From Burkholderiales bacterium Ga0077543 (GTDB lineage: Bacteria > Pseudomonadota > Gammaproteobacteria > Burkholderiales > Burkholderiaceae_C), in contig LNET01000025.1 in NCBI GenBank assembly GCA_001464055.1, forward strand, positions 62,001 to 126,000: 64,000 bases of DNA, in the 5' to 3' direction. How positions within the stretch are numbered: the first letter of the stretch is position 1; every line of letters begins with the position of its first letter. The translations under genes and the position numbers were made by a program. The notes under the pieces are model-generated. The model was not told the DNA's origin, made no database searches, and worked only from the letters and a program-made list of their open reading frames with translations. Below are positions 1 to 64,000 of this stretch, in pieces.

Positions 1-155
1 TCAGGGACGCCGTGAACGCTGCCTAGAACAGCCAGTCCCAGCCCACGCTGTTGCCGAGGTCGACGATCACGCCGTCGCCATCGCCGCCACAGCCGCAGCC
101 ACCCAGGACCGGCCCGGCACCTGTGTCGGCCCTTGCATGCGGCCAACGCGGCGGC
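1..155. other. left-edge gap, no gene assigned
   Basis: This stretch lies downstream of the acyl carrier protein gene on the minus strand. A short minus-strand reading frame ends at position 23 (TAG) and would finish in ...GNSVGWDWLF. I find no ATG, GTG or TTG start for it after the acyl carrier protein stop, so I do not call it a gene. It may be the tail of a short or decayed gene. Confidence 0.3.
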
Positions 156-404
156 TCAGCCCGTCCGCACCGCCAGGTAGGCGACGATGGCTTCGAGGCT
201 GGTCAGACGCTCGTAGTCGGCCTCGGGGATGTCGACGCCGAAGCGCTGGTGCAGTCCGACGATGACGTTGAGCCAGTCCATCGAGTCCAGGTCGACCTGC
301 GGGCGCAGGGGCTGGTCGGCGGCCAGCGTGGCGGGGTCGAGTTCGGGCGCCACCTGCTGCAGCGCCTGCAGCACGCCTGCGCGGAGGTCGGCCATGTCCT
401 TCAT
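156..404 (-). CDS. acyl carrier protein, last gene of the 2-oxoacid dehydrogenase operon
   Basis: An 82-residue acidic protein with the phosphopantetheine attachment motif DLDSMDW (Ser41), the usual size of an acyl carrier protein. It would carry acyl groups as thioesters on the phosphopantetheine arm. Its ATG overlaps the stop of the E2 acyltransferase gene (ATGA), so the two are translationally coupled and this is the end of the visible operon. A dedicated carrier directly behind an E1-E2 pair is unusual. It suggests that the acyl group made by the dehydrogenase may be passed to this carrier instead of, or as well as, CoA. That functional link is inference. The carrier identity is secure; the pathway is not. 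Confidence 0.88.
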   Translation of the reverse strand: MKDMADLRAGVLQALQQVAPELDPATLAADQPLRPQVDLDSMDWLNVIVGLHQRFGVDIPEADYERLTSLEAIVAYLAVRTG

Positions 405-1465
405 GCGGGCGTGTCCAGCTGCGCGGGGGCCTGAAGCAGCTCGCGCGCCGCAGCCAGGAAGAGCGCACCGCGGTGGCCGTCGCTCACGCGGTGGTCGGCG
501 GCCAGCGTGCAGGTGAGCATGGGGCAGGCCTGCACGGCGCCACCCACCACCCACGGCCGCTCGGCGATGCGGCCCACCCCCACCAGCGCCACCTGCGGCG
601 GGTGGATGACGCCGAAGACGCTGTCCACGCCGGTGTCGCCCAGGTTGCTGACGGTGAGGGTGGCGTCGCTCAGCTCCGAGCTGCTCAGCCGGCCGGCGCG
701 GCAGCGCAGCACCAGGTCGGCCAGCGCGGCCATCAGCTTGTCCAGCGGCTGGGCGGCCACGTCGTGCAGCGCGGGCGCCACCAGGCCGCCCTGGCGCAGC
801 GAGATGGCCACGCCCAGGTGCGCCGCCGCCGCAGGGCGGAAGCTGCCTTCGGTGAAGTGGCCGTTCAGCTCGGGCACTTGGCGCAGGGCCAGTGCCACCG
901 CCTTCAGCACCAGCACCGCGGGCAGCAAGCGCGCCGCGACCGGCCGCCCCTCGTTGCGCGCCGCCAGCCATTGCAGCGCCTGCTGCATGGGCACCGGCTC
1001 GGCCAGGTAGTAGTGCGGAATCTCGCGCTTGGAGCGGCTCATGGCGCTGGCGATGGCGCCGCGCAGGGCGGCTTGGCGGTCGCCGCGATGGTCGCTGCGA
1101 TGGTCGGCGGTCGCGGCCGGCGCGGCCGGGACCTGCGGCGCAGCGCCCGGCGCCGGTGCCTGAACCGCCGCGGCCTGGGTGGCCCCAGCGGGCAAGGGCG
1201 CGGCCGCTGGGGCCGCTGGGGCCTCTTCGCCGGGTGCCAGCAGCCAGGCCATCACCGTGCCGACGCTGATCTTTTCGCCCGGCTGGGTGAGCAGCTGGTG
1301 CACGCGGCCTTCTTCCCAGCATTCCACGTCGATGGCGGCCTTGGTGGTGTCCACCACCGCGACCACGTCGCCCTTGTGCACCGCCTGGCCGGGCGCCACC
1401 TTCCACGCAAGCAGCGTGCCGTCGTCCATGTCGGCGCCCAGCGAGGGCAGCTTGAAGCCGATCAT
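401..1465 (-). CDS. 2-oxoacid dehydrogenase E2 component (dihydrolipoamide acyltransferase), short form
   Basis: A 354-residue protein. The N-terminal lipoyl domain (about residues 1-80) has the lipoylated lysine in DTTKAAID (Lys42). An Ala/Pro-rich linker (about 85-135) leads to the acyltransferase core (about 140-350) with the HRVSDG active-site motif (His325). E2 proteins of the pyruvate or branched-chain class normally carry a peripheral-subunit-binding domain between linker and core. I cannot see one here: the linker runs straight into [17 protein letters not shown], the first helix of the core. No E3 gene is present in the operon either. The start ATG overlaps the E1 beta stop, and the stop overlaps the acyl carrier protein start. 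The substrate cannot be told from sequence. Confidence 0.85.
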
Positions 1466-2439
1466 GCGGCCCGCCCCAGCAGCTGCCGCGCAGCAGCCAC
1501 GATGTCCGGCACCTGCGGAAGTGCCGCTTCTTCCAGGTGGCGGGCATAGGGGATGGGCACCTCGGCCGTGCACACGCGCAGCGGCGGCGCGTCCAGCTCG
1601 AAGAACAGCTGCTCGGCGATGCTGGCCATGATCTCGGCGGCCAGGCCGCCGCTGCGCCAGCCTTCGTCGACGACGAGCAGGCGCCGCGTCTTGCGCACCG
1701 AGGCGGCCAGCGTGGGCAGGTCCAGCGGCCGCAGCACGCGCAGGTCGATGACCTCGGCCGCCACGCCCTCGGCGGCCAGCGCCTCGGCCGCAGCCAGCGC
1801 CTTGGGCAGGCAGCCGCCCTGGGTGACGAGGCTGAGGTCGCTGCCCGGCCGGCGCACGGCGGCGTGGGCGATGTCGGCAGCGGGCACGGCTGGCAACTCG
1901 TCTTCAAGGTTGTAGAGCTGGGCGTGTTCGAAGATGACCACTGGGTCGGGGTCCAGCAGCGCCGGCCACAGCATGGCGCGCGCGTCGGCCACCGTGGCCG
2001 GGGCCAGCACGCGCAGGCCAGGAATGTGGGCGTACCAGCCCTCCAGGCTGTGCGAGTGTTGCGCCGCCAGCTGGCGGCCGGCGCCGGTGGCCATGCGCAG
2101 CACCAGCGGCACGCTGAACTGCCCGCCCGACATGTGCCGGTACAGCGCCGCGTTGTTGACCACCTGGTCCAGCGCCAGCAGGCTGAAGTTGACCGTCATC
2201 ACCTCGACGATGGGCCGCAGCCCGCCCAGCGCCGCGCCGATGCCGGCGCCCACGAAGCCCAGTTCCGACAGCGGCGTGTCGCGCACGCGCTCGGGGCCGA
2301 ACTCGGCCAGCAGGCCCTTGCTGAAGGCGTAGCTACCCCCGTAGCGGCCCACGTCCTCGCCCATCAGCAGCACGCGCGGGTCGCGCTGCAGGGCTTCCTG
2401 CAGGGCGTCGTGCACGGCCCGGCGGTAGCTGGTCTTCAT
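1462..2439 (-). CDS. 2-oxoacid dehydrogenase E1 component, beta subunit
   Basis: A 325-residue transketolase-like protein that matches the usual length of pyruvate, acetoin or branched-chain dehydrogenase E1 beta subunits. The N-terminus [17 protein letters not shown] and the stretch [20 protein letters not shown] are typical of the family, followed by [20 protein letters not shown]. Together with the alpha subunit it would form the thiamine-diphosphate enzyme that decarboxylates a 2-oxoacid and reductively acylates the lipoyl arm of E2. It overlaps both neighbours by four bases (ATGA), so a stoichiometric complex is likely. The choice between pyruvate, acetoin and branched-chain substrates cannot be made from the sequence alone. 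Confidence 0.88.
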
Positions 2440-3490
2440 GGGCTGGCCGTGGCCGCCGGTGCGGCAGTTGCGGCTGGCGCTGCTGCGGGCGTGTGCAGGT
2501 CGCGCAGCAGGTCTTCCACCGGCTCCCAGGTGCCGGCCTCGGCGAAATCGACGGCCTGCTGCACTTCCTGCTGCGCCTGCGCGTCCAGCGCCAGGAACTC
2601 GGCCTCGCCGAGCCAGCCCTGGGCCTTCAGCCTGGCGGTGTAGCTGTGGATGGGGCCGCGTGTCTTCCAGGCCTCGATCTCGGCCTTGTCGCGGTACAGG
2701 TCGGGGTCGAACATGGAATGCGCGCGGTAGCGGTAGGTCTGCAGCTCGACGAAGGCCGGCCGGCCTTCGCTGCGCACCTGCGCGGCCCGGGCGCGCAGCG
2801 CCAGGTGCACCGCCACCACGTCCATGCCGTCCACGCGCTCGCTGGCCACGCAATGCGCCTCGGCCATGCGGCAGAGGTCGGTCTGCGCCTGCGAGCGCGC
2901 CAGTGCCGTGCCCATCGCGTAGAGGTTGTTCTCGCAGCAGAACAGCACCGGCAGCTGCCACAGCGCGGCCAGGTTCAGCGCTTCGTGGAAGGCGCCCTCG
3001 GCCACCGCGCCTTCGCCGAAGAAGCAGGCCGCCAGGCCGGGCTGCTGCTGCATCTTCAGCGCCAGCGCCAGGCCCACGGCCAGCGGCAAGGCGCCACCGA
3101 CGATGGCGTTGCCGCCGTAGAAGTTCGTGGCGGCGCTGAACAGGTGCATCGAGCCGCCGCGGCCGCGCGAGCAGCCCTCGCGCTTGCCGTACATCTCGGC
3201 CATGAGGGCCTTCATGGGCACGCCGCGCAGCAGCGCGTGGCCGTGCTCGCGGTAGGTGGCCAGCACCTTGTCTTCCGTCCGCAGGGCACGCAGCGCGCCC
3301 GCGGCCACCGCTTCCTGGCCGATGTAGAGATGCAGGAAACCGCGAATCTTGCCGGCGCCATAGAGCTCGGCGCATTTTTCTTCCATGCGGCGCACGCGCA
3401 GCATGTCGACCAGCAGGCCCAGGGCCAGCGGCTGCGCCAGCGGCACCGGGCCGCCGGGCGGCACCGGCGGGGCGTGGCTGGCGGGTTCGG

Positions 3491-3494
<4 letters not shown>
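2436..3494 (-). CDS. 2-oxoacid dehydrogenase E1 component, alpha subunit
   Basis: A 352-residue E1 alpha subunit. The thiamine-diphosphate-binding motif is seen as GEGAVAEG followed about 30 residues later by ENN. The region [10 protein letters not shown], next to the phosphorylation loop of this family, is also present. It pairs with the beta subunit encoded immediately downstream (ATGA overlap). Its start overlaps the end of the disrupted acyl-CoA synthetase gene by four bases, so the whole minus-strand block from the nitroreductase to the acyl carrier protein is probably one transcript. If the synthetase frameshift is real, translational coupling into this gene is probably weakened, although the last part of that frame could still be read. 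Confidence 0.88.
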
Positions 3495-5211
<1,717 letters not shown>

Positions 5212-5285
5212 CAGGGCCGGGGTCTTGCGGATGCGCTCGCCTCGCATGCGGGGGCCCCGGGGCGGCACCGTGGCGTGCGCCAGAC

Positions 5286-6044
5286 TCAGGCCGAGGGGCC
5301 CGGCCAGCCGATGCTCAGCGCCAGCGCGATGCGTTCGCTGGGCTGCAGCCGCAGCGCGGCGGCGAGCCGGCGCCGGTCGATCAGCGCCCGCACCACCGCG
5401 GCCATGCCTTCGCTGGCGCAGGCCAGCAGGATGTTCTGCGCCACGAAGGCGGCGTCAGCACCGGCGAAGAAGGAGCGCTCGTCGGCGGGGCAGTCCAGCA
5501 TGCGGGCGAAGTCGGCCACGCAGACCAGGTTCAGCGGCGCCCTGGCGACGAAGTCCTGCTGCCCGGTCAGGGCGCGCAGGTCCTGCGCATCCACCAGCGC
5601 CAGCTGGTGGCCGGCCGGCTCGTAGCGGTAGGTGCCTTCGGGCAGCACGGCGAAGACGTTGATCTCTTGCCAGTTGTGCGCCGAAGGCGCGGTGCGGTGC
5701 CCGCTGGCGTGCCGGTTGATACCGCAGCCCGCCCACAGCAGCGCCGACACCAGCTTCAGCGGCAGCGGCTCGGGGCTGAAGTCGCGCACGCTGCAGCGCA
5801 ACTGCAGCGCAGTCTCCAGCGTGGCGCCCGGGCTGAAGGAGGGGCGGGGCAGCAGCAAGGGGCCCGACCCCAGGTCGAGCGGCACCGTCGCCGTGCCGGC
5901 AGGCCCCTGGCCGGTCGCAACGGACACGGGCGGGCGAGGGTGTTCGCTCGCTGTGCTGGCGGTCGCTTTGCGGGCGGTCGCCTTGCTGGCGGTCACTTTG
6001 CCCGCGCTCGGTTTCCTGGCAGTCGGTTTCCTGGCTTGTTCCAT
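5286..6044 (-). CDS. nitroreductase-family protein with Lys/Ala repeat N-terminus
   Basis: A protein of about 252 residues whose last ~200 resemble the SagB-like branch of the FMN-dependent nitroreductase family: CSVRDFSPEPLP near the start of the fold, then APSAHNWQEINVFAV, FVAQNILLACASEG and a closing ALSIGWPG. It probably reduces a substrate with NAD(P)H; the substrate is unknown. The first ~35 residues are a low-complexity Ala-x-Lys-x-Thr/Ser pentapeptide repeat encoded by five 15-bp tandem units (5959-6033). ATG 6044 is chosen because a GAGAA stretch lies just upstream; ATG 6056 is the alternative. It is first in the minus-strand operon and follows an FNR-like palindrome at 6126-6139. 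Confidence 0.75.
   Translation of the reverse strand: MEQARKPTARKPSAGKVTASKATARKATASTASEHPRPPVSVATGQGPAGTATVPLDLGSGPLLLPRPSFSPGATLETALQLRCSVRDFSPEPLPLKLVSALLWAGCGINRHASGHRTAPSAHNWQEINVFAVLPEGTYRYEPAGHQLALVDAQDLRALTGQQDFVARAPLNLVCVADFARMLDCPADERSFFAGADAAFVAQNILLACASEGMAAVVRALIDRRRLAAALRLQPSERIALALSIGWPGPSA
5959..6033 (-). repeat. five 15-bp tandem repeats encoding A-x-K-x-T/S
   Basis: Five adjacent, imperfect 15-bp units (first unit GCGGTCGCTTTGCGG on the plus strand) inside the nitroreductase gene. They encode a Lys-rich, probably disordered pentapeptide tail. Copy number could vary between strains. Confidence 0.75.
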
Positions 6045-6125
6045 GACGGTTCTCATGCGCTGTACCCAGCGGCGGCGGAAGGCAGCTTGTGCGGTGCATC
6101 TTGCGGCGCGGCGCAGGGTGCCCGA

Positions 6126-6139
6126 TTGAGTGCGCGCAA
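6126..6139. promoter_or_regulatory. FNR/CRP-like palindrome TTGAGTGCGCGCAA
   Basis: A dyad of the TTGAG-N4-CKCAA type in the gap between the nitroreductase operon (minus) and the phosphoribosyltransferase operon (plus). It is about 80 bases from the first start codon leftward and about 110 bases from the GTG rightward. With FNR class II spacing, a weak -10 (CAAGAT) falls on the minus strand. One of six such boxes between 6.1 and 22.3 kb. Confidence 0.6.
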
Positions 6140-6247
6140 CTGCGGCGGCCGGTGCCGCGCCGAGCATGCAGGCATGAAAGCCCCCGCGCCCCGTGCCACG
6201 CCGCGTTCAACCGGGCCCGGTGTGTGCGGCCCACGGAGGGCCGTGCA

Positions 6248-6928
6248 GTGAGCGTGCTGTTTGCCGACCGCGCCGCCGCCGGGCGCGCCCTGGCGCGGGC
6301 GCTCGCCGGCCGCACATGGGCGCAGCCGCTCGTGGTGCTGGCGCTGCCGCGTGGCGGCGTGCCGGTGGCGGCCGAGGTGGCGCGGGCGCTGCACGCACCG
6401 CTGGACCTGCTGCTGGTGCGTAAGATCGGCGCCCCCGGGCAGCCCGAGCTGGCGGTGGCCGCCGTGGTCGATGGCACGCCGCCCGATGTCGTGGTCGACG
6501 AAGAGACGGCCACGCTGTCCGGCGCCGACACGGCCTACATTGAGCAGCAGGCGCAGCGCGAACTGCAGGAAATCGAGCGCCGTCGCCACGTGTACCTGCA
6601 GGACCGCGAGCCTCTGCCGGTACGCGGCGGCACGGCCGTCGTGGTCGATGACGGCATGGCCACCGGCACCACGGCCCGGGCCGCGCTGCGTGCGCTGAAG
6701 CGGCGCGGCCCGGGCCGCACGCTGCTTGCGGTGCCGCTGGCAGCGCATTCGGCCGTGGCCCCGCTGGCCGCCGAGGTCGACGAGATCGTCTGCCTGGCCC
6801 AGCCCTGGCCCTTCCACGCCGTGGGGCCCCACGACGGCAACTTCCGCCAGGTCGACGACGCCGAGGTGCTGGCGGCACTGGCCCGCACCCGCGGGGACGC
6901 GGGCGCCACGGCGACGGCGCCGCCTTGA
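6248..6928 (+). CDS. phosphoribosyltransferase-family protein
   Basis: A 226-residue member of the PRTase fold. The PRPP-binding loop is seen as AVVVDDGMATGTTARAAL, and LALPRGGVPVAAEVARAL precedes it. Proteins of this type often sit in stress or anoxia gene clusters, and their substrate is unknown. The GTG at 6248 is the start because a strong ribosome site (GGAGGG, 6235-6240) lies seven bases upstream and the family N-terminus (LFADRAAAGRAL) begins right there. The stop overlaps the TTG start of the next, broken hydrolase gene. It is first in a plus-strand operon that diverges from the nitroreductase operon across an FNR-like box. Confidence 0.82.
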   Translation: MSVLFADRAAAGRALARALAGRTWAQPLVVLALPRGGVPVAAEVARALHAPLDLLLVRKIGAPGQPELAVAAVVDGTPPDVVVDEETATLSGADTAYIEQQAQRELQEIERRRHVYLQDREPLPVRGGTAVVVDDGMATGTTARAALRALKRRGPGRTLLAVPLAAHSAVAPLAAEVDEIVCLAQPWPFHAVGPHDGNFRQVDDAEVLAALARTRGDAGATATAPP

Positions 6929-7617
6929 ACCCGGGTCTGCACACCGGGCCGCCCACGGCCCAGACGCAGGCGGTGGCCGTGGGCCTGCGGCAGTTGCCGG
7001 GCAGCCTGGTGCAGGAGGCGAGCGCGAAGGGGCTGGTGCTGTTCGCCCATGGCAGTGGCAGCAGCCGCCTCAGCCCGCGCAACCAGCGCGTGGCCCAGAG
7101 CCTGCAGCGGCGCGGCCTGGCCACGCTGCTGTTCGACCTGCTCCAGGCCGATGAAGCCGCGAGCCGCGCCCACGTCTTCGACATCGAACCGCTGGCCGGG
7201 CGCCGGGGCGAAGCCCTGGCCTGGGTGCGGCAGTAGCCCGCCCTGGCCGCGCTGCCGGTGGGCCTGTTCGGCGCCAGCACGGGCGCCGCCGCAGCGTTGC
7301 AGGCCGCGGCGGCGCACCCGGCCGAAGTCGCTGCGGTGGTCTCGCGCGGGGGGCGGCCCGATCTCGCCTTCACGGCGCTGCCCCACGTCACCGCACCCAC
7401 GCTGCTCATCGTGGGCGGGCTGGACACCTCGCTCATCGAGCCGCACCGCGCCGCCTGCCGCCGGCTGGGCGGCGAAAGCCGGCTCGTCATCGTGCCCGGG
7501 GCCACCCATCTGTTCGAAGAGCCGGGCGCGCTGGACGAGGTGGCGCGCCTGGCCGGCGACTGGTTTGCCCGCCACCTGCCCGGCCCGCGCCACGCGCCCG
7601 GCGCGCCCGCGCGCTGA
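6925..7617 (+). pseudogene. dienelactone-hydrolase-like alpha/beta hydrolase interrupted by an in-frame TAG
   Basis: One reading frame runs from TTG 6925 to the stop at 7615-7617, but a single TAG at 7234-7236 cuts it. The first part has FAHGSGSS, the oxyanion-side loop of dienelactone hydrolases. The second part has the nucleophile elbow GLFGASTGAAAAL, the aspartate region LLIVGGLDTS and the catalytic-histidine region PGATHLFEEPG. No frame change is involved, so one base substitution would restore a normal ~230-residue enzyme. The sequence around the TAG (WVRQ-stop-PALAALPVG) fits a mutated glutamine or tryptophan codon. The downstream part could be made from an internal start but would lack the N-terminal strands. 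It may be a recent nonsense mutation or a sequencing error. Confidence 0.8.
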
Positions 7618-7623
7618 ACCGCC

Positions 7624-8613
7624 ATGCAGTTCCACGACTACTACCGGGTGCTCGGTGTGGCCCGGGACGCCACGGCCGGCGAGATCAAGAAGGCCTACCG
7701 CGCCCTGGCCCGCAAGTACCACCCCGACGTCAGCAAGGAAGCCGACGCGGCGGCGCGCATGAGCGAGCTCAACGAGGCCCATGCCGTGCTTTCCGACCCC
7801 GAGCGCCGCGCCGCCTACGACGCCGTGGGCCAGGGCCACCGCGAGGGCGAGCCCTTCACGCCGCCGCCCGACTGGGACGCGGGCTTCGAGTTCAGCAGCG
7901 GCCAGCACCCCGGCGCCGAGGCGCAGGCCTACAGCGACTTCTTCACCGCGTTCTTCGGTTCGATGGGCCGCCAGGCCCGGCACTGGGGCGGCAGCCCCGG
8001 CCGCGGTGCCGGCCAGGCGCCGGCGCGCGGCGAGGACCACCACGCGAAGATCCTGCTCGACATCGGGGACGCCTGGCGTGGCGCGAAGCGGCAGTTCACG
8101 CTGCGCGTGCCGCAGCAAGACGCCCGGGGGCATGTGCAGTTGGTGCCGCGCACGCTGGAGGTGGACATCCCGGCCGGCGTGAAGGCTGGCCAGCGCATGC
8201 GCCTGGCCGGGCAGGGCGGCCCAGGCCAGGGCGGCGGGCCGCCGGGCGACCTGCTGCTGCAGGTGCAGTTCCAGCCGCATGCGCAGTTCCGCGTGCACGG
8301 AGCCGACCTCGTCTGCGTGCTGCCGCTGGCGCCCTGGGAAGCGGCGCTGGGCGCCGTGGTGCCGGTGGCGATGCCCGATGGCAGCCGCCTGAAGGTGCGC
8401 GTGCCAGCCGGCGCGCAGAGCGGGCGCAGCATCACCGTGCGCGGCCGGGGCCTGCCGGCGCATCCACCGGGCGACCTGGAACTGCAGCTGCGCGTGGTGC
8501 TGCCCAGCAGCGCCGACCCGCGCGTTCGCAGCCTCTTCGAAAGGATGGCCACCGAACTGGGCGACTTCGACGCCCGCAGCGCAGCCACGCCCGAGGCCCC
8601 GCCCGCTTCCTGA
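7624..8613 (+). CDS. J-domain co-chaperone, CbpA/DnaJ type without zinc finger
   Basis: A 329-residue protein. The J domain (about residues 4-70) has the HPD motif (KYHPDVSKE) that stimulates DnaK-type ATPases. A Gly/Arg-containing linker follows, then the C-terminal substrate-binding beta domains (about 130-310), with MRLAGQGGPGQGG and VRGRGLPAHPPGDL typical of this class. The four CxxCxGxG zinc repeats of true DnaJ are absent, so it is CbpA-like. It lies six bases after the broken hydrolase and ends the plus-strand operon. A perfect hairpin follows 25 bases downstream. Confidence 0.9.
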   Translation: MQFHDYYRVLGVARDATAGEIKKAYRALARKYHPDVSKEADAAARMSELNEAHAVLSDPERRAAYDAVGQGHREGEPFTPPPDWDAGFEFSSGQHPGAEAQAYSDFFTAFFGSMGRQARHWGGSPGRGAGQAPARGEDHHAKILLDIGDAWRGAKRQFTLRVPQQDARGHVQLVPRTLEVDIPAGVKAGQRMRLAGQGGPGQGGGPPGDLLLQVQFQPHAQFRVHGADLVCVLPLAPWEAALGAVVPVAMPDGSRLKVRVPAGAQSGRSITVRGRGLPAHPPGDLELQLRVVLPSSADPRVRSLFERMATELGDFDARSAATPEAPPAS

Positions 8614-8638
8614 AACCGCCGGGGCACAGCGAAGAATG

Positions 8639-8664
8639 CCCGCCAGGCGTTGCCGCCTGGCGGG
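8639..8664. terminator. perfect 10-bp hairpin, possible bidirectional terminator
   Basis: CCCGCCAGGC, a six-base loop, then GCCTGGCGGG. It lies just after the J-protein stop and has no U-tract on either strand, so intrinsic termination is only probable. Confidence 0.5.
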
Positions 8665-8813
8665 CCCCGGTGGAGATCCCCAGTCCGGCACTTGCGCACC
8701 GTCCTGGTCTGAGGGCGTCTCCATCCACCACGGCATCTAGTGCGGTGGACACTTCCCTTGCGGGGTGGCCTCACTTCATCGCAGGCTTCCGGTATCAGCC
8801 TTCTGCCTCGCGA
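8639..8813 (-). ncRNA. candidate small RNA driven by an FNR-like box
   Basis: Inferred only from the arrangement of signals. A palindrome at 8848-8861 lies 21 bases upstream of a good minus-strand -10 (TACAGT, 8826-8821), which matches FNR class II promoter geometry and predicts a start near 8813. About 175 nt later comes a perfect 10-bp hairpin (8664-8639). No reading frame with a ribosome site lies between. The layout resembles oxygen-responsive small RNAs such as FnrS, but there is no sequence similarity that I can claim. Confidence 0.3.
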
Positions 8814-8847
8814 CGGTGTCACTGTAGGGCGGGGGCCGGGTGGCGCG

Positions 8848-8861
8848 TTGAGCGTGCTCAA
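8848..8861. promoter_or_regulatory. FNR/CRP-like palindrome TTGAGCGTGCTCAA
   Basis: A perfect six-base-arm dyad (TTGAGC-GT-GCTCAA) with no protein gene start on either side. The minus-strand -10 TACAGT is spaced for class II activation, so it may drive the candidate small RNA. Confidence 0.6.
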
Positions 8862-8919
8862 CGGCGGCGCAGGTCGGGAGCGGCCGGGCAGAAAGGCGCA
8901 AGGGCGGAAGCGCGCAAGA

Positions 8920-8958
8920 GCGGCACGGGGCCGCGCCCGCCGCTTCAGCCCGTGCCGC
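8920..8958. terminator. hairpin at the 3' end of the host-attachment-family gene
   Basis: GCGGCACGGG (8920-8929) pairs with CCCGTGCCGC (8949-8958), a perfect 10-bp stem with a 19-base loop. It covers the end of the minus-strand gene that stops at 8945 and could stop its transcription or protect its 3' end. Confidence 0.35.
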
Positions 8959-9430
8959 CTGTGCCGCGCAGCGCGTCGTGCACGCGGCATTCCAGCTCGT
9001 CGCCCTGGAAGCTGCTGAGGTCCAGCGCGATGCTGGCATGAAGCAGGCGCCGCGCCGCCGGGCCCAGCGCGGACTTCAGCTCGCCGAGAAACGTGTTCGA
9101 GGCCAGCAGCGTCCAGCCAGGCAAGCGGTGCGCCAGCGCGGCCTGTTCCAGTTCACCAGCCAGTTCATGGGCAAATCGCGCTTGCTCCCGCTCGCGCGGC
9201 AAGGTGCGTGGTTCGAAGGCGGTCGATGCCGCGCCCTTCAACGCCCGGCCCGGCCGGTCGGCGGCAAGCTCGGCGCCCTTCAGCCGGCTGGCCGCGTGCA
9301 CGTGGCTGGCGATCTCGCGCAGGGCGTTGTTCTCGGCGTCGCGCTCGAAGATGCGCGCGCGGGCGGCGTTGGCCACCACCACCCAGGGCAGGGGCGGGCG
9401 CGGCGCCAGGGCAGGGCGGCCGGCGGGCAT
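8945..9430 (-). CDS. host attachment protein family (PF10116-like)
   Basis: A 161-residue protein of the family annotated as required for attachment to host cells. WVVVANAARARIFERD near the start and FAHELAGELEQAALAHR in the middle are characteristic, and the C-terminal half is helical. The biochemical role of this family is poorly known; members are often found in anoxia or stress clusters of non-pathogens, so the name may mislead. ATG 9430 is used because it follows the upstream gene stop by one base, implying co-transcription. It ends in a hairpin (8920-8958). Confidence 0.75.
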   Translation of the reverse strand: MPAGRPALAPRPPLPWVVVANAARARIFERDAENNALREIASHVHAASRLKGAELAADRPGRALKGAASTAFEPRTLPREREQARFAHELAGELEQAALAHRLPGWTLLASNTFLGELKSALGPAARRLLHASIALDLSSFQGDELECRVHDALRGTGGTG

Positions 9431-9431
9431 C

Positions 9432-9806
9432 TCAGCGCTCCCGCAGGTGGGGCGGCGAGGGGCCCTCGGCGGGCTCGCCCAGCTCGGCGTCGATCCAGTC
9501 GGCAAGACCTATCTCGTGCTCGGTCTCGCGCAGATCTTCGCCGGGGAACGCCCGTTCCTCGTCGTCGCGGTCGCGGTCGGCACAGGCCATTTCGTAGGTC
9601 TCGAAGGGCCCCACCTCCCGGTGGCCGTCCGGGGCCTGCCAGTAGTAGCCATCGGGCCGGCTCACCACAGCCGGCGCATCGAGGGTGCCTGGATCTTTCG
9701 GGATGGCCGTCATCACGGCCGTCAGTGGCGGCTTGGGCCGTGGCCGAAGCCGGGCGCGAGCGGGGTTGGGGGTCGGACTGGGGGTGTGCTTGCCGGGTGT
9801 GCGCAT
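9432..9806 (-). CDS. hypothetical protein, Pro/Lys-rich N-terminus and acidic C-terminus
   Basis: A 124-residue protein that I do not recognise. The first ~30 residues are basic and proline-rich, possibly disordered. A compact core follows (DGYYWQAPDGHREVGPFETY, about 50-69), then an acidic tail with many Asp/Glu (CADRDRDDEER, LADWIDAELGEP). ATG 9806 has a purine-rich GAGAAC upstream; an internal ATG before TAIPKDPG is a possible alternative. It is the first gene of a two-gene minus-strand operon with the host-attachment-family gene, and shares the 111-bp gap with ppsA, where an FNR-like box lies. Confidence 0.6.
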   Translation of the reverse strand: MRTPGKHTPSPTPNPARARLRPRPKPPLTAVMTAIPKDPGTLDAPAVVSRPDGYYWQAPDGHREVGPFETYEMACADRDRDDEERAFPGEDLRETEHEIGLADWIDAELGEPAEGPSPPHLRER

Positions 9807-9852
9807 CAGGGTTCTCCTCGGCCCCAGCCTAGGCAGCGTGGCGCCGCGCGGA

Positions 9853-9866
9853 TTGAGCCTGCGCAA
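9853..9866. promoter_or_regulatory. FNR/CRP-like palindrome TTGAGCCTGCGCAA upstream of ppsA
   Basis: The dyad lies between the divergent hypothetical gene and ppsA, 51 bases before the ppsA ATG. With class II spacing a weak -10 (CATGCT, 9889-9894) and a start near 9901 follow. A second dyad, GCACCG-TG-CGGTGC (9870-9883), sits directly behind it and could bind another factor or form a hairpin. Confidence 0.6.
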
Positions 9867-9917
9867 TGGGCACCGTGCGGTGCCTGCCCATGCTTGGCAG
9901 AGCGGACAGGAGGTGCC

Positions 9918-12341
9918 ATGGGACTGCGGGCCGAGAAGCCGAGATGGGTGCGCTGGTTCTCCGACATCGGCAACGACGACGTCGCCACCGTGGGCGGCAA
10001 GAACGCTTCGCTGGGCGAGATGTTCGGGCACCTCGGAGCGGCGGGCGTGCGCGTGCCCGACGGCTTTGCCATCACCGCGCAGGCTTACCGCGAGGTGCTG
10101 GACCAGGCCCGCGCCTGGGAGCCGCTGCGCCGCGCGCTGGACGGCCTGGACGTGCGCCAGGTGGACGATCTGGCGCGCCGCGCGCTGGCCGCGCGCGAGA
10201 TCGTGCGCGCGGCACCGCTGCCGGCCGCGCTGCGCGAGGAGATCCTGGCCGCCTACGCGCAGCTGCGCGCCGAGTTCGGCGAGGGCCTGACCGTGGCCGT
10301 GCGCAGCTCGGCCACCGCCGAAGACTTGCCCGGCGCCAGCTTTGCCGGCCAGCACGAGACCTTCCTCAACATCGCCGGCGAGCAGCGCCTGCTGGCGGCC
10401 GTGCAGGACTGCTTCGCCAGCCTGTTCAAGGACCGCGCGATCAGCTACCGCGTCGACCAGGGTTTCGACCACCTGAAGATCGCGCAGTCGGTGGGCGTGA
10501 TGAAGATGGTGCGTGCCGACCTCGGAGCCAGCGGCGTGGCCTTCACGCTGGACACCGAATCGGGCTTTCGCGACGTCGTCTTCATCACTGGCGCCTGGGG
10601 CCTGGGCGAGAACGTCGTGCAGGGCACGGTCGACCCCGACGAGTTCCACGTCTTCAAGCCCACCCTGCGCGCTGGCCGGCGCTGCGTGCTGCGGCGCCGC
10701 CGCGGCGCGAAGGAAGTGCGCATGGTCTATGCGCAGGCCGCTGGTCGCGACACCACGCGCAACGTGGCCACCTCGGCCGAGGAGCGCGAGCGCTTCTGTC
10801 TGTCCGACGCGCAGGTGCTGGAGCTGGCCGACGCGGCCCTGGCCATCGAGGCGCACTACAGCGCGCGCGCCGGCCACCCCGTGCCGATGGACGTGGAATG
10901 GGCGCTCGATGGCCTGGACCGTCAGCTCTACATCGTGCAGGCGCGGCCCGAGACGGTGAGCTCGCAACGTTCGCCGGGCCAGCTGGACGAGGTGCACCTG
11001 GCCGCACCCGGCACCGTGCGCGTGCGCGGCCGCGCGGTGGGCAGCGGCATTGCCGCCGGGCGCGTGCGCGTGGTTGCCGACATCGCCCACCTGGCGGAGT
11101 TCCAGCCCGGCGAGGTGCTGGTGGCCGACAGCACGCTGCCCGACTGGGGCACGGTGATGAAGACCGCCGCGGCGGTGGTCACCAACCGCGGCGGGCGCAC
11201 CTGCCACGCCGCCATCGTGGCGCGCGAGCTCGGCATCCCGGCGGTGGTGGGCTGCGAGAACGCCACGCGCGAGCTGCGCACCGGCGACGAAGTCACGGTC
11301 AGCTGTGCCGAAGGCGCGCAGGGCCGCGTCTACGCAGGACGCATCGCCTACACGACGACGCGCACCGACCTGGCCAGCCTGGGCCGGCCACGCACCGAAG
11401 TGATGGTCAACCTCGGCAACCCCGACCTCGCCTTCCAGGTGGGCCTGCTGCCCAGCGCTGGCGTGGGCCTGGCGCGCATGGAGTTCATCATCGCCGAGCA
11501 CATCCGCGCGCACCCGATGGCGCTGGCCCACCCCGAGCGCGTCACCGACCCCGCGGTGCGCGCCCAGCTGGCCGAGCTGACGAAAGGCCATGCGCGCCCG
11601 GCCGACTTTTTTGTGCGCGAGCTGTCCGAGGGCATCGGCACCATCGCCGCGGCCTTCTTCCCGCGCCCGGTCATCGTGCGGCTGTCCGACTTCAAGACCA
11701 ATGAATACGCCAGCCTGCTGGGCGGGCGCGATTTCGAACCGGTGGAGGCCAACCCGATGCTGGGCTTTCGCGGCGCCTCGCGCTATGCCCACCCGAGCTA
11801 CGCCGATGGCTTCGCGCTGGAGTGCGCGGCGCTGCGGCGCGTGCGTGAAGAAATGGGCCTGGTGAACGTGAAGCTGATGGTGCCCTTCTGCCGCCGCGTC
11901 GACGAGGCCGAGCGCGTGCTCGCCGCGATGGCGGGCCACGGCCTGGCCCGCGGGCAGCAGGGGCTCGAGATCTACGTGATGTGCGAGATCCCGAACAACG
12001 TCATCCAGGTGGACGCCTTCGCCCGCCTCTTCGACGGCTTCTCCATCGGCTCGAACGACCTCACGCAACTGGTGCTGGGCGTCGACCGCGATTCCGAAAT
12101 CGTCGCCTTCGACTTCGACGAGCGCGACGCGGGTGTGATGGCCATGATCCGCCAGGCCATCGAAGGCGCCCACCGGCACGGCCGCCACATCGGCCTGTGC
12201 GGCCAGGCACCGTCCGACGACCCCGGCATGGCGCAGGCGCTGGTGGCCCTGGGCATCGACGCCATCAGCGTCACGCCCGACACGCTGCTGGCCGTGACGC
12301 GGCGGGTGCTGCAGGCCGAAGCGCGCCCGCCCGTCGCCTGA
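9918..12341 (+). CDS. ppsA: phosphoenolpyruvate synthase
   Basis: An 807-residue enzyme, the normal length of PEP synthase, converting pyruvate, ATP and water to PEP, AMP and phosphate. The N-terminal ATP-binding domain has VGGKNASLGEM and RSSATAEDLPGASFAGQ. The swivelling phosphohistidine domain has GGRTCHAAIVARELGIPAVVG (His430). The C-terminal PEP/pyruvate barrel has GSNDLTQLVLGVDRDS and a closing LCGQAPSDDP. ATG 9918 has a perfect ribosome site (CAGGAGG, 9907-9913). Placement behind an FNR-like box suggests it is induced when oxygen or energy is low, for gluconeogenic flow towards glycogen; glgC 10 kb away carries the same box. Transcription converges with the CheB-CheR gene. Confidence 0.95.
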   Translation: MGLRAEKPRWVRWFSDIGNDDVATVGGKNASLGEMFGHLGAAGVRVPDGFAITAQAYREVLDQARAWEPLRRALDGLDVRQVDDLARRALAAREIVRAAPLPAALREEILAAYAQLRAEFGEGLTVAVRSSATAEDLPGASFAGQHETFLNIAGEQRLLAAVQDCFASLFKDRAISYRVDQGFDHLKIAQSVGVMKMVRADLGASGVAFTLDTESGFRDVVFITGAWGLGENVVQGTVDPDEFHVFKPTLRAGRRCVLRRRRGAKEVRMVYAQAAGRDTTRNVATSAEERERFCLSDAQVLELADAALAIEAHYSARAGHPVPMDVEWALDGLDRQLYIVQARPETVSSQRSPGQLDEVHLAAPGTVRVRGRAVGSGIAAGRVRVVADIAHLAEFQPGEVLVADSTLPDWGTVMKTAAAVVTNRGGRTCHAAIVARELGIPAVVGCENATRELRTGDEVTVSCAEGAQGRVYAGRIAYTTTRTDLASLGRPRTEVMVNLGNPDLAFQVGLLPSAGVGLARMEFIIAEHIRAHPMALAHPERVTDPAVRAQLAELTKGHARPADFFVRELSEGIGTIAAAFFPRPVIVRLSDFKTNEYASLLGGRDFEPVEANPMLGFRGASRYAHPSYADGFALECAALRRVREEMGLVNVKLMVPFCRRVDEAERVLAAMAGHGLARGQQGLEIYVMCEIPNNVIQVDAFARLFDGFSIGSNDLTQLVLGVDRDSEIVAFDFDERDAGVMAMIRQAIEGAHRHGRHIGLCGQAPSDDPGMAQALVALGIDAISVTPDTLLAVTRRVLQAEARPPVA

Positions 12342-12369
12342 AGTCCCGTTATCGGCCCGGGCAGCCCGT

Positions 12370-15300
12370 TCAGGCCTTGCGGGCCGGTCGGGTGCGGTGC
12401 GCCTTCGGGCTGGCCACGGCCGCTGCGCGCGGGGGCGGGGGCGCGGCGCCTGCAAGCGCCGCGGGGCCAGCCGGGGCCGCAACGATCGACAGCAGCATCA
12501 CCGGGTGCCCTGCGGGTTGGTGCAGCACGCGCCGCACGCCCAGGGTACAGCGCAGCGCGCCTGCGCCGGGCAGCGCGATCTCGGCCTGCCGCGTCGCCAG
12601 CCCGGCCTTGCCCGTCGGCCACGGCGCTTCGAGCAGCGCCCGCACGGCGGGCAGATTCCAGCGCCCCTGGCCGATGGCCAGCAGGTCCAGGCCCACGGTC
12701 TGCTTCGGCGCGTCCTGGAAGGCCTCGTAGTAGGCGCGGTTGGCCGAAAGCACGTGATGCCGGGCGTCCAGCACCACCAGCGGGCTGTCCACGGCGTCCA
12801 CGATGCCTTCGGCCAGCGCCAGTGCCTCGCGCGCCGCGATGGCCTCGACGCTCAGCGTGACGTCGGCGAAGGTCATCACCACGCCTTCGACCACGTGGTC
12901 CACCGTGCGGTAGGGCTGCACGCGGGCCAGGTAGCAGCGGCCGGCGGCCGTACGCGCCTCGCGCTCGGTGGGCACCAGTGAATCGAGCACCACCTGGGCG
13001 TCGGCCAGCAGGTCGGCATCGAGAAGCTCGCTGCGGATGTCGGACAGCGGCCGGCCGATGTCGCTGGGCAGCAGCCTGAACAGCTGGGTGGCGTCGCGCG
13101 TGAAACGCCGCAGCTTCAGCTGCCGGTCGAGGAAGATCACGCCGAGCTGCAGGTTGTCCAGCAGGTTCTTCATGTCGTCCTGGATGCGGCCCATCTGCTC
13201 GATCTTGGACTGCAGTTCGGCATTGACGGTGACCAGTTCCTCGTTCACCGACTGCAGCTCTTCCTTGGACGTCTCCAGCTCCTCGTTGGTGGACTGCAGC
13301 TCTTCGTTGGTGGACTGCAGTTCCTCATTGGTGGACTTGAGCTCCTCGTTCGAGATCTGCTGCTCCTCCAGCATCATGCGCAGGCTTTCCTTGACGTGCG
13401 CGAGTTCGTGCTCGAGTTCGGCGCAGCGCTGTGCTTCGGCGGTGGGGCGGCGCCCCGGCGTGCGCGCTGGCGTGGCCGGCGTGGGCTCGTCGGCGGGCTG
13501 GAAGCTCACCAGCAGCACGGCTTGACTGCCGGTGGGTTCGGGCAGGGGCCGCACGTTGAGGCTGACCGCTCGACGCTCACCCTGGGCCGACAGCAGGGTG
13601 GCGTGGCTGGTTGCCGGCAGGCCCTGGGCGGCCACTGTGCGCAAGGCTTCCCGCAAGGGCAGCTGAAGTCCTTCACGCGCCATCTCCACCAGGCTGTGCG
13701 TGGGCTCGCCCGGTGCCGGGCGCAGGTAGGGTCCGGTATCGCCATGCACGTAAAGAATGCTGCCCTGGAGGTCGACCAGCACCGCCGCCGGCGCGTAGGA
13801 CTGCAGCAGCGCGCGCTTGGCCAGCTCGGCCATCTGGCGCGGGTCGGCGCGCTGCGGCGCGACCGGCAGCGCCAGGCTTGTCTTGCCGGCCATCCAGGAC
13901 AACTGGTCGGCCAGACCGGTGCGGGCCGCCGCGTGCAGCGGCCGGGCCCGGTAGAGCTTCCACTTGCGGTCGCTGACCTCGAACAGCTCGGCGTGCCTGC
14001 CGATGCTTTCCGATGGCGACAGGAACAGCACGCCACCCGGGTTCAGCGCGTAGTGGAAGATCGGGATCAAGCGGTCCTGCAACTCGGGTTCGAGGTAGAT
14101 CATCACGTTGCGGCAGCACAGCAGGTCGAGCCGGGTAAAGGGCGGATCCTTGACGAGGCTCTGCACCGCGAAAATGGTCATGTCGCGCAGCTCCTTGTTC
14201 ACGCGATAGCCGGTTTCTTCCCGTGTGAAGTAGCGGCGCAGGCGCTCGCGCCCCACGTCGGCGGCGATGTCCGCGGTGTAGAGCCCGGCGCGGGCGGCCT
14301 TGATCGCCTCGTCGTCCAGGTCGGTGCCGTAGAGCTGCACCTTCAGCTCCTTGCCCGACTCCTGCAGGTACTCGCGCACGACCATGGCCACCGAGTAGAC
14401 CTCTTCGCCACTGGCACAGCCCGCCACCCAGATGCGCAGCGTGGCGCCGTCGGCCTTGCCGTCGATCAGCATCGGCATCACCTTGCGCTTGAGCACCGCA
14501 AAAGCCTCGGCGTCGCGGAAGAAGCTGGTGACGTTGATGAGCAACTCGCGGAACAGCAGCTGGAGCTCGGCCGGGTTCTCCTTCACGTAGCGTGCATAGA
14601 CCGGCATCCGGTCGATCGCGCGCTGCGCCATGCGGCGCTCGATGCGCCGCCTGACGGTGCTTTTCTTGTACTGGGTGAAGTCGTGCCCGCTGCCGCTGCG
14701 CAATTGCGCCAGCACCGCCGCGAGGCCGCCGTCGTCGGCCGCGGCTGTGGCCGGGACGCTGGCCGCTGGAGTCTTCGCCGCGGCGGCGGCCGCCAGCGCA
14801 GAACCGCCTTGCAGCAGCGCTGGCGTCAGCTGGTCCGCGGGCAGCACCTTGTCGACGCAGCCCGCCTGGATGGCGCTGGACGGCATGCCGTCGAACTTGG
14901 CGGTGGCGGGGTCTTGCACCAGGCACAGCCCGCCGGCATCGAAGATGGCGCGCAAGCCCAGCGTGCCGTCGGTGCCCGTGCCCGAAAGCACGATGCCGAC
15001 GGCCCGGTCGGCCTGCTCTTTCGCGAGCGAGCGGAAGAAGTCGTCGATGGGCATCCGTGGCGTGCGCAGCTCGGCAGGCACCTTCAGCCGCAGCTTGCCC
15101 CCGGCCAGGCCCATGACGCGGTTCGGCGGCATCACGTGCACCCGGTCTGGCAGCACCGGCATGCGGTCGCGCGCTTCAACCACCGGCATGTCGGTGGCGC
15201 GCTGCAGGATCTCGACCAGCAGGCTGGGGTGCGTGGGGTCGAGGTGCTGCACGACCACGAAGGCCATGCCGGTGTCCGCCGGGGTGTGGCGCAGCCATTG

Positions 15301-15438
15301 CTCCAGGGCTTCCAGCCCCCCAGCCGAGGCGCCGATGCCGATGACGGCGGAGGGCAGGCGCGCGGCGGTGTCGGTCTTGACGGCAGGGCGGCGGCGCGTG
15401 CCGGCGGCAGGCGGCGGGGCTTTCTTCCGGGTGGCCAT
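12370..15438 (-). CDS. CheB-CheR fusion with coiled coil and PAS domains
   Basis: A 1,022-residue multidomain signalling protein. The CheB-type methylesterase (about 28-215) has its triad in GIGASAGG (Ser38), VQHLDP (His65) and GTGTDGT (Asp156). A CheR-type methyltransferase (about 245-510) has WVAGCASGEEVYS and CCRNVMIYL. A linker with a PAS-like segment follows, then a heptad coiled coil (about 640-735, repeats of STNEELQ) and two PAS-like domains (about 740-990). It lacks a kinase domain and there are no chemoreceptors or cheA/cheW nearby, so it probably acts with the adjacent kinases rather than in classical chemotaxis. Twelve bases separate it from the upstream kinase gene. Confidence 0.88.
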   Translation of the reverse strand: MATRKKAPPPAAGTRRRPAVKTDTAARLPSAVIGIGASAGGLEALEQWLRHTPADTGMAFVVVQHLDPTHPSLLVEILQRATDMPVVEARDRMPVLPDRVHVMPPNRVMGLAGGKLRLKVPAELRTPRMPIDDFFRSLAKEQADRAVGIVLSGTGTDGTLGLRAIFDAGGLCLVQDPATAKFDGMPSSAIQAGCVDKVLPADQLTPALLQGGSALAAAAAAKTPAASVPATAAADDGGLAAVLAQLRSGSGHDFTQYKKSTVRRRIERRMAQRAIDRMPVYARYVKENPAELQLLFRELLINVTSFFRDAEAFAVLKRKVMPMLIDGKADGATLRIWVAGCASGEEVYSVAMVVREYLQESGKELKVQLYGTDLDDEAIKAARAGLYTADIAADVGRERLRRYFTREETGYRVNKELRDMTIFAVQSLVKDPPFTRLDLLCCRNVMIYLEPELQDRLIPIFHYALNPGGVLFLSPSESIGRHAELFEVSDRKWKLYRARPLHAAARTGLADQLSWMAGKTSLALPVAPQRADPRQMAELAKRALLQSYAPAAVLVDLQGSILYVHGDTGPYLRPAPGEPTHSLVEMAREGLQLPLREALRTVAAQGLPATSHATLLSAQGERRAVSLNVRPLPEPTGSQAVLLVSFQPADEPTPATPARTPGRRPTAEAQRCAELEHELAHVKESLRMMLEEQQISNEELKSTNEELQSTNEELQSTNEELETSKEELQSVNEELVTVNAELQSKIEQMGRIQDDMKNLLDNLQLGVIFLDRQLKLRRFTRDATQLFRLLPSDIGRPLSDIRSELLDADLLADAQVVLDSLVPTEREARTAAGRCYLARVQPYRTVDHVVEGVVMTFADVTLSVEAIAAREALALAEGIVDAVDSPLVVLDARHHVLSANRAYYEAFQDAPKQTVGLDLLAIGQGRWNLPAVRALLEAPWPTGKAGLATRQAEIALPGAGALRCTLGVRRVLHQPAGHPVMLLSIVAAPAGPAALAGAAPPPPRAAAVASPKAHRTRPARKA
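13279..13341 (-). repeat. three 21-bp tandem repeats in the CheB-CheR coiled coil
   Basis: Three near-identical 21-bp units at 13279-13299, 13300-13320 and 13321-13341. They encode successive seven-residue heptads of the type STNEELQ. Whole-unit gain or loss would keep the frame and change the coil length by one heptad. Confidence 0.8.
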
Positions 15439-15450
15439 GGCAAGGGATGT

Positions 15451-16647
15451 TCAGGCCAGGGAGCTGCCGGGCGCTGGCCCTGCGACGCCGATGGCCTGGT
15501 GGCCGAGGAACACGAGCATCCGCTGTGCATGGCCGGGCAGTTCGCTGAACTCGAGGCGGCCGCCGAGCAGGTGGACCTGGTCCTTGAAGCCATGCGGCAG
15601 GCTCATCAAGGAGCCTGCCGGTCCGTCGGTGCGCTCGTGCCCGGGCACGATTTGCAGCACCAGCACCCAGTCGCGCGGGCGGCGCAGCAGCTCGACGCTG
15701 ATGCCGGCACGCACGTAGGGCGCGAAGTGCACCAGCGCGGCTTCGATCAGCCGGTAGATGGCGATGGCCAGGGGCTGGGGCAGCGTGGCATCGTCGTCGT
15801 CGAAATGCAGGTTCGCCCGCAGGTCCAGGCGCTCCGCGACGTCGCTGACCAGCCATTCCAGGGCGGCCCTCAGGCCCAGGTCGCTGAGCATCAGCGGGTG
15901 AAGGTCGGCCGACATGCGACGCACCAGCGCCACCGCCTGGTCGAGTTCGAGCGCCATCGTCTCGACCAGCAACCGCTTTGTACCGTCGTCCGCGCACGGG
16001 GTCAGCGTGCCCAGGTGCAGCTTCAGCGCCGCCAGCCGCTGGCCCAGCCCTTCGTGCAGCCGCACCGCCATGGCGCGGCGCTCGGTCTCGCGAGTCTCGT
16101 AGCCGCTGGCGGCGATGCGGCGGTTCTTGGCCGCCAGCCGGCGTTGCGACAGCTCGGTGAGCGTCAGCCGCAACTGGCGACCCGGGCCCGGTCCGCCCAT
16201 CGCCCGGCAATCGAGTTGCGCCTCGAAGTGGTGACCGTCCTCGCGCTTGAGCATCAGTTGGACGCGCCGCAGTTCGCTGCGCGTGAAGGCGCGCAAGGCC
16301 ACCCGGCGCCAGCGGTCGCTGTCGGCTGGCGCCACGAAGTGTTCGAAGGAACGCCCCAGCATCGCCGGTCGCTCGGTGGCGAATTCGGTCGCTGCGGTGA
16401 GATTGGCCTCGGTGATGCGCCCTTCGGCGTCGAGCGTGAGGTAGGTGACGGGCGCCGAGTCGAACAGGTCGATGTAGCGGTCGCGCGCGGAGACGAGTTC
16501 CCGGTGAGCACGCAGCAGTTCCTCGTTCTGCTGTTCCAGTTCGATCTGATGGACCTGAAGTTCGTGCACCAGCGCCCTTCGACTGATCCCGATCAGGGGC
16601 TTGAGGCTGATCTTCGGCGTGGCAGGGGTCGACAGGTGGCGAGGCAT
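15451..16647 (-). CDS. PAS histidine kinase-like protein with degenerate ATPase domain
   Basis: A 398-residue soluble protein. A short N-terminal coiled coil (VHQIELEQQNEELLRAHREL, about 32-51) leads to a PAS domain (about 55-165, LFDSAPVTYLTLDAEGRI), then a HisKA_3-type dimerisation helix with the phosphoacceptor motif RLHEGLGQRLAALK (His198). The C-terminal region matches HATPase in layout, but the N-box is EAALVHF where active kinases read EALTN, and the DDGxG loop cannot be found. ATP binding is therefore doubtful. It may act as a phosphoacceptor or a partner of the intact kinase at 17799-19325. ATG 16647 is chosen because the upstream small gene stops one base before it. Confidence 0.7.
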   Translation of the reverse strand: MPRHLSTPATPKISLKPLIGISRRALVHELQVHQIELEQQNEELLRAHRELVSARDRYIDLFDSAPVTYLTLDAEGRITEANLTAATEFATERPAMLGRSFEHFVAPADSDRWRRVALRAFTRSELRRVQLMLKREDGHHFEAQLDCRAMGGPGPGRQLRLTLTELSQRRLAAKNRRIAASGYETRETERRAMAVRLHEGLGQRLAALKLHLGTLTPCADDGTKRLLVETMALELDQAVALVRRMSADLHPLMLSDLGLRAALEWLVSDVAERLDLRANLHFDDDDATLPQPLAIAIYRLIEAALVHFAPYVRAGISVELLRRPRDWVLVLQIVPGHERTDGPAGSLMSLPHGFKDQVHLLGGRLEFSELPGHAQRMLVFLGHQAIGVAGPAPGSSLA

Positions 16648-16648
16648 G

Positions 16649-16945
16649 TCAATACAGCTGGGAGGCTTGAGCTTTGGGGGGCGTGCCGCGGCTCGGGCGG
16701 GAGGTGACGACAGTGGGCTGCTGGCCGGCGGCTCGGCGAACTGGGAAGGACCCACAGTCTGCACCAGTGGCGCTCGTCTGTGAGCCCCCTGGTGCGCATT
16801 GCAGCAACGCCGCGCCCGCGAAACGGCCTGCGCGCAGCTCGTCCAGGGCCCGGTTGGCCTCGGCCAGCGCATCGCGCTGAAGGTGCGCTTCGAGCGGCTG
16901 CTCGCCCCACAGCCAGGCATATGGGAACTGCGGGATGTCGCTCAT
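16649..16945 (-). CDS. small hypothetical protein upstream of the PAS kinase-like gene
   Basis: A possible 98-residue protein. The first ~45 residues look like real coding sequence (MSDIPQFPYAWLWGEQPLEA, then a helical stretch rich in Ala, Arg and Leu). The rest is low in structure, rich in Ser, Thr and Pro, and could be non-coding. ATG 16945 is preferred to the upstream alternative at 16966. It stops one base before the kinase-like gene starts, so it could be the first gene of that operon. I do not recognise the family. Confidence 0.4.
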   Translation of the reverse strand: MSDIPQFPYAWLWGEQPLEAHLQRDALAEANRALDELRAGRFAGAALLQCAPGGSQTSATGADCGSFPVRRAAGQQPTVVTSRPSRGTPPKAQASQLY

Positions 16946-17099
16946 GCGGATGCCTGCACACACCATGGTGCCGCCGAGCCGTCAAGCCGCCGCGCCAGCT
17001 GCTGCGCGCAGCGGTTCTCGCGCTCGGGCCCGGGCCCCGGCAAGGCCATGGCCCGCCATGGCAGGGGTTCGCTGGCCGCAGCCGGCAGCGGCACGGCGC

Positions 17100-17789
17100 T
17101 CACTCCCCGCGCCGCTGGACGAGCAGGCGGCCCGGCAGGTCATCCGTGAGCAGGCCCTGCTCGATACCGTAGCGGATGAGGGCCGCCAGGTTGGGCAGTT
17201 GCAGGCGCTCGAGGATGCGGCTTTTGTGGGTGCTGACGGTCTTGACCGACAGGTGCAGTTCATTCGCGATCTCGGTGGGCCGGTGCCCGGCGACGAGGCG
17301 CCGCATGATGTCGAGTTCGCGGTCGGACAGCCGCTCGTACAGCGCCGGCTCGCGCGTCCCGTTCAGCTGGAGCACCACGCGCTCGGCCAGCCCCGCGCTC
17401 ACGTAGACGCCGCCTGCGGCCACCTTGCGCACGGCGCCGGCCAGTTCGCGGCTGGCGCAGTCCTTGGTGACATAGCCGTTGGCACCGGCCTTGAACGCGC
17501 GCAGGGCGTACTGTTCCTCGGCGTGCATGCTCAGCATCAGAAGGCGAAGGCGCGGGAATTCGGCGTGCACGCGCCGCAGCAGCTCGAGGCCGCTCATGCC
17601 GGGCATCGAGATATCGAACACCGCCACATCGAAGGGCGTGCAGCGCAGGACGTCCAGTGCTTCGAGGCCGGAAGCGGCTTCCACCACGCGCCAGGCCTGG
17701 TGGGTGCCCTCGAGGATGCGCTTGAGCCCTTCGCGCACGATGGCGTGATCATCCACGATGAGGATGTGCAGGGCGTCGTCGCCTTCCAT
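17100..17789 (-). CDS. NarL/UvrY-type response regulator
   Basis: A 229-residue two-domain regulator. The receiver domain (about 1-125) has the acidic pair IVDDH, the phosphorylated aspartate in AVFDISMPG (Asp59) and the conserved lysine in YVTKD. A LuxR-type helix-turn-helix (about 155-215) has LSDRELDIMRRLVAGHRPTE and LSVKTVSTHKSRILERL. It lies nine bases after the kinase gene at 17799-19325 and is its likely partner. Targets are unknown; the surrounding low-oxygen-type genes are candidates. Confidence 0.92.
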   Translation of the reverse strand: MEGDDALHILIVDDHAIVREGLKRILEGTHQAWRVVEAASGLEALDVLRCTPFDVAVFDISMPGMSGLELLRRVHAEFPRLRLLMLSMHAEEQYALRAFKAGANGYVTKDCASRELAGAVRKVAAGGVYVSAGLAERVVLQLNGTREPALYERLSDRELDIMRRLVAGHRPTEIANELHLSVKTVSTHKSRILERLQLPNLAALIRYGIEQGLLTDDLPGRLLVQRRGE

Positions 17790-17798
17790 GGGCGGTCT

Positions 17799-19325
17799 TC
17801 AGGCCGCGCGAGGATTCGAGGCCGGTGCCGGGCCGCGGGCCTTGGTGTCGGCGGGCTCGACGGGCAGGTGCACGACGAGGCGCACGCCCCCGCCAGCGAT
17901 GTCCTCGACATTCAGGCTGCCGCCCAGGGCATCGGCACGTTCCTGCATGCCGAGCAGGCCGAACTGGCTGTCGCGCTGCGGATGTGCCGCGGCCTGCAGC
18001 CCGACGCCGTCGTCGCTCACGCTCAGCATCAACTCCGCGGCGACGCGCCGCAACTCGATGTTCACCCGAGTGGCCCGGGAATGCCTGGCCACGTTGGTCA
18101 GCGCCTCCTGCACCATGCGGTAGGCGGCGATCGAGACCCTGTCGTCCAGCGACTCCTCCAGCGGCTCGGTGTTCAGCCGCACCTGGATGCCGATACGGCG
18201 CGAGAAGTCGGCCGCCAGGGCCTCGATCGCGTCGCCCAGACCCAGGTCGTCGAGCAGCGGGGGGCGCAGGTTCGAGGCGATGCGGCGCACCGACATCAGG
18301 ATGTCGTCCAGTGATTGCAGCAGCCCCTGCACCCGCCCGTCATTGCCGGGCACCGAGTTCGTGCTCGCGCAATGGACGATGTCCATCTTCAAGGCGCCCA
18401 GGCGCTGGCCCAGTTCGTCGTGCAGTTCGCGCGCAATGTGGCGCCGTTCTTCTTCGCGCGCTTCCACGACATGGGCCGACAGGCGCTTGAGCAGCTGTCG
18501 CGAACGCTGCATTTCCCGCAGTTCGCGGTTGCGCTGGCTGATGTTCGACACCACCATCTGCACGGTTGTGCGGCCATGGTCAGGCAGGGCGGCCAGCGCG
18601 ATCTCCACTTCGCGGGCCTCTTGGTCATGTCCGAGCAGATGCGCCTGAAGGGTTTCCACCTGGCCTTCACGTTCGACCGCCGCAGCCACGCAGCGCGAGA
18701 GTTCCTCGTGATCAGACAGGTTGAGCAAGGTGTAGACCGACCGGCCGACCAGCGCTTCCCCGCTCTCCAGCCCCATCAGCTTGCCCGCTGCGCGGTTGGC
18801 GAACACCACGCGGTCGGCCTCGGCCACCCAGACGGCGATGGGTGCCAGCTCAATGAGCGCCCGAAGCTGTCTTTCGGTGAGGCCGCTGGCCAGCGCGCCG
18901 CTGTGCGGGTGGACGAGGACCAGGAAGCCGGGACCCGCCGGCCCTTGCATTTCCGGGACAAGTCGCCCTATCAGCAATTCGATCGACATGGAACAGCGCT
19001 CGCCGTTCCGCGCCAGGCACGCGCCGGGCCAGCGCTGCCACCCTGGCGATGCTGGCGAGCCTTCAGGCGGGGCTTGCCAAGGCAGCGCGCGGGTCGGCGG
19101 TGTGGCCAGCAGAGCCTCGAAGGCCCTGCCTGCCGCGCTCTGGAACGTGATCCCGAGGCAGATCTCGGCCATGCGGTCCATCGACAGGACATGGCCCTGG
19201 CTGTCCAGCCGCAAACCACCCCAGCCTTCGCTGGGCTCGGCGGAAACAGGGCAGACCGTGGAAGCCACGGCGTGCCCGCTGCAGCAGTCCGGAACGCGCA
19301 AGTGTTCACCAGGGTCAGTAGCCAT
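17799..19325 (-). CDS. soluble PAS sensor histidine kinase, NarX/DegS-like core
   Basis: A 508-residue protein with no membrane segment. A Cys-containing N-terminal region (about 1-145, Cys at 14, 15, 25, 56, 103 and 111) precedes a PAS domain (about 155-265, LIELAPIAVWVAEADRVVF). The HisKA_3 helix has ARELHDELGQRLGALK (His302). A complete HATPase domain has EALTN, SDDGVGL and FGLLGMQERADALGG. The PAS domain or the N-terminal cysteines could sense redox state or a small ligand. It forms an operon with the response regulator and is the intact counterpart of the degenerate kinase at 15451-16647. Confidence 0.9.
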   Translation of the reverse strand: MATDPGEHLRVPDCCSGHAVASTVCPVSAEPSEGWGGLRLDSQGHVLSMDRMAEICLGITFQSAAGRAFEALLATPPTRALPWQAPPEGSPASPGWQRWPGACLARNGERCSMSIELLIGRLVPEMQGPAGPGFLVLVHPHSGALASGLTERQLRALIELAPIAVWVAEADRVVFANRAAGKLMGLESGEALVGRSVYTLLNLSDHEELSRCVAAAVEREGQVETLQAHLLGHDQEAREVEIALAALPDHGRTTVQMVVSNISQRNRELREMQRSRQLLKRLSAHVVEAREEERRHIARELHDELGQRLGALKMDIVHCASTNSVPGNDGRVQGLLQSLDDILMSVRRIASNLRPPLLDDLGLGDAIEALAADFSRRIGIQVRLNTEPLEESLDDRVSIAAYRMVQEALTNVARHSRATRVNIELRRVAAELMLSVSDDGVGLQAAAHPQRDSQFGLLGMQERADALGGSLNVEDIAGGGVRLVVHLPVEPADTKARGPAPASNPRAA

Positions 19326-19545
19326 TGATGGGTTTCCCTCGGCCGGCCAATCCCAGGATTGTTGCAGGTCGAAGGCGCGCTGGACATACCCTGTTTTTGC
19401 ACGCCGTCTGGCGTCTCGGGGATGTCGTCGGGTACCGCATGCGTTGCGGGTTGATGCAGGCCGGGGTCAGGTCGCCAAGGTCCTCCGGGTTGGCGCGCGC
19501 GACCCGTGCAAGGCCTGCGGCCATCAGCGCAGTGGTTTCGCGCTC

Positions 19546-20205
19546 TCAGGCGGCAGCGCCGACCCTCAGCTCGTTGACCACCAGGCTGATGCCGGGTGCA
19601 GACCAGGCTGCACCTTGCGCAGCGTCGCGCTCGGCCCATGAATCCACACGCCCGCGCAGCGTGACCGTGGAGCCGGCGACCGAGACCTCGATGTTCTTGG
19701 CCTCGCGTTCGGCATGGCGCGACAGGGCGTCTCGGATGCGGTTGTTGATCTTGGCTGGCGTCACTGTGGGCTTGAGGATGATGCTGTTGCTGACGCCCAC
19801 CACGCCGGTGAGCGCGCGCACAGCCTTCTCGACGACGCGGCGCTGGAAGTCCCAGTCGACCTCGCCGCTCAACGTCACCCAACCCTTCTCCACCTTCAGG
19901 CGGACGCGGTCCTGCGGAATGGCCACGTTCCACTTGAAGGCGTTCTCAGCGGCCTCGGCGATCTCGGAGTCGCTGCGCCGGTGGCCAGGAGCGAGCTTCA
20001 CGTCGAGTTCGAGAGCCAGCGCCCGCACGCCTTCCACGCGCTGCACGGCGCGCTCCACGGCGTACTTCTCGGCGTAGGTTTCGAGGTGGCCCGTCAGCGT
20101 CACCACGCCGTCCTTGGCGGCCACGCCGACGTGGGCGGCGTCCACGGCAGGGTCCCATTGCAGTTCGTTGGTGACATCGGTCTTCAGCTGTGCGTCGGTC
20201 TTCAT
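19546..20205 (-). CDS. triple-BON-domain protein (OsmY-like)
   Basis: A 219-residue protein made of three BON domains in a row (about 5-70, 80-145 and 150-219), each with the V-x-L-x-G-x-V/H turn: VVTLTGHLETYAEK, WVTLSGEVDWDFQRR and TVTLRGRVDSWAER. BON proteins bind phospholipid or other envelope components and are often induced by osmotic or stationary-phase stress. No signal peptide is seen, so it may be cytoplasmic. ATG 20205 has a clear ribosome site (AAAGGA). It diverges from the exported repeat protein across two FNR-like boxes, the nearer of which has a -10-like GATCAT at class II spacing. Confidence 0.88.
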   Translation of the reverse strand: MKTDAQLKTDVTNELQWDPAVDAAHVGVAAKDGVVTLTGHLETYAEKYAVERAVQRVEGVRALALELDVKLAPGHRRSDSEIAEAAENAFKWNVAIPQDRVRLKVEKGWVTLSGEVDWDFQRRVVEKAVRALTGVVGVSNSIILKPTVTPAKINNRIRDALSRHAEREAKNIEVSVAGSTVTLRGRVDSWAERDAAQGAAWSAPGISLVVNELRVGAAA

Positions 20206-20311
20206 GGTCGTCCTTTCGGTAGTCGGTGGCCGGTGGTGCGCGGAGGGTGGCGCAGGCCAGGGTCGGAAAACTGCAGAGCGGCCATGATCCGCGCCGCGTT
20301 GGCGGCCGCGA

Positions 20312-20325
20312 TTGCGCAGGCTCAA
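20312..20325. promoter_or_regulatory. FNR/CRP-like palindrome TTGCGCAGGCTCAA (first of a pair)
   Basis: It lies between the divergent BON gene and the exported repeat gene. A minus-strand GATCAT (20289-20284) is 22 bases away, the spacing expected for activation of the BON gene. Confidence 0.6.
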
Positions 20326-20355
20326 CGATGCCGGCGTCATACGGCCTGCAGGCGC

Positions 20356-20369
20356 TTGAGCCTGCTCAA
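20356..20369. promoter_or_regulatory. FNR/CRP-like palindrome TTGAGCCTGCTCAA (second of a pair)
   Basis: A perfect dyad 44 bases (about four helical turns) from the first box, on the same face of the helix. It is 75 bases before the ATG of the exported repeat protein, so one box probably serves each divergent gene. Confidence 0.65.
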
Positions 20370-20444
20370 CCGCCGCTGGCCAGCGCCGCGCAGACTGCCG
20401 TCTTGCCTGCAGGCGTCACTGCAGCTTTCAACACGGAGAACACC

Positions 20445-20900
20445 ATGCCTCATTCGCCAGTCATCACCCGCCTTCTTCTTGCTGCCTTGGCCATGGGCTC
20501 GGGCACCCTGGCCCTGGCCCAGGTGCAGGGCACCCAGGCGGCAACCTGCGAGCGCACGCGCGCCGAAGTGCGCGACGAGTGCATCCAGTTCATGCGCACG
20601 CACCGCTGGGACGAATCGAAGGGCGACTATGTGTCGCGCGTCACCGGAAAGGCCGCCTCGGATCTGCCCGAGGGCGTCAAGAGCCGAGCCGAGGTGCGTG
20701 CCGAGCGGGACGCGTTCCTGAAGGCCCATCGATGGAACGATAGGAAGGGAATGTGGGAACCCCTGGCCGGAGAGCCGCGTGACCTGGTCACTCGCAGCCG
20801 GGCCGAAGTGCGGCAGGAGACCGAGGCCTTCATGCGTACCCACCGCTGGGACGAAGAGACGGAGAGTTATGTCGAACTGCGCCCCGCCAAACCCAAGTGA
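20445..20900 (+). CDS. exported protein with three RAEVR...HRW repeats
   Basis: A 151-residue protein with a clear signal peptide (MPHSPVITRLLLAALAMG, cleavage likely after LALA). The mature part is three copies of a ~30-residue unit: (T/S)RAEVR, six residues, then F(M/L)(R/K)(T/A)HRW(D/N)(E/D), then an aromatic residue. The units begin at about residues 38, 81 and 118. I do not recognise the family; it is not the DUF4148 pattern, although the RAEVR start is reminiscent. ATG 20445 follows ACGGAGAA. It is under the box pair shared with the BON gene and is convergent with glgC, so a periplasmic stress role is plausible. Function unknown. Confidence 0.8.
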   Translation: MPHSPVITRLLLAALAMGSGTLALAQVQGTQAATCERTRAEVRDECIQFMRTHRWDESKGDYVSRVTGKAASDLPEGVKSRAEVRAERDAFLKAHRWNDRKGMWEPLAGEPRDLVTRSRAEVRQETEAFMRTHRWDEETESYVELRPAKPK

Positions 20901-20951
20901 GGCATCGGCGCTGCGCGCCCATGGCCGCGCTCCTCATGGCGCGGTCCGGGC

Positions 20952-22229
20952 TCAGCCAACGCCGCCGGCCTGGCCCAGCATGGCCGGCGTCACGACGGTG
21001 ACGCCGCTGGGCGTGCGGTAAAGGCCCCGCGCCATGTCGCTTGGCGCGTCGAGGCCCGCCACGAAGCCGTCGGGCAGCCGGCAGTGTTTGTCGACGATGG
21101 TGCGGTTCAGGTGAACGTCGCAGCCACAGCGCACATCGGGCAGCAGCAATGACGATTCGATGAGGCTGCGTTCGCCCACGCGAACCTTCGAAAATAGGAT
21201 GGAATCGCGCACCGTGGCGCCGCTGACGATGCAGCCGGTGGCCACCAGCGAGTTCAGCGCCAGCCCGCGCCGGTGCGCTTCGTCCAGCACGAACTTGGCT
21301 GGCGGCAACTGGCGCTGCTGGCTTAGGATGGGCCAGCTGTCGTCGTACAGGTTCAGCTCGGGCAGCACTTGCGTGAGGTCCATGTTGGCTTCGTAGTAGG
21401 CGTCCAGGGTGCCGACATCGCGCCAGTAGGGGCGGCCGTCGGCGCCGCCGACGCAACTGTGCTCGAAGCGGTGCACACGCAGGCGGGCGCGGCCCAGCAA
21501 CGCCGGAATCAGGTCGCGGCCGAAGTCATGCTGAGACGCCGCGTCGCTGGCGTCGCGGGCCAGCTCGGCCATCAGGAATTCGGTGTCGAAGACGTAGACG
21601 CCCATGCTCGCGAGGGCATGGCCCGGGCGCTCGGGGTCGGCGCGCGGCTCGGCCGGCTTCTCGTCGAAGGCCAGCACGGTGTCGTCCTCGCCCACTGCCA
21701 GCACACCGAAGTCGCGCGCGGCCTCCAGCGGCACCGCCAGGCAGGCCAGCGTCAGCTGCGCCCCGCTGCGGACGTGCTCTTCGAGCATCACGCGGTAATT
21801 CATCTTGTAGACGTGGTCCCCGCCCAGGATGAGCAGGTAGCGCGGCGCCGACTCGCGGATGAGGTCTCGGTTCTGCCACACGGCGTTGGCGGTGCCGTCG
21901 TACCAGGTCTCGCCGTCCTGCTGCTGGGCGGGCGCCACGTCGATGAACTCGCCCAGGCAGCCCGACAGCACATGCCAGCCGCGTTCAAGGTGGCGGATCA
22001 GGCTCTGTGCCTTGTACTGGGTCAGTACGCCTATGCGTCGAACGCCCGAGTTGACGCAATTGCTCAGCGCGAAGTCGATGATCTTCAGCATGCCCGCAAA
22101 GGGCACGGCGGGCTTGGCGCGATGGTCGGTGAGCGGACCCAGCCGCTTGCCGCGGCCGCCGGCCAGCACGATGGCGTAGGTGCTGCGCAGCAGGGCTTCG
22201 TGTCTTTCATTCACCGATGCTTGCTTCAT
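20952..22229 (-). CDS. glgC: glucose-1-phosphate adenylyltransferase
   Basis: A 425-residue enzyme, the usual length, making ADP-glucose for glycogen. The nucleotide-binding signature is [20 protein letters not shown], followed by [22 protein letters not shown]-terminal left-handed beta-helix (about 300-420) has repeated V-x-x-S hexapeptides. ATG 22229 ([13 protein letters not shown]) is preferred to TTG 22250. There is no clear ribosome site. An FNR-like box at 22263-22276 would, by class II spacing, place the transcript start at about 22228, so the message could be nearly leaderless. Confidence 0.94.
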
Positions 22230-22262
22230 GAAGCCACTGTGCGCCGGCAAGCGGGCGCGGGC

Positions 22263-22276
22263 TTGAGCGCACGCAA
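22263..22276. promoter_or_regulatory. FNR/CRP-like palindrome TTGAGCGCACGCAA upstream of glgC
   Basis: Thirty-three bases upstream of the glgC ATG. On the minus strand a -10-like CACAGT (22241-22236) lies 21 bases away, as in the box at 8848. It is the last of the six boxes in the window. Confidence 0.55.
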
Positions 22277-22474
22277 CAGCGCAAGGCTCGGCACCAGTTG
22301 CTTGGGGACTCTGGCGTGGCTGACGATGAACTGCCGCATCGGCACGTCGTGCCGGACGCTGGCCCTTCGGGGTTGGTCAGCCAGGGTCAGGGGCGCCGCA
22401 CGGCTCGGACGCCTGTCGGAAAGCGATGTGCCAGGCACGGGTTCTGCGCCCTGCAACCCGAGAAGGGGCCAGCG

Positions 22475-23518
22475 TCATTCAACGGGCGCAGGCTCGTTCT
22501 CCGTGTGCCGGTCGGATTCCGTGGTGCGCAGGATCTCGTCCAGAACGGAGGTGGCGTAGTTGCCGGCAGGCAAGGAAAAGCCGATCACGAGTTGCTGGTC
22601 TTGCGGCCATTCCCATGACAGGTCCACCGGCCTGGCCACCAGGGCGCGGCGCTCCTGGTCCAGCCCGGCGTGTTCCATGCCGTCGCACAGGGTGGCGTGC
22701 CGTTCAGCCACGCCGTTTTCCAGGGCCTGCGCCAAGTCGGTGGTCGCCACGCGGCCCCGTCCCCAGAGTGGTCCGGTGGGCTGGCCCGCTGCGTCCATCA
22801 CGTCGCCGGGCAGGGTCTTGCCCCAGAGTCCTTGCCGAATCCGCAGCGCCAGCACTTCGTTGAAGACGAAGGAGCGCACCGCCGACAGGTAGATGCCCTT
22901 CTTCTTCGGGTTGCGCACGCGGATTTCGCGCGCCAGCATGGCCCGCCCTTGCTCGACGTTGCCGCCCTCGAAGCCGAAGCGCTGCGCGCCGAAGTAGTTG
23001 GGCACGCCCTGTGTCGCAACGGCCTGGAGATTGGCCTCGATGGCGCCGCGGTCGCCGCACACGTCACGCAGCACGATGCGGAACCGGTTGCCCTGCAAGT
23101 CGCCCGGGCGCAGCTTCTTCACGTGGCGGCGCTGGCTCAGGACCTTGAATTCCGGGTGCCGAAGCTGGGTCAGGTCGGGCGTCTCGCCCTTCGGCAGGTA
23201 GATGCTGAACCACTGGCGGGTGATGGCGTGGCGGTCTTTCAGGCCGGCATAGCCCACGTCCACGTCCTGCACGCTGGCGGCCTGGGCCAGCTGCTGGGCG
23301 ACGAAGGCGGTGTTGGCACCGTTCTTCTCGATGTCCAGCCAGAGGTGTTCACCCTGACCACCGGGCAGTTGCAGCGGCAGTTCGGTCACGATGAAATCCT
23401 CGTTGAGGCATTTCAGGGTGGCGCTGGCGCCGCTGGCCGGATAAGCGTGGGGCCACGGCGGCAAGCTGGCGTAGGGGGCGATGGTCACGGGTGGTTGCAG
23501 GGCAGCGGCTGTAGACAA
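22475..23518 (-). CDS. truD: tRNA pseudouridine(13) synthase
   Basis: A 347-residue TruD-family enzyme that makes pseudouridine at position 13 of tRNA. The catalytic aspartate is in GYAGLKDRHAITRQ (Asp95). The family motifs VPNYFGAQRFG, the insertion-domain region LSAVRSFVFNEVLALR and the closing GNYATSVLDEI are all present. It stands alone, 99 bases downstream of the sulfatase stop on the same strand. There is no sign of control by the FNR-like boxes. Confidence 0.94.
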   Translation of the reverse strand: MSTAAALQPPVTIAPYASLPPWPHAYPASGASATLKCLNEDFIVTELPLQLPGGQGEHLWLDIEKNGANTAFVAQQLAQAASVQDVDVGYAGLKDRHAITRQWFSIYLPKGETPDLTQLRHPEFKVLSQRRHVKKLRPGDLQGNRFRIVLRDVCGDRGAIEANLQAVATQGVPNYFGAQRFGFEGGNVEQGRAMLAREIRVRNPKKKGIYLSAVRSFVFNEVLALRIRQGLWGKTLPGDVMDAAGQPTGPLWGRGRVATTDLAQALENGVAERHATLCDGMEHAGLDQERRALVARPVDLSWEWPQDQQLVIGFSLPAGNYATSVLDEILRTTESDRHTENEPAPVE

Positions 23519-23617
23519 GGGACAAGGCTGACGGGCCGGGCAGGGCCGCGCCAGCCGGTGATTGTCTCCCCGCCCGTCTGCGTGTCGAAGGTGGTCCGAT
23601 GGCTTGCCGCAGTGCGC

Positions 23618-24991
23618 TCAGCGCGACGGCATGTCGGCGGGCCCGCTGACCAGGCTGACCGCGGCATCGTCGGGCACTGGCGGAAACTGCGCGTTCCAGT
23701 CCAGCCACTGCTGGCGCATCTGGGCCAGACGCTCGGGTTCGCGCGTGGCGCGGTTGGCGCGTTCGCGCTCGTCGTCCTGCAGGTTGAACAGGTAGTCGTA
23801 CCCGTCCACGCGCAGGTATTTCCAGTCGCCGTGGCGCAGCGCGCGCTGGCCGCGGTGCAGCATGCGCCAGTACATCGGTCGTTCGAAGCGGGCCGCGGGC
23901 TCGCGCAGCACGCCGGCCAGCGACACGCCGTCCAGCGGGTGAGCGGCATCGGCCTGGCCGCCGCCCAGGGCCAGCATCGTGGCCGACCAGTCCATGGTCA
24001 GGCAGTGCTGCGTGCTGACACCGCCAGGCGCGATGCCCGCCGGCCAGTGCGCCACCCAGGGCACGCGGATGCCGCCCTCGGTGAGGTCCATCTTGCCGCC
24101 CACCAGGGGCCAGTTGTCGCTGAAGCGTTCGCCGCCGTTGTCGCTGGTGAAGACGATCAGCGTGTCCTGCAGCAGGTCCCGCTCGCGCAGGCGCGCCACC
24201 AGGCGGCCGATGCCCTCGTCCATGTGGTGGATCATGCGCTGGTAGGTGTGCACGTTGCCGCCGTCCAGGTGGGCGATGCGGCGGTGCAGCGCCGTGCCCA
24301 GGTGGACGTCGTCGCGCGTTTCCCAGGGCCAGTGCGGCGCGGTGTAATGCAGGCTCAGGAAGAAGGGCGCAGGCGCAGGCGCGGGCTCGGCGGCGGCGCC
24401 CGGTGCGCCCGGCGCCCACTGGTCGATCTGCCGCAGCGCGCGCTCAGTGATCAGGTCGGTGAGGTAGCCGATGTCGTGGCAGGGCGTGTCGCCGTCGAAC
24501 AGGTCGTGCTCGCCGGTGCTGCTGCAGTGGCTGAAGTAGTCCACACCGCCGGCCATGACGCCGTAGAACTGCTCGTAGCCCGACTTCAGCGGGCCGAAGT
24601 GGGGCGCGAAGCCCAGGTGCCACTTGCCGACCAGCGCCGTGCGGTAGCCGGCCTGGCGCAACAGGCCTGGCAAGGTGGGCATCTCGGGCGGCAGGCCCAG
24701 CGTGGTGCTGCCCTGGCTGCGGCTGTTGATGGGCTCTTCCAGCGCGCCGCGCAGGCGGTAGTGCCAGCGCATGGTCATCAAGGCAAAGCGCGTGGGCGAG
24801 CACACCGGCGAATTGGCATAGCCCTGGGTGAAGCGCAGGCCGCCGGCGGCCAGCGCGTCGATCTGCGGCGACACCGCGCCGAAGCGCCCAGGCCGGCCGC
24901 CGTAGCAGCCCAGGTCGGCATAGCCCAGGTCGTCGGCGACGATGTAGACAATGTTCGGGCGCCGGCTGGGCGCTGCGGGCGGCAGGCTCAT
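23618..24991 (-). CDS. type I sulfatase (arylsulfatase family)
   Basis: A 457-residue enzyme. The formylglycine motif CSPTR (Cys64) marks an active type I sulfatase, and metal ligands are seen in VADDLGYADLG near the start. GKWHLGF (conserved Lys/His pair) and FTSDNGGERF (second metal pair) follow. No signal peptide is visible, so it may act in the cytoplasm after uptake. It lies ten bases after a TctC-type binding protein gene, which suggests that the organosulfate bound outside is desulfated inside. A formylglycine-generating enzyme is needed but none is in the window. Confidence 0.9.
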   Translation of the reverse strand: MSLPPAAPSRRPNIVYIVADDLGYADLGCYGGRPGRFGAVSPQIDALAAGGLRFTQGYANSPVCSPTRFALMTMRWHYRLRGALEEPINSRSQGSTTLGLPPEMPTLPGLLRQAGYRTALVGKWHLGFAPHFGPLKSGYEQFYGVMAGGVDYFSHCSSTGEHDLFDGDTPCHDIGYLTDLITERALRQIDQWAPGAPGAAAEPAPAPAPFFLSLHYTAPHWPWETRDDVHLGTALHRRIAHLDGGNVHTYQRMIHHMDEGIGRLVARLRERDLLQDTLIVFTSDNGGERFSDNWPLVGGKMDLTEGGIRVPWVAHWPAGIAPGGVSTQHCLTMDWSATMLALGGGQADAAHPLDGVSLAGVLREPAARFERPMYWRMLHRGQRALRHGDWKYLRVDGYDYLFNLQDDERERANRATREPERLAQMRQQWLDWNAQFPPVPDDAAVSLVSGPADMPSR

Positions 24992-25001
24992 GCAGCGCGG
25001 C

Positions 25002-25979
25002 TCATTCGAACTGCAGGCCGGCCTTCTGGATCACCGGCACCCACTGCGCCGAGAAGGCGCGCAGCATGGCCTGGGTCTGTTCGCGCGTGGCCGACACCGG
25101 TTCTGACTTGGAGGCGATGAACTTCTCGCGGATGTCGGGCTGCTTCATCACCGCGGCCACCTCGGCCGACAGGCGCTGCACCTGCGCTGCCGGCATGCCG
25201 GCCCGTGCGTAGAGCACGTTCCAGCCGCTGGCCGAGAGCTGCAAGCCCGACTCCTGGAAGGTGGGCAGGTCCTTCACCGCGCGGGTGCTGCCCGAGGTGG
25301 CCAGGATGCGCAGCTTGCCGCCCTGATGCAGCGGCAGCAGGGTGTCCAGCGTGTCCACCGCCACCGGCACATGGCCGCCCATCAGGTCGGTGCCGAGCGG
25401 GGCCGAGCCCTTGTAGCCCACGACCTGGGCCTGGACTTGGGCCGACTGGCCCATCATCAGCGCGAAGAAGTGCGGCAGGCTGCCGGTGGCCGGAACGCCG
25501 ATGCTGGCCTGGTTCGGGTTGGCCCGCAGCCAGGCCATCAGATGGGACAGCGCGCGCACCGGCACGGCCGGGCCCACGGCCGCCGCGAACTCGTAGCTCG
25601 AGACCTGCGCCACGGGCTGGAAGTCCTTGTCGGGGTCGTAGCCGTTGTTCTTGTAGACCAGCGGTGCCACCACCATCAGCGCCGGGTTCACCAGCACCAG
25701 CACCGGCGCGTCGGCCGGCAGGCCGGCAAGCTGGCGCATGGCCAGGCGGCCGCCGGCGCCGACGATGTTCTCGACGACGATGGTCTGGCCCAGACGCGGC
25801 TGCAGGGCCTCGGCCAGCAGCCGCGCGGCGCGGTCCGACGATCCACCCGGCGGGTAGGGCACCACGATGCGCAGCGTGGCAGCGCTCCCCTGGGCCCAGG
25901 CAGGCGCTGCCGCGCTGGCCAGGCCGGCGGTGGCGAGCGTGGCCAGCAGGCTGCGGTGGAACAGGCGGCGGTGGTTCAT
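25002..25979 (-). CDS. TctC/Bug-family periplasmic binding protein
   Basis: A 325-residue exported protein with an N-terminal signal (NHRRLFHRSLLATLATAGLA, cleavage near AWA-QG). The Bug/TctC signature is seen as IVVPYPPGGSSDRAARLLAE, VVENIVGAGG and ATSGSTRAVKDLPTF. These proteins bind carboxylates or other small organic acids in the periplasm and are very numerous in Burkholderiales. No TctA/TctB membrane genes are next to it. It is co-directional with the sulfatase and divergent from a MarR regulator. Confidence 0.9.
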   Translation of the reverse strand: MNHRRLFHRSLLATLATAGLASAAAPAWAQGSAATLRIVVPYPPGGSSDRAARLLAEALQPRLGQTIVVENIVGAGGRLAMRQLAGLPADAPVLVLVNPALMVVAPLVYKNNGYDPDKDFQPVAQVSSYEFAAAVGPAVPVRALSHLMAWLRANPNQASIGVPATGSLPHFFALMMGQSAQVQAQVVGYKGSAPLGTDLMGGHVPVAVDTLDTLLPLHQGGKLRILATSGSTRAVKDLPTFQESGLQLSASGWNVLYARAGMPAAQVQRLSAEVAAVMKQPDIREKFIASKSEPVSATREQTQAMLRAFSAQWVPVIQKAGLQFE

Positions 25980-26033
25980 CGGGCATCTCCGGTTCAGGTT
26001 GGGCGCGTGGCATGCTGAGGCCAGGAGGCGCAG

Positions 26034-26046
26034 TTGTTGAAAACAA
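26034..26046. promoter_or_regulatory. dyad TTGTTGAAAACAA, likely MarR operator
   Basis: Arms of five bases in the 69-bp gap between the tctC-type gene and the marR gene, ending two bases before the marR ATG. A short AT-rich dyad here is what a self-regulating MarR protein usually binds. Confidence 0.5.
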
Positions 26047-26048
26047 TC

Positions 26049-26561
26049 ATGAGCGAACCCGGTGCAAACCCCGACCCGCTGGGCCAGCCGCAAGCCCTGT
26101 CCGAGTTGCTGCTGTACCGGATGAACGTCATCACGCGCACCAGCAGCTTGCCGATGGTGCGCCTGTTCGAGGGCGAGTTCCGCATGACGCGCCGCCATTG
26201 GCACATGCTGGCCCTGGTGGTGGAGCACGGCGGCCTGGCGGCGTCGCAGCTGGCCGACCTGTGCTGGCTGGACCGCCCGCAGGTTTCGCGCGCCGTGGCC
26301 GGCCTGCGGGAACAGGGACTGGTCGATCCCGGCCCGGGTTCGGCCCGCGGCCGGCTCGTGGTGGCCACGCCCGCAGGCCAGGCGCGGTACCGGCAGGCCC
26401 TGGCGCGGGTGGTGGAGTTCAATGCCGAGCTGGTGGCCGTGCTCGATGCCTCCGAACGCCGGCAGCTGGATGGCTTTCTGCGGCGGCTGCAGCAACGGGT
26501 GAAGACCTTGGCGGCCGAAACCGCCGCCCAGGTGCCGCCGGCACGTCGCAGCCGGCGTTAG
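26049..26561 (+). CDS. MarR-family transcriptional regulator
   Basis: A 170-residue winged-helix regulator. The recognition region is LAASQLADLCWLDRPQVSRAVAGL (about 75-98) followed by the wing GSARGRLVVATPAG. ATG 26049 is chosen over the in-frame TTG 26034 because the dyad operator would otherwise lie inside the gene. It diverges from the binding protein-sulfatase pair and most likely controls it in response to the imported compound or its product. Confidence 0.88.
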   Translation: MSEPGANPDPLGQPQALSELLLYRMNVITRTSSLPMVRLFEGEFRMTRRHWHMLALVVEHGGLAASQLADLCWLDRPQVSRAVAGLREQGLVDPGPGSARGRLVVATPAGQARYRQALARVVEFNAELVAVLDASERRQLDGFLRRLQQRVKTLAAETAAQVPPARRSRR

Positions 26562-26845
26562 CCCGCGCCTTGCTGGCAGTGGCCGGATCGAAACGTCGGT
26601 GGCCGCTCAGGACGCGGCGAGGCAGCGCCTATGCGACCAGCCGCTGAACCCGGTCGCCCGTCCCCACACGCTGCACCCGCTGGCGAGCGGGTGCGCCTGG
26701 TTTGCAGATGTGGGGCGAGCGCATACAAGGCCGCACTCGGCAGGCGATGTGCAGACGCAGCAGAGAGCCCAGGGTGATGCCCCAACGGAAGGCGCCATTG
26801 GGTCGCGAGGTACGGCCGATGTGGTTCATGTTCGCACGGCATGCC
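26562..26845. other. 284-bp gap with a hairpin
   Basis: No gene is seen. A perfect 9-bp-stem hairpin (GCACCCGCT, loop GGCG, AGCGGGTGC) lies at 26673-26694. It may terminate the marR transcript, though it has no U-tract. Several short reading frames overlap here in all directions and none looks coding. Confidence 0.5.
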
Positions 26846-27145
26846 CTACGGTCCCCAGTAGTTGAACCGGAAGGTGTGGCCAGGCTTGATGACGATGCCA
26901 ACCTCTCCCGAGCACTTGACGACGGTCTCGCCTGGCTTCACTTCTCCCGCGAACCCGACCTTGTGCGGCCATACCTTGCCATTGACGAAGACAGTTGCGC
27001 AAGCCGGGCCGTCCAGTTGCTCGAACAGCAGGTAGGTCTTCCCGTCAGGCGAGGGCTGCTGTGCTCCGCGCAATTCGCCACTGCACGCGGCAACGAGCCA
27101 AACGGACAGTATGAGGATTGATGGCACTCGATAGAGATTGCGCAT
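26846..27145 (-). CDS. small lipoprotein, function unknown
   Basis: A 99-residue protein with a lipoprotein signal peptide (RNLYRVPSILILSVWLVAAC, lipobox cysteine at about residue 21). The mature part of ~78 residues is predicted beta-rich, with LLFEQLDGPACATVFVNG and a closing FRFNYWGP. Two further cysteines could form a disulfide. ATG 27145 is used because the lipoprotein signal begins there. I do not recognise the family. It stands alone between the marR gap and vapC. Confidence 0.65.
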   Translation of the reverse strand: MRNLYRVPSILILSVWLVAACSGELRGAQQPSPDGKTYLLFEQLDGPACATVFVNGKVWPHKVGFAGEVKPGETVVKCSGEVGIVIKPGHTFRFNYWGP

Positions 27146-27373
27146 GTGGGACTCGATCCTCCGCCTAAGCTTCGAACTGAACGGCCTGCAGAAGCAGGTG
27201 CCGCAATCCCGGTTCGCGACAATGCCGACGCGGCATTGAGCCAATGAACTCAGGCCGCATGCCGTACCGGCCCATGTTGGAAGCAGCTCTTGATCCGCTC
27301 GAGCTGTCTTGGCGTGCTGCTGAGCTGCCGCGCGGCAGCGATCTGCCGTAGCGGGTCAGTTTGGGCGAAGGGG
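27146..27373. other. 228-bp gap
   Basis: Downstream of vapC and upstream of the lipoprotein gene on the same strand. I see no gene, clear promoter or repeat. Confidence 0.5.
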
Positions 27374-27784
27374 TCAGGCGGCGCCGCTCCAAAGGCGAAA
27401 CTTGACGTGTCTTGAGGCAGACCGAAAGTCGCTGTCTGTGCTGAGCAAGACCAGATCGTGCCGCAAGCAAAGCTGGATCAGCACTGCGTCAATGGTTCCG
27501 ATCTGCACGCCTTTCCGCCTGCAAGCGTTTCGAACCGCTGCGGCTTCGATGTGGTCGTCTCGATCAGGCTTCAGGAATGCCAACGCAGCAAACCTCTCGA
27601 TCAGTTGGCTGCGTGCCTTAGGCCCGGAGAAGCCTTGCAGCAGTTCCTGGAGGACCAAACCCGTTGTGAACACTTGGTCTGCTCCTTCAAGAGCGGTTCG
27701 CAGTACGTCTACGGCCTGTGTCGAAGCCTGAGCGTCGCGACGAAACGCAAGAGACCAGACTGACGTGTCTACGAGCAAGCTCAC
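27374..27784 (-). CDS. vapC: VapC-type PIN-domain toxin
   Basis: A 136-residue PIN-domain ribonuclease. The acidic residues that bind the metal are seen in VDTSVWS (first Asp), LVLQELLQG (Glu), GTIDAVL (Asp) and STDSDF (Asp). It would cleave RNA, typically tRNA, when not held by the antitoxin. GTG 27784 overlaps the antitoxin stop (GTGA), the usual layout for a vapBC pair; upstream frames do not match the family. Confidence 0.9.
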   Translation of the reverse strand: MSLLVDTSVWSLAFRRDAQASTQAVDVLRTALEGADQVFTTGLVLQELLQGFSGPKARSQLIERFAALAFLKPDRDDHIEAAAVRNACRRKGVQIGTIDAVLIQLCLRHDLVLLSTDSDFRSASRHVKFRLWSGAA

Positions 27785-27984
27785 GACTTGCGGGACCGTT
27801 CGGCCTTGTAGTCGTAGGCGGTGTCCCACTCAAGCTTGCCAAAGAGCTCGGCCACTCGCCGCTGTTCGCGCCTGGCGATGAACTCCTGAAGCGCGCGTGT
27901 CACCGCCGCCTTCTTGGTTGGTTCTCCGCTAACCCGGAAGGCGTGGTCGAGAAGTTCTTGGTCAAGTGCGAGATTGGTTGCCAT
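27781..27984 (-). CDS. vapB: VapB-type antitoxin
   Basis: A 67-residue antitoxin of the DUF2191 type: ATNLALDQELLDHAFRVSG, then KKAAVTRALQEFIARRE, and a C-terminal acidic/aromatic tail (LEWDTAYDYKAER) that would block the VapC active site. It is first in the operon and its stop overlaps the vapC GTG. A seven-base inverted repeat (27986-27992 and 28009-28015) directly upstream is the likely autoregulatory operator. Confidence 0.9.
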   Translation of the reverse strand: MATNLALDQELLDHAFRVSGEPTKKAAVTRALQEFIARREQRRVAELFGKLEWDTAYDYKAERSRKS

Positions 27985-27985
27985 C

Positions 27986-28015
27986 TGTGTAGCTCCTGTG
28001 TGGAAAGTCTACACA
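27986..28015. promoter_or_regulatory. vapBC operator, inverted repeat TGTGTAG/CTACACA
   Basis: Perfect seven-base arms separated by 16 bases, immediately upstream of the vapB ATG. The position and form fit binding of a VapB-VapC complex to repress its own promoter. Confidence 0.65.
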
Positions 28016-28347
28016 CGTCGCCTACCTAGGGCAACGGGTGCGCGCCGGGGTGAGGATGTGCCGCCCAACGTTCGAGCGATGCCGCCCGAGAATGTCGGCG
28101 CCGATCCAAATCGGAGCCACCGTTCCGACCGAGTATCGAGCCAGGGGTGAGAGCCGAGTTTGAGCGGGTCGCCTGCCGCAATGGGTCCCGGCGACTTCCT
28201 GCGGGAAGAGCCTAGCGAATGCCTACCTGCCGAGCGGGCGTCGACACGCGCCGCGTCAGGTGCCCCCCAGTCTGCCAAGGCGTGACGTCGTCGTGACGCT
28301 GCCACCCGCAGCATGCGGCTGTCCTGTCAACCCCGAGGAGCCCGAAC
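28016..28347. other. 332-bp gap before the PEP-CTERM gene
   Basis: The gap holds a CGTGACGTCGTCGTGACG stretch and the ribosome site (GAGGAG) of the next gene. I see no gene here. It presumably contains the divergent promoters of vapBC and the PEP-CTERM gene. Confidence 0.5.
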
Positions 28348-29043
28348 ATGACACCCGCCCCCCACACCGCGTCCCACAGCACATCTCTGGCCGTTCCCTT
28401 CGGCGCGGCCCTGGCCACCAGCCTGGCACTGCTGTGCGGCAGCGCCCACGCGACGATGCTCACCTTCGAGAGCGTCAGCACGCTGGGCCCGACGACGAAT
28501 GCCAGCTACGGTGACCGCGTCACCAGCTTCGGCCCCGGACTGGGACCCGAAGGCGGGCCGACGCCCAACATCGTGCTGGACTTCGTGCCCACCGGCACGG
28601 TGCCCAACCCCTTCACGGTCTACGCCAGCGGTTACCACACGCTGGTTTCTGCACTCGGCCACACCAGCTTCGACCAGCCCGGCTACGTGCAGTTCACGCC
28701 CGACCCGGGCTGGGACGTGGTACTCACCAGCTTCGATGTCGCACCCTGGTCGGCCTCGTCCTATCCGGACAGCCGCATCCAGGTGGTCGACACCGCCGGC
28801 ACGGTGTACTTCGACACCGGCCTGTTCACCTTCCCGGCCAGCACGGTGCTGTCCTTCCTGCCCACGCCGATCCGCTCCACGCTGCCACTGCGGCTGGTGG
28901 TGGAGGACTTCGGCGACCTGGCCATCGACAACCTGGTCTTCAGCCAGGTGGCCACGATCCCCGAGCCCGGCACCTGGGCGCTGTGGCTGGCTGGCCTGGC
29001 GGCGCTGGGGACGCTGGCGCGCCATCGCGCGCAGCAGGCCTGA
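28348..29043 (+). CDS. PEP-CTERM-anchored secreted protein
   Basis: A 231-residue protein with an N-terminal signal peptide (cleaved near SAHA-TM) and a C-terminal PEP-CTERM sorting signal: IPEPGTWALWLAGLAALG followed by an Arg-containing tail. It would be exported, then processed by an exosortase and attached to the surface or released into exopolysaccharide. The middle is predicted beta-rich with many Thr, Ser, Asp and Pro; no enzyme motif is seen. ATG 28348 has GAGGAG upstream. The EPS cluster at the right end of the window is of the exosortase-associated type, which supports the sorting signal being functional. Confidence 0.85.
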   Translation: MTPAPHTASHSTSLAVPFGAALATSLALLCGSAHATMLTFESVSTLGPTTNASYGDRVTSFGPGLGPEGGPTPNIVLDFVPTGTVPNPFTVYASGYHTLVSALGHTSFDQPGYVQFTPDPGWDVVLTSFDVAPWSASSYPDSRIQVVDTAGTVYFDTGLFTFPASTVLSFLPTPIRSTLPLRLVVEDFGDLAIDNLVFSQVATIPEPGTWALWLAGLAALGTLARHRAQQA

Positions 29044-29227
29044 ACCAGCCATTGCGCAACCCGGCGGCGACCCGGCCTGGCAGCTTGCGCGGCGGATTCC
29101 GCATGACAAGGGAGGCTTGCTGCCAGGCTGATGGGGGCCTCATGTGCCGGCGTGTGCGGCCTGGCGGTTCACGCCCTTCGACGTGGCGGTCGCGCCAGAC
29201 CCGCCGAGCGCATGATCCGGGTCGGGT

Positions 29228-30505
29228 TCAGTCGCGGCGCGCCTGGGCCGCGCTGCGCCGACGCCACAGCAGCAGCGCCATGGCGCCGCTGAGCATCATC
29301 AGCACGCTGGCCGGCTCGGGCACCACCTGCACGACCTTGCCGCCGAAGTCGACGATGAAGATCTCGCCGCCCGGGCCTTCGCCGAACGACGCGATGCTGA
29401 CCAGCGCGCCGGCCGCGCCAGAGTCGAGCACCGCTGTCAGGTCGGTGGCATTGGCCATGGTCTGGGCGCTGCCGTCGCCATTGATGGTCCAGATGCGGCC
29501 GGAGACGAAGTCGCCGAAAATGTACTGGCCGTACAGCACCGAGCTGGTGTCGCGCACCACGTAGCCGCCGGTGATGGACGCGCCGAAGCTGCGCGGGTAC
29601 ACCAGCATCGGGTCGACCATGCCCGGCTGCAGCGGGCCGCCCACGCCGCCCGGCGTGGCGATGTCGCCTTCGCGCAGGCGCCAGCCGAAGTTCTGGCCGC
29701 CAGGGCTGGCGGCGTCGATGAAGTTGATTTCCTCGCGCTGGCCCTGGCCCACGTCGGCGATCCACAGCGCGCCGGTCAGCCGGTCGAAGCTGCTGCGCCA
29801 GGGGTTGCGCAGCCCGGTGGCGAAGATTTCGCCACGCGTGCCGGCCACGCCCACGAAGGGGTTGTCGGTGGGCACGGCGTAGTTGATGGTGGGGCTGGCG
29901 AAGTCGTCGCCGTTGATGTTGATGCGCAGCATCTTGCCCAGCAGCACATTGGTGTTCTGGGCGTTGTTGAGCGGGTCGTTGCCACTGCCGCCGTCGCCGG
30001 TGGCGATGTACAGGTTGTTGGCGTCGCCGGGCTTGAAGCCGATCCAGCCCGCCTTGTGGTTGTTGAAACTGGGCTGGTCGATGCGGATCACCTCGACCCG
30101 GCTGGCGGGGTCGGCGGTCAGGCCATTGGCATTGGCGCGGTAGCTGGCGATGACCGTGTCCTGGTTGCTCGGGTCGGAATAATTGACGAAGAAACGGCGG
30201 AATCCGGCCGAGGCCGGATCGGCGTAGCCGGGGTCGAAAGCCAGGCCCAGCAAGCCTTGTTCGCCGCTGCTGGTGACGCCGATGCTGAGGAAGTTGCTGC
30301 TGACGCCGCCCGACACCGCCTTGATGGTGCCGCCTTTTTCAAGCACGAAGACCGGGCCGCCGGCCACTGGGGAAGTGGCATAGAGCGGCTGGGAGAGACC
30401 GCTGGCGATGAGCCGGGTGTCCAGCGTGGCGGCCGTGGCGGCCAGCGGCAGGATGGCGGCCAGGCCGAAAGCGGCCGCTGCAGCCTGGGTTTTTGGAAAC
30501 GTCAT
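29228..30505 (-). CDS. PQQ-dependent sugar dehydrogenase-like protein with PEP-CTERM tail
   Basis: A 425-residue exported beta-propeller of the soluble aldose dehydrogenase family: [64 protein letters not shown], and a late Trp/Gly-rich blade. The C-terminus is a PEP-CTERM signal ([20 protein letters not shown], then RRRS). It probably oxidises a sugar or sugar polymer at the cell surface. ATG 30505 follows GGGGAGATC. The propeller cofactor is inferred from the family. The gene is convergent with the other PEP-CTERM gene. Confidence 0.85.
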
Positions 30506-30531
30506 CACCGGATCTCCCCAAAAAAAACTGA

Positions 30532-30541
30532 TTTCGCGAAA
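30532..30541. promoter_or_regulatory. palindrome TTTCGCGAAA upstream of the sugar dehydrogenase
   Basis: A perfect 10-bp dyad 27 bases before the ATG, next to an A-tract (30520-30527). It could be an operator. I cannot name the factor. Confidence 0.35.
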
Positions 30542-30763
30542 CTTATCACGCTCGGTGAAGCCAGTCTGTACCTGGGCTGCAGGGGTGCAAGCATTGGTTA
30601 CAAGAGCCCTGTTCCCGCGCTGGGTCCGACCAGCGGCCGCGTTCTGCGGCTGCGGTTCGGCCACCTGCGGTCCGGGCCCGGCCTGCGGTGGCTACAGTCG
30701 CGACCAGCACGAACCGCCGTTCGAAGGCCACGCCATGAATGCCGACCTCACCCGGACCCCCCC

Positions 30764-31669
30764 ATGCTGACCCACCTTCAGCGCCTGGAAGGCGAGGCCA
30801 TCCACATCCTGCGCGAGGTCGTCAGCGAAGCGCGCAAGCCGGTGATGTTGTATTCGGTGGGCAAGGACAGCGCGGTCATGCTGCACCTGGCACGCAAGGC
30901 CTTCCACCCCGCCAGGCCGCCGTTTCCATTGCTGCACGTGGACACCACCTGGAAGTTCAAGGCCATGTACGAACTGCGCGAACGCATGGCGCGCGAAAGC
31001 GGCATGGAACTGCTGGTGCACCAGAACCCCGACGCCCGGGCCCGCGGCATCAACCCGTTCCAGCATGGCGCCCTGCACACCGACCTGTGGAAGACCGAAG
31101 GCCTGAAGCAGGCGCTGGACAAGTGGGGCTTCGACGCGGCCTTCGGCGGCGCCCGCCGTGACGAGGAGAAGAGCCGTGCGAAAGAACGCGTCTTCTCCTT
31201 TCGCACCACCAGCCATCGCTGGGACCCGAAGAACCAGCGCCCGGAACTCTGGAACCTGTACAACGCGCGCAAGAACCCCGGCGAAAGCATGCGCGTGTTT
31301 CCCATCTCGAACTGGACCGAACTCGACATCTGGCAGTACATCCAGCTCAACGACGTGCCCATCGTCCCGCTGTACTTCGCCGCGCTGCGGCCCACCTACT
31401 TGTGGAATGGACAGCTGTTCATGGCCGACGACCTTCCGCGCATGGAACAGGCCATGGGCCGGCGTCCGGAGATCGTCGAGCGCTCGGTGCGCTTCCGCAC
31501 GCTGGGCTGCTTCCCGCTCACCGCGGCGGTCGAAAGCACGGCCAGCACCCTGGCCCAGGTGATCCAGGAAACCCTGCTCACCACCACCAGCGAGCGGCAG
31601 GGCCGGGTCATCGACCAGGACGCTGGCGGTACCGGCATGGAAGTGAAGAAGCAGCAGGGGTACTTCTGA
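30764..31669 (+). CDS. cysD: sulfate adenylyltransferase small subunit
   Basis: A 301-residue PAPS-reductase-fold protein. The pyrophosphatase loop is [36 protein letters not shown] and the closing EVKKQQGYF are typical of CysD. With CysN it forms ATP sulfurylase, making adenylyl sulfate. ATG 30764 begins [15 protein letters not shown], close to the family N-terminus. An upstream ATG at 30735 (NADLTRTPP) would read into it if a seven-C run at 30757-30763 had one more C; as sequenced it gives an 11-codon frame ending at 30770. cysD and cysNC overlap by one base (TGATG). Confidence 0.93.
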
Positions 31670-33591
31670 TGACCGGCCCCGCAGGCAGCTACGCCGTCGA
31701 CGCGCTCGTGGCCAGCGACATCGACGCCTACCTGCACGCGCACCAGCACAAGGGCATGCTGCGCTTCATCACCTGCGGTTCGGTGGACGACGGCAAGTCC
31801 ACGCTGATCGGGCGGCTGCTCTACGACACGAAGGCGATCTTCGAAGACCACCTGGCGGCGCTGCAGGCTGATTCCAGGACCCTGGGCACGCAAGGCCAGG
31901 CCATCGACTTCGCCCTGCTGGTCGACGGCCTGGCCGCCGAACGCGAGCAGGGCATCACCATCGACGTGGCCTACCGCTTCTTCAGCACCGAGAAGCGCAA
32001 GTTCATCGTCGCCGACTGCCCCGGCCACGAGCAGTACACCCGCAACATGGTCACCGGGGCTTCCACCGCGGATTTGGCGGTGGTGCTGGTCGACGCGCGC
32101 AAGGGTGTGCTGGTGCAGACGCGGCGGCATTCCTACCTGTGCCGGCTGATCGGCATCCGCCACGTCGTGCTGGCCGTCAACAAGATGGACCTGGTGGCTT
32201 ATGACCAGGCTGTGTTCGACGCCATCGTGCAGGACTATGCGGCCTTTGCCCGCAGCATCGACGCGCCGGGCTTCACCGCCATCCCCATTTCGGGCTTCAA
32301 GGGCGACAACATCGCCGCGCCATCGGCGCACATGCCCTGGTATGGCGGGCCTGCGCTGGTCGCCCACCTCGAGACGGTTGATGTGGACGGCCCTGCCGGC
32401 GCCGCTGCCCCGCTGTGCATGCCGGTGCAGTGGGTCAACCGTCCGAACCTCGACTTCCGCGGCTATGGCGGCCTGATCGCTTCGGGCCGGGTGCGCCCCG
32501 GCGACGCGGTGCGCGTGCTGCCTTCCGGCAAGACCAGCACGGTGACGCGGGTGGTCACGTTCGACGGCGACCTGGCCGAGGCCGTGGCCGGCCAGTCGGT
32601 GACGCTGTGCCTGGCCGACGACGTGGATTGTTCGCGCGGCGACGTACTGGCCGCGGCCGATGCGCCGCCGCAGGTGGCCGACCAGTTCGAAGCCACCCTG
32701 GTCTGGATGAGTGAAGAGCCGATGATCCCGGGCCGGGCCTGTTGGCTGAAGCTGGCAACGCAGACGGTGTCTGCAGCCGTGCAGGCGCCCAAGCACGTGC
32801 TCAATGTCAACACGCTGGAGCGTTTGGCGGCCAGGACGCTGGACCTGAACGCCATCGGCGTGGCCACCATCACCACCGACCGGCCGCTGGTCTTCGAGCC
32901 CTATGCCGACAGCCGCACCCTGGGCGGCTTCATCCTGGTCGACAAGATCACGAACGCCACGGTGGCGGCCGGCATGCTGCAGTTTGCGCTGCGGCGCGCG
33001 CAAAACCTGCACCGCCAGGCACTGGACGTCAGCCGCAGCGCGCGTGCCGCGATCAAGCAGCAGCAGCCGCGGGTGGTGTGGCTGACCGGCCTGTCGGGCT
33101 CGGGCAAGTCCACCATCGCCAACCGGGTGGAACAGGCGCTGCACGCGGCGGGCCGGCACACCTTCTTGCTGGACGGCGACAACCTGCGGCACGGCCTGAA
33201 CAAGGACCTGGGCTTCACCGCGGCCGACCGCATCGAGAACATCCGGCGGGTGGGTGAGGTCGCCCGGCTGATGACCGACGCCGGGCTCATCGTGCTCACC
33301 GCCTTCATCAGCCCGTTTCGCGCCGAACGTGAACTGGTCCGCCAGATGATGCCGCCGGGCGAGTTCATCGAGGTCTTCGTCGACACCCCGCTGGCCGTGG
33401 CGGAAAGCCGCGACGTGAAGGGCCTGTACAAGAAGGCCCGGGCCGGGCAGCTGAAGAACTTCACCGGCATCGACAGCCCCTACGAAGTGCCCATGGCCCC
33501 GGACATCCACATCGACACCACCCGCATGACGGCCGAGCAGGCGGCTGAACTCATCGTCGGAAGGCTGCTGGGCCCGGGGGCTGCGGCATGA
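31669..33591 (+). CDS. cysNC: bifunctional sulfate adenylyltransferase large subunit / adenylyl-sulfate kinase
   Basis: A 640-residue fusion. The GTPase half (CysN, about 1-450) has GSVDDGKST, the [12 protein letters not shown] switch region and VNKMDL. The kinase half (CysC, about 465-640) has [25 protein letters not shown] and the closing [10 protein letters not shown]. Together with CysD it converts sulfate to PAPS in two steps. The fused form is common in proteobacteria. It overlaps cysD by one base and cysQ by four. Confidence 0.94.
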
Positions 33592-34352
33592 CCGACGCCG
33601 AACTGGCCGCGCACCTGGCCGACACCGCTGGCCGCCTGCTGCTGGCGGTGCGTGCTTCAGGCCTGCTGTCGTCGAAGAACCTGGGTCAGGCGGGGGACGC
33701 CACGGCCAACCAGTTCCTGATGCATGCGCTGCGCGAGCAGCGCCCCGACGACGGCCTGCTGTGCGAAGAGGAAAAGGACGATGCGCAGCGCCTGGCCCGG
33801 TCCCGGGTGTGGATCGTCGACCCCGTGGACGGCACGCGCGAATATGGCGAAGAGCGCAGCGACTGGGCCGTGCACGTGGCCCTGGCCATCGACGGCGTGC
33901 CTGCCATCGGCGCGGTGGCCCTGCCTGATCTGGGCCTGGTGCTGCGGTCCGACCAGCCGCTGCTGCCAGGCCCGCCGCCCCCGCGGCTGCGCATGGTGGT
34001 CAGCCGCACGCGCCCGGCGGCCGAGGCGCTGGCGCTGGCCGCAGTGCTGGGTGCCGAGCTGATTCCGATGGGGTCGGCCGGTGCCAAGGCGATGGCCGTG
34101 GTGCGCGGCCAGGCCGACATCTACCTGCACACCGGCGGCCAATACGAATGGGATTCCTGCGCGCCGGTGGCGGTGGCCCTGGCTTGCGGCCTGCATTGCT
34201 CGCAGGTGGACGGTCGCCCGCTGGTCTACAACCGGGCCGACACCTACATGCCCGACCTGCTGATCTGCCGTCACGAGCACGCCAGCCGCGTGCTGGCCGA
34301 ACTGGCGCGCTGCCCCGCACCCCACCCTCAGTCCCGGGTCCCAGGCCCCTGA
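33588..34352 (+). CDS. cysQ: 3'(2'),5'-bisphosphate nucleotidase
   Basis: A 254-residue protein of the inositol-monophosphatase family. The metal site is seen in [25 protein letters not shown] and [12 protein letters not shown]. It would hydrolyse PAP, the product of PAPS use, to AMP and thereby relieve product inhibition. It overlaps cysNC (ATGA) and ends the operon. No sulfotransferase or PAPS reductase is in the window, so PAPS use must be encoded elsewhere. Confidence 0.9.
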
Positions 34353-34373
34353 AGCTGCACCCGTCCGAGCTGC

Positions 34374-34470
34374 TTGCTGTTTGATGGCGGCCAACCCGTG
34401 CGCCAGGTGCTGTTCCCGGTGGACGGCTTCGTGTCCCTGGCGCTCGTGGTGCCGTGTGAAGGCCCGGGGT
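34374..34470 (+). pseudogene. fragment of a Crp/Fnr-type regulator (cyclic-nucleotide-binding fold)
   Basis: A short stretch reads GQPVRQVLFPVDGFVSL followed by ALVV, the central strands of the sensory domain of Crp/Fnr-type regulators. Nothing before or after it continues the family: upstream the frame is closed and downstream the similarity ends within ~10 residues. No helix-turn-helix remains. It is a decayed remnant between cysQ and the small membrane protein. Confidence 0.6.
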
Positions 34471-34612
34471 GGTGCCTGGAGAGCCGGCATTTCGACAAAC
34501 AACAGCAGTCCAGCGCCGCCCCGCACCGGGCCGGCATCGCCCCGCTGGCGCTGGCCCTTTCGGGGCTGCGATAACCTGTGGTCACCGCTGTAGACGGCGC
34601 CCCCAACACACC

Positions 34613-34969
34613 ATGACCCCCATGCCCACGACCACACTCGCTTTCGCTGGACTACTCGTCGTCCTTGGCCTCGGTGCCTATGCCATCTCGTCCAGCAACA
34701 CGGCGCTGCTGCCCGCCGGTTTCGGCGCGGTGCTGATCGGGCTGGCGCTGCTGGCCCGGCAGATGCCGGGTGCCAGCAAGGTGCTGATGCATCTTGCGGC
34801 CGTGGTCGCCCTGCTGGGTGCCCTGGCGCCGGCGGCCGCGCTGGGCATTCGCGCTGCCGCGATGAGCCCGCTGGCGCTGTCGGTCAACCTGGGCATGCTC
34901 GCACTGTGTGGTGGCCTGCTGTTTCTGATGGTGCGGTCGATGATCGAGGCACGCCGAGCGCGCGGCTAG
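34613..34969 (+). CDS. small four-helix membrane protein
   Basis: A 118-residue very hydrophobic protein with four probable membrane segments (about 8-24, 32-48, 57-79 and 88-109) and a short basic C-terminus (RSMIEARRARG). No family is recognised. ATG 34613 is used; MPTTTL four codons later is an equal choice. It is intact although it lies between two decayed regulator fragments. Its role is unknown. Confidence 0.7.
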   Translation: MTPMPTTTLAFAGLLVVLGLGAYAISSSNTALLPAGFGAVLIGLALLARQMPGASKVLMHLAAVVALLGALAPAAALGIRAAAMSPLALSVNLGMLALCGGLLFLMVRSMIEARRARG

Positions 34970-35375
34970 CAGCGTGGTTGACACCGCCAGCGCGAGCGTG
35001 TGCTGCACCTGCATCACACGCCGCCAGGGGAATGGTGCGTCAACATCGAACTATTGCCCCTGGGCGCGGCGCGTTCACCGGCGCCCACAGCCCCAAGCCC
35101 GGGCTGGCGGAGGCGGTCAGCGGAGGCACCCTGTTCCTGGACGAGGTCGGCGACATTCTGCCGCCGATGCAGGTCCGGCTGCTGCGCCTGCTGGAAAGTG
35201 GTACCTGTCGCCGGGTGGTCAGCACCGAGCCGCGCCGCGCTGACGTGCGCGTGATCTCGGCCACGCACTGGAAGCTGAAGACGATGCTGGCGATCACGCT
35301 GGGAATCAGTGAACGGACGCTATACCGCAGCCTGCGGGACATCGAAGGCGAACCGCCCCTGTGAAGTGCCGGGCT
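34970..35375. other. 406-bp stretch holding only a pseudogene remnant
   Basis: It contains the NtrC-type remnant at 35000-35364 and no intact gene. A short run at the 5' side reads like the start of the AAA+ region in another frame (GEWCVNIELLP). Confidence 0.55.
35000..35364 (+). pseudogene. remnant of an NtrC-type sigma-54 activator
   Basis: The sigma-54-contact motif GAFTGAHSPKPGLAEAVSGG, Walker B GTLFLDEVGDI and LLESGTCRRVVSTEPRRADVRVISATH mark the AAA+ domain. Right after ATH the sequence jumps to LGISERTLYRSL, the DNA-binding helix-turn-helix at the C-terminus, so the rest of the ATPase is deleted. A frameshift before GAFTGA separates the preceding CVNIELLP piece. The receiver domain and most of the ATPase are missing, so it cannot work as an activator. 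Confidence 0.75.
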
Positions 35376-35531
35376 TCAACGCCCGGTGTCTCTGACGGCC
35401 TTGGCGGCATCTTCGCGCATGTGGCGCCTGAAGTAGCTGATGAAGAACACGCCCATGCCCAGCATGAAGGCAATGCCTGTCGCGCTCATCAGGCCGACGT
35501 CGGTGGTGAAGAGGTCCTTGAGCAAGTCCAT
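35376..35531 (-). CDS. DUF3149-like small membrane protein
   Basis: A 51-residue protein starting MDLLKDLFTTDVGLMSATG with one membrane helix (about 18-34) and a charged C-terminus (RRHMREDAAKAVRD). This size and opening match the DUF3149 family of small betaproteobacterial membrane proteins, whose role is unknown. It is convergent with the decayed NtrC-type remnant. Confidence 0.75.
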   Translation of the reverse strand: MDLLKDLFTTDVGLMSATGIAFMLGMGVFFISYFRRHMREDAAKAVRDTGR

Positions 35532-35847
35532 GTTTTGGCTCCTCGCTTGGCGATGAAGACATTGGACGCGCAGTGCTGCGGATGGGCCTTGCTCTGCATC
35601 AAGTTGCGGGTCTGCAGGCCGCTTGGCGAACCGGTGGCGCGCGCCGCCGCAAGACACCCCGGCCAGCAGGCTCCAGACACGACCTGATCGCCCTGGTGTT
35701 GCAGCAGCGCCCCGCATCCAGGGGGCTTCGACCTGCCGCCCCGCGCCGTGTCCCCGCGGCCGCGGGGGGTGCAAGCCTATCCAAGGGCGACCGCTTCACT
35801 GACACTCAGCAGCGACAGTTTCACAAACAAACATTCGCTGCCGGACT
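35532..35847. other. 316-bp gap before the galactose-oxidase operon
   Basis: No gene is seen. An AT-rich patch (about 35817-35837, CAGTTTCACAAACAAACATTC) just before the operon start is the likely promoter area. I cannot assign clear -35 and -10 boxes. Confidence 0.5.
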
Positions 35848-38800
35848 ATGAGGGGAACACGCGCCAGTCGCCCGCCTGCACACCAGGCCACTGGCCCCGT
35901 GCGGCAGCGCTCGTGCTGGTCGGCCGGCCCCATGCCGGCCCTGCTGCTGGCCCTGGTGCTGGCCGGCTGCGGTGGCGGCGAGCCCCACACCGATACCGCG
36001 CATGGCGCCAGCATCGCGGACGCAACCGACACGGGGGCTCCCGCGGCCTCGGCCGCCGCGCCCCCGCAGGAAGGGCGCATGCGCGTGCTGGCCATCCAGG
36101 GCCCGGAGCGATCGCGCTGGGCACCCCCGGTGGCGCTGTCGCTCGTACCTGCAGCCGGCGCGAACATGCCCGACGGCCGTGTGCTGCTGTGGTCGGCGCG
36201 CGACCGCTTCGAATTCGGCGGCGACCAGGGTCGTACCTACACCGTGGTGCTCAACCCAGGCACCGGCCAGGTCACGCAGAGCCTGGTGACGCAGACCGCG
36301 CACGACATGTTCTGCCCCGGCACCAGCAACCTGCCCGACGGGCGCATTCTCGTGAGCGGCGGCTCCTCGGCGAGGAAGACGAGCATCTTCAACCCCGTCA
36401 CCGGCGTCTGGACAGCGGCCGCGGCGCCGCAGATCGCCCGTGCGTACCACGCCAACACGGTGCTGGCCGACGGCTCGGTGTTCATGATCGGTGGCAGCTG
36501 GGCCGGTGGGGTGGGCAACAAGCACGGCGAGCGCTGGACCGAGGCCGGTGGCTGGCAGCTGCTGCCCGGGGTGCGCGTGGACAGCATGCTGTCGGTCGAC
36601 CCCAGCCGGAACTTCGGCATGGACAGCCACTTCTGGCTGCTGCCCAGCGGCAACGGCCGTGTCCTGTACGCCGGGCCGGGCGTGGAAATGCAGTGGATCG
36701 ACCCGCGCGGCAACGGCAGCGTGGAAGCCGCCGGCCGCCGCGGTGACGACGAGTTCAGCATCAACGGCAACACCGTGATGTACGACGCCGGCCTGACGCT
36801 GAAGACCGGCGGCGCGCCCGCCTACAGCGGCGCGCAGTCCAACGCCAACAGCTACGTCATCGACACCCGCAGCGCCCGTGCCGAGGTGCGCCGCATCGTG
36901 TCCATGAGCTACCGGCGCAGTTTCCACAACTCGGTGGTGCTGCCCAATGGCCAGGTGGTGGTGGTGGGTGGCGCCACCAACTCGAACGCCTTCACCGACG
37001 CCAATGCGGTGATGGTGCCCGAGCTCTTCGACCCCGCCACCGAAAGCTTCACCGTGATGCCGGCCATGCAGGTGGCACGCACGTACCACAGCCTGGCCTT
37101 GCTGCTGCCGGATGCGCGCGTGCTCGTCACCGGTGGCGGCCTGTGCGGCAGCGGCTGCGCGGCCAACCATGCCGACTACCAGATCCTGTCGCCCTACTAC
37201 CTGTTCAACGCCGACGGCAGCGTCGCCACGCGCCCGGCCATCAACAGCGCGCCGGCCAGCGCCACGCATGGCAGCAGCTTCACCGTCACCACCAGCATGC
37301 CGGTGACGGCGTTCTCGATGGTGCGCATGGCCAGCGCCACCCATGCCGTCAACAACGACCAGCGTCGCCTGAGCCTGACTTTCCGCACCACCGGCACCAA
37401 CACCTATGCCGTGGACATGCCGGCCAATGCCGGCTGGGCCGTGCCCGGCCAATGGATGCTGTTTGCGACGAACGCCGCCGGCGTGCCATCGGTCGCCCGG
37501 GTGCTGGGCATCAATGGCAATGGCGTGCCTCAACTGCAGGCACCACCCGACGCCAGCAGCGTGGTCGGCGTCACCGCCACGCTGGCGCTGCAAGCTGCCG
37601 GTGCCGGCAGCTTCAGCGCCACCGGCCTGCCCGACGGCCTGAGCCTGAACACCAGCACGGGGGTGATCAGCGGCGTGCCCACGCGCGCCGGCAGCTTCGT
37701 CGTCAGCGTCAGCGCGCGCAACGGCAATGGCGCAGCCAGCTGGGACTTCCGCTGGAACGTGCAGGCCGCGGGCGTGCCCGGGGGCTGGCGCCACGTACGC
37801 CTGGAAAGCACCTCGGCCGTCAATGACAACGTCTGGGCCAGCATGGCCGAATTCAACCTGCTCGACGCCGACGGCCGCGACATCCCGCGCCAGGGCTGGG
37901 TGGCCACGGCCAGCAGCTCCGAAGCCGTGGCTTCGGTCGATGCGCCAGCCCTGGCCATCGACGGCAACGTCAACACGTTCTGGCACACCCGCTACTCCAG
38001 CAACACGCCGGTTCACCCGCACAGCTTCAGCCTCAGCCTCGGGCAATCGCAGCGCATCGGTGGCTTCCGCTACCTGCCCCGGCCCGGCGGCGGCAACGGC
38101 ACCATCGCTGGCTGGCGCTTTCTGGCGAGCAACGACGGTCTGAACTGGACGCTGCTGGGCAGCGGCAACCTGACGACGCTGGGCGCCAACGAGACCGAGA
38201 AGACGGTGTATCTGCAGAACCAGGCACGCGGTCGGGCCGCAACCCAGTCCAGCACGCTGGATGGCATCGCCGTGGCGGGCCGCGCGGTCGACGGCAACAC
38301 CAACGGCAGTTTTGGCGCGGGCTCGGTGGCGCACACCAACCCCACGGCCCAGCCCTGGTGGGAGGTGGACCTGGGAGGCCAGAAGGCCCTGCATGCCATT
38401 CGTCTGTGGAACCGCATGGACTGCTGCGGCAACCGCTTGTCCGATTTCCATGTCTTGCTGTCGCCCGCGCCGATGACCGGCCTCAGCCTGGCCCAGCTGC
38501 TGGCCGACCCTTCGGTGCGGCGCGTTTCGGTGACGGGCGCGGCTGGCGCGTTGACGACGCTGCCGCTGTCCGGCAGTGGCCGTTACCTGCGCGTGCAACT
38601 GGCCGGCACCAACCCGCTTCAGCTGGCCGAGGTCGAGGCCTTTGGCCGTGATGCCGACAACGGCGCACCCCTGCTCACGACTCCGGCAGCGCAGAGCCAC
38701 CCGGCGGGAACCCCGCTGAGCCTGGCGCTGCAGGCCAGCGACCCCGACGGCGACCCGCTGGGCTGGTCTGCCTTGGGCCTGCCGCCGGGCCTGGCCCTCG

Positions 38801-41526
38801 ATGCCAGCACGGGCCTGGTCAGCGGAACGCCGGCAGTCGCTGGCGGCTACAACGTCCAGGTGACGGTTGCCGACGGTCGCGGCGGCAGCAGCACGGCCAG
38901 CTTCGCCTGGACGATCCAGACCGTGCTGCCGGTCATTGCACCCATCAGCACGCCCATCGTCATCCAGGGCGGCGGCGCCAGCTACAACGCCAGCGCAACG
39001 GGTGGCGGGCTGCAGTTCAGCTGGGACTTCGGCGACGGCAGCCCTGCCAGCGCCTGGAGCAATTCGGGCAGCATCAGCAAGGCCTGGACCGATGCCGGGG
39101 TTTACGCGGTGACGCTGAGCGTGCGCAACGCCAACGGTGACCTTGCCACGCGGCGCTTCTACCAGGCCGTTCAGACCCCTGGCAACAGCAGCATGCGCGC
39201 CGCAGCGACCAGCCCGATCGCTGTCCAGACCCGTGTCGCGGCCAGCGACCGCTTGTGGGTGGTGAACCCCGACAACGACAGCGTCAGCGTTTTCGACCTT
39301 GCCAGCAACGCCCGACTGGCCGAGATCCCGCTCAGCGCCCAACCGGTGAGCCTGGCCTTGGGGGGCAACGGCCTGGCCTATGTGGCCACGGGCCGGGGCG
39401 CCAGCGTGCACGTGATCGACATGAGCAGCCTGGCCGTGGTTACCAGCGTGGGGCTGGCACCGGGCTCGATGCCGCAGGGCATCGTGCTGCAAAGCGATGG
39501 CATCGGGTTCCTGAGCATGGAGGGCACGGGCGAGATCTTCCGCTTCACCACCGCTGGCGAGGTGACGGCGGTGGCCAGCGTGCCCGGGGTGCGCCAGCTC
39601 GCGCTCAGCCCCGATCGAACGCGTTTGCTGGCCTCGCGCTTCATCACCGCGCCCCAGGCCGGCGAGGCCACTGCCAGCGTGGCGGGCACGGGTGGCGCTG
39701 AAGTCGTGGAGCTGAACCCCGCCACCCTGGCACGCGTGCGCAGCTTCACGCTGGGTTTCTCCACCCGGCCCGACACCACGCTGGGCGCGCGCGGAGTGCC
39801 CAACTACCTGGGCGCAGCCGCCATCGCCCCGAACGGCCGCAGCGCCTGGGTGCCTTCCAAGCAGGACAATATCCAGCGCGGCACGCTGCGTGGCGGGGCG
39901 TCGCAGCCTCTGGACTTCCAGACCACGGTGCGCGCCGTCAGTTCGCGCCTGAACCTGGTGACGAATTCCGAAGACCTGCCCGGCCGTGTCGACCACGACA
40001 ACGCCGGCGTGGCCAGCGCGGCGCTGCATCACCCGGGTGGGGCCTATCTGTTCGTGGCGCTGGAAACCAACCGGCAGGTGGCGGTGATGGACGCGGTGGG
40101 TCAGCGCGAACTGTTCCGTCTGGAAGTGGGCCGTGCACCACAAGGCCTGGCGCTGTCCAGCGACGCCAGAACCCTGCTGGTGCACAACTTCATGGACCGC
40201 AGCGTCAGCCGCATCGACCTGGCTCCGCTGCTGGACTTTGGCGAAGCCAGCCTGCCCGCGCCGCTGGTGCTGGCCACGGTGGCCAGCGAAAGGCTGCCGG
40301 CTGCCGTGTTCAGGGGCAAGCAGTTCTTCTACGACGCCCGCGACACGCGCCTGGCACGCGACAGCTACCTGAGCTGCGCCAGCTGCCACAACGACGGAGG
40401 CCAGGACGGACGCACCTGGGACTTCAGCGGCTTCGGCGAAGGCCTGCGCAACACCGTGTCGCTGCGCGGGCGCGGCGGCACCGCTGGCGGCGCTGGCGGC
40501 GCCCACGGCCGGCTGCACTGGAGCGGCAACTTCGACGAGGTCCAGGACTTCGAGGCCCAGATCCGTGCCTTCGCCGGGGGCACGGGGCTGATGCCGGATG
40601 CGGTGTTCAGCGCCGGCACGCGCAGCCAGCCCCTGGGCGACCCGAAGGCCGGCCTGAGCGCTGACCTGGACGCGCTGGCGGCCTACGTGAATTCGCTCGA
40701 CAGTTTCGACCTCAGCCCCTGGCGGGCGGGCGGGCAACTGTCGGCGCAGGCGCAGGCCGGCCAGACGCTGTTTGCCAGCCGCTGTGCCAGCTGCCACGGC
40801 GGCACGGCCTTCAGCAACAGCAGCACGGGCGCGCTCGTCGATGTCGGCACGCTCAAGCCCGGCAGCGGCCTGCGCCTGGGCCAGCCGCTCACAGGCCTGG
40901 ATGTGCCGACCCTGCGCGACGCCTGGGCCACCGCGCCCTACCTGCACGACGGCTCGGCCGCGACGCTGGAAGCCGCGATCAGGGCGCACGGCACGCTGGC
41001 CATTCCCGAAGCCGAAGTCCCGGCGCTGGCTGCTTTTGTGCGCGAAATGGGCAGTGCGCAGGTGGCGGTGGCGCCCATCAGCCCGCCGGCCCCTGGCGTG
41101 CCAGGCTTGTTGGCCGCCTATTTCCCGAACATCGGCCTGTGGGGCGAACCGACGCTGCTGCGCAACGAAGCCATCGACTTCGGCTGGGGCACGGCCGCTG
41201 CGGCGGCGGGTCTCCCCAGCGACAACTTCTCGGTGCGCTGGACCGGCAGCCTGCTGCCACCCGCTGCCGGCAGCTACCGCTTGCAGACCACGGCTGACGA
41301 CGGCGTCCGCGTCTGGGTGAACAACGTGCTGGTCATCGACAACTGGTCCGACCAGGCCGCCACCACCACCACCAGCAGCGTCTTGAGCTTCAGCGCCGGC
41401 CTGGCCGTGCCCATCCGCGTGGAGTACTACGAGAACACCGGTGGCGCCGAAGTGCGGCTGCTCTGGCAAGTGCCGGGCGCCACCGGCTTCGAGGTGGTGC
41501 CGGCCAGCCGGCTGCGCCCACCGTGA
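35848..41526 (+). CDS. giant exported galactose oxidase-cytochrome c fusion protein
   Basis: A 1,892-residue protein with a lipoprotein-like signal (ALLLALVLAGC, Cys at about 39); ATG 35932 is an alternative start. Domains: galactose oxidase/DUF1929 (about 95-555), Ig-like He_PIG (560-645), two discoidin-like domains (646-775, 790-930), He_PIG (935-1025), PKD (1034-1110), YVTN-type propeller (1125-1490), cytochrome c with two CASCH haem sites (Cys1510 and Cys1646), and PA14 (1750-1892). The copper/radical residues line up with galactose oxidase in order and spacing: Cys156, Tyr200, Trp218, Tyr413, His414, His499. It probably oxidises an alcohol or sugar at the cell surface. The haem module could take electrons or remove H2O2. 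It is coupled (GTGA) to a cytochrome c gene. Confidence 0.88.
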   Translation: MRGTRASRPPAHQATGPVRQRSCWSAGPMPALLLALVLAGCGGGEPHTDTAHGASIADATDTGAPAASAAAPPQEGRMRVLAIQGPERSRWAPPVALSLVPAAGANMPDGRVLLWSARDRFEFGGDQGRTYTVVLNPGTGQVTQSLVTQTAHDMFCPGTSNLPDGRILVSGGSSARKTSIFNPVTGVWTAAAAPQIARAYHANTVLADGSVFMIGGSWAGGVGNKHGERWTEAGGWQLLPGVRVDSMLSVDPSRNFGMDSHFWLLPSGNGRVLYAGPGVEMQWIDPRGNGSVEAAGRRGDDEFSINGNTVMYDAGLTLKTGGAPAYSGAQSNANSYVIDTRSARAEVRRIVSMSYRRSFHNSVVLPNGQVVVVGGATNSNAFTDANAVMVPELFDPATESFTVMPAMQVARTYHSLALLLPDARVLVTGGGLCGSGCAANHADYQILSPYYLFNADGSVATRPAINSAPASATHGSSFTVTTSMPVTAFSMVRMASATHAVNNDQRRLSLTFRTTGTNTYAVDMPANAGWAVPGQWMLFATNAAGVPSVARVLGINGNGVPQLQAPPDASSVVGVTATLALQAAGAGSFSATGLPDGLSLNTSTGVISGVPTRAGSFVVSVSARNGNGAASWDFRWNVQAAGVPGGWRHVRLESTSAVNDNVWASMAEFNLLDADGRDIPRQGWVATASSSEAVASVDAPALAIDGNVNTFWHTRYSSNTPVHPHSFSLSLGQSQRIGGFRYLPRPGGGNGTIAGWRFLASNDGLNWTLLGSGNLTTLGANETEKTVYLQNQARGRAATQSSTLDGIAVAGRAVDGNTNGSFGAGSVAHTNPTAQPWWEVDLGGQKALHAIRLWNRMDCCGNRLSDFHVLLSPAPMTGLSLAQLLADPSVRRVSVTGAAGALTTLPLSGSGRYLRVQLAGTNPLQLAEVEAFGRDADNGAPLLTTPAAQSHPAGTPLSLALQASDPDGDPLGWSALGLPPGLALDASTGLVSGTPAVAGGYNVQVTVADGRGGSSTASFAWTIQTVLPVIAPISTPIVIQGGGASYNASATGGGLQFSWDFGDGSPASAWSNSGSISKAWTDAGVYAVTLSVRNANGDLATRRFYQAVQTPGNSSMRAAATSPIAVQTRVAASDRLWVVNPDNDSVSVFDLASNARLAEIPLSAQPVSLALGGNGLAYVATGRGASVHVIDMSSLAVVTSVGLAPGSMPQGIVLQSDGIGFLSMEGTGEIFRFTTAGEVTAVASVPGVRQLALSPDRTRLLASRFITAPQAGEATASVAGTGGAEVVELNPATLARVRSFTLGFSTRPDTTLGARGVPNYLGAAAIAPNGRSAWVPSKQDNIQRGTLRGGASQPLDFQTTVRAVSSRLNLVTNSEDLPGRVDHDNAGVASAALHHPGGAYLFVALETNRQVAVMDAVGQRELFRLEVGRAPQGLALSSDARTLLVHNFMDRSVSRIDLAPLLDFGEASLPAPLVLATVASERLPAAVFRGKQFFYDARDTRLARDSYLSCASCHNDGGQDGRTWDFSGFGEGLRNTVSLRGRGGTAGGAGGAHGRLHWSGNFDEVQDFEAQIRAFAGGTGLMPDAVFSAGTRSQPLGDPKAGLSADLDALAAYVNSLDSFDLSPWRAGGQLSAQAQAGQTLFASRCASCHGGTAFSNSSTGALVDVGTLKPGSGLRLGQPLTGLDVPTLRDAWATAPYLHDGSAATLEAAIRAHGTLAIPEAEVPALAAFVREMGSAQVAVAPISPPAPGVPGLLAAYFPNIGLWGEPTLLRNEAIDFGWGTAAAAAGLPSDNFSVRWTGSLLPPAAGSYRLQTTADDGVRVWVNNVLVIDNWSDQAATTTTSSVLSFSAGLAVPIRVEYYENTGGAEVRLLWQVPGATGFEVVPASRLRPP

Positions 41527-42017
41527 TACGGCTGTCACACGCGGCTCATGCCCGCCCGGTTCTGGGTGCCCTGGTTGCGGGCTGCCTGTGGGGGCTTGGC
41601 GCGCCTGCCCTGGCCAACCCGGCCTTGCAGCAAGGCCGGGCACTGTTCCTCGGCAGCGAAGCCATGCCGGCGCGTTCAGGCACCGGGGGCCCGGCATTGC
41701 CGGCCAGCGCCAGCCGTTGCAGCAACTGCCACAGCGCCCCGGGCGTGCCAGGCCTGGGCAGGGCGCCCGTCACTCCCGATGCCGGGTCCGCCGCGGGCAA
41801 CACCAGCTTCGGCCCGGCGCTGAATTCGGCACTGATGCTGAACGCGCAGCCGCGCCGCGGCGGCCCGTCCTCGCGCTACGACGCCCCGGCGCTGTGCCGG
41901 CTGCTGCGCCAGGGCATCGACCCGGCCGGCGTCGTGCTTGCCGCAGCGATGCCGCGTTATGTGCTCAGCGATGCGCAATGCCTGGCCCTGTGGACCCTGC
42001 TGACCAGCGACCTGTGA
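41523..42017 (+). CDS. small exported monohaem cytochrome c
   Basis: A 164-residue protein with a signal peptide (cleaved near ALA-NP, residue 31) and one haem site, CSNCH (Cys66, Cys69, His70). AAMPRY near the C-terminus could supply the methionine ligand. The GTG start overlaps the stop of the giant oxidase (GTGA), and its own stop overlaps the SCO gene start (GTGA). It is a natural electron acceptor for the two-haem module of the oxidase, by context only. Confidence 0.85.
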   Translation: MIRLSHAAHARPVLGALVAGCLWGLGAPALANPALQQGRALFLGSEAMPARSGTGGPALPASASRCSNCHSAPGVPGLGRAPVTPDAGSAAGNTSFGPALNSALMLNAQPRRGGPSSRYDAPALCRLLRQGIDPAGVVLAAAMPRYVLSDAQCLALWTLLTSDL

Positions 42018-42649
42018 GCCTGCCTCGTCACCCCGGCAAGCGCCGCCTGCTGCAGGCGGGTGCAGGGCTGTTGTCGCTGTCGCCGCTGCAAGCGCTGGTC
42101 GGGCGCCCGCCGCTGGCGATGTGGGCGGCCCTGGCCGCGACGCGCCCGGTGGCCGCGCATCCCGGGGCAGGGCGGGTCGACCCGCCGCTGCCAGCGCCGG
42201 CGCTGCCCTTGACGCTGCACGACGGCCGCCGCAGCAGCCTGCCGGCGCTGCTGCAAGGGCGGGCGACGGCGGTTCAGCTGATGTTCACCGGCTGCACCGC
42301 CATCTGTCCCATCCAGGGCGCGCTGTTTGCCGCCGTGCAGGCCGGTCTGCCGACGTCGGCGCGGGGTGCCGTGCAGTTGCTGTCGCTCAGCATCGACCCG
42401 TTGGGCGACGACGCCGCAGCGCTGCAGCGCTGGCTTCAGGCCCAGCGGTCGCAGCCCGGCTGGCGCGCGGCGGTGCCTGCCGTGGCCGATGTCGAGCGGC
42501 TGTTCGATTTCCTGGGCGGCCGCAGCAGCGGACCCGACCGCCACACCGCCCAGGTCTACCTATTCGACCGCCAAGGCCGGCTGGCCTTGCGCTCGGCCGA
42601 TTTCCCGACGCCACCGCAGGTGCAGGCCTGGCTGCAGGCACTGGCCTGA
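42014..42649 (+). CDS. SCO1/SenC-type copper chaperone
   Basis: A 211-residue thioredoxin-fold protein. The copper site is FTGCTAIC (Cys94, Cys98) with a late histidine in DRHTAQVYLFD (His177). The N-terminus (KRRLLQAG then a hydrophobic run) is a signal or membrane anchor, possibly Tat-like. SCO proteins usually metallate cytochrome oxidase, but there is no oxidase nearby; in Streptomyces a Sco protein is needed for the galactose-oxidase-like GlxA. Coupling to the copper-radical oxidase operon suggests the same job here. GTG 42014 overlaps the upstream stop. Confidence 0.87.
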   Translation: MSLPRHPGKRRLLQAGAGLLSLSPLQALVGRPPLAMWAALAATRPVAAHPGAGRVDPPLPAPALPLTLHDGRRSSLPALLQGRATAVQLMFTGCTAICPIQGALFAAVQAGLPTSARGAVQLLSLSIDPLGDDAAALQRWLQAQRSQPGWRAAVPAVADVERLFDFLGGRSSGPDRHTAQVYLFDRQGRLALRSADFPTPPQVQAWLQALA

Positions 42650-42678
42650 AACGCGGGCCGCCCAGCGGTCGAAAGGCC

Positions 42679-42702
42679 GATGGGTCGATGGGTCGATGGG
42701 TC
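42679..42702. repeat. three 8-bp tandem repeats GATGGGTC
   Basis: Three perfect copies in the 93-bp gap between the SCO gene and the CNNM gene, which converge here. No function is evident. Confidence 0.7.
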
Positions 42703-42742
42703 GGCAAAGACGTCCCTGTGGCAGGTTCGGCGTCTGGTTTGG

Positions 42743-44068
42743 TCAGGGCCGGGCCGCGTCAGGGTCGTCTGCCGCCTCGCTGTCGTCGGGCAAGCGGCTG
42801 GCCAGCACCTTGTCGATCGTCTTGCCGTCCATGTCGACGATCTCGAAATGCCAGCCTTCCCAGTTCACGGTGTCGGCTTCCTTGGGCAGGCGGCCTGTCA
42901 GCAGCATCATCATGCCGCTCAGGGTCTGGTAGCGGCCGCGGTCTTCCTCGGGTACCGCGCTCAGGGCCAGCCGGTCCTTCAGCTCGGGCACGGGAATGTG
43001 TCCATCCAGCAGCCAGCTGCCGTCTTCGCGCTGCACCGCCCATGAGGTTTCCGGGTCGCGCGGGCGGAACTCGCCGGTGATGGCCTCGACCAGGTCCTGC
43101 AGCGTCACCAGGCCCTGCACCTCGCCGTACTCGTCGATGACGAAGGCCATCTGCACGTGCGATTCGCGGAAGTTGTCCAGCAGTTCCATGCCGGTCAGGG
43201 TCTCGGGCACGTAGAGCGGCTGCTCCAGCGGCTGGTCCTGCAGTTCGCGCGCGCCGTCGCGCATGGCGCGCGACAGCCATTGCCGCGCGTTGATCACGCC
43301 CTGCAGCTTGTCCAGGCCGCCGCGCACCACCGGGAAGCGGGCGTGGTCGCTGGCCTCGATGCGGGCCAGGTTCTCTTCGAAGGGCTGTTCGGCATCGAGC
43401 GCCACGATGTCGGCGCGCGGCACCATCAGCGAGCCGATCTGCCGGTCGTCCAGCCTGAACACGTTGCGCACCATCGCATGTTCGTGGGATTCGATCACGC
43501 CTGCCGTCGTGCCCTCGGCCAGCATCGCGTGGATCTCTTCTTCCGTCACGGCATTCCCGCCGCTGTCCTTCACGCCCAGCAAGCGCAGCAGGCCATGCGT
43601 GGAAATCGACAGCAGCTTGACGAAAGGCTTGGTCGCGATCGCCAGCCAGTTGATGGGCCGCGCCACCAGGCGGGCCAGCGTCTCGGGGTGGGTCTGGCCC
43701 AGGCGCTTGGGCACCAGTTCGCCCACCACGATGCTGAAGTAGGTGATGACCACCACCACCAGGCCCGTGGCGGCGTAGCCGGCCCAGGCTTCGGCCATGC
43801 CTACCGACAGCAGCCACAGCGCCAATGGCCCGGCCAGCGCCGCTTCACCGACGATGCCGTTCAGCACGCCGATCGAGGTGATGCCGATCTGGATGGTGGA
43901 CAGGAAGCGCGTCGGGTCCTCGCCCAGCGTGACGGCGGCGGCCGCGCCGCGGTCACCGGCGTCCACCAGCTTCTGCAGCCGCGCCTTGCGCGCCGTCACC
44001 AGGGCCAGTTCGGACATGGCGAACAGGCCGTTGAGCAGGATCAGCGCGATCAGTATGGCAATTTCCAT
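42743..44068 (-). CDS. CNNM/CorC (hemolysin C)-type membrane protein with CBS domains
   Basis: A 441-residue protein. The N-terminal DUF21/CNNM membrane domain (about 1-190, LLNGLFAMSELALVTARKAR, VGELVPKRLGQ) is followed by a pair of CBS domains (about 210-340, MVPRADIVALD and FVIDEYGEVQGLVTLQDLVE) and a CorC/HlyC C-terminal domain (about 355-430). It probably takes part in magnesium or other divalent cation export. Older annotations call it a hemolysin, which is misleading. It is co-directional with uppP. Confidence 0.9.
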   Translation of the reverse strand: MEIAILIALILLNGLFAMSELALVTARKARLQKLVDAGDRGAAAAVTLGEDPTRFLSTIQIGITSIGVLNGIVGEAALAGPLALWLLSVGMAEAWAGYAATGLVVVVITYFSIVVGELVPKRLGQTHPETLARLVARPINWLAIATKPFVKLLSISTHGLLRLLGVKDSGGNAVTEEEIHAMLAEGTTAGVIESHEHAMVRNVFRLDDRQIGSLMVPRADIVALDAEQPFEENLARIEASDHARFPVVRGGLDKLQGVINARQWLSRAMRDGARELQDQPLEQPLYVPETLTGMELLDNFRESHVQMAFVIDEYGEVQGLVTLQDLVEAITGEFRPRDPETSWAVQREDGSWLLDGHIPVPELKDRLALSAVPEEDRGRYQTLSGMMMLLTGRLPKEADTVNWEGWHFEIVDMDGKTIDKVLASRLPDDSEAADDPDAARP

Positions 44069-44110
44069 CGGTTTCTCGAAGAGTTCAGGGCAAGGTTGGA
44101 CAGAAGCTGG

Positions 44111-45019
44111 CTACAGCGGCTGAAGCACGCCGAGCTGAAGCAGGACCAGCACCGCCAGGCCCAGGGCGATGCGATACGCGACGAAGGGCAGGTAGCTGCG
44201 GGTGGAGACGAACTTCAGGAAGACGACGATGACGCCGTAGCCGACGCCAAAGGCCACCAGCGTGGCCAGCGCCGTGGGCCCGGGTGCGATCGGGCTGCCC
44301 ACGTCCCAGCTGCGCCACAGCTGGTAGAAGCCCGAGGCCAGCACCGCCGGCACGGCCAGCAGGAAGGAGTAGCGCGCCGCGGCCTCGCGGGTGTAGCCCA
44401 TGATCAGCCCGGCCGTGATGGTGCCGCCCGAGCGCGAGACGCCGGGAATCAGCGCCAGGGCCTGGGCCAGGCCGAACAGCAGGCCGTCGCGCCAGCCCAG
44501 GTCCTTCAGCGTGCGGCGCTGCGTGCCCAGCCGATCGGCCGCCCACAGCACCAGCGCAAAGCCGATCAGCATCGCAGCCGTGATGTACAGGTTGCGCAGC
44601 GATGTCTCGATGGCGTCCTTGAACACCAGGCCCAGCACCGCAATCGGCAGGGTGCCGACCAGGATCAGCCAGGCCATGCGCGAATCGGCGTCGGCATGGC
44701 GGCCGAAGCTGGCCAGCGAACGCCACCACGACAGGGCCATGGCCGACAGCTCACGCCTGAAGTAGAGCAGCACCGCGGCTTCGGTGCCGATCTGGGTGAT
44801 GGCCGTGAAAGCCGCCCCGGGGTCGGTGCCCGAGGGCAGCAGCGGCCCGACGATGCGCAGGTGGGCGCTGGACGACACTGGCAGGAATTCGGTCAGCCCC
44901 TGCAGCAGGCCCAGGAAGGCCGCTTCGGCCCAGGCGGTGGCGCTCAAGTTCAGCTTCCCCGGCGCAGGTGGCGTGTGGCCCGGCACGCCGCGGCGCTGGC
45001 CTGGCTTGCGGGCCGCCAT
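44111..45019 (-). CDS. uppP: undecaprenyl-diphosphatase
   Basis: A 302-residue integral membrane enzyme (BacA/UppP) that recycles the lipid carrier of cell-wall and polysaccharide synthesis. The two active-site loops are GLTEFLPVSSSAHL and ALALIPGVSRSGGT. It has the usual length apart from ~25 extra N-terminal residues, so the true start could be a codon further in. It lies 42 bases upstream of the CNNM gene on the same strand. Confidence 0.93.
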   Translation of the reverse strand: MAARKPGQRRGVPGHTPPAPGKLNLSATAWAEAAFLGLLQGLTEFLPVSSSAHLRIVGPLLPSGTDPGAAFTAITQIGTEAAVLLYFRRELSAMALSWWRSLASFGRHADADSRMAWLILVGTLPIAVLGLVFKDAIETSLRNLYITAAMLIGFALVLWAADRLGTQRRTLKDLGWRDGLLFGLAQALALIPGVSRSGGTITAGLIMGYTREAAARYSFLLAVPAVLASGFYQLWRSWDVGSPIAPGPTALATLVAFGVGYGVIVVFLKFVSTRSYLPFVAYRIALGLAVLVLLQLGVLQPL

Positions 45020-45186
45020 GGCAACGATGATGGATCGGACAACGGGGACGGCATCAGAGGCGAAGGCATGGTTCGAGGCGGTTGGGTGCCTGATCGTGTA
45101 AACGGGGGAGGCGCCAGCGGATCGCTGGTGGCCTTGCAGGCTGGGATCGACTGCCGCTCGACGCAGCGTCGTCAGGAGCGTCGCGT

Positions 45187-45552
45187 TCAGCCCAGGGATG
45201 GGCTGCTGCAGGGAGGACGCAATGGCCCGGCCAGGCAGGGCGGCCGGGCGGCCACTGGGCTTTCGCGAGCGCTTTCACTGGCCGTGGCGGCTCGCAGAGC
45301 GGGCCAGGCAGACGAGGCGTGCAAACCGGGCAGGTCAGCAGCGGACGCGTCGACCTGCGTCTGCGAAGGCAGATCGTCGAGGTGATGGTCTTCGACCGAG
45401 CCCGCGACGCTCTCGGAAGGGTTGCCGTGCTGCGCGACGAACTGATGTGAGTCCTGGGCCGCTGGCGCAGGTGTGCGCAGCAGTTCCACGGAACCGAGAC
45501 CGGACCAGGTCAAGAGCAGGGCGAGCAGGAGGGCAAGAACCCGGGAGGGCAT
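45187..45552 (-). CDS. small exported protein, function unknown
   Basis: A 121-residue protein with a strong signal peptide (PSRVLALLLALLLTWSGLG). The mature part is low in hydrophobic residues, rich in Ser, Ala, Pro and His (VEDHHLDDLPSQ), and looks disordered. No family is recognised. The His/Asp cluster could bind metal, which is only a guess. It is co-directional with the Lys/Ala-rich gene 31 bases upstream. Confidence 0.5.
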   Translation of the reverse strand: MPSRVLALLLALLLTWSGLGSVELLRTPAPAAQDSHQFVAQHGNPSESVAGSVEDHHLDDLPSQTQVDASAADLPGLHASSAWPALRAATASESARESPVAARPPCLAGPLRPPCSSPSLG

Positions 45553-45583
45553 GGGCTGGAGTGTACCCAGCCCGTGCGGGGGC

Positions 45584-46063
45584 TCAGTCTGACTTGCTGG
45601 GCCGGCCGGTCTTCAGCTCGACCAGCTGGTCCAGGCACTGCTTCAGCTTGGGCTGCGGCAGCGCCGCCAGCACCTGCAGGCCCGCGCGCAATAGCTCGCT
45701 CTTCTTCGTCGGGCGCTTGAAGTCCAGCGCGCGGTGCTTCAGCACGTCGATCAGGTCGAAGTCGGCCTGGGGCATGGTGAAGCTGTCGCGAACCAGCTTG
45801 GCACGCGGCTTTGCATGGCCTTTGCCTGCGCCCCGGCCATCGGCCTTGGGCTCAGGCTTGGCGGGTTTTTCTGCTGCGGCCCTGGGCTTCTTGATGGCTG
45901 CGGCTTTTGGGGCAGCTTTCTTGGCAGGGGCGGCAAGCTTGTCTGCTGGTGCTGGTGCTGGTGCTAGTGCTGGTGCCTTTGCAGCAGGCTGGGTCTTCGC
46001 TGCTGGCCGCGACTTGCGGGCCTTGGGTGCTGGCTTGGCTTCAGTGGCGCTTGTCTCGGGCAT
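45584..46063 (-). CDS. Lys/Ala/Pro-rich protein with ribbon-helix-helix-like C-terminal domain
   Basis: A 159-residue basic protein. The first ~85 residues are a histone-H1-like Lys/Ala/Pro tail (PAKKAAPKAAAIKKP). The C-terminal ~70 residues form a compact domain (LVRDSFTMPQADFDLIDVLK, then RPTKKSELLRAGLQVLAAL) found in other Burkholderiales hypotheticals and resembling ribbon-helix-helix DNA-binding folds. It could be a nucleoid-associated protein. It diverges from a small cold-shock-like gene across an AT-rich promoter region. Confidence 0.75.
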   Translation of the reverse strand: MPETSATEAKPAPKARKSRPAAKTQPAAKAPALAPAPAPADKLAAPAKKAAPKAAAIKKPRAAAEKPAKPEPKADGRGAGKGHAKPRAKLVRDSFTMPQADFDLIDVLKHRALDFKRPTKKSELLRAGLQVLAALPQPKLKQCLDQLVELKTGRPSKSD

Positions 46064-46130
46064 GACGAATATCTCGCAAAAAATGGAGTAAACGATTTAT
46101 ACCTTAAATCCAGCGTTGGGCGCCTGCAGA

Positions 46131-46159
46131 TTGACCCGCAGCCATGCGAGCTATAGTTA
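46131..46159 (+). promoter_or_regulatory. sigma-70-like promoter of the small cold-shock-like gene
   Basis: TTGACC (46131-46136), a 17-base spacer and TAGTTA (46154-46159) within TATAGTTAT. It predicts a start near 46166 and a leader of about 23 bases. Confidence 0.5.
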
Positions 46160-46188
46160 TTTGGCGCACTTTGCAACGGGAGGCGATC

Positions 46189-46416
46189 GTGGCGATGGCA
46201 AAAACCCAGTCTGTTTCGGTCCAGGCAACGGCCAAGGAAGTCCTGCCGGCGCTCGGTCTGGCCTTCGTCGTGGACGAAAGCGGTTCGATGTGGGGCGTGA
46301 CCAAAAGCACCTCCGGTACCGGACTGGAAAGCCTGCAGGCTGGCTCACGGGTGCAATTGACCCTCAGCCGCCATGCTGGCTATTCTTTGGTGCAGTCTTA
46401 CCAGCGGCTGGATTGA
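46189..46416 (+). CDS. small cold-shock-like (OB-fold) protein
   Basis: A 75-residue protein. The second half (GTGLESLQAGSRVQLTLSRH, then AGYSLVQSY) recalls the C-terminal strands of cold-shock domains (short G-x-x-L-x-x-G-x-x-V-x-F pattern), but the RNP aromatic motifs are not seen. GTG 46189 has GGGAGG five bases upstream; ATG 46195 is the alternative. It has its own promoter (46131-46159) and is followed by a hairpin. It diverges from the Lys/Ala-rich gene, so both may be nucleic-acid-binding proteins. Identity is tentative. Confidence 0.6.
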   Translation: MAMAKTQSVSVQATAKEVLPALGLAFVVDESGSMWGVTKSTSGTGLESLQAGSRVQLTLSRHAGYSLVQSYQRLD

Positions 46417-46711
46417 GGCTCCAGCCTTTGCAAAAAAACGGGCTTGCAGCCCGTTGCACAGGCGGCCTTCCGGCGGGCAGTTGAAAGGCGCGGGCGCTGA
46501 TCAGCTCGGACTAGCCCTGGCGTAGGCCGCAACATCAGACCATCACCCGCGGCCTCTATCCTTCGTCAGGTGAGCTTCGGGCGTCGTCCACATCGCGACT
46601 TTCTCGTCCGTTGCAAGCACTGATGCAGGGCCAGCCCGGGGCGGGACATTCACGGGAAAGTCACGGCAGGGCCCTAGCCTAGGCTTTTCGTGTGCCCAGG
46701 CTGAAGCTCAC
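46417..46711. other. 295-bp gap before the secretion operon
   Basis: Apart from the hairpin at 46437-46455 I see no gene. The 3' side, which must hold the promoter of the 12-frame secretion operon, has no clear -35/-10 pair. Confidence 0.5.
46432..46455 (-). terminator. intrinsic terminator (A7/T7 plus 8-bp stem)
   Basis: AACGGGCT, loop TGC, AGCCCGTT (46437-46455), flanked on the left by seven A. It reads as a textbook terminator on the minus strand (stem then U7). On the plus strand it ends the small cold-shock-like transcript without a U-tract. Confidence 0.7.
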
Positions 46712-47146
46712 TTGTCACAAACCCACCGTCACGCCCCGCGGCGAAAGTCGCTCGGCTTTACTTTGCTCGAGCTGCTGGTGGTCATGGTGATCATCGGGCT
46801 GCTGGCGGGTTATGTCGGGCCCAAGTTGTTCGGCCAGATCGGCAAGTCCGAGGTCAAGGCCGCCAAGGCCCAGATCGACGCGCTGCAGAAGTCGCTGGAC
46901 CAGTACCGCATCGACACCGGGCAGTATCCCAGTACCGAGCAAGGATTGGTGGCCTTGGTATCTCGCCCTGCCGACGAGCCCAAATGGGCCGGCCCCTATC
47001 TGTCCAAGGCCGTTCCCGCGGATCCCTGGGGTCGCGACTATCAGTATCGGTCGCCTGGCCAGCATGGCGAGTTCGACCTGCTGTCGCTGGGCAAGGACGG
47101 CCAACCCGGCGGCGAAGGTGACAGCGCTGACATCGTCAGCTGGTGA
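46712..47146 (+). CDS. gspG: type II secretion major pseudopilin GspG
   Basis: A 144-residue pseudopilin. The prepilin cleavage site and helix are SLGFTLLELLVVMVIIGLL, with Glu at position 5. The family features GQYPSTEQGLVAL and DPWGRDYQYRSPGQHGEFDL are present, the latter around the calcium site. TTG 46712 is the start; no other codon gives the short basic leader. It opens an operon of twelve tightly packed reading frames. Confidence 0.93.
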   Translation: MSQTHRHAPRRKSLGFTLLELLVVMVIIGLLAGYVGPKLFGQIGKSEVKAAKAQIDALQKSLDQYRIDTGQYPSTEQGLVALVSRPADEPKWAGPYLSKAVPADPWGRDYQYRSPGQHGEFDLLSLGKDGQPGGEGDSADIVSW

Positions 47147-47158
47147 GGCGCGCACCCG

Positions 47159-48334
47159 ATGCCGGACTTCCAGGTTCGAATTCACGAACCGCCGCGTGGG
47201 GTGCGTGAGCTGCGGGTCACGGCCGAACACGCCGGGCGGGTAGCCGATGTCCTGGGCATCGCCCCGGCACGGCTGCTCTCCGTCGCCCCGGCCTCGCCGC
47301 CGCGGCGAGAGCGCGGCAAACCGCTGGGCCTGCGGTTGCTGGCGCAGGAGCTTTCGGTGCTGCTCCAGGCGGGCATTCCGCTGCTGGAGGCTTTGCAGAC
47401 ACTGAAGGAAAAAGACAGCGGCGCACATGCGCTGGACGTCGTGCTGGCAGCCTTGCGCGAAGGGCGGACGCTCTCGGCGGCACTGGCGTTGGCGCCGCGC
47501 GACTTCGACGAGCTTTTCATCGCCGTGGTGTCGGCCAGTGAACGCACCGGGCAGCTCGCGCCGACCCTGCGCGACCATGCCGCCTACCTGGCCTGGAGCG
47601 AGGCGCTGCGCGCGCGCCTGGTCGCGGCAGGCGTCTACCCGCTGATGCTGTTGATGGCCGGCGGCGCCGTCATCCTGTTTCTGCTGCTGTACGTGCTGCC
47701 GCGTTTTGCCGGTGTCTTCGACGGCCTGGGTCGCGATGTTCCTGCGGCTTCGCAGGCCTTGATGGCGCTGGGTGTGGCTGCCGGCGCGAACCCCGGCGTG
47801 GCCCTGGGCCTGGCGGCGGCCTTGGTCGTACTGGTGCTGGCGCTCTGGCGCTCACCTGCCGCCAGCGCTGCCGTGGCCCGGCTGGCCTGGCGCAGCCCGG
47901 GCATCGGTGCTCGCCTGCGCGTGCTGGCCCTGGCGCGGCTGTACCGCTGTCTGGCGCTGCTGCTGTCGGCGGGTGTGCCCGTGCCAGCCGCGTTGCGCCT
48001 GGCCGAAGGCGTGCTCGCCGCCCCCCTGCGACCGGCCTTGCAAGCCACGCTGGCCCAGGTGTCCAGCGGCATCAGGCTGTCCCAGGCGATGCAGGCCGAG
48101 GGTCTTGCCACGCCCGTGGCCCTGCGCATGCTTCGGGTGGGCGAAAGCAGCGGCGAGGTCGCGGCCATGTTCGAGCGCGCCGCCGCCTTTCACGACGAAG
48201 AGATCTCGCGCCTGGGCGACCTGGTGACGCGCATCGTCAACCCCGTGCTCATGCTGGTGATGGGCGTGGTGATCGGCGGCATCGTGGTGCTGATGTACCT
48301 GCCGATCTTCACGCTGATGGAGCAGGTGCAGTGA
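47159..48334 (+). CDS. gspF: type II secretion inner-membrane platform protein GspF
   Basis: A 391-residue membrane protein with two GspF domains (about 65-185 and 265-385), each with the helical LLEALQTLKEKD / ALRLAEGVLA-type pattern, and three membrane segments (about 160-185, 205-230 and 365-390). It anchors the ATPase and helps assemble the pseudopilus. Its stop overlaps the gspE GTG. Confidence 0.9.
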   Translation: MPDFQVRIHEPPRGVRELRVTAEHAGRVADVLGIAPARLLSVAPASPPRRERGKPLGLRLLAQELSVLLQAGIPLLEALQTLKEKDSGAHALDVVLAALREGRTLSAALALAPRDFDELFIAVVSASERTGQLAPTLRDHAAYLAWSEALRARLVAAGVYPLMLLMAGGAVILFLLLYVLPRFAGVFDGLGRDVPAASQALMALGVAAGANPGVALGLAAALVVLVLALWRSPAASAAVARLAWRSPGIGARLRVLALARLYRCLALLLSAGVPVPAALRLAEGVLAAPLRPALQATLAQVSSGIRLSQAMQAEGLATPVALRMLRVGESSGEVAAMFERAAAFHDEEISRLGDLVTRIVNPVLMLVMGVVIGGIVVLMYLPIFTLMEQVQ

Positions 48335-49806
48335 AGCCCGACTTCAGCGCCTGGGGTCATGCCGCCGCCACGCGCCACCGCGCCGTGCCGGCCCGCGACG
48401 CCCAGGGCCGGCTCTGGCTGCTGGCCGACCGGGAAGCCGACGAACTGCTGGTCCAGGCGGTGGAACTGCACGCCGGTGTCGCGGTGCGCTGGCAGCGTTG
48501 CCAAAGCGAGGAGGTGGACGGCTGGCTGGCGGCCAGCGAACGCGACTTCCGCGCGCTCGACGGGCTGGACAGCAGCGTGGCCGACACCACGCCCGGTGAA
48601 GACACGGCAGAGTTGTCGGTGGTCGGCATGGCCGCGCAGGCCAGCCCGGCCGTGCGCCTTCTGGACGCAGCGATCTACGACGCCCTGAAGGATGGTGCCA
48701 GCGACATCCACTTCGAGAACCACGCCCGTGGCGCTGAAGTGCGGCTGCGCGTCGACGGCGTGCTGCTGGCTTTGCGCAACATCGAAGGCGCGCCGCTGGC
48801 CGAGCAGATCGTTTCGCGCCTGAAGGTGATGGCCGAGCTCGACATCGGCGAGCGCCGGCTGCCGCAGGACGGCCGCTTCAAGCTGCGCTTCAATGGCCGC
48901 GAGATCGACTTCCGGCTGTCCATCATCCCCAGCGTCTTTGGCGAAGATGCGGTGGTCCGGGTGCTCGACCGCGCCGCCATCGCGCAGGAAGCCGGTGCGC
49001 TGACCCTGGCAGCGCTGGGCTTCGGCGAAGGCCTGCGGCGCAGCATCCTCGGTCTGGCCTCGCGGCCGCACGGCATGCTGCTGGTCACCGGTCCGACGGG
49101 CAGCGGCAAGACGACCACCCTGTACGCCGCCATCACTGAAACCTACAGCGGCCGCGACAAGGTCATCACGATCGAGGATCCGGTCGAGTACCAGCTGCCG
49201 GGCGTGGTGCAGATCCCGGTCAACGAGAAGAAGGGCCTGAGCTTTGCCCGCGGCCTGCGCAGCATCCTGCGCCACGACCCCGACCGGGTGATGGTGGGCG
49301 AGATCCGCGACACCGAAACCGCGCAGATCGCCGTGCAGGCGGCATTGACCGGCCACCTCGTCTTCAGCACCGTGCATGCCAACAACGCGTTCGACGTGCT
49401 GGGCCGTTTCATGCACATGGGCCTGGACCTGTACAACGTGGTGTCGGCGCTCGAAGCGGTGCTGGCGCAGCGGCTGCTGCGACAGGTGTGCAGCCACTGC
49501 GCGCAGCCGGTGAAGGCTTCGGCCGAACAGAGGCGGCTCGTGGGCGACGGCCCGATGCAGCTGCTGGCCGGTGCTGGCTGTGCCCATTGCCGCGGCACCG
49601 GCTACCGCGGGCGGCGGGCGGTGGCCGAACTGCTGCTGCTCGACGACGAGCTTCGCGACCTGATCGCCGCGCGCACACCGATGTCGCGCGTGAAGCAGGC
49701 GGCGCGCGAACGCGGCATGCAGTCATTGCGCGTCGCCGCGCTGGAGGCCGTGCGCCAGGGCTGGACCACGTTCGAGGAACTCGATCGTGTCACCGTCGAT
49801 GCTTGA
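48331..49806 (+). CDS. gspE: type II secretion assembly ATPase GspE
   Basis: A 491-residue ATPase. Walker A GPTGSGKTTT (about 253-262), the Asp box ITIEDPVEYQLPG, Walker B VMVGEIRDTETA, and the His box LTGHLVFSTVHANNA are present. A zinc site is formed by CSHC and CAHC near the C-terminus. The N-terminal domain is shorter than in classical GspE. It powers pseudopilus assembly with GspF. GTG 48331 overlaps the gspF stop (GTGA). Confidence 0.93.
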   Translation: MKPDFSAWGHAAATRHRAVPARDAQGRLWLLADREADELLVQAVELHAGVAVRWQRCQSEEVDGWLAASERDFRALDGLDSSVADTTPGEDTAELSVVGMAAQASPAVRLLDAAIYDALKDGASDIHFENHARGAEVRLRVDGVLLALRNIEGAPLAEQIVSRLKVMAELDIGERRLPQDGRFKLRFNGREIDFRLSIIPSVFGEDAVVRVLDRAAIAQEAGALTLAALGFGEGLRRSILGLASRPHGMLLVTGPTGSGKTTTLYAAITETYSGRDKVITIEDPVEYQLPGVVQIPVNEKKGLSFARGLRSILRHDPDRVMVGEIRDTETAQIAVQAALTGHLVFSTVHANNAFDVLGRFMHMGLDLYNVVSALEAVLAQRLLRQVCSHCAQPVKASAEQRRLVGDGPMQLLAGAGCAHCRGTGYRGRRAVAELLLLDDELRDLIAARTPMSRVKQAARERGMQSLRVAALEAVRQGWTTFEELDRVTVDA

Positions 49807-50488
49807 GCGCTGGCGCCCGCAGCACCTGTTGCTGACCGATGCCGGCCTGTGGGACGGCGCGGTGCTGCATGCCGACTTCCCTGCCTGGTGTAGCGCACGT
49901 GTCGGGCAGCGCTGCAGGCTCTGGCTGTCGTCGGCCTGCGTGGTCGAACTGCTGTGTGAACCGGGCCTGCCCCTGGCCGACGATGCGGCCGCACTCACCT
50001 GGGCCCGGGGTGTGCTGCAGCATTACCACGGCGAAAGCGCTTCGGGCTGGCCGCTGGCAGCCTGGCAGCAGGGTGCCGTGCGCGGCGTCAGCGCGCTGCA
50101 TGGCCTGCACCTCGACGCCTTGCAAGGCAGCGCCCGGCGCCACGGCGTGCGCATCCTGGCGGCCAGTCCCTGGTGGTCGCTGGTGCTGGCGCGTGCGCTG
50201 CAGCGGCACAAGGCTCTGCAGCAGGGCCTGTGCCGCTTGCTGGTGGTCGAAGGAACACGTGTGATGAGCCTGGACCTGGACCAGGGTCGGGTCACGCACC
50301 TGGCGCTGCGCCGGATCGACAAGGCCGAGCCCGGTGAACTGGGCCTGCTGGCTGCGCCGACGGGAACGACCGCCGCCGTCGGCTATGGTCTGGCTGCAGG
50401 CGCCGTAGCGGGTGTGCAGACACTTCATCCACTCCAGGCCTTGAATGCGCCTGCCGAGTGGTTGGCAGCCCAGGGCGTGCAGGCATGA
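49799..50488 (+). CDS. secretion-operon protein, GspL/PilM-like by position
   Basis: A 229-residue protein without a membrane segment. I cannot identify a family from sequence. It has Trp- and Leu-rich strands (RLWLSSACVVELLCEPGLPL) and an actin-like alternation of strands and helices could be argued. It follows gspE where a GspL or PilM cytoplasmic adaptor is normally encoded, so that is the most likely role. ATG 49799 overlaps the gspE stop by eight bases; GTG 49787 is the alternative. Confidence 0.65.
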   Translation: MLERWRPQHLLLTDAGLWDGAVLHADFPAWCSARVGQRCRLWLSSACVVELLCEPGLPLADDAAALTWARGVLQHYHGESASGWPLAAWQQGAVRGVSALHGLHLDALQGSARRHGVRILAASPWWSLVLARALQRHKALQQGLCRLLVVEGTRVMSLDLDQGRVTHLALRRIDKAEPGELGLLAAPTGTTAAVGYGLAAGAVAGVQTLHPLQALNAPAEWLAAQGVQA

Positions 50489-50577
50489 ACCACAGCCAGC
50501 TTCACCGTCGCAGCTTGTCGGGGTCTGGGTCGCGAAGTCGGTTTCAGTCTCGACCTGTGCCCCGGGCCGTTCGATGA
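50485..50577 (+). CDS. 30-codon mini reading frame inside the secretion operon
   Basis: ATG 50485 overlaps the stop of the upstream gene (ATGA) and its TGA (50575-50577) overlaps the next ATG (ATGA). It would encode NHSQLHRRSLSGSGSRSRF followed by QSRPVPRAVR, a basic Ser/Arg peptide. Coupling at both ends suggests that ribosomes pass through it, whether or not the peptide matters. It may be a decayed N-terminus of the next gene. Confidence 0.35.
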   Translation: MNHSQLHRRSLSGSGSRSRFQSRPVPRAVR

Positions 50578-51086
50578 GCACCCCGCAACCCGACTTCCTG
50601 CAACCGGTGCGCGCGCCGCACCCGCTGGCGCGCGTTGCTTGCGCCGCCGCGCTGCTGGTCCTGTCCGTGGCCGCGATGGAAGCCTGGCAGGCCCATGCGG
50701 CCCTCGCTCAGGCGCAAGCACGTGTGCAGGCGCAGGCGTCGCAGCGGGGCCCAGCGCAGCCGCGGCCCGCGCCGCCAGCCGATACCCCCGAAAAGCGCGC
50801 CGTCCGTCAGGCGCTGGCGCAGCTGCAAAGGCCCTGGTCACAGGTCGTGGCCGCCGTCGAGAACGTGCAGGTGCCCGGCGTCGCCTGGCTGGCGCTGGAC
50901 ATCGGCGAAAAGGGGGCGTTGCGGCTCGAGGGAGACGCCCCCGACGCCGCCAGTGCCCTGGCCGCAGCCGCGGCCCTGCGCGTCGACCCGCTCTGGCGTG
51001 AAGTGCTGGTGGCGCGCATCGATGCGGCTCCTGCAGGCGGCTGGCGCTTCGCGCTGGTGGCCACGCCGGTCGAGGGGGCGTGGTGA
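50574..51086 (+). CDS. PilN/GspL-C-like inner-membrane assembly protein
   Basis: A 170-residue protein with one N-terminal membrane helix (about 20-37, ARVACAAALLVLSVAAM), a short coiled segment (AHAALAQAQARVQAQ), and a ferredoxin-like periplasmic domain. This is the layout of PilN and of the C-terminal half of GspL. ATG 50574 overlaps the mini frame stop. It would link the cytoplasmic adaptor to the outer parts of the secretion machine. Confidence 0.7.
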   Translation: MSTPQPDFLQPVRAPHPLARVACAAALLVLSVAAMEAWQAHAALAQAQARVQAQASQRGPAQPRPAPPADTPEKRAVRQALAQLQRPWSQVVAAVENVQVPGVAWLALDIGEKGALRLEGDAPDAASALAAAAALRVDPLWREVLVARIDAAPAGGWRFALVATPVEGAW

Positions 51087-51580
51087 AACTGCGCCTGCAT
51101 CCCCGCGTCGGACTTGCTGGTGCCGTGGCCATCGCTGCCTTGTTGCTGGCGCTGCCCCTGGCCGGTGTGCTGGCACCGCGCTGGCAGGCCGAGGCCGAGC
51201 GCCTGGCCTCGGTGCGCCCACCCGTGCTGCGGCCGGTGGCTCAGGCCCCGGCCGCAGTCCTGCCTGCCCTCGGCGATTCGCATCTCCGCGTCGCGGAACT
51301 GCTGGAACGGGCGGCTGACCATGGCGTGGTGGTTCTGCGCACGCAGCAGCGCACGGACACACCAGGCCCGGTGCGGCGCCTGCAACTGTCGATCAACTGC
51401 AGCGGCAGCTACGCCGCCTTGCGCGCTTTTGTGGCCGCTGCCCTGCAGGCCGACGATGGGCTGGCCCTGGACCGCCTTCGCCTGCGACGCAACGACGTCG
51501 GCTCGGCCACGATCGAAGCCGAGTTGCAGTGGTCCTTGCTGTTGCCCCAGCCCGCCATGCCCAGGGGCAGCAGACCATGA
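51083..51580 (+). CDS. PilO/GspM-like inner-membrane assembly protein
   Basis: A 165-residue protein with one N-terminal membrane helix (about 8-28) and a small periplasmic ferredoxin-like domain (RRLQLSINCSGSYAALRAFV), as in PilO and GspM. It pairs with the previous gene product. GTG 51083 overlaps the upstream stop (GTGA); GTG 51080 is one codon earlier. Confidence 0.7.
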   Translation: MKLRLHPRVGLAGAVAIAALLLALPLAGVLAPRWQAEAERLASVRPPVLRPVAQAPAAVLPALGDSHLRVAELLERAADHGVVVLRTQQRTDTPGPVRRLQLSINCSGSYAALRAFVAAALQADDGLALDRLRLRRNDVGSATIEAELQWSLLLPQPAMPRGSRP

Positions 51581-52095
51581 AGCGTCAGCTCGTGATGTTT
51601 CTGGCGCTGGCCGCCACCCTGGCTGCCACGGCCTATCTGGCTTTGCAACCCGAGGACGATGGGTCCAGCGTGGCGATGGCCGTTCCGCTGAAGCGCGTGG
51701 CCGCCAGTGTTCCTGTCGCTGCGCCCGCTGCTGCCCGCCCGGAGCCCGTGGCCAGAGCGCCCTGGACGGCGCTGACGCCGACCGCCTTGCAGGCCTGGGC
51801 GCCACCGCCTCCGCCAACACCGCCGCCGCGCAAGGCCCTGGCCGCGCCACCGGTCGATCCGGCGACGCTGGTCGAAGCGCCGAAGCCGGGGCCTCCGGCA
51901 TTTCCCTACCGCTGGATCGGAAGGCTGGAGCAGGAAGGCGCCAGCATCGCCTTGCTCGACGGGCCGCAGCGCAGCCTGGGCGTGCAGGCCGGCCAGGTGC
52001 TGGACGGCCAGTGGCGCGTCGAGCGCATCACCCACGACCGCATCGAACTCGTCTGGCTGCCCACGGGCGAGCTTCTGGCACTGGACTCACGCTGA
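51577..52095 (+). CDS. PilP/GspC-like periplasmic linker protein
   Basis: A 172-residue protein: membrane helix or signal (about 3-20, QLVMFLALAATLAATAYLAL), a long Pro/Ala-rich linker (about 35-105) and a C-terminal beta domain (YRWIGRLEQEGASIALL, GQVLDGQWRVERITHDRIEL) like the HR domain of GspC or PilP. It would connect the inner-membrane platform to the secretin encoded next. ATG 51577 overlaps the previous stop. Confidence 0.7.
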   Translation: MKRQLVMFLALAATLAATAYLALQPEDDGSSVAMAVPLKRVAASVPVAAPAAARPEPVARAPWTALTPTALQAWAPPPPPTPPPRKALAAPPVDPATLVEAPKPGPPAFPYRWIGRLEQEGASIALLDGPQRSLGVQAGQVLDGQWRVERITHDRIELVWLPTGELLALDSR

Positions 52096-52096
52096 C

Positions 52097-54205
52097 ATGT
52101 CTGCTCTTCGATCTGCCGTTCTTGCGCTGCTGATGGCGACCAGCGCCCTGCTGTCGGGCTGCGCCAGCCTGGCACTGGAGACCGCGGACCGCCTGGCGCG
52201 CGCCGGCGAATACGAACAAGCCTACGCCCAGCTCGACGCCGCGCTGCGCAGCGACCCTCGCGACGCTGCGCTGCGAACCGCCCACAGCCGCGCCCGCGAC
52301 CGTGTCGTGGTTCTGGCGCTGGCCCAGGCTGACCTGGCCCTGGGCGCCGGCCGCAGCGAAGAAGCCCAGCGCCTGCTGGACCGGGTACGCCAGCTCGACC
52401 CCGCCAACAGCCGGCTGGCGGGAATCGAAAGCAACCTGCAGCGCAGCCGCATCGAAACCCAGCAGGCGCAGGCACGCCGCAGCAGCGCCGCCGCTGCCCG
52501 GCAACAGGCCACCGCGTCCCCAGTGCAGGCGCTGGGCCCCGCCTTCCAGAAACCCGTGACGCTCGAGTTCCGTGAAGCCCCCCTGCGCCAGGTCTTCGAG
52601 ACCCTGGCGCGCACCACCTCGATCAACTTCGTCTTCGACAAGGACGTGCGCGCCGACGCCCGCATCACCACCTTCCTGCGCGGCGTGACGCTGGACGAAG
52701 CCTTGCGCATCCTGCTGGCCACCCAACAGCTCGACCGCAAGCTGCTGAACGACAACACCGTGCTCATCTACCCCAACACGGCCGCCAAGCAGCGGGAACA
52801 CCAGGAACTGGTCACGCGCAGCCTCTTCCTGACCAACACCGACGTGAAGCTGGCCCTGACGATGGTGCGCACCATCGCCAGAACCCGCGACCTGTATGCC
52901 GACGAGAGGCTCAACGCGCTGGTGATCCGCGACACGCCCGAAGTGGTGGCGCTGGTCGAGAAGCTGCTGGCAACGATCGACCTGCCCGACCCCGAAGTGA
53001 TGATGGCCGTGGAGATCCTGGAAATCGGCACCGACAAGCTCGACGCGCTGGGCCTGGAATGGCCGGCCGAGGTGCAGTTCGGCATCCCGGGTGCAGGCAG
53101 GCTGGCCCTGGGCGACCGTTCTTCCTTCCGCGGCAGCATTGCCAACCCTGCCGTCATCGCCACCCTGAAGTCGACGCTGGACAGCTCCAACCTGCTGGCC
53201 AACCCCACCATACGGGCGCGCAATCGGGAGAAGGCGAAGGTCCAGATCGGCCAGAAGCTGCCGGTCTTCACGACCACGGCGGCTGCCGCCCAGGTGGGCG
53301 CCTCGACGACCGTGAGCCTCATCGATGTCGGTCTGAAGCTCGACATCGAACCGACCATCCAGCTCGACGGCGAAGTCACCATCCGCATCGCCCTGGAAGT
53401 CAGCAACCTGCTGCGCACCGTGGCCGGGCCGAATGGATCGAGTGCCTATGAGCTGGGCACGCGCCTGACGACGACCTCGATCCGCCTGCTCGATGGCGAA
53501 ACCCAGGTGCTGGCCGGGCTGATCAAGGACGAAGACCGCAGGGCCATCGCCGGACTGCCGGGCCTGGCGAAGATGCCCTTCCTGGGCCGCCTGTTCGGGA
53601 CCACCAGCGACTCCAGCAGCAAGACCGAGATCGTGATGCTGATCACGCCGCGCATCGTGCGCAACCTGCCGCTGCCAGACCCGGCCGCGGCCACCCTGGC
53701 TGCGGGCACCGACAGCCTGCCCGGGGCGCCCACGCTGCGCATCAAGTCACAGGGCACGGCTGCCATGCCGGCAGGCCGTGGTGCGGGGCCGGTCGTGCAA
53801 AGCGAAGAAGAAGCCTCGCCCGAGGCTGGGGCAGCGTCCGCCAGTCCGCAGGGCGGCTTGGTGCTGTCGGCCACGGCCGAGGCTTCGGTAGGTCAGGCTG
53901 TGTCGGTGACGCTGGCCAACCGCTCGCCGAACATCGTGCAGGGTGAACTGGAGGTGGACCCGGACGCGCTGCGGCCAGCTTCTGGCTCGGGCGCTGGCGG
54001 GCAGTCCCGCGCGAGCTTCAGCCTGCAGCCCCAGGAACAGATCGTGCGGGTATACCGGGTGCTGCCGGCAGCCGCCGGTTCCCAGCAACGGGTCAGCATC
54101 GCTTCGGCCAGCGGGCAGACGCCCGAGGGCAAGGCGGCCGATGTGCCGGTCGAGGGCAGCGTGTCGATCACGATCAGGCCCGTCACCACGGGTGCAGTGC
54201 CTTGA
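52097..54205 (+). CDS. gspD: secretin (GspD-like) lipoprotein with cohesin-like tail
   Basis: A 702-residue outer-membrane secretin. Lipoprotein signal ending LLSGCAS (about residue 22), TPR-like helices (about 28-115), secretin N domains (about 155-310), then the secretin channel (about 310-535) with VEILEIGTDKLDALGLEW and LLDGETQVLAGLIKDEDRRA, and a C-terminal cohesin-like domain (about 590-700). The TPR and cohesin additions are seen in a group of betaproteobacterial secretion secretins and may replace a pilotin. It lies two bases after the previous stop. Confidence 0.9.
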   Translation: MSALRSAVLALLMATSALLSGCASLALETADRLARAGEYEQAYAQLDAALRSDPRDAALRTAHSRARDRVVVLALAQADLALGAGRSEEAQRLLDRVRQLDPANSRLAGIESNLQRSRIETQQAQARRSSAAAARQQATASPVQALGPAFQKPVTLEFREAPLRQVFETLARTTSINFVFDKDVRADARITTFLRGVTLDEALRILLATQQLDRKLLNDNTVLIYPNTAAKQREHQELVTRSLFLTNTDVKLALTMVRTIARTRDLYADERLNALVIRDTPEVVALVEKLLATIDLPDPEVMMAVEILEIGTDKLDALGLEWPAEVQFGIPGAGRLALGDRSSFRGSIANPAVIATLKSTLDSSNLLANPTIRARNREKAKVQIGQKLPVFTTTAAAAQVGASTTVSLIDVGLKLDIEPTIQLDGEVTIRIALEVSNLLRTVAGPNGSSAYELGTRLTTTSIRLLDGETQVLAGLIKDEDRRAIAGLPGLAKMPFLGRLFGTTSDSSSKTEIVMLITPRIVRNLPLPDPAAATLAAGTDSLPGAPTLRIKSQGTAAMPAGRGAGPVVQSEEEASPEAGAASASPQGGLVLSATAEASVGQAVSVTLANRSPNIVQGELEVDPDALRPASGSGAGGQSRASFSLQPQEQIVRVYRVLPAAAGSQQRVSIASASGQTPEGKAADVPVEGSVSITIRPVTTGAVP

Positions 54206-54687
54206 AGCCGGTTCGTGGCTTCACGCTGATCGAAATGGTGGTCGTGGTGGCCATCGTCGGCGTGCTGGCGGCGGCGGCGGTGCCGGTGGTCGAGTTCAGC
54301 CTGCGCCGCGCCCAGGAAAGCGCCTTGCGCGAAGGCCTGCGCAGCCTGCGCCAGGCGCTGGACGCGCACAAGGCCGCCGTCGAAGGCAAGCGCGTCGCGC
54401 CCGGTCCATCGGGCTCGCCCTGGCCAGCGCATCTGGATGTGCTGGTGCAAGGCGTGCCGCTGCTCGACGCGCAAGGGCAGGTCAGCGCCGACAGCAAGCG
54501 CCTGTACCTGCTGCGGCGGCTGCCGCGCGACCCCTTCGCCGACCGCAGCCTGCCGGCCGCCGAAACCTGGGCCCTGCGTTCGAGCCAGAGCCCGCCCGAC
54601 GCGCCCGAGGCCGGCGAAGACGTGTTCGATGTTGCTTCGCGCTCGGAGCAACTCGCGCTCGACGGCTCGCGCTACAGCGACTGGTAG
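54202..54687 (+). CDS. pseudopilin, GspG/H-like
   Basis: A 161-residue protein with the prepilin motif RGFTLIEMVVVVAIVGVLAA (Glu at position 5) right at the N-terminus. The soluble part is small and Arg-rich (LYLLRRLPRDPFADRSLP). TTG 54202 overlaps the secretin stop (TTGA); no better start exists because the helix begins within seven residues. It is probably a minor pseudopilin. Confidence 0.82.
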   Translation: MKPVRGFTLIEMVVVVAIVGVLAAAAVPVVEFSLRRAQESALREGLRSLRQALDAHKAAVEGKRVAPGPSGSPWPAHLDVLVQGVPLLDAQGQVSADSKRLYLLRRLPRDPFADRSLPAAETWALRSSQSPPDAPEAGEDVFDVASRSEQLALDGSRYSDW

Positions 54688-54695
54688 GCCTGGGC

Positions 54696-55109
54696 ATGAA
54701 ACCCGCACGCCTGCGCCCAGGGGGACGCCTGTTCAAGGCCCGGGGCTTCACCCTGATCGAACTGATCGTCGTGATGGCGATCGTGGCGTTGCTGGTGTCG
54801 GTGGCGGCGCCGCGCTATTTCGCCAGCCTGGAAAGCGCGCGTGAAAACTCGATGCGCACCAGCCTGCAGGTGATGCGCCATGCCCTGGACCAGTTTGCCG
54901 CCGACCGCGGCCGGTACCCGGAGTCACTGGCTGAACTGGTGCAGGCGCGCTACCTGCGCAGCCTGCCTGAAGACCCGCTGACGGGCCGCAGCGACAGCTG
55001 GGTCGAAGTCGAGTCGCCGCCCGATGCAGCCGTGACTGGAAAGGTGTCCGACGTGCGCAGTGGTGCGGCTGGGCGCAATCGGGCGGGGGTGCTGTTTGCC
55101 GACCTCTGA
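54696..55109 (+). CDS. pseudopilin, GspG-like
   Basis: A 137-residue protein with prepilin motif ARGFTLIELIVVMAIVALLV (Glu at position 5), then the GspG-type soluble part (DQFAADRGRYPESLAELVQA, RYLRSLPEDPLTGRSDSW). It lies eight bases after the previous stop. ATG 54696 gives a short basic leader. Two GspG-like proteins in one operon suggests one is a minor subunit. Confidence 0.85.
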   Translation: MKPARLRPGGRLFKARGFTLIELIVVMAIVALLVSVAAPRYFASLESARENSMRTSLQVMRHALDQFAADRGRYPESLAELVQARYLRSLPEDPLTGRSDSWVEVESPPDAAVTGKVSDVRSGAAGRNRAGVLFADL

Positions 55110-55644
55110 ACCTCGCCGCCGGCCGCCCTGCCGGCGCCGCTGTGGCAAGCAACGCGGCTTCAGCTACCTGTTGCTGCTGTTCATGGTGCTGATCACGGGC
55201 GCGGCACTGGCGGCGCTGGGGGAAAACGTGAGCGTGAAGCAGCAACGCGAACGTGAGGCCGAACTGCTGTGGCGCGGCGGCCAGATCGCCCGCGCCATCG
55301 AAAGCTACAAGGCCGTGCCCGTGAACGGCCTGTCGCAATACCCCGCCACGCTGGCCGACCTGGTCGAGGACCGCCGCCTTGCCGATCCGCGCTACCACCT
55401 GCGTCGCCTGTACCCGGACCCGTTCACCGGGCAGGTGGACTGGCTGCTGCAGCGCGACGAGCAAGGGGGCATCGTCGCCGTGCGCAGCCGGTCGCGGCAG
55501 CCGGCAATGGCGCGCCTGGGCACACCGGCCTTGCCGGCGCCGGGGCCCGCCGGGGAAGCTGCTGGTGCCGGCGTCGACGCCGTCGTTCGCGTCGGCGACT
55601 GGCTGTTCGCCGCTGGCGGCGCAGCCGAAGCGTCAGATGACTGA
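55096..55644 (+). CDS. atypical minor pseudopilin-like protein
   Basis: A 182-residue protein. A basic leader (EPRRRPPCRRRCGKQR) is followed by GFSYLLLLFMVLITGAALAA, prepilin-like but without the conserved Glu at position 5. The rest (QQREREAELLWRGGQIARAI, then ARYHLRRLYPDPFTGQVDW) resembles GspG-type subunits. TTG 55096 is chosen because the basic leader follows directly; GTG 55060 is the alternative. It is the last gene of the secretion operon. Confidence 0.7.
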   Translation: MPTSEPRRRPPCRRRCGKQRGFSYLLLLFMVLITGAALAALGENVSVKQQREREAELLWRGGQIARAIESYKAVPVNGLSQYPATLADLVEDRRLADPRYHLRRLYPDPFTGQVDWLLQRDEQGGIVAVRSRSRQPAMARLGTPALPAPGPAGEAAGAGVDAVVRVGDWLFAAGGAAEASDD

Positions 55645-55960
55645 GCCCCCGCAGGGGCCCGGGCGGAGCGCCCGCCCGAACCTGGGAAGGCCAGCCCCGA
55701 CGCGGCTGCAGTGGCCCGGAATTCGACAACTCGTCCACGCTGCCCGCTGAACGCCACGGGCTCCAGCCACAGATTCCCGCGTCCCTGCCGATGAACGGCC
55801 AGGGGCTGGTTTGCAAGGCCCCGATCTCATCGGTCAGGGCATGCAAATGCGTCACGTTTTCTGGGCATCATCTTCGGCTTCGGGCTCGCCAACGGCGCCC
55901 CTCGCACATGGCGCGCATGGCGCGCGGGGCAGGCGGCAGGCTGGCCAGCGGAGGCGTCGG
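55645..55960. other. 316-bp gap after the secretion operon
   Basis: A GC-rich hairpin (GGGCG, loop GAG, CGCCC, 55661-55673) just after the operon stop may terminate it. The rest shows no gene. It ends with GGAGG (55950-55954), the ribosome site of the lipoprotein gene. Confidence 0.45.
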
Positions 55961-58465
55961 ATGTGGCTGGTGTTGGCCCAGAGCGTGGCCTGCCTTGCGG
56001 GCACGGCCTGCGGTGGTGGTGGAGAGGACGGCAGCCCGGGCCCGGTGGTCGGCCAGGCGCCGGCCATGGTCGCCAGCGTGACACTGCCGACCCCGGTGGC
56101 TGCCAGCACCAGTCCCGCCGAATCCGCCTCTGCGACGGCGCCGAAGGTCAGCGTCCCGGCGGGGCCGCGGGAGGGCATCGCCTTCACCTTCACCCTGCCG
56201 CAAGCCCGTACCACCAGCGCCGGGGTGTACAAGCCCGACGGCACACTCGTGCGAACTTTGTGGCGCGGTGAGCGCCTGCCTGCCGGGAGCGCAGCGCGCG
56301 TCTGGGACCAGCGCGACGACAAGAGCCTGCTGGTCGAGGGCGGCGAGTACCTCGTCAGGATCATCCACCACGACGTGCAGTATGTCTGGGATGGGGTGGT
56401 CGGCAACCACTCTTCGCGGCCAGGCGCGACGGCGCTGCACAAGTCCTTCCTGGGCCCCACCAGCCTGGCCAACGGCGGCGGTGGTCGCATGCACTATGTG
56501 GCGGGCTACAACGAGGCGCAGGGGGGCATCCACGGCTTCGCTGTGGCCGACCCGCAGACGAACACGCCCGCTGCCCGACTGGTCGACCCCTTCGTGGCTG
56601 CCACCATGGTGGCCAGCGATGGTGTGCGCCTGTACTGGGTCAACGCCGGCGGCCTGGCCTCGCGCAGCTTCGTCGCTGCTTTCGACATTGCTGGCGGCCG
56701 GCAGTCGAGATTTGCGCTCGGGCAGCCGGTCTGCCTGAACCACTTCGCGGGCACCAGCAACTGCTACGAGGACCAGCGCTACGACAGCGTGCTGGAGCTG
56801 CGGAACAACCTGAACAGCCCGCCCACCGGCCTGGCGGTGCAGAAACAGGGCAGGCTGCTGGCCGTGTCTTACGGCGCCGACAACCAGGTCAAGCTGTACG
56901 ACAAGACCTCTGGAGAGCTGCTGCGCACGTTCTCGGTCAACTTGCAGCGGACTGCGAAGAATCAGATTGCCTTTGCCCCTGACGGTGATCTGTGGGTGAT
57001 TGCCGGTCAGGTGGCGCAGCGCTTCACGTCTTTGGAATCGGCACCGGCGGTGGTCGCCAGCACCCCGGCCCTGGTCCGGCCTTTGGCGATCACCGTGGAC
57101 GGGCAGGACAGCGACAGTGTGTGGATCGCCGACGGTGGCAGCAGCCAGCAACTGAAGCGTTTCGACCGCTTCGGCAGCCCGGGCAACATCATCGGGACCG
57201 CCGGCGGAGCCGTTGGTCAGGCCGCGGTCGCCCTGGACAGGCTGTGTTTCCGCGATGGACCCGCCAGCGAGAACACGGCCGTCGCGGTGGACGACCAGCG
57301 CGAACTCTGGGTCGTGGACAGCTGCACCAACCGCATCCTGCACTTCAACAGGCGGGGATTGCCAGGCAGGCAGATCGCCTACCTGCCTTCGTCCTATGTC
57401 GCGGCCGCCGACGCCGGCAACCCCACCCGCGTGTTCGCGAACTACCTCGAGTTCGCTGTCGACTACAGCAAGCCGCTGTCAGAGCCCGGCGCCTGGACGC
57501 TGGTGCGCAACTGGCTGAACGTCCTACCCGAGGGCCTGCAGGACGTTCAGAGCGCCAACCGGCAGTGGGGCGGCTTCAGGGCAGTGCACACCCTGGCCAA
57601 TCGTCGGACCTACGCGCAGATCGGCAGCAACGGTGCTTCCTTGATCGTCGAGCTCAGGAGCGATGGTCAGATGGAGGTCGTGCGTCGCCTGGGTGCCCCC
57701 GGCCCCGGCGAGTCCGGCCCGGTGCTGTACGAAAACGGTGACATCGGCCATTCGGTCACCGTCGCCGACCGCCAGACCGTGATGCGGCTGCCGCTGCGCG
57801 GCTTCGACGCCCAGTCCAGGCCCGTCTGGGCGACACAGCCTTCGGTGGTGGCTTCGGTACCAGTCACCGCGGGCAGCCCTCACCACCGCAACGGCACCTT
57901 CACCGGCGTGTTGGGGCCACGATTTCCCATCACCGACAGCGGCCACGTCGTCTTCTTCGACGGCAGCGTCGAGGCCGACAGTGGCTTTCACCTCGGTGCT
58001 GCGGCCTTGAACGGCGGCCACTGGATCTGGCAGGCCAGCCCCAGCGGGCCTCTCGATGGACTGGGCAGCTTCCAGACGCGCAAAGTCGACCCGGCCATCC
58101 AGTACGGTGGCAATGTCGTCATGGCCAGTGGGCGCCACCTGGTCTACGGTTTCCACGGCGAGTTCTATACCGACCTGAGCAATGGCAGGGTGGGCCAGGC
58201 CAACCAGTTCATGCACTTCCGCGACGATGGCCTCTTCGTCGGCCAGTTCGGTACGCCCAGCACTCGCGCCACGTCACCGGTGCAGCCGGGTCTGAGCGGA
58301 AACGCCTTCAGTCCCGTGCTGCTGCGTCACGCCGGAGGAACCTACCTGTATCACAACGACGAATCCACGCACGGCGGTGTGCACCGCTGGCGCCTGCAGG
58401 GCGCCGATGACATCCGCGAACTGGTGGGCCGGGCACAGACGCGCAGCGCGGTCGAACTGCGCTGA
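55961..58465 (+). CDS. large exported beta-propeller lipoprotein, function unknown
   Basis: An 834-residue protein. ATG 55961 is the start because GGAGG lies six bases upstream and a lipoprotein-like signal follows (WLVLAQSVACLAGTACGGGG). A FlgD-like Ig domain (about 70-160, TFTLPQARTTSAGVYKPDGT) precedes NHL/YVTN-type propeller blades (about 190-760; LAVQKQGRLLAVSYGADNQ, NQIAFAPDGDLWVIAGQ, AVAVDDQRELWVVDSCTN). No catalytic motif is recognised. It lies between the secretion operon and the exopolysaccharide cluster and could be a secreted or surface protein of either. Confidence 0.75.
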   Translation: MWLVLAQSVACLAGTACGGGGEDGSPGPVVGQAPAMVASVTLPTPVAASTSPAESASATAPKVSVPAGPREGIAFTFTLPQARTTSAGVYKPDGTLVRTLWRGERLPAGSAARVWDQRDDKSLLVEGGEYLVRIIHHDVQYVWDGVVGNHSSRPGATALHKSFLGPTSLANGGGGRMHYVAGYNEAQGGIHGFAVADPQTNTPAARLVDPFVAATMVASDGVRLYWVNAGGLASRSFVAAFDIAGGRQSRFALGQPVCLNHFAGTSNCYEDQRYDSVLELRNNLNSPPTGLAVQKQGRLLAVSYGADNQVKLYDKTSGELLRTFSVNLQRTAKNQIAFAPDGDLWVIAGQVAQRFTSLESAPAVVASTPALVRPLAITVDGQDSDSVWIADGGSSQQLKRFDRFGSPGNIIGTAGGAVGQAAVALDRLCFRDGPASENTAVAVDDQRELWVVDSCTNRILHFNRRGLPGRQIAYLPSSYVAAADAGNPTRVFANYLEFAVDYSKPLSEPGAWTLVRNWLNVLPEGLQDVQSANRQWGGFRAVHTLANRRTYAQIGSNGASLIVELRSDGQMEVVRRLGAPGPGESGPVLYENGDIGHSVTVADRQTVMRLPLRGFDAQSRPVWATQPSVVASVPVTAGSPHHRNGTFTGVLGPRFPITDSGHVVFFDGSVEADSGFHLGAAALNGGHWIWQASPSGPLDGLGSFQTRKVDPAIQYGGNVVMASGRHLVYGFHGEFYTDLSNGRVGQANQFMHFRDDGLFVGQFGTPSTRATSPVQPGLSGNAFSPVLLRHAGGTYLYHNDESTHGGVHRWRLQGADDIRELVGRAQTRSAVELR

Positions 58466-58501
58466 AGGCCGCCGTCGGCGGCGCTCGGCCCCTGGGGACG
58501 C

Positions 58502-59761
58502 TCAGGCCACTTTGCGGATGCTGTCGCCCATCGTCGGTGGGCTGACGGCACGGGTCAGCGACGACTCCACGCGGTTGAGCAGGCAGTCCAGGCACAGGGC
58601 CGTCTCGGCATAGACCAGGGCGTGGGCACCCAGGCGCTGGCGGGTGTCGGCTTCGTCGGCCAACAGCCGCATGGCCGCTGCGAACTCGACAGCGCTTTCT
58701 GGAGCCACGAGCAGGCCGCGCCCATTCACGATGCGGGAAAGCTCGGTGCCGGGCGACGCCGCCGCGATCACGGGCCTTCCGCTGGCCAGCATGCCCGACA
58801 GTTTGCTGGGCATCACGAGATCGGCGGCACCGGCCACCTGGGGCAGCAGGTGCACATCGGCCAGGTTCAACAGTTCGTTCAGGCGATCCAGCGGTTGCAG
58901 GTCCATGACGCGGATGTTCTCGCGCCCGGCAGCAGCCTCTTCGACCCAGCGACGAAGCTCGCCGTCGCCTGAAATCACCAGGGCGATGTCGTCGCAGGGT
59001 TCCAGCAGTCGCATGGCTTCGAACAGGACAGGCAGGTTTTGCTTCCTGTTCATGCTGCCCGAAAACAGGAACACCACCTGGTCTTCGCGAACTTCCAGCT
59101 GGCGCCGCAATGCCGGTGAGCCAGCGGTGCGCCTGATCTGCCGCAGGTTCACCCAGTTCGGCAGCAGATGGCTGTGTTCCGGGGCCACGCCTTTCCTGGC
59201 CAGTTGCCGCATCATGCGCTGAGAGATCGTCGACACATGGTCAAACCGCTGCAGCAGCACACGCTCTAGAAGGCTGACCACCCGGCGCATCACACCGCCC
59301 TTCAGCAGCCCCAGTTCGAAGGCTGCGTCGAGTTCGAAGTCCTGCACATGCAACCAGGCTTTGGCTCCGCTCAGCCGGGCTGTCAGCCAGGCCGCAGGGG
59401 CGCAGAAGAATGCGGGGGCCACCGCGAAGACCATCGTCGGCCGCCACAGGGCCAGCGCAAGCATCACGGGCAGGGAGCTCAGCATGAAGCTGAGCAGGTG
59501 CACCAGGCGCTTGATGGCGCTGGGCTGGCGCGGCACCCACAGCGGACAGCGGATGACCGTCAGCCCGCGCTTCGGTCGTTCAACTCGCCAGGCCCAGGCG
59601 CGATAACCCGGGCTCAGCTGCCACTGCGGGTAGTACGGCGGTGCGCAGACCACGACCACTTCGTGGCCACGCTCGACCAGTCCGTCAGCCATTTCGCCAG
59701 AGTACTTTCCGATGCCAGTCAGTTCGGGCGCGAAGTTCAGGCTGGAAAGGACGATCTTCAT
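58502..59761 (-). CDS. glycosyltransferase, WcaI-like (GT4 fold)
   Basis: A 419-residue glycosyltransferase of the WcaI type used in exopolysaccharide assembly: IVLSSLNFAPELTGIGKYSG at the N-terminus, LHVQDFELDAAFELGLLKGG, the nucleotide-sugar site in FSGSMNRKQNLPVLFEAM, and LPQVAGAADLVMPSKLSGML near the C-terminus. It adds a sugar to the lipid-linked unit on the cytoplasmic face. It is convergent with the large lipoprotein and is the leftmost visible gene of the minus-strand exopolysaccharide cluster. Confidence 0.88.
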   Translation of the reverse strand: MKIVLSSLNFAPELTGIGKYSGEMADGLVERGHEVVVVCAPPYYPQWQLSPGYRAWAWRVERPKRGLTVIRCPLWVPRQPSAIKRLVHLLSFMLSSLPVMLALALWRPTMVFAVAPAFFCAPAAWLTARLSGAKAWLHVQDFELDAAFELGLLKGGVMRRVVSLLERVLLQRFDHVSTISQRMMRQLARKGVAPEHSHLLPNWVNLRQIRRTAGSPALRRQLEVREDQVVFLFSGSMNRKQNLPVLFEAMRLLEPCDDIALVISGDGELRRWVEEAAAGRENIRVMDLQPLDRLNELLNLADVHLLPQVAGAADLVMPSKLSGMLASGRPVIAAASPGTELSRIVNGRGLLVAPESAVEFAAAMRLLADEADTRQRLGAHALVYAETALCLDCLLNRVESSLTRAVSPPTMGDSIRKVA

Positions 59762-59930
59762 GGAATCTGCGGGCCGAATGGATTCACGGTCACACTTGCT
59801 TTGTGTCAGCTCGATGCTGCTATGGCGGTGTGACGCTGGTGTATTCGGTCCGTAGTCCTTTCGGATCGCCTGACTTCAGCGATCCTGAAATGCGGTCTCC
59901 GACCGCCTTTGCAGACCGAAGGTCGCCCAG
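59762..59930. other. 169-bp gap in the exopolysaccharide cluster
   Basis: Between the tyrosine-kinase-like gene and the glycosyltransferase. Lower in GC than its surroundings and without a gene. It may hold a promoter for the glycosyltransferase. Confidence 0.45.
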
Positions 59931-60779
59931 CTATCGACCGCGAAGGCGACTGAACCAGCCTTTGCGCTGGCTGGGTTTCTTCAGCGGTGGCTGGCTCATG
60001 ACCGTGCCGATCAGATTGAACGGCGCCAGCAACTCGGTCGCGGACTCCAAGTCCTGCACCCGGCTCTCGAAGGTCTCGACGACGAACAGGCTCGTATCGG
60101 CCCAGGGCAGGAAGGCGAGTGCGTCGGCGGTGTCCAGCAGGGGCGGCAGGTCGACGACGATGATGCGGTCGGCATAACGACGCTTCATTTCCTGCACGAG
60201 GTGGTTCGCCGAACGTGCCGCCAGCAGTTCGGAAGAGTTCGCAACCTGGGCAGATCCCGCCGGCAGGAAGACGAAGCGCTCGACCCCGGGATTGACCAGC
60301 AATTCCGACAGTGGCTGGTCATCGAGAAGTTGCTGGGCCAGGCCCGCCTGGCCGGCCAGACCGAGCAGGCGCTGCAGGCCCGTGCCGTCGAGTTCGGCGT
60401 CGATCAACAGCACCGAGGTGTCGAGATCGGCGGCCAGGGTGAGCGCCAGGTTCAGGGCCGTCAGCGACTTGCCTTCTACCCGGCGCGCACTCGTCACCGC
60501 CAGCACCTGATGGCCATCGGCCCGCATCCGCGGCAAGACCTGGCCGCGCAGCATGCGAAAGGTCTCGGCCAGCGCGCCGTCTCCGTTGACGACCTGGGGC
60601 ACCCGCCGCAGGCGTTCCCTGACGTCGGGCTGGACGCGCGTGCTGGTGTAGGCGTAGCGCAAGGGCCCGGGGCCGGGAAGCGAGGTCTCTGCCGTTGGCG
60701 TCAGGGCCGTCACCACGTTCACCGTCGCCGCCGGAAGCAGAGCGTCACTCATGCGCGGATTGTCGTTGATGAGTTTCAT
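59931..60779 (-). CDS. exopolysaccharide tyrosine-kinase-like ATPase (EpsG/BY-kinase type)
   Basis: A 282-residue ATPase of the type paired with Wzz proteins in exosortase-associated clusters. Walker A is VTSARRVEGKSLTALNLA, Walker A' is VLLIDAELDGTGLQRLLG and Walker B is IIVVDLPPLL. A Tyr cluster at the C-terminus, usual in BY-kinases, is not seen; the tail is basic (QRKGWFSRLRGR). It would modulate chain-length control through the Wzz protein encoded 22 bases upstream. ATG 60779 has AGGAG directly upstream; ATG 60752 is the alternative. Confidence 0.85.
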   Translation of the reverse strand: MKLINDNPRMSDALLPAATVNVVTALTPTAETSLPGPGPLRYAYTSTRVQPDVRERLRRVPQVVNGDGALAETFRMLRGQVLPRMRADGHQVLAVTSARRVEGKSLTALNLALTLAADLDTSVLLIDAELDGTGLQRLLGLAGQAGLAQQLLDDQPLSELLVNPGVERFVFLPAGSAQVANSSELLAARSANHLVQEMKRRYADRIIVVDLPPLLDTADALAFLPWADTSLFVVETFESRVQDLESATELLAPFNLIGTVMSQPPLKKPSQRKGWFSRLRGR

Positions 60780-60801
60780 GGCTCCTGTTGCCGCAAGCCG
60801 C

Positions 60802-62577
60802 TCACAGTCCCAGACGCCGCATGACAGAGAACCACAGCACATCCAGCGGCATGTAGACCAGATGGAAGAGCGCCGCCCCGGCGCTGCCCAGCAACAGAAG
60901 TGCCAGGGGCACGGAAAGCAGCGCCACTCTTCGCCTGCGTGCCGAGTCGGCCCGCACCGGCTGCGGCCAGATCGCCAGCACCGGAACCTGCATCACGCGC
61001 AGCACGTCGCGCGGGCCGTGCACGCCGCCGTCGACAGCGTGTGCCAGCGACACGGCGCTGATGGCGCCGGCCAGCGCCAGCAACAGGCCCATCAGGACGA
61101 CCAGCTGCCGGTTGGGTCGGTACGGTCTCTCTGGCAGCACGGGCGGTTCGATGATGGTGAAACGCTCGGCCTTGCGGCTGCGTTCCAGCTGCTCGGCCAC
61201 CTGCGCCTGCATCTGCTTGTCGCGCAGTTCGCGAAAACGTGACCGCGAGCTGTCCATGTCGCGCACCAGTTCCAGGTATTCGCGCTCGACCTCGCCTGAG
61301 GTCGCCAGGCGCAGCTGGAATTCCGCCAGACGTTCGCGCAGTTCCTCCCGCTCGGTCTGCAGCGACTCGATCTGCGACTGCGTCGTCGCGATCTGTGTCT
61401 GCAAGTTGAGGAAAGCCGGGTTGTCGGGCTTGCGCGCGCTGCGGGCGCTGGCGCCGGGGCTGGCACGCACGGTGGCTTCGAGCAGGTCGTAGGTGCGCTT
61501 GAGCTTGATGACGTCGGGATGCTGGTCGGAGTAACGCTTGCGCAGCCCCGTCAGCTCGCCGCGCAGGCGCTCCAGCATCATGTCGCGGTCGTCGGCCGCG
61601 CCTTGCGGGCCGCTCTGGGCTTCCAGGGCGGCGATCTCGCGGCGAACGCGGCGGACATCGGGGTGGTTGTCGCTGTACAGGCCGCTCAGGCTGGTCAGCT
61701 GCGACTGCAAGGCCCGCAACCGGTCTGTCGGCTCGAGCACGCCGCCGCCTTGCAGAGGCGCCTGCGGCTTGGTGTCGGCCAGCTGGTTTTCGAGCATCAG
61801 CTTGCGGTCGGTCAGGAAGGCGATGTCGCGTTCCGTGCGCTGGATCTCGAGATCGGCGCGTTCGCTGCCTGCCAGGTTGGCCACCGCCAGATCGGGTGTT
61901 CGGCCCTGGTTGCGGCGCTTGAAGTTGGCCAAGGCCTTTTCGAGCCCGTTGATGTGTTCCACCAGGCGCGAGAGTTCTTCGTCGATGAACGAGGTGGTCT
62001 CGGCGGCCTTTTGTTGCCGGTTCTTGACGTTTTCGTTCAGGAACAGCGTGGTCAGTTCGTTCGCGATCTTCTGCGCATTGACCGCCGACTGGCTTTCGAA
62101 CGACAGGTTGAAGGCGATCGTGGCCTTGCCCGCCGTGCCGGTGCGGCGGTCGGTCACTTCGGCGCTCACTGGCACCAGCTTGATGTCACGCCGCATGCGG
62201 TCGAGGATTTCCTCGCTGGTCTCGCGCTGGCGGGCCGATCCATACAGGTTGTAGCGATCCACCAGTTCCAGCATGGTGGCGCGGGTCAGCACCTGCTGGC
62301 TGATGACCTGGATGCGTTCGTCGGCATAGCTCGTGACCGTGGAGCGCACGAATTCCTGGGGAATCTCCTGCTCCTTGATCAGGATGGTCGCGGTGGATCG
62401 ATAGACGGCCGGCAGCGAGAAGGCGACGACAAAAGCCACCACGCTGAGCAGCAGAAACACCCAGAACAGCAGCCAGCGCCGGCGGCGAACGATGGCCAGC
62501 AGGTCGACCAGCGACATGGAAGCTTCATCGGTCGGGGCAGCGGGGTACGCGAGCTCGTCTTGGGTCAATGTGGCCAT
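60802..62577 (-). CDS. polysaccharide chain-length determinant (Wzz/EpsF type)
   Basis: A 591-residue inner-membrane protein. First membrane helix at about 35-56 (RRRWLLFWVFLLLSVVAFVV), a Wzz domain, a long coiled-coil periplasmic part (about 190-475), and a C-terminal membrane pair (about 490-515 and 550-580). The proline-rich PPVLPERPYRPN before the second helix is typical of Wzz proteins. It sets the length of the exopolysaccharide and works with the kinase-like ATPase. Confidence 0.9.
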   Translation of the reverse strand: MATLTQDELAYPAAPTDEASMSLVDLLAIVRRRRWLLFWVFLLLSVVAFVVAFSLPAVYRSTATILIKEQEIPQEFVRSTVTSYADERIQVISQQVLTRATMLELVDRYNLYGSARQRETSEEILDRMRRDIKLVPVSAEVTDRRTGTAGKATIAFNLSFESQSAVNAQKIANELTTLFLNENVKNRQQKAAETTSFIDEELSRLVEHINGLEKALANFKRRNQGRTPDLAVANLAGSERADLEIQRTERDIAFLTDRKLMLENQLADTKPQAPLQGGGVLEPTDRLRALQSQLTSLSGLYSDNHPDVRRVRREIAALEAQSGPQGAADDRDMMLERLRGELTGLRKRYSDQHPDVIKLKRTYDLLEATVRASPGASARSARKPDNPAFLNLQTQIATTQSQIESLQTEREELRERLAEFQLRLATSGEVEREYLELVRDMDSSRSRFRELRDKQMQAQVAEQLERSRKAERFTIIEPPVLPERPYRPNRQLVVLMGLLLALAGAISAVSLAHAVDGGVHGPRDVLRVMQVPVLAIWPQPVRADSARRRRVALLSVPLALLLLGSAGAALFHLVYMPLDVLWFSVMRRLGL

Positions 62578-62619
62578 GGAGGGTGGTGGTTCGTTCGGCA
62601 GGGATCGCCAGCGCTCATG

Positions 62620-63864
62620 TCATCGGACCGAAAAAATTGTCGGGCCCTGATATTGCAGAGTGATGGAAACCTGGGTCGACACAAATTCGACACCTGAACG
62701 CGTTTCGCGAAAGTGCCGCGCGAAGGCGCTCGTTCGAAGAACCCAGCGTTCGGCCAGAGCCCAGTTCAGCGTGGCCTCCAGCCCGGTGACTCGCGGCTCG
62801 TTGAAGCCGCTCGCGCCTATGGCGCGGCTGTCCGACCGGTTGCCTGTCAGGCTGCCGTTCAGATGCGGCGTGAAGCCGTGATTCAGGCTGAGGCTCAGGC
62901 TGTCCGATCGGACCAGACCGAGCCCCGTTCCTGCCAGCTGGCGGCTGGCGGCCAGTGACAGGGCCGTGCGCGGGCCCCACTGGCCCTGGTAGCTCAGGCT
63001 GTACTGCGAGCCGCTCTCGGGGGCTCGCAGGCGCTGCGAAACAGGGACCAGCGCCACCAGGCCGGCATCGCAGAAGGACACCGGCAGCGGACAGGCGAAT
63101 CCGCTGAGCGTCGTCGTTCGTTCGCTGCGGTAGGCGCCCAGGCTGGCCGACAGTGCGGATGTTTCGGTCAGCGCCCGGCTCGCGGCGAGGCTGATCGCGT
63201 CCGACCTGCTCTCGCCGGCGCCGCTGTCCAGTTCGAACTGCGAGCGCGACAGCTGGACTGTCAGGTTCAGCAGTTCATCCCAGCGATAGCTGGCTGAAGC
63301 CGAGCCCTGCGTTTCGCGGAATGCTTCGGCCGCCACCCGGCCGGCGTCGAAGCGGGTATGGGTCTGGCTCAGGCTGGCTTGCGTGCCGAGCCGCTCGCTG
63401 ACCTGATGCTGCCACGAGGCGCTGCCCTGGGTGGCATTGCGGCGGCGCCGGCCGATCAGTTCCTCGGTCGCGTTCAGGCTTTCGCCCCGGTTATCGTCGA
63501 CCGAGTGGTCCAGGCTGGCGGTGAGGCTGTTCAGCGGCCACAGCAGCCCATGGGTCAGCGCCAAGCGGCCCAGCACATTGCGATTGGCTTGCGCGCCCAT
63601 GGCCGGCAGGTCGACCGAAGCGTCCAGCCGCGTGTCGCTGGTCTCCATGCGACGCCGCATCATCCAGCTGCCACCGACGCGGGTTTCGCGCCGTGCCTGG
63701 TCAGGCTGGTCATCGGTCTCGCGCCAGTCGCGTTCCACGCGAAGCTGCGCCTGCAGCATGCCCTGTGCCGACCATTCGGCCGCCCTGGCAGTGGCTGGTG
63801 GAAACAACACGATGCAGGCCAGCGCCAGGGGAATGAACGGCGGACCGGGCGCTCGTGCAGTCAC
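62620..63864 (-). CDS. outer-membrane beta-barrel of the PEP-CTERM/EPS system (TIGR03016-like)
   Basis: A 414-residue exported protein: signal peptide (IPLALACIVLFPPATARA), then alternating beta strands with Ser/Thr/Leu throughout (SLSYQGQWGPRTALSLAASR) and many aromatic residues. It resembles the uncharacterised barrel proteins next to Wzz and export genes in exosortase-type clusters. It probably forms the outer-membrane exit or an accessory barrel. GTG 63864 overlaps the export protein stop (GTGA). Confidence 0.75.
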   Translation of the reverse strand: MTARAPGPPFIPLALACIVLFPPATARAAEWSAQGMLQAQLRVERDWRETDDQPDQARRETRVGGSWMMRRRMETSDTRLDASVDLPAMGAQANRNVLGRLALTHGLLWPLNSLTASLDHSVDDNRGESLNATEELIGRRRRNATQGSASWQHQVSERLGTQASLSQTHTRFDAGRVAAEAFRETQGSASASYRWDELLNLTVQLSRSQFELDSGAGESRSDAISLAASRALTETSALSASLGAYRSERTTTLSGFACPLPVSFCDAGLVALVPVSQRLRAPESGSQYSLSYQGQWGPRTALSLAASRQLAGTGLGLVRSDSLSLSLNHGFTPHLNGSLTGNRSDSRAIGASGFNEPRVTGLEATLNWALAERWVLRTSAFARHFRETRSGVEFVSTQVSITLQYQGPTIFSVR

Positions 63865-64000
63865 GGCACCAGCAGCACGTCCCCGCTTCTCAGGGTGATG
63901 TTCTGCGACAGATTGCCCCCTTTGCGTATGCGTGAGTAGTCGAAGGGGATGGAGACGGGCTGGCCATTGATGCGGCGAATGATCTGGATGCGTTCTTCCG
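63861..64000 (-). CDS. polysaccharide export protein, C-terminal part only
   Basis: The last ~45 residues of a Wza-type export protein cut by the window edge. QIIRRINGQPVSIPFDYSRI and LRSGDVLLVP are the typical end of its SLBB/beta-grasp domain. It is upstream of, and coupled to, the barrel gene. The N-terminus lies to the right of the window. Confidence 0.82.
   Translation of the reverse strand, partial: EERIQIIRRINGQPVSIPFDYSRIRKGGNLSQNITLRSGDVLLVP

Follow-up and report, generated by a model that had tools for sequence, protein, structure and literature searches.

The window, by which we mean the whole stretch of 64,000 nt analysed here (Burkholderiales bacterium Ga0077543, contig LNET01000025.1, positions 62,001 to 126,000, forward strand), contains a large gene in which a copper radical oxidase (CRO) is fused to a two-haem c module, followed by genes for a small cytochrome c and an SCO copper chaperone. 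Conservation is given as counts of alignment rows; the rows of the CRO alignment (196) and of the haem alignment (205) are not deduplicated and include the window up to three times. The features are as follows.

35848..41526, +, fused gene: lipoprotein signal, CRO, two F5/8 type C domains, Ig-like domain, PKD, YVTN propeller, two-haem c module, PA14 (ORF, Pfam, PDB)
35848..35970, +, signal with lipobox LAGC, predicted lipidated Cys41, Gly next (sequence)
36106..37512, +, CRO domain, residues 87-555, Kelch propeller and GO-like E-set (9g8h_A E=3e-162; PF09118 E=6e-21)
36313..36315, +, Cys156, position of the Cys that would be crosslinked to Tyr200 (196/196 rows)
36445..36447, +, Tyr200, position of the radical tyrosine, also a copper ligand (196/196 rows)
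36499..36501, +, Trp218, stacking tryptophan position (Trp in 148/196 rows)
37084..37089, +, Tyr413-His414, copper ligand positions (each 196/196 rows)
37342..37344, +, His499, copper ligand position (196/196 rows)
37903..38229, +, F5/8 type C domain 1, residues 686-794 (PF00754 E=2.9e-24)
38281..38595, +, F5/8 type C domain 2, residues 812-916 (PF22633 E=2.7e-23)
38665..38916, +, He_PIG Ig-like domain, residues 940-1023 (PF05345 E=7.9e-27, better of two stretches)
38992..39150, +, PKD domain, residues 1049-1101 (PF00801 E=7.5e-14)
39211..40236, +, YVTN beta-propeller, about residues 1122-1463
40240..41082, +, two-haem c module, residues 1465-1745 (PF03150, PF13442; profile matches hydrazine synthase gamma, CcpA, MauG)
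40375..40389, +, haem 1 site CASCH, residues 1510-1514 (both Cys and His in 205/205 rows)
40516..40521, +, His1557-Trp1558, the Trp aligning with the inter-haem Trp of CCP/MauG (each 203/205 rows, 2 gaps)
40783..40797, +, haem 2 site CASCH, residues 1646-1650 (203/205 rows, 2 gaps)
40987..40989, +, His1714, sixth-ligand position of the C-terminal haem (His in 200/205 rows; alignments)
41098..41499, +, PA14 domain, residues 1751-1884 (PF07691 E=1.9e-28)
41523..42017, +, one-haem cytochrome c, 164 aa, CSNCH at 66-70, conserved Met143-Pro144 (ORF; conservation over 28 rows)
42014..42649, +, SCO copper chaperone, 211 aa, Cys94, Cys98, His177 (PF02630 E=3.8e-11, above cut-off)

The open reading frame of the fused gene starts with ATG, encodes 1892 amino acids and was free of internal stops when the sequence was checked. 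Pfam recognised Kelch, GO-like_E_set, two F5/8C, two He_PIG, PKD, CCP_MauG, cytochrome c and PA14 domains in this chain, and together with a motif check this bore out the preliminary description, which had put a CASCH pair, a propeller and lectin-like (F5/8C), PKD and PA14 domains in one chain; the propellers are two, the Kelch of the CRO itself and a YVTN one. A lipobox pattern was found in 97 of the 113 assessable proteins among 120 listed database proteins, compared to 8.6% in shuffled N-termini, and the fusion protein is probably an outer-membrane lipoprotein. The genes are joined by GTGA overlaps, as had been described for all three, but three genes have two such overlaps, at 41523-41526 and 42014-42017. 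In the small cytochrome Cys125 and Cys153 are additional conserved residues (28 rows); Pfam and PDB gave no match to this 164-aa protein, and its class I assignment refers to motifs, the fold aside, namely one CxxCH site (CSNCH) and Met143, which is Met in 27 of 28 rows. The SCO protein has the CTAIC motif and the distal conserved His of SCO1/SenC, with Cys94 kept in 45/46, Cys98 in 46/46 and His177 in 45/45 rows.

All six residues that had been named as a galactose oxidase site, Cys156, Tyr200, Trp218, Tyr413, His414 and His499, were found in the open reading frame, and the spacings of 44, 18, 1 (413 to 414) and 85 among them hold. Their equivalents in galactose oxidase are 228, 272, 290, 495, 496 and 581, as numbered in the preliminary description, and the Cys, Tyr, Tyr, His and His expected of AA5 CROs are thus at galactose oxidase positions and spacings. 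Galactose oxidases in the PDB matched the domain over nearly the same range, 9g8h_A over residues 87-555 and 1gof_A over residues 85-554 (E=1.5e-119). The Kelch propeller, the Cys-Tyr pair, the two His, the other Tyr and the stacking Trp are common to the window and the bacterial and fungal galactose oxidases; the window differs in its fusion to a two-haem module and in having Gly257 in place of the sugar-pocket Arg of galactose 6-oxidase, as present in 9g8h. Since Gly257, presumably at the position of Arg330 of Fusarium galactose oxidase, replaces this Arg, the window enzyme is unlikely to act on galactose; an Arg was present there in 4 of 12 other representatives of the clade of the window CRO.

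The haem module shares two CxxCH sites, predicted to bind c haems, the inter-haem Trp and a PY(L/M)HDGS-type motif with the di-haem CCP/MauG/MbnH proteins. Unlike them it is preceded by a YVTN propeller, its haem 2 has His as the residue at the sixth-ligand position, and the alignment puts Leu where they have the catalytic Glu. At the sixth-ligand position, which is Met in CCP and Tyr in MauG and MbnH, neither the Met nor the Tyr was found, and the Tyr of an MbnH-like region in L060 is aligned with His1714. Opposite the catalytic Glu of CCP the alignment, made uncertain by an insertion, places Leu1581, Leu in 202/205 rows; Asp1567 and Glu1569, close to this position, are nearly invariant and Gln1571 is kept near the inter-haem Trp. 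No His was found in the module at the spacing of the classical distal His. The preliminary description had offered two roles for this module, that of a peroxidase and that of an electron outlet. The first would mean that the CRO makes H2O2 and that the module, fed by the small cytochrome, consumes it in cis and thereby protects the enzyme and switches it on. The module does belong to the CCP/MauG superfamily by sequence and it conserves the inter-haem Trp and the nearby Gln, and there are precedents in the fungal CRO-peroxidase pairs and in GlxA-DtpA (PMC9770985, PMC4736821). However, a plain peroxidase is less likely because haem 2 has His at its sixth-ligand position and the glutamate normally present seems to be replaced by Leu; the missing distal His and the occurrence of the small cytochrome with CROs that have no two-haem module (below) also speak against it. 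We regard a peroxidase in cis as doubtful, and of the two roles that of an electron partner is favoured.

CRO and two-haem domain occur together in all the 120 proteins listed, of which P0001 is the window's own, so that the domain order that was to be looked for in other genomes recurs and the fusion is far beyond chance. Two further genes of the same genome bear both halves, and with the fusion present in many independent genomes a join made during assembly is ruled out. In the 194 chains with both halves the CRO always comes before the haem module. Neither half is decaying, because the five radical and copper residues are kept in 196/196 rows and both haem sites in 203 to 205 of 205. In the CRO tree fused and unfused oxidases were interleaved, with 10 changes, or 5 when five possibly truncated rows were left out, and the haem-module tree mixes CRO types; both trees are unrooted, and gain and loss look alike in them. 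Because the two trees disagree, the CRO and haem halves have probably exchanged partners during evolution, and the idea that the fusion arose once, long ago, and has been passed on with the CRO ever since is unsupported. In a sample of 399 genomes of the order, the haem module was found in 12, CROs in 21 and both in 8 (p=6e-9), and by genus the two were shared in 5 (p=2e-5); some of these co-occurrences are fusions and hence non-independent. In one genus (G045, G543, G700, G729) CRO and haem module are both present as separate genes.

The two-haem module has other uses as well, since it also stands behind LVIVD/Big_5 regions without a CRO. In the 20 YVTN two-haem rows that we took as CRO-less, His1557 and Trp1558 were present in 20 and His1714 in 17, so that these unusual residues of the haem module are independent of the CRO. 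This bears on the idea that the chain holds two enzymes on one anchor, the module being an independent oxidoreductase such as a RoxA-like oxygenase and the lectin and PA14 domains bringing both to one substrate. The special residues in modules without CRO, the many binding domains of the fusion chain and a match to the RoxA-like family PF21419, at 24.8 bits slightly under the cut-off of 26.7 in the window and above it in some relatives, are in its favour. Against it, CRO and haem module recur together in several clades, and in one genus single genomes carry both as separate genes. The rubber oxygenase RoxA has a wholly hydrophobic distal pocket with two Phe (PMC6797691). If W302 of RoxA is taken as the counterpart of the inter-haem Trp, as we assume, F301 would fall at His1557, which precedes Trp1558 in the window, and a His in this pocket would also speak against the idea. 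An arrangement of two independent enzymes is, in our opinion, quite improbable. Structural searches returned propellers among the matches listed, the haem part being barely covered, and when the CRO, propeller and haem parts of the paralogue on contig C38 were modelled with AlphaFold2 as a minimal core, the pTM was 0.61, so that no contact of the copper and haem sites is indicated. The beta and gamma subunits of hydrazine synthase, unlike the window, are two separate chains in a different complex that is not known to include a CRO.

When the neighbours of the fused genes were examined, SCO was found up- or downstream next to 41 of 79 fusion loci, and next to 27 of the 49 that have 2 kb on both sides; Sphaerotilus natans (L017) is an example of a host whose fusion locus has SCO. 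The small cytochrome adjoined 25 of the 79 and never without SCO. Neither was present beside 22 of the 49 fully flanked loci, 2 of which have MbnP. In four loci MbnP replaces SCO as neighbour; three of these are titled Verrucomicrobia or Prosthecobacter, beside one Verrucomicrobiaceae record, and in the one locus scanned by Pfam the neighbouring MbnP is fused to a MauG-type module. A CRO at E<=1e-30 was present in 10 plasmid records. The 6 of these that come from Burkholderiales all had SCO (E<=1e-15) and the small cytochrome (E<=1e-10), but just 1 has the fusion, so that five unfused oxidases stand in the same SCO-CRO-cytochrome trio; neither SCO nor the small cytochrome was found at these limits in any other plasmid record. 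Beside 34 other unfused CROs neither gene was found within 2 kb on both sides (cytochrome E<=1e-15, SCO E<=1e-6). The difference in SCO adjacency between the fully flanked fusion loci and these 34 gave a Fisher p=1e-8, for loci that are non-independent and sets that were drawn differently. The 0/34 rules out that every CRO has SCO and the cytochrome for partners, and since the cytochrome is also present with unfused CROs, it is ruled out that it serves the two-haem module only. The coupling of the small cytochrome proposed earlier thus holds towards CRO and SCO but is not only to the two-haem module, and its place beside unfused CROs favours it as electron partner of the oxidase. In the 399 genomes 14 had a match to the small cytochrome; only those in G000 and G052 were strong (E<1e-50), both adjoining the fusion, and the other 12 genomes had weak matches at 13 places, with E-values from 3.9e-14 upwards.

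In Streptomyces, Sco and the haem peroxidase DtpA are required for the maturation of the CRO GlxA at low copper, and the authors hypothesise that Sco-bound Cu(I) is oxidised by DtpA (PMC4736821). This system resembles that of the window in combining a CRO with SCO and a haem protein, on which the maturation of GlxA depends, but DtpA is a separate, DyP-type protein, whereas the window has fused c haems and a dedicated small cytochrome c. In the fungal tandem peroxidase-alcohol oxidase pair a haem protein turns the CRO on, as is proposed for the window, the partner peroxidase oxidising it by one electron to the Cu(II)-radical form with EPR support (PMC9770985); there the partner is a separate class II peroxidase, and the window adds the SCO and cytochrome c genes. 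The earlier suggestion that SCO loads the copper gains from the GlxA precedent and from SCO being a recurrent neighbour. Another possibility would be that the haem partners oxidise SCO-bound Cu(I) to Cu(II) or, in the manner of MauG, which drives formation of another cofactor, the Cys-Tyr crosslink, and are unneeded in turnover. SCO stands beside many haem-coupled CROs and beside none of the 34 other unfused ones, the MbnP loci include the fusion to a MauG-type module, and the GlxA authors' proposal for DtpA points the same way; however, the crosslink of galactose oxidase forms with copper and O2 alone, and a one-time role needs no partner fused to each enzyme molecule. We consider a device for maturation only to be unlikely.

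The reading that we prefer, with a probability of about one half, is that the system is a haem-coupled copper radical oxidase. The observations beneath it are the domain order, the invariant metal and haem sites, the wide recurrence, the discordance of the trees and the linkage of the CRO, SCO and cytochrome genes, be the CRO fused or unfused. The lectin-like domains would hold the big protein on its substrate and SCO would deliver copper to the CRO domain, which, judging from the invariant residues and galactose oxidase chemistry, would build the Cys156-Tyr200 cofactor and would oxidise an alcohol, probably not galactose. The two c haems borne by the YVTN propeller and the small cytochrome c are the proposed redox partners of the CRO; by removing a single electron from resting Cu(II)-tyrosine they would produce the active radical, this direction being the one we infer, and may also carry substrate electrons off to the respiratory chain. 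Points against this reading are the 22 fully flanked fusion loci that lack both neighbours, the special haem residues in modules without a CRO, the low pTM of the core model and the many CROs with no SCO or cytochrome next to them (0/34); moreover, standard CROs reduce O2 without a partner. That the CRO here is wired to respiration as an alcohol dehydrogenase, the electrons of the copper and tyrosyl radical leaving via the c haems, with O2 not the direct oxidant and H2O2 not the main product, is a tentative and rather improbable extension.

CRO activation and copper loading have so far been worked on in Streptomyces and a few fungi (PMC4736821, PMC9770985). In the large bacterial family described here oxidase and haem partner share one chain and are often genetically linked to a copper chaperone as well, and radical upkeep and copper loading are therefore testable with a single operon. 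To our knowledge there is no other studied case of radical-state upkeep and copper loading of a CRO beyond Streptomyces and a few fungi. If electrons do leave via the c haems this would be a new mode for CROs, and such an outlet would be useful for alcohol-oxidation biocatalysts, which now need added horseradish peroxidase (HRP). In the open-licence literature, judged mostly by title and the start of the abstract, we found no described system with the CRO-haem fusion or the trio, in line with what had been said of the fusion before. The AA5 alcohol oxidase of Mazurkewich 2023 is reportedly fused to an inactive CE3 domain; it too is a bacterial CRO with a fused extra domain, but this one is esterase-like and not a haem module. 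Finally, P0208 and P0340 are a candidate split pair, having an equal listed DNA record size (9734), to which the tree placement of P0340 also points.

The frame in the window that had been described as a galactose oxidase fused to a two-haem cytochrome translates into 1892 residues with no stop inside, and two small genes lie downstream of it:

35848-41526 (+), copper radical oxidase (CRO), YVTN propeller and two-haem c module in one chain, 1892 residues
41523-42017 (+), small cytochrome c with a single CSNCH, 164 residues
42014-42649 (+), SCO copper chaperone, 211 residues

When the translated sequence was examined, Cys156, Tyr200, Trp218, Tyr413, His414 and His499 were all found where the preliminary description had placed them, and the GTGA overlaps that it reported were also seen, the start of the cytochrome gene and that of the SCO gene each overlapping the preceding stop. 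Residues 87-555 align full-length with solved galactose oxidases (9g8h_A, E=3e-162; 1gof_A, E=1.5e-119), and this CRO domain is followed by an Ig-like domain, two F5/8C domains, a second Ig-like domain, PKD, the YVTN propeller, the two-haem c module, whose CASCH haem sites start at 1510 and 1646, and PA14. The full core was modelled for a paralogue only (pTM 0.61). The N-terminus of the fused protein reads as a lipobox, LVLAGC/G, and this pattern was found in 97 of 113 assessable fusion proteins (the other 7 of the 120 listed being too short) compared to 8.6% of shuffled sequences. It is also present in 13 of the 14 two-haem proteins encoded separately and in 20 of the 109 unfused CROs that could be assessed. 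We infer that the fused protein would be an outer-membrane lipoprotein. A twin-arginine-like stretch, KRRLLQAG, was spotted by eye at the N-terminus of the SCO, which may thus be Tat-exported.

The same fusion occurs elsewhere. A protein search with it gave 2451 relatives at E<=1e-3, and in the best 120 of these, the first being the window's own protein, a CRO and a two-haem domain were present in 120/120. When these proteins and 87 locus frames were taken together, 194 of the 207 chains or pieces had both halves; the CRO stood alone in 1 and the haem part in 10, and 2 lacked both, every incomplete one being a locus frame. Scanning species genomes turned up 326 relatives, from which the best 79 loci, not independent of one another, were kept by similarity to the window; judged from record titles these are mainly from Burkholderiales, and further hosts are Methylophilaceae, Steroidobacter, Leucothrix, Methylobacter, Methylobrevis and Verrucomicrobia such as Prosthecobacter. 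The window's genome has three fusions, namely that of the window, one on contig C71 with 66% identity to it, and one on contig C38 with a more distant CRO (31% identity in the CRO and 52% in the haem part). The family is unevenly distributed: 8 of 37 same-genus genomes, the window's genome counted, have a strong match (E<1e-200), and the YVTN two-haem module (E<=1e-60) was found in 5 of 369 genomes drawn class-wide and 12 of 399 drawn order-wide.

In conservation rows that were not deduplicated and that count the window up to three times, all 196 CRO rows have the Cys, both Tyr and both His, and the Trp218 position is Trp in 148. Gly257 of the window's CRO corresponds to an Arg in galactose oxidase 9g8h, and Arg is found at this position in 4 of 12 other representatives of the window's clade; the Gly suggests that the substrate is probably an alcohol other than galactose. 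On the haem side, the first CxxCH is invariant in 205 rows and the second in 203, the other 2 being gaps; His1557, Trp1558 and Asp1567 are each kept throughout the 203 filled rows, and His1714 is His in 200 of 205. When the module was aligned with di-haem cytochrome c peroxidase (CCP), a MauG-type MbnH and a CCP-like protein from the same genome, His1714 took the place of the C-terminal haem's sixth ligand, a Met in CCP and a Tyr in MauG and MbnH. Trp1558 aligns with the inter-haem Trp of CCP/MauG relatives, and the position of the CCP catalytic Glu aligns with Leu1581 (202/205 rows). At the usual spacing of the classical distal His, the module has no counterpart. Asp1567 and Glu1569 could substitute for the catalytic Glu, the alignment register near Gln1566 and Gln1571 being uncertain. 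By these alignments the two-haem module is a CCP/MauG relative without ligands that define each of these two groups. In 20 YVTN two-haem rows taken as CRO-free, His1557 and Trp1558 were found in 20 each, His1714 in 17 and Leu1581 in 14, and these features can therefore not be put down to adaptation to the CRO.

SCO adjoins the fusion in 41 of the 79 loci and the small cytochrome in 25, always with SCO. Where 2 kb was available on both sides, SCO was found in 27/49 loci (18 downstream, 8 upstream and 1 upstream on the opposite strand) and the cytochrome in 19/49, on the same side as SCO in 19/19; at locus L071 both profiles match a single frame. Neither gene was found in 22 of these 49, 2 of which have an upstream MbnP-type copper protein. 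Across all 79, MbnP lies upstream in 4 loci that have no SCO (L050, L060, L079 and L080), and in L060, the only one Pfam-scanned, MbnP and a MauG-type module form one protein (294-2051). A complete Comamonadaceae plasmid carries the same three genes in the window's order. On plasmids of Cupriavidus (2 records), Paraburkholderia and Caballeronia, an unfused ricin-type CRO stands between an upstream SCO and a downstream small cytochrome; in Burkholderia arboris both genes lie downstream of the CRO. In the Paraburkholderia and Caballeronia records (L128/L129) this cytochrome is either called hypothetical or left unannotated. Among 10 plasmid records that have a CRO (E<=1e-30), these 5 unfused ones and 1 fused one carry both genes, which were absent, at the limits used, from 3 Streptomyces records and 1 from Sinorhizobium. 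Neither was found beside any of 44 other places with a profile-detected CRO and no two-haem part, a set drawn separately from the fusion loci, in which 34 have 2 kb on both sides and the rest lie nearer a contig or stretch end, some of these perhaps being fusion pieces (L167, L179). One further place, L172, was dropped for lack of a CRO match. Four of the 44 were placed on the CRO tree, every one outside the window's clade.

Because the small cytochrome accompanies CRO and SCO even without the two-haem module, we read it as the probable electron partner of the oxidase. According to PMC9770985, the resting Cu(II)-tyrosine form of CROs is inactive and is activated by one-electron oxidation, the activator being horseradish peroxidase in vitro and a partner peroxidase in Colletotrichum. 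PMC4736821 reports that maturation of the Streptomyces CRO GlxA at low copper requires Sco and the haem peroxidase DtpA, and the window's operon has the same kinds of parts, CRO, SCO and haem. The haems might only switch the CRO on, aid its maturation or carry off electrons from the substrate; since the module is without the usual peroxidase ligands, we rate electron transfer above peroxidase action.

On a CRO tree of 65 domains (39 fused, 26 unfused) the fused state needs 10 changes, or 5 once five possibly truncated unfused rows are dropped. The window's clade of 18 rows is nested in a clade of 35 (100/100) that includes ricin-lectin galactose oxidases like those annotated in Cupriavidus and Caballeronia. 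In the tree built from the YVTN two-haem part (57 rows, 2 of 59 with overlong matches having been removed) CRO types are mixed, and some of its "no CRO" rows are possibly cut at contig ends, where L109 begins. On it L068 (type B1) pairs with L015 (type A) with support of 97/92; both are in one genome bin and gene conversion may explain the pair. The separate YVTN two-haem lipoprotein P0340 groups with the fused L014 (100/97), and P0208, a separate CRO of 549 residues, is listed on a contig of 9734, the same figure as for P0340, which suggests that one gene may have split. In four loci of one genus (L089, L110, L111 and L112) the YVTN two-haem module is a separate gene, with CROs elsewhere in the genome. 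No CRO was recognised in the YVTN two-haem proteins of L088, L113, L114 and L115; in the three that were Pfam-scanned (L088, L113, L115) the two-haem part lies behind LVIVD and Big_5 regions, and in L088 a GSDH-NPCBM protein adjoins the gene.

Some 4 kb downstream of the window's operon are the type II secretion genes G and F (46712-48334, +). Just upstream of the operon, at 34906-35364, is a sigma-54 activator fragment (Pfam positions 75-150 of 168) with an HTH-like tail by eye, which looks like a gene remnant. At 29228-30664 (-) there is a glucose/sorbosone dehydrogenase-like protein with a PEP-CTERM tail just under the Pfam cut-off.
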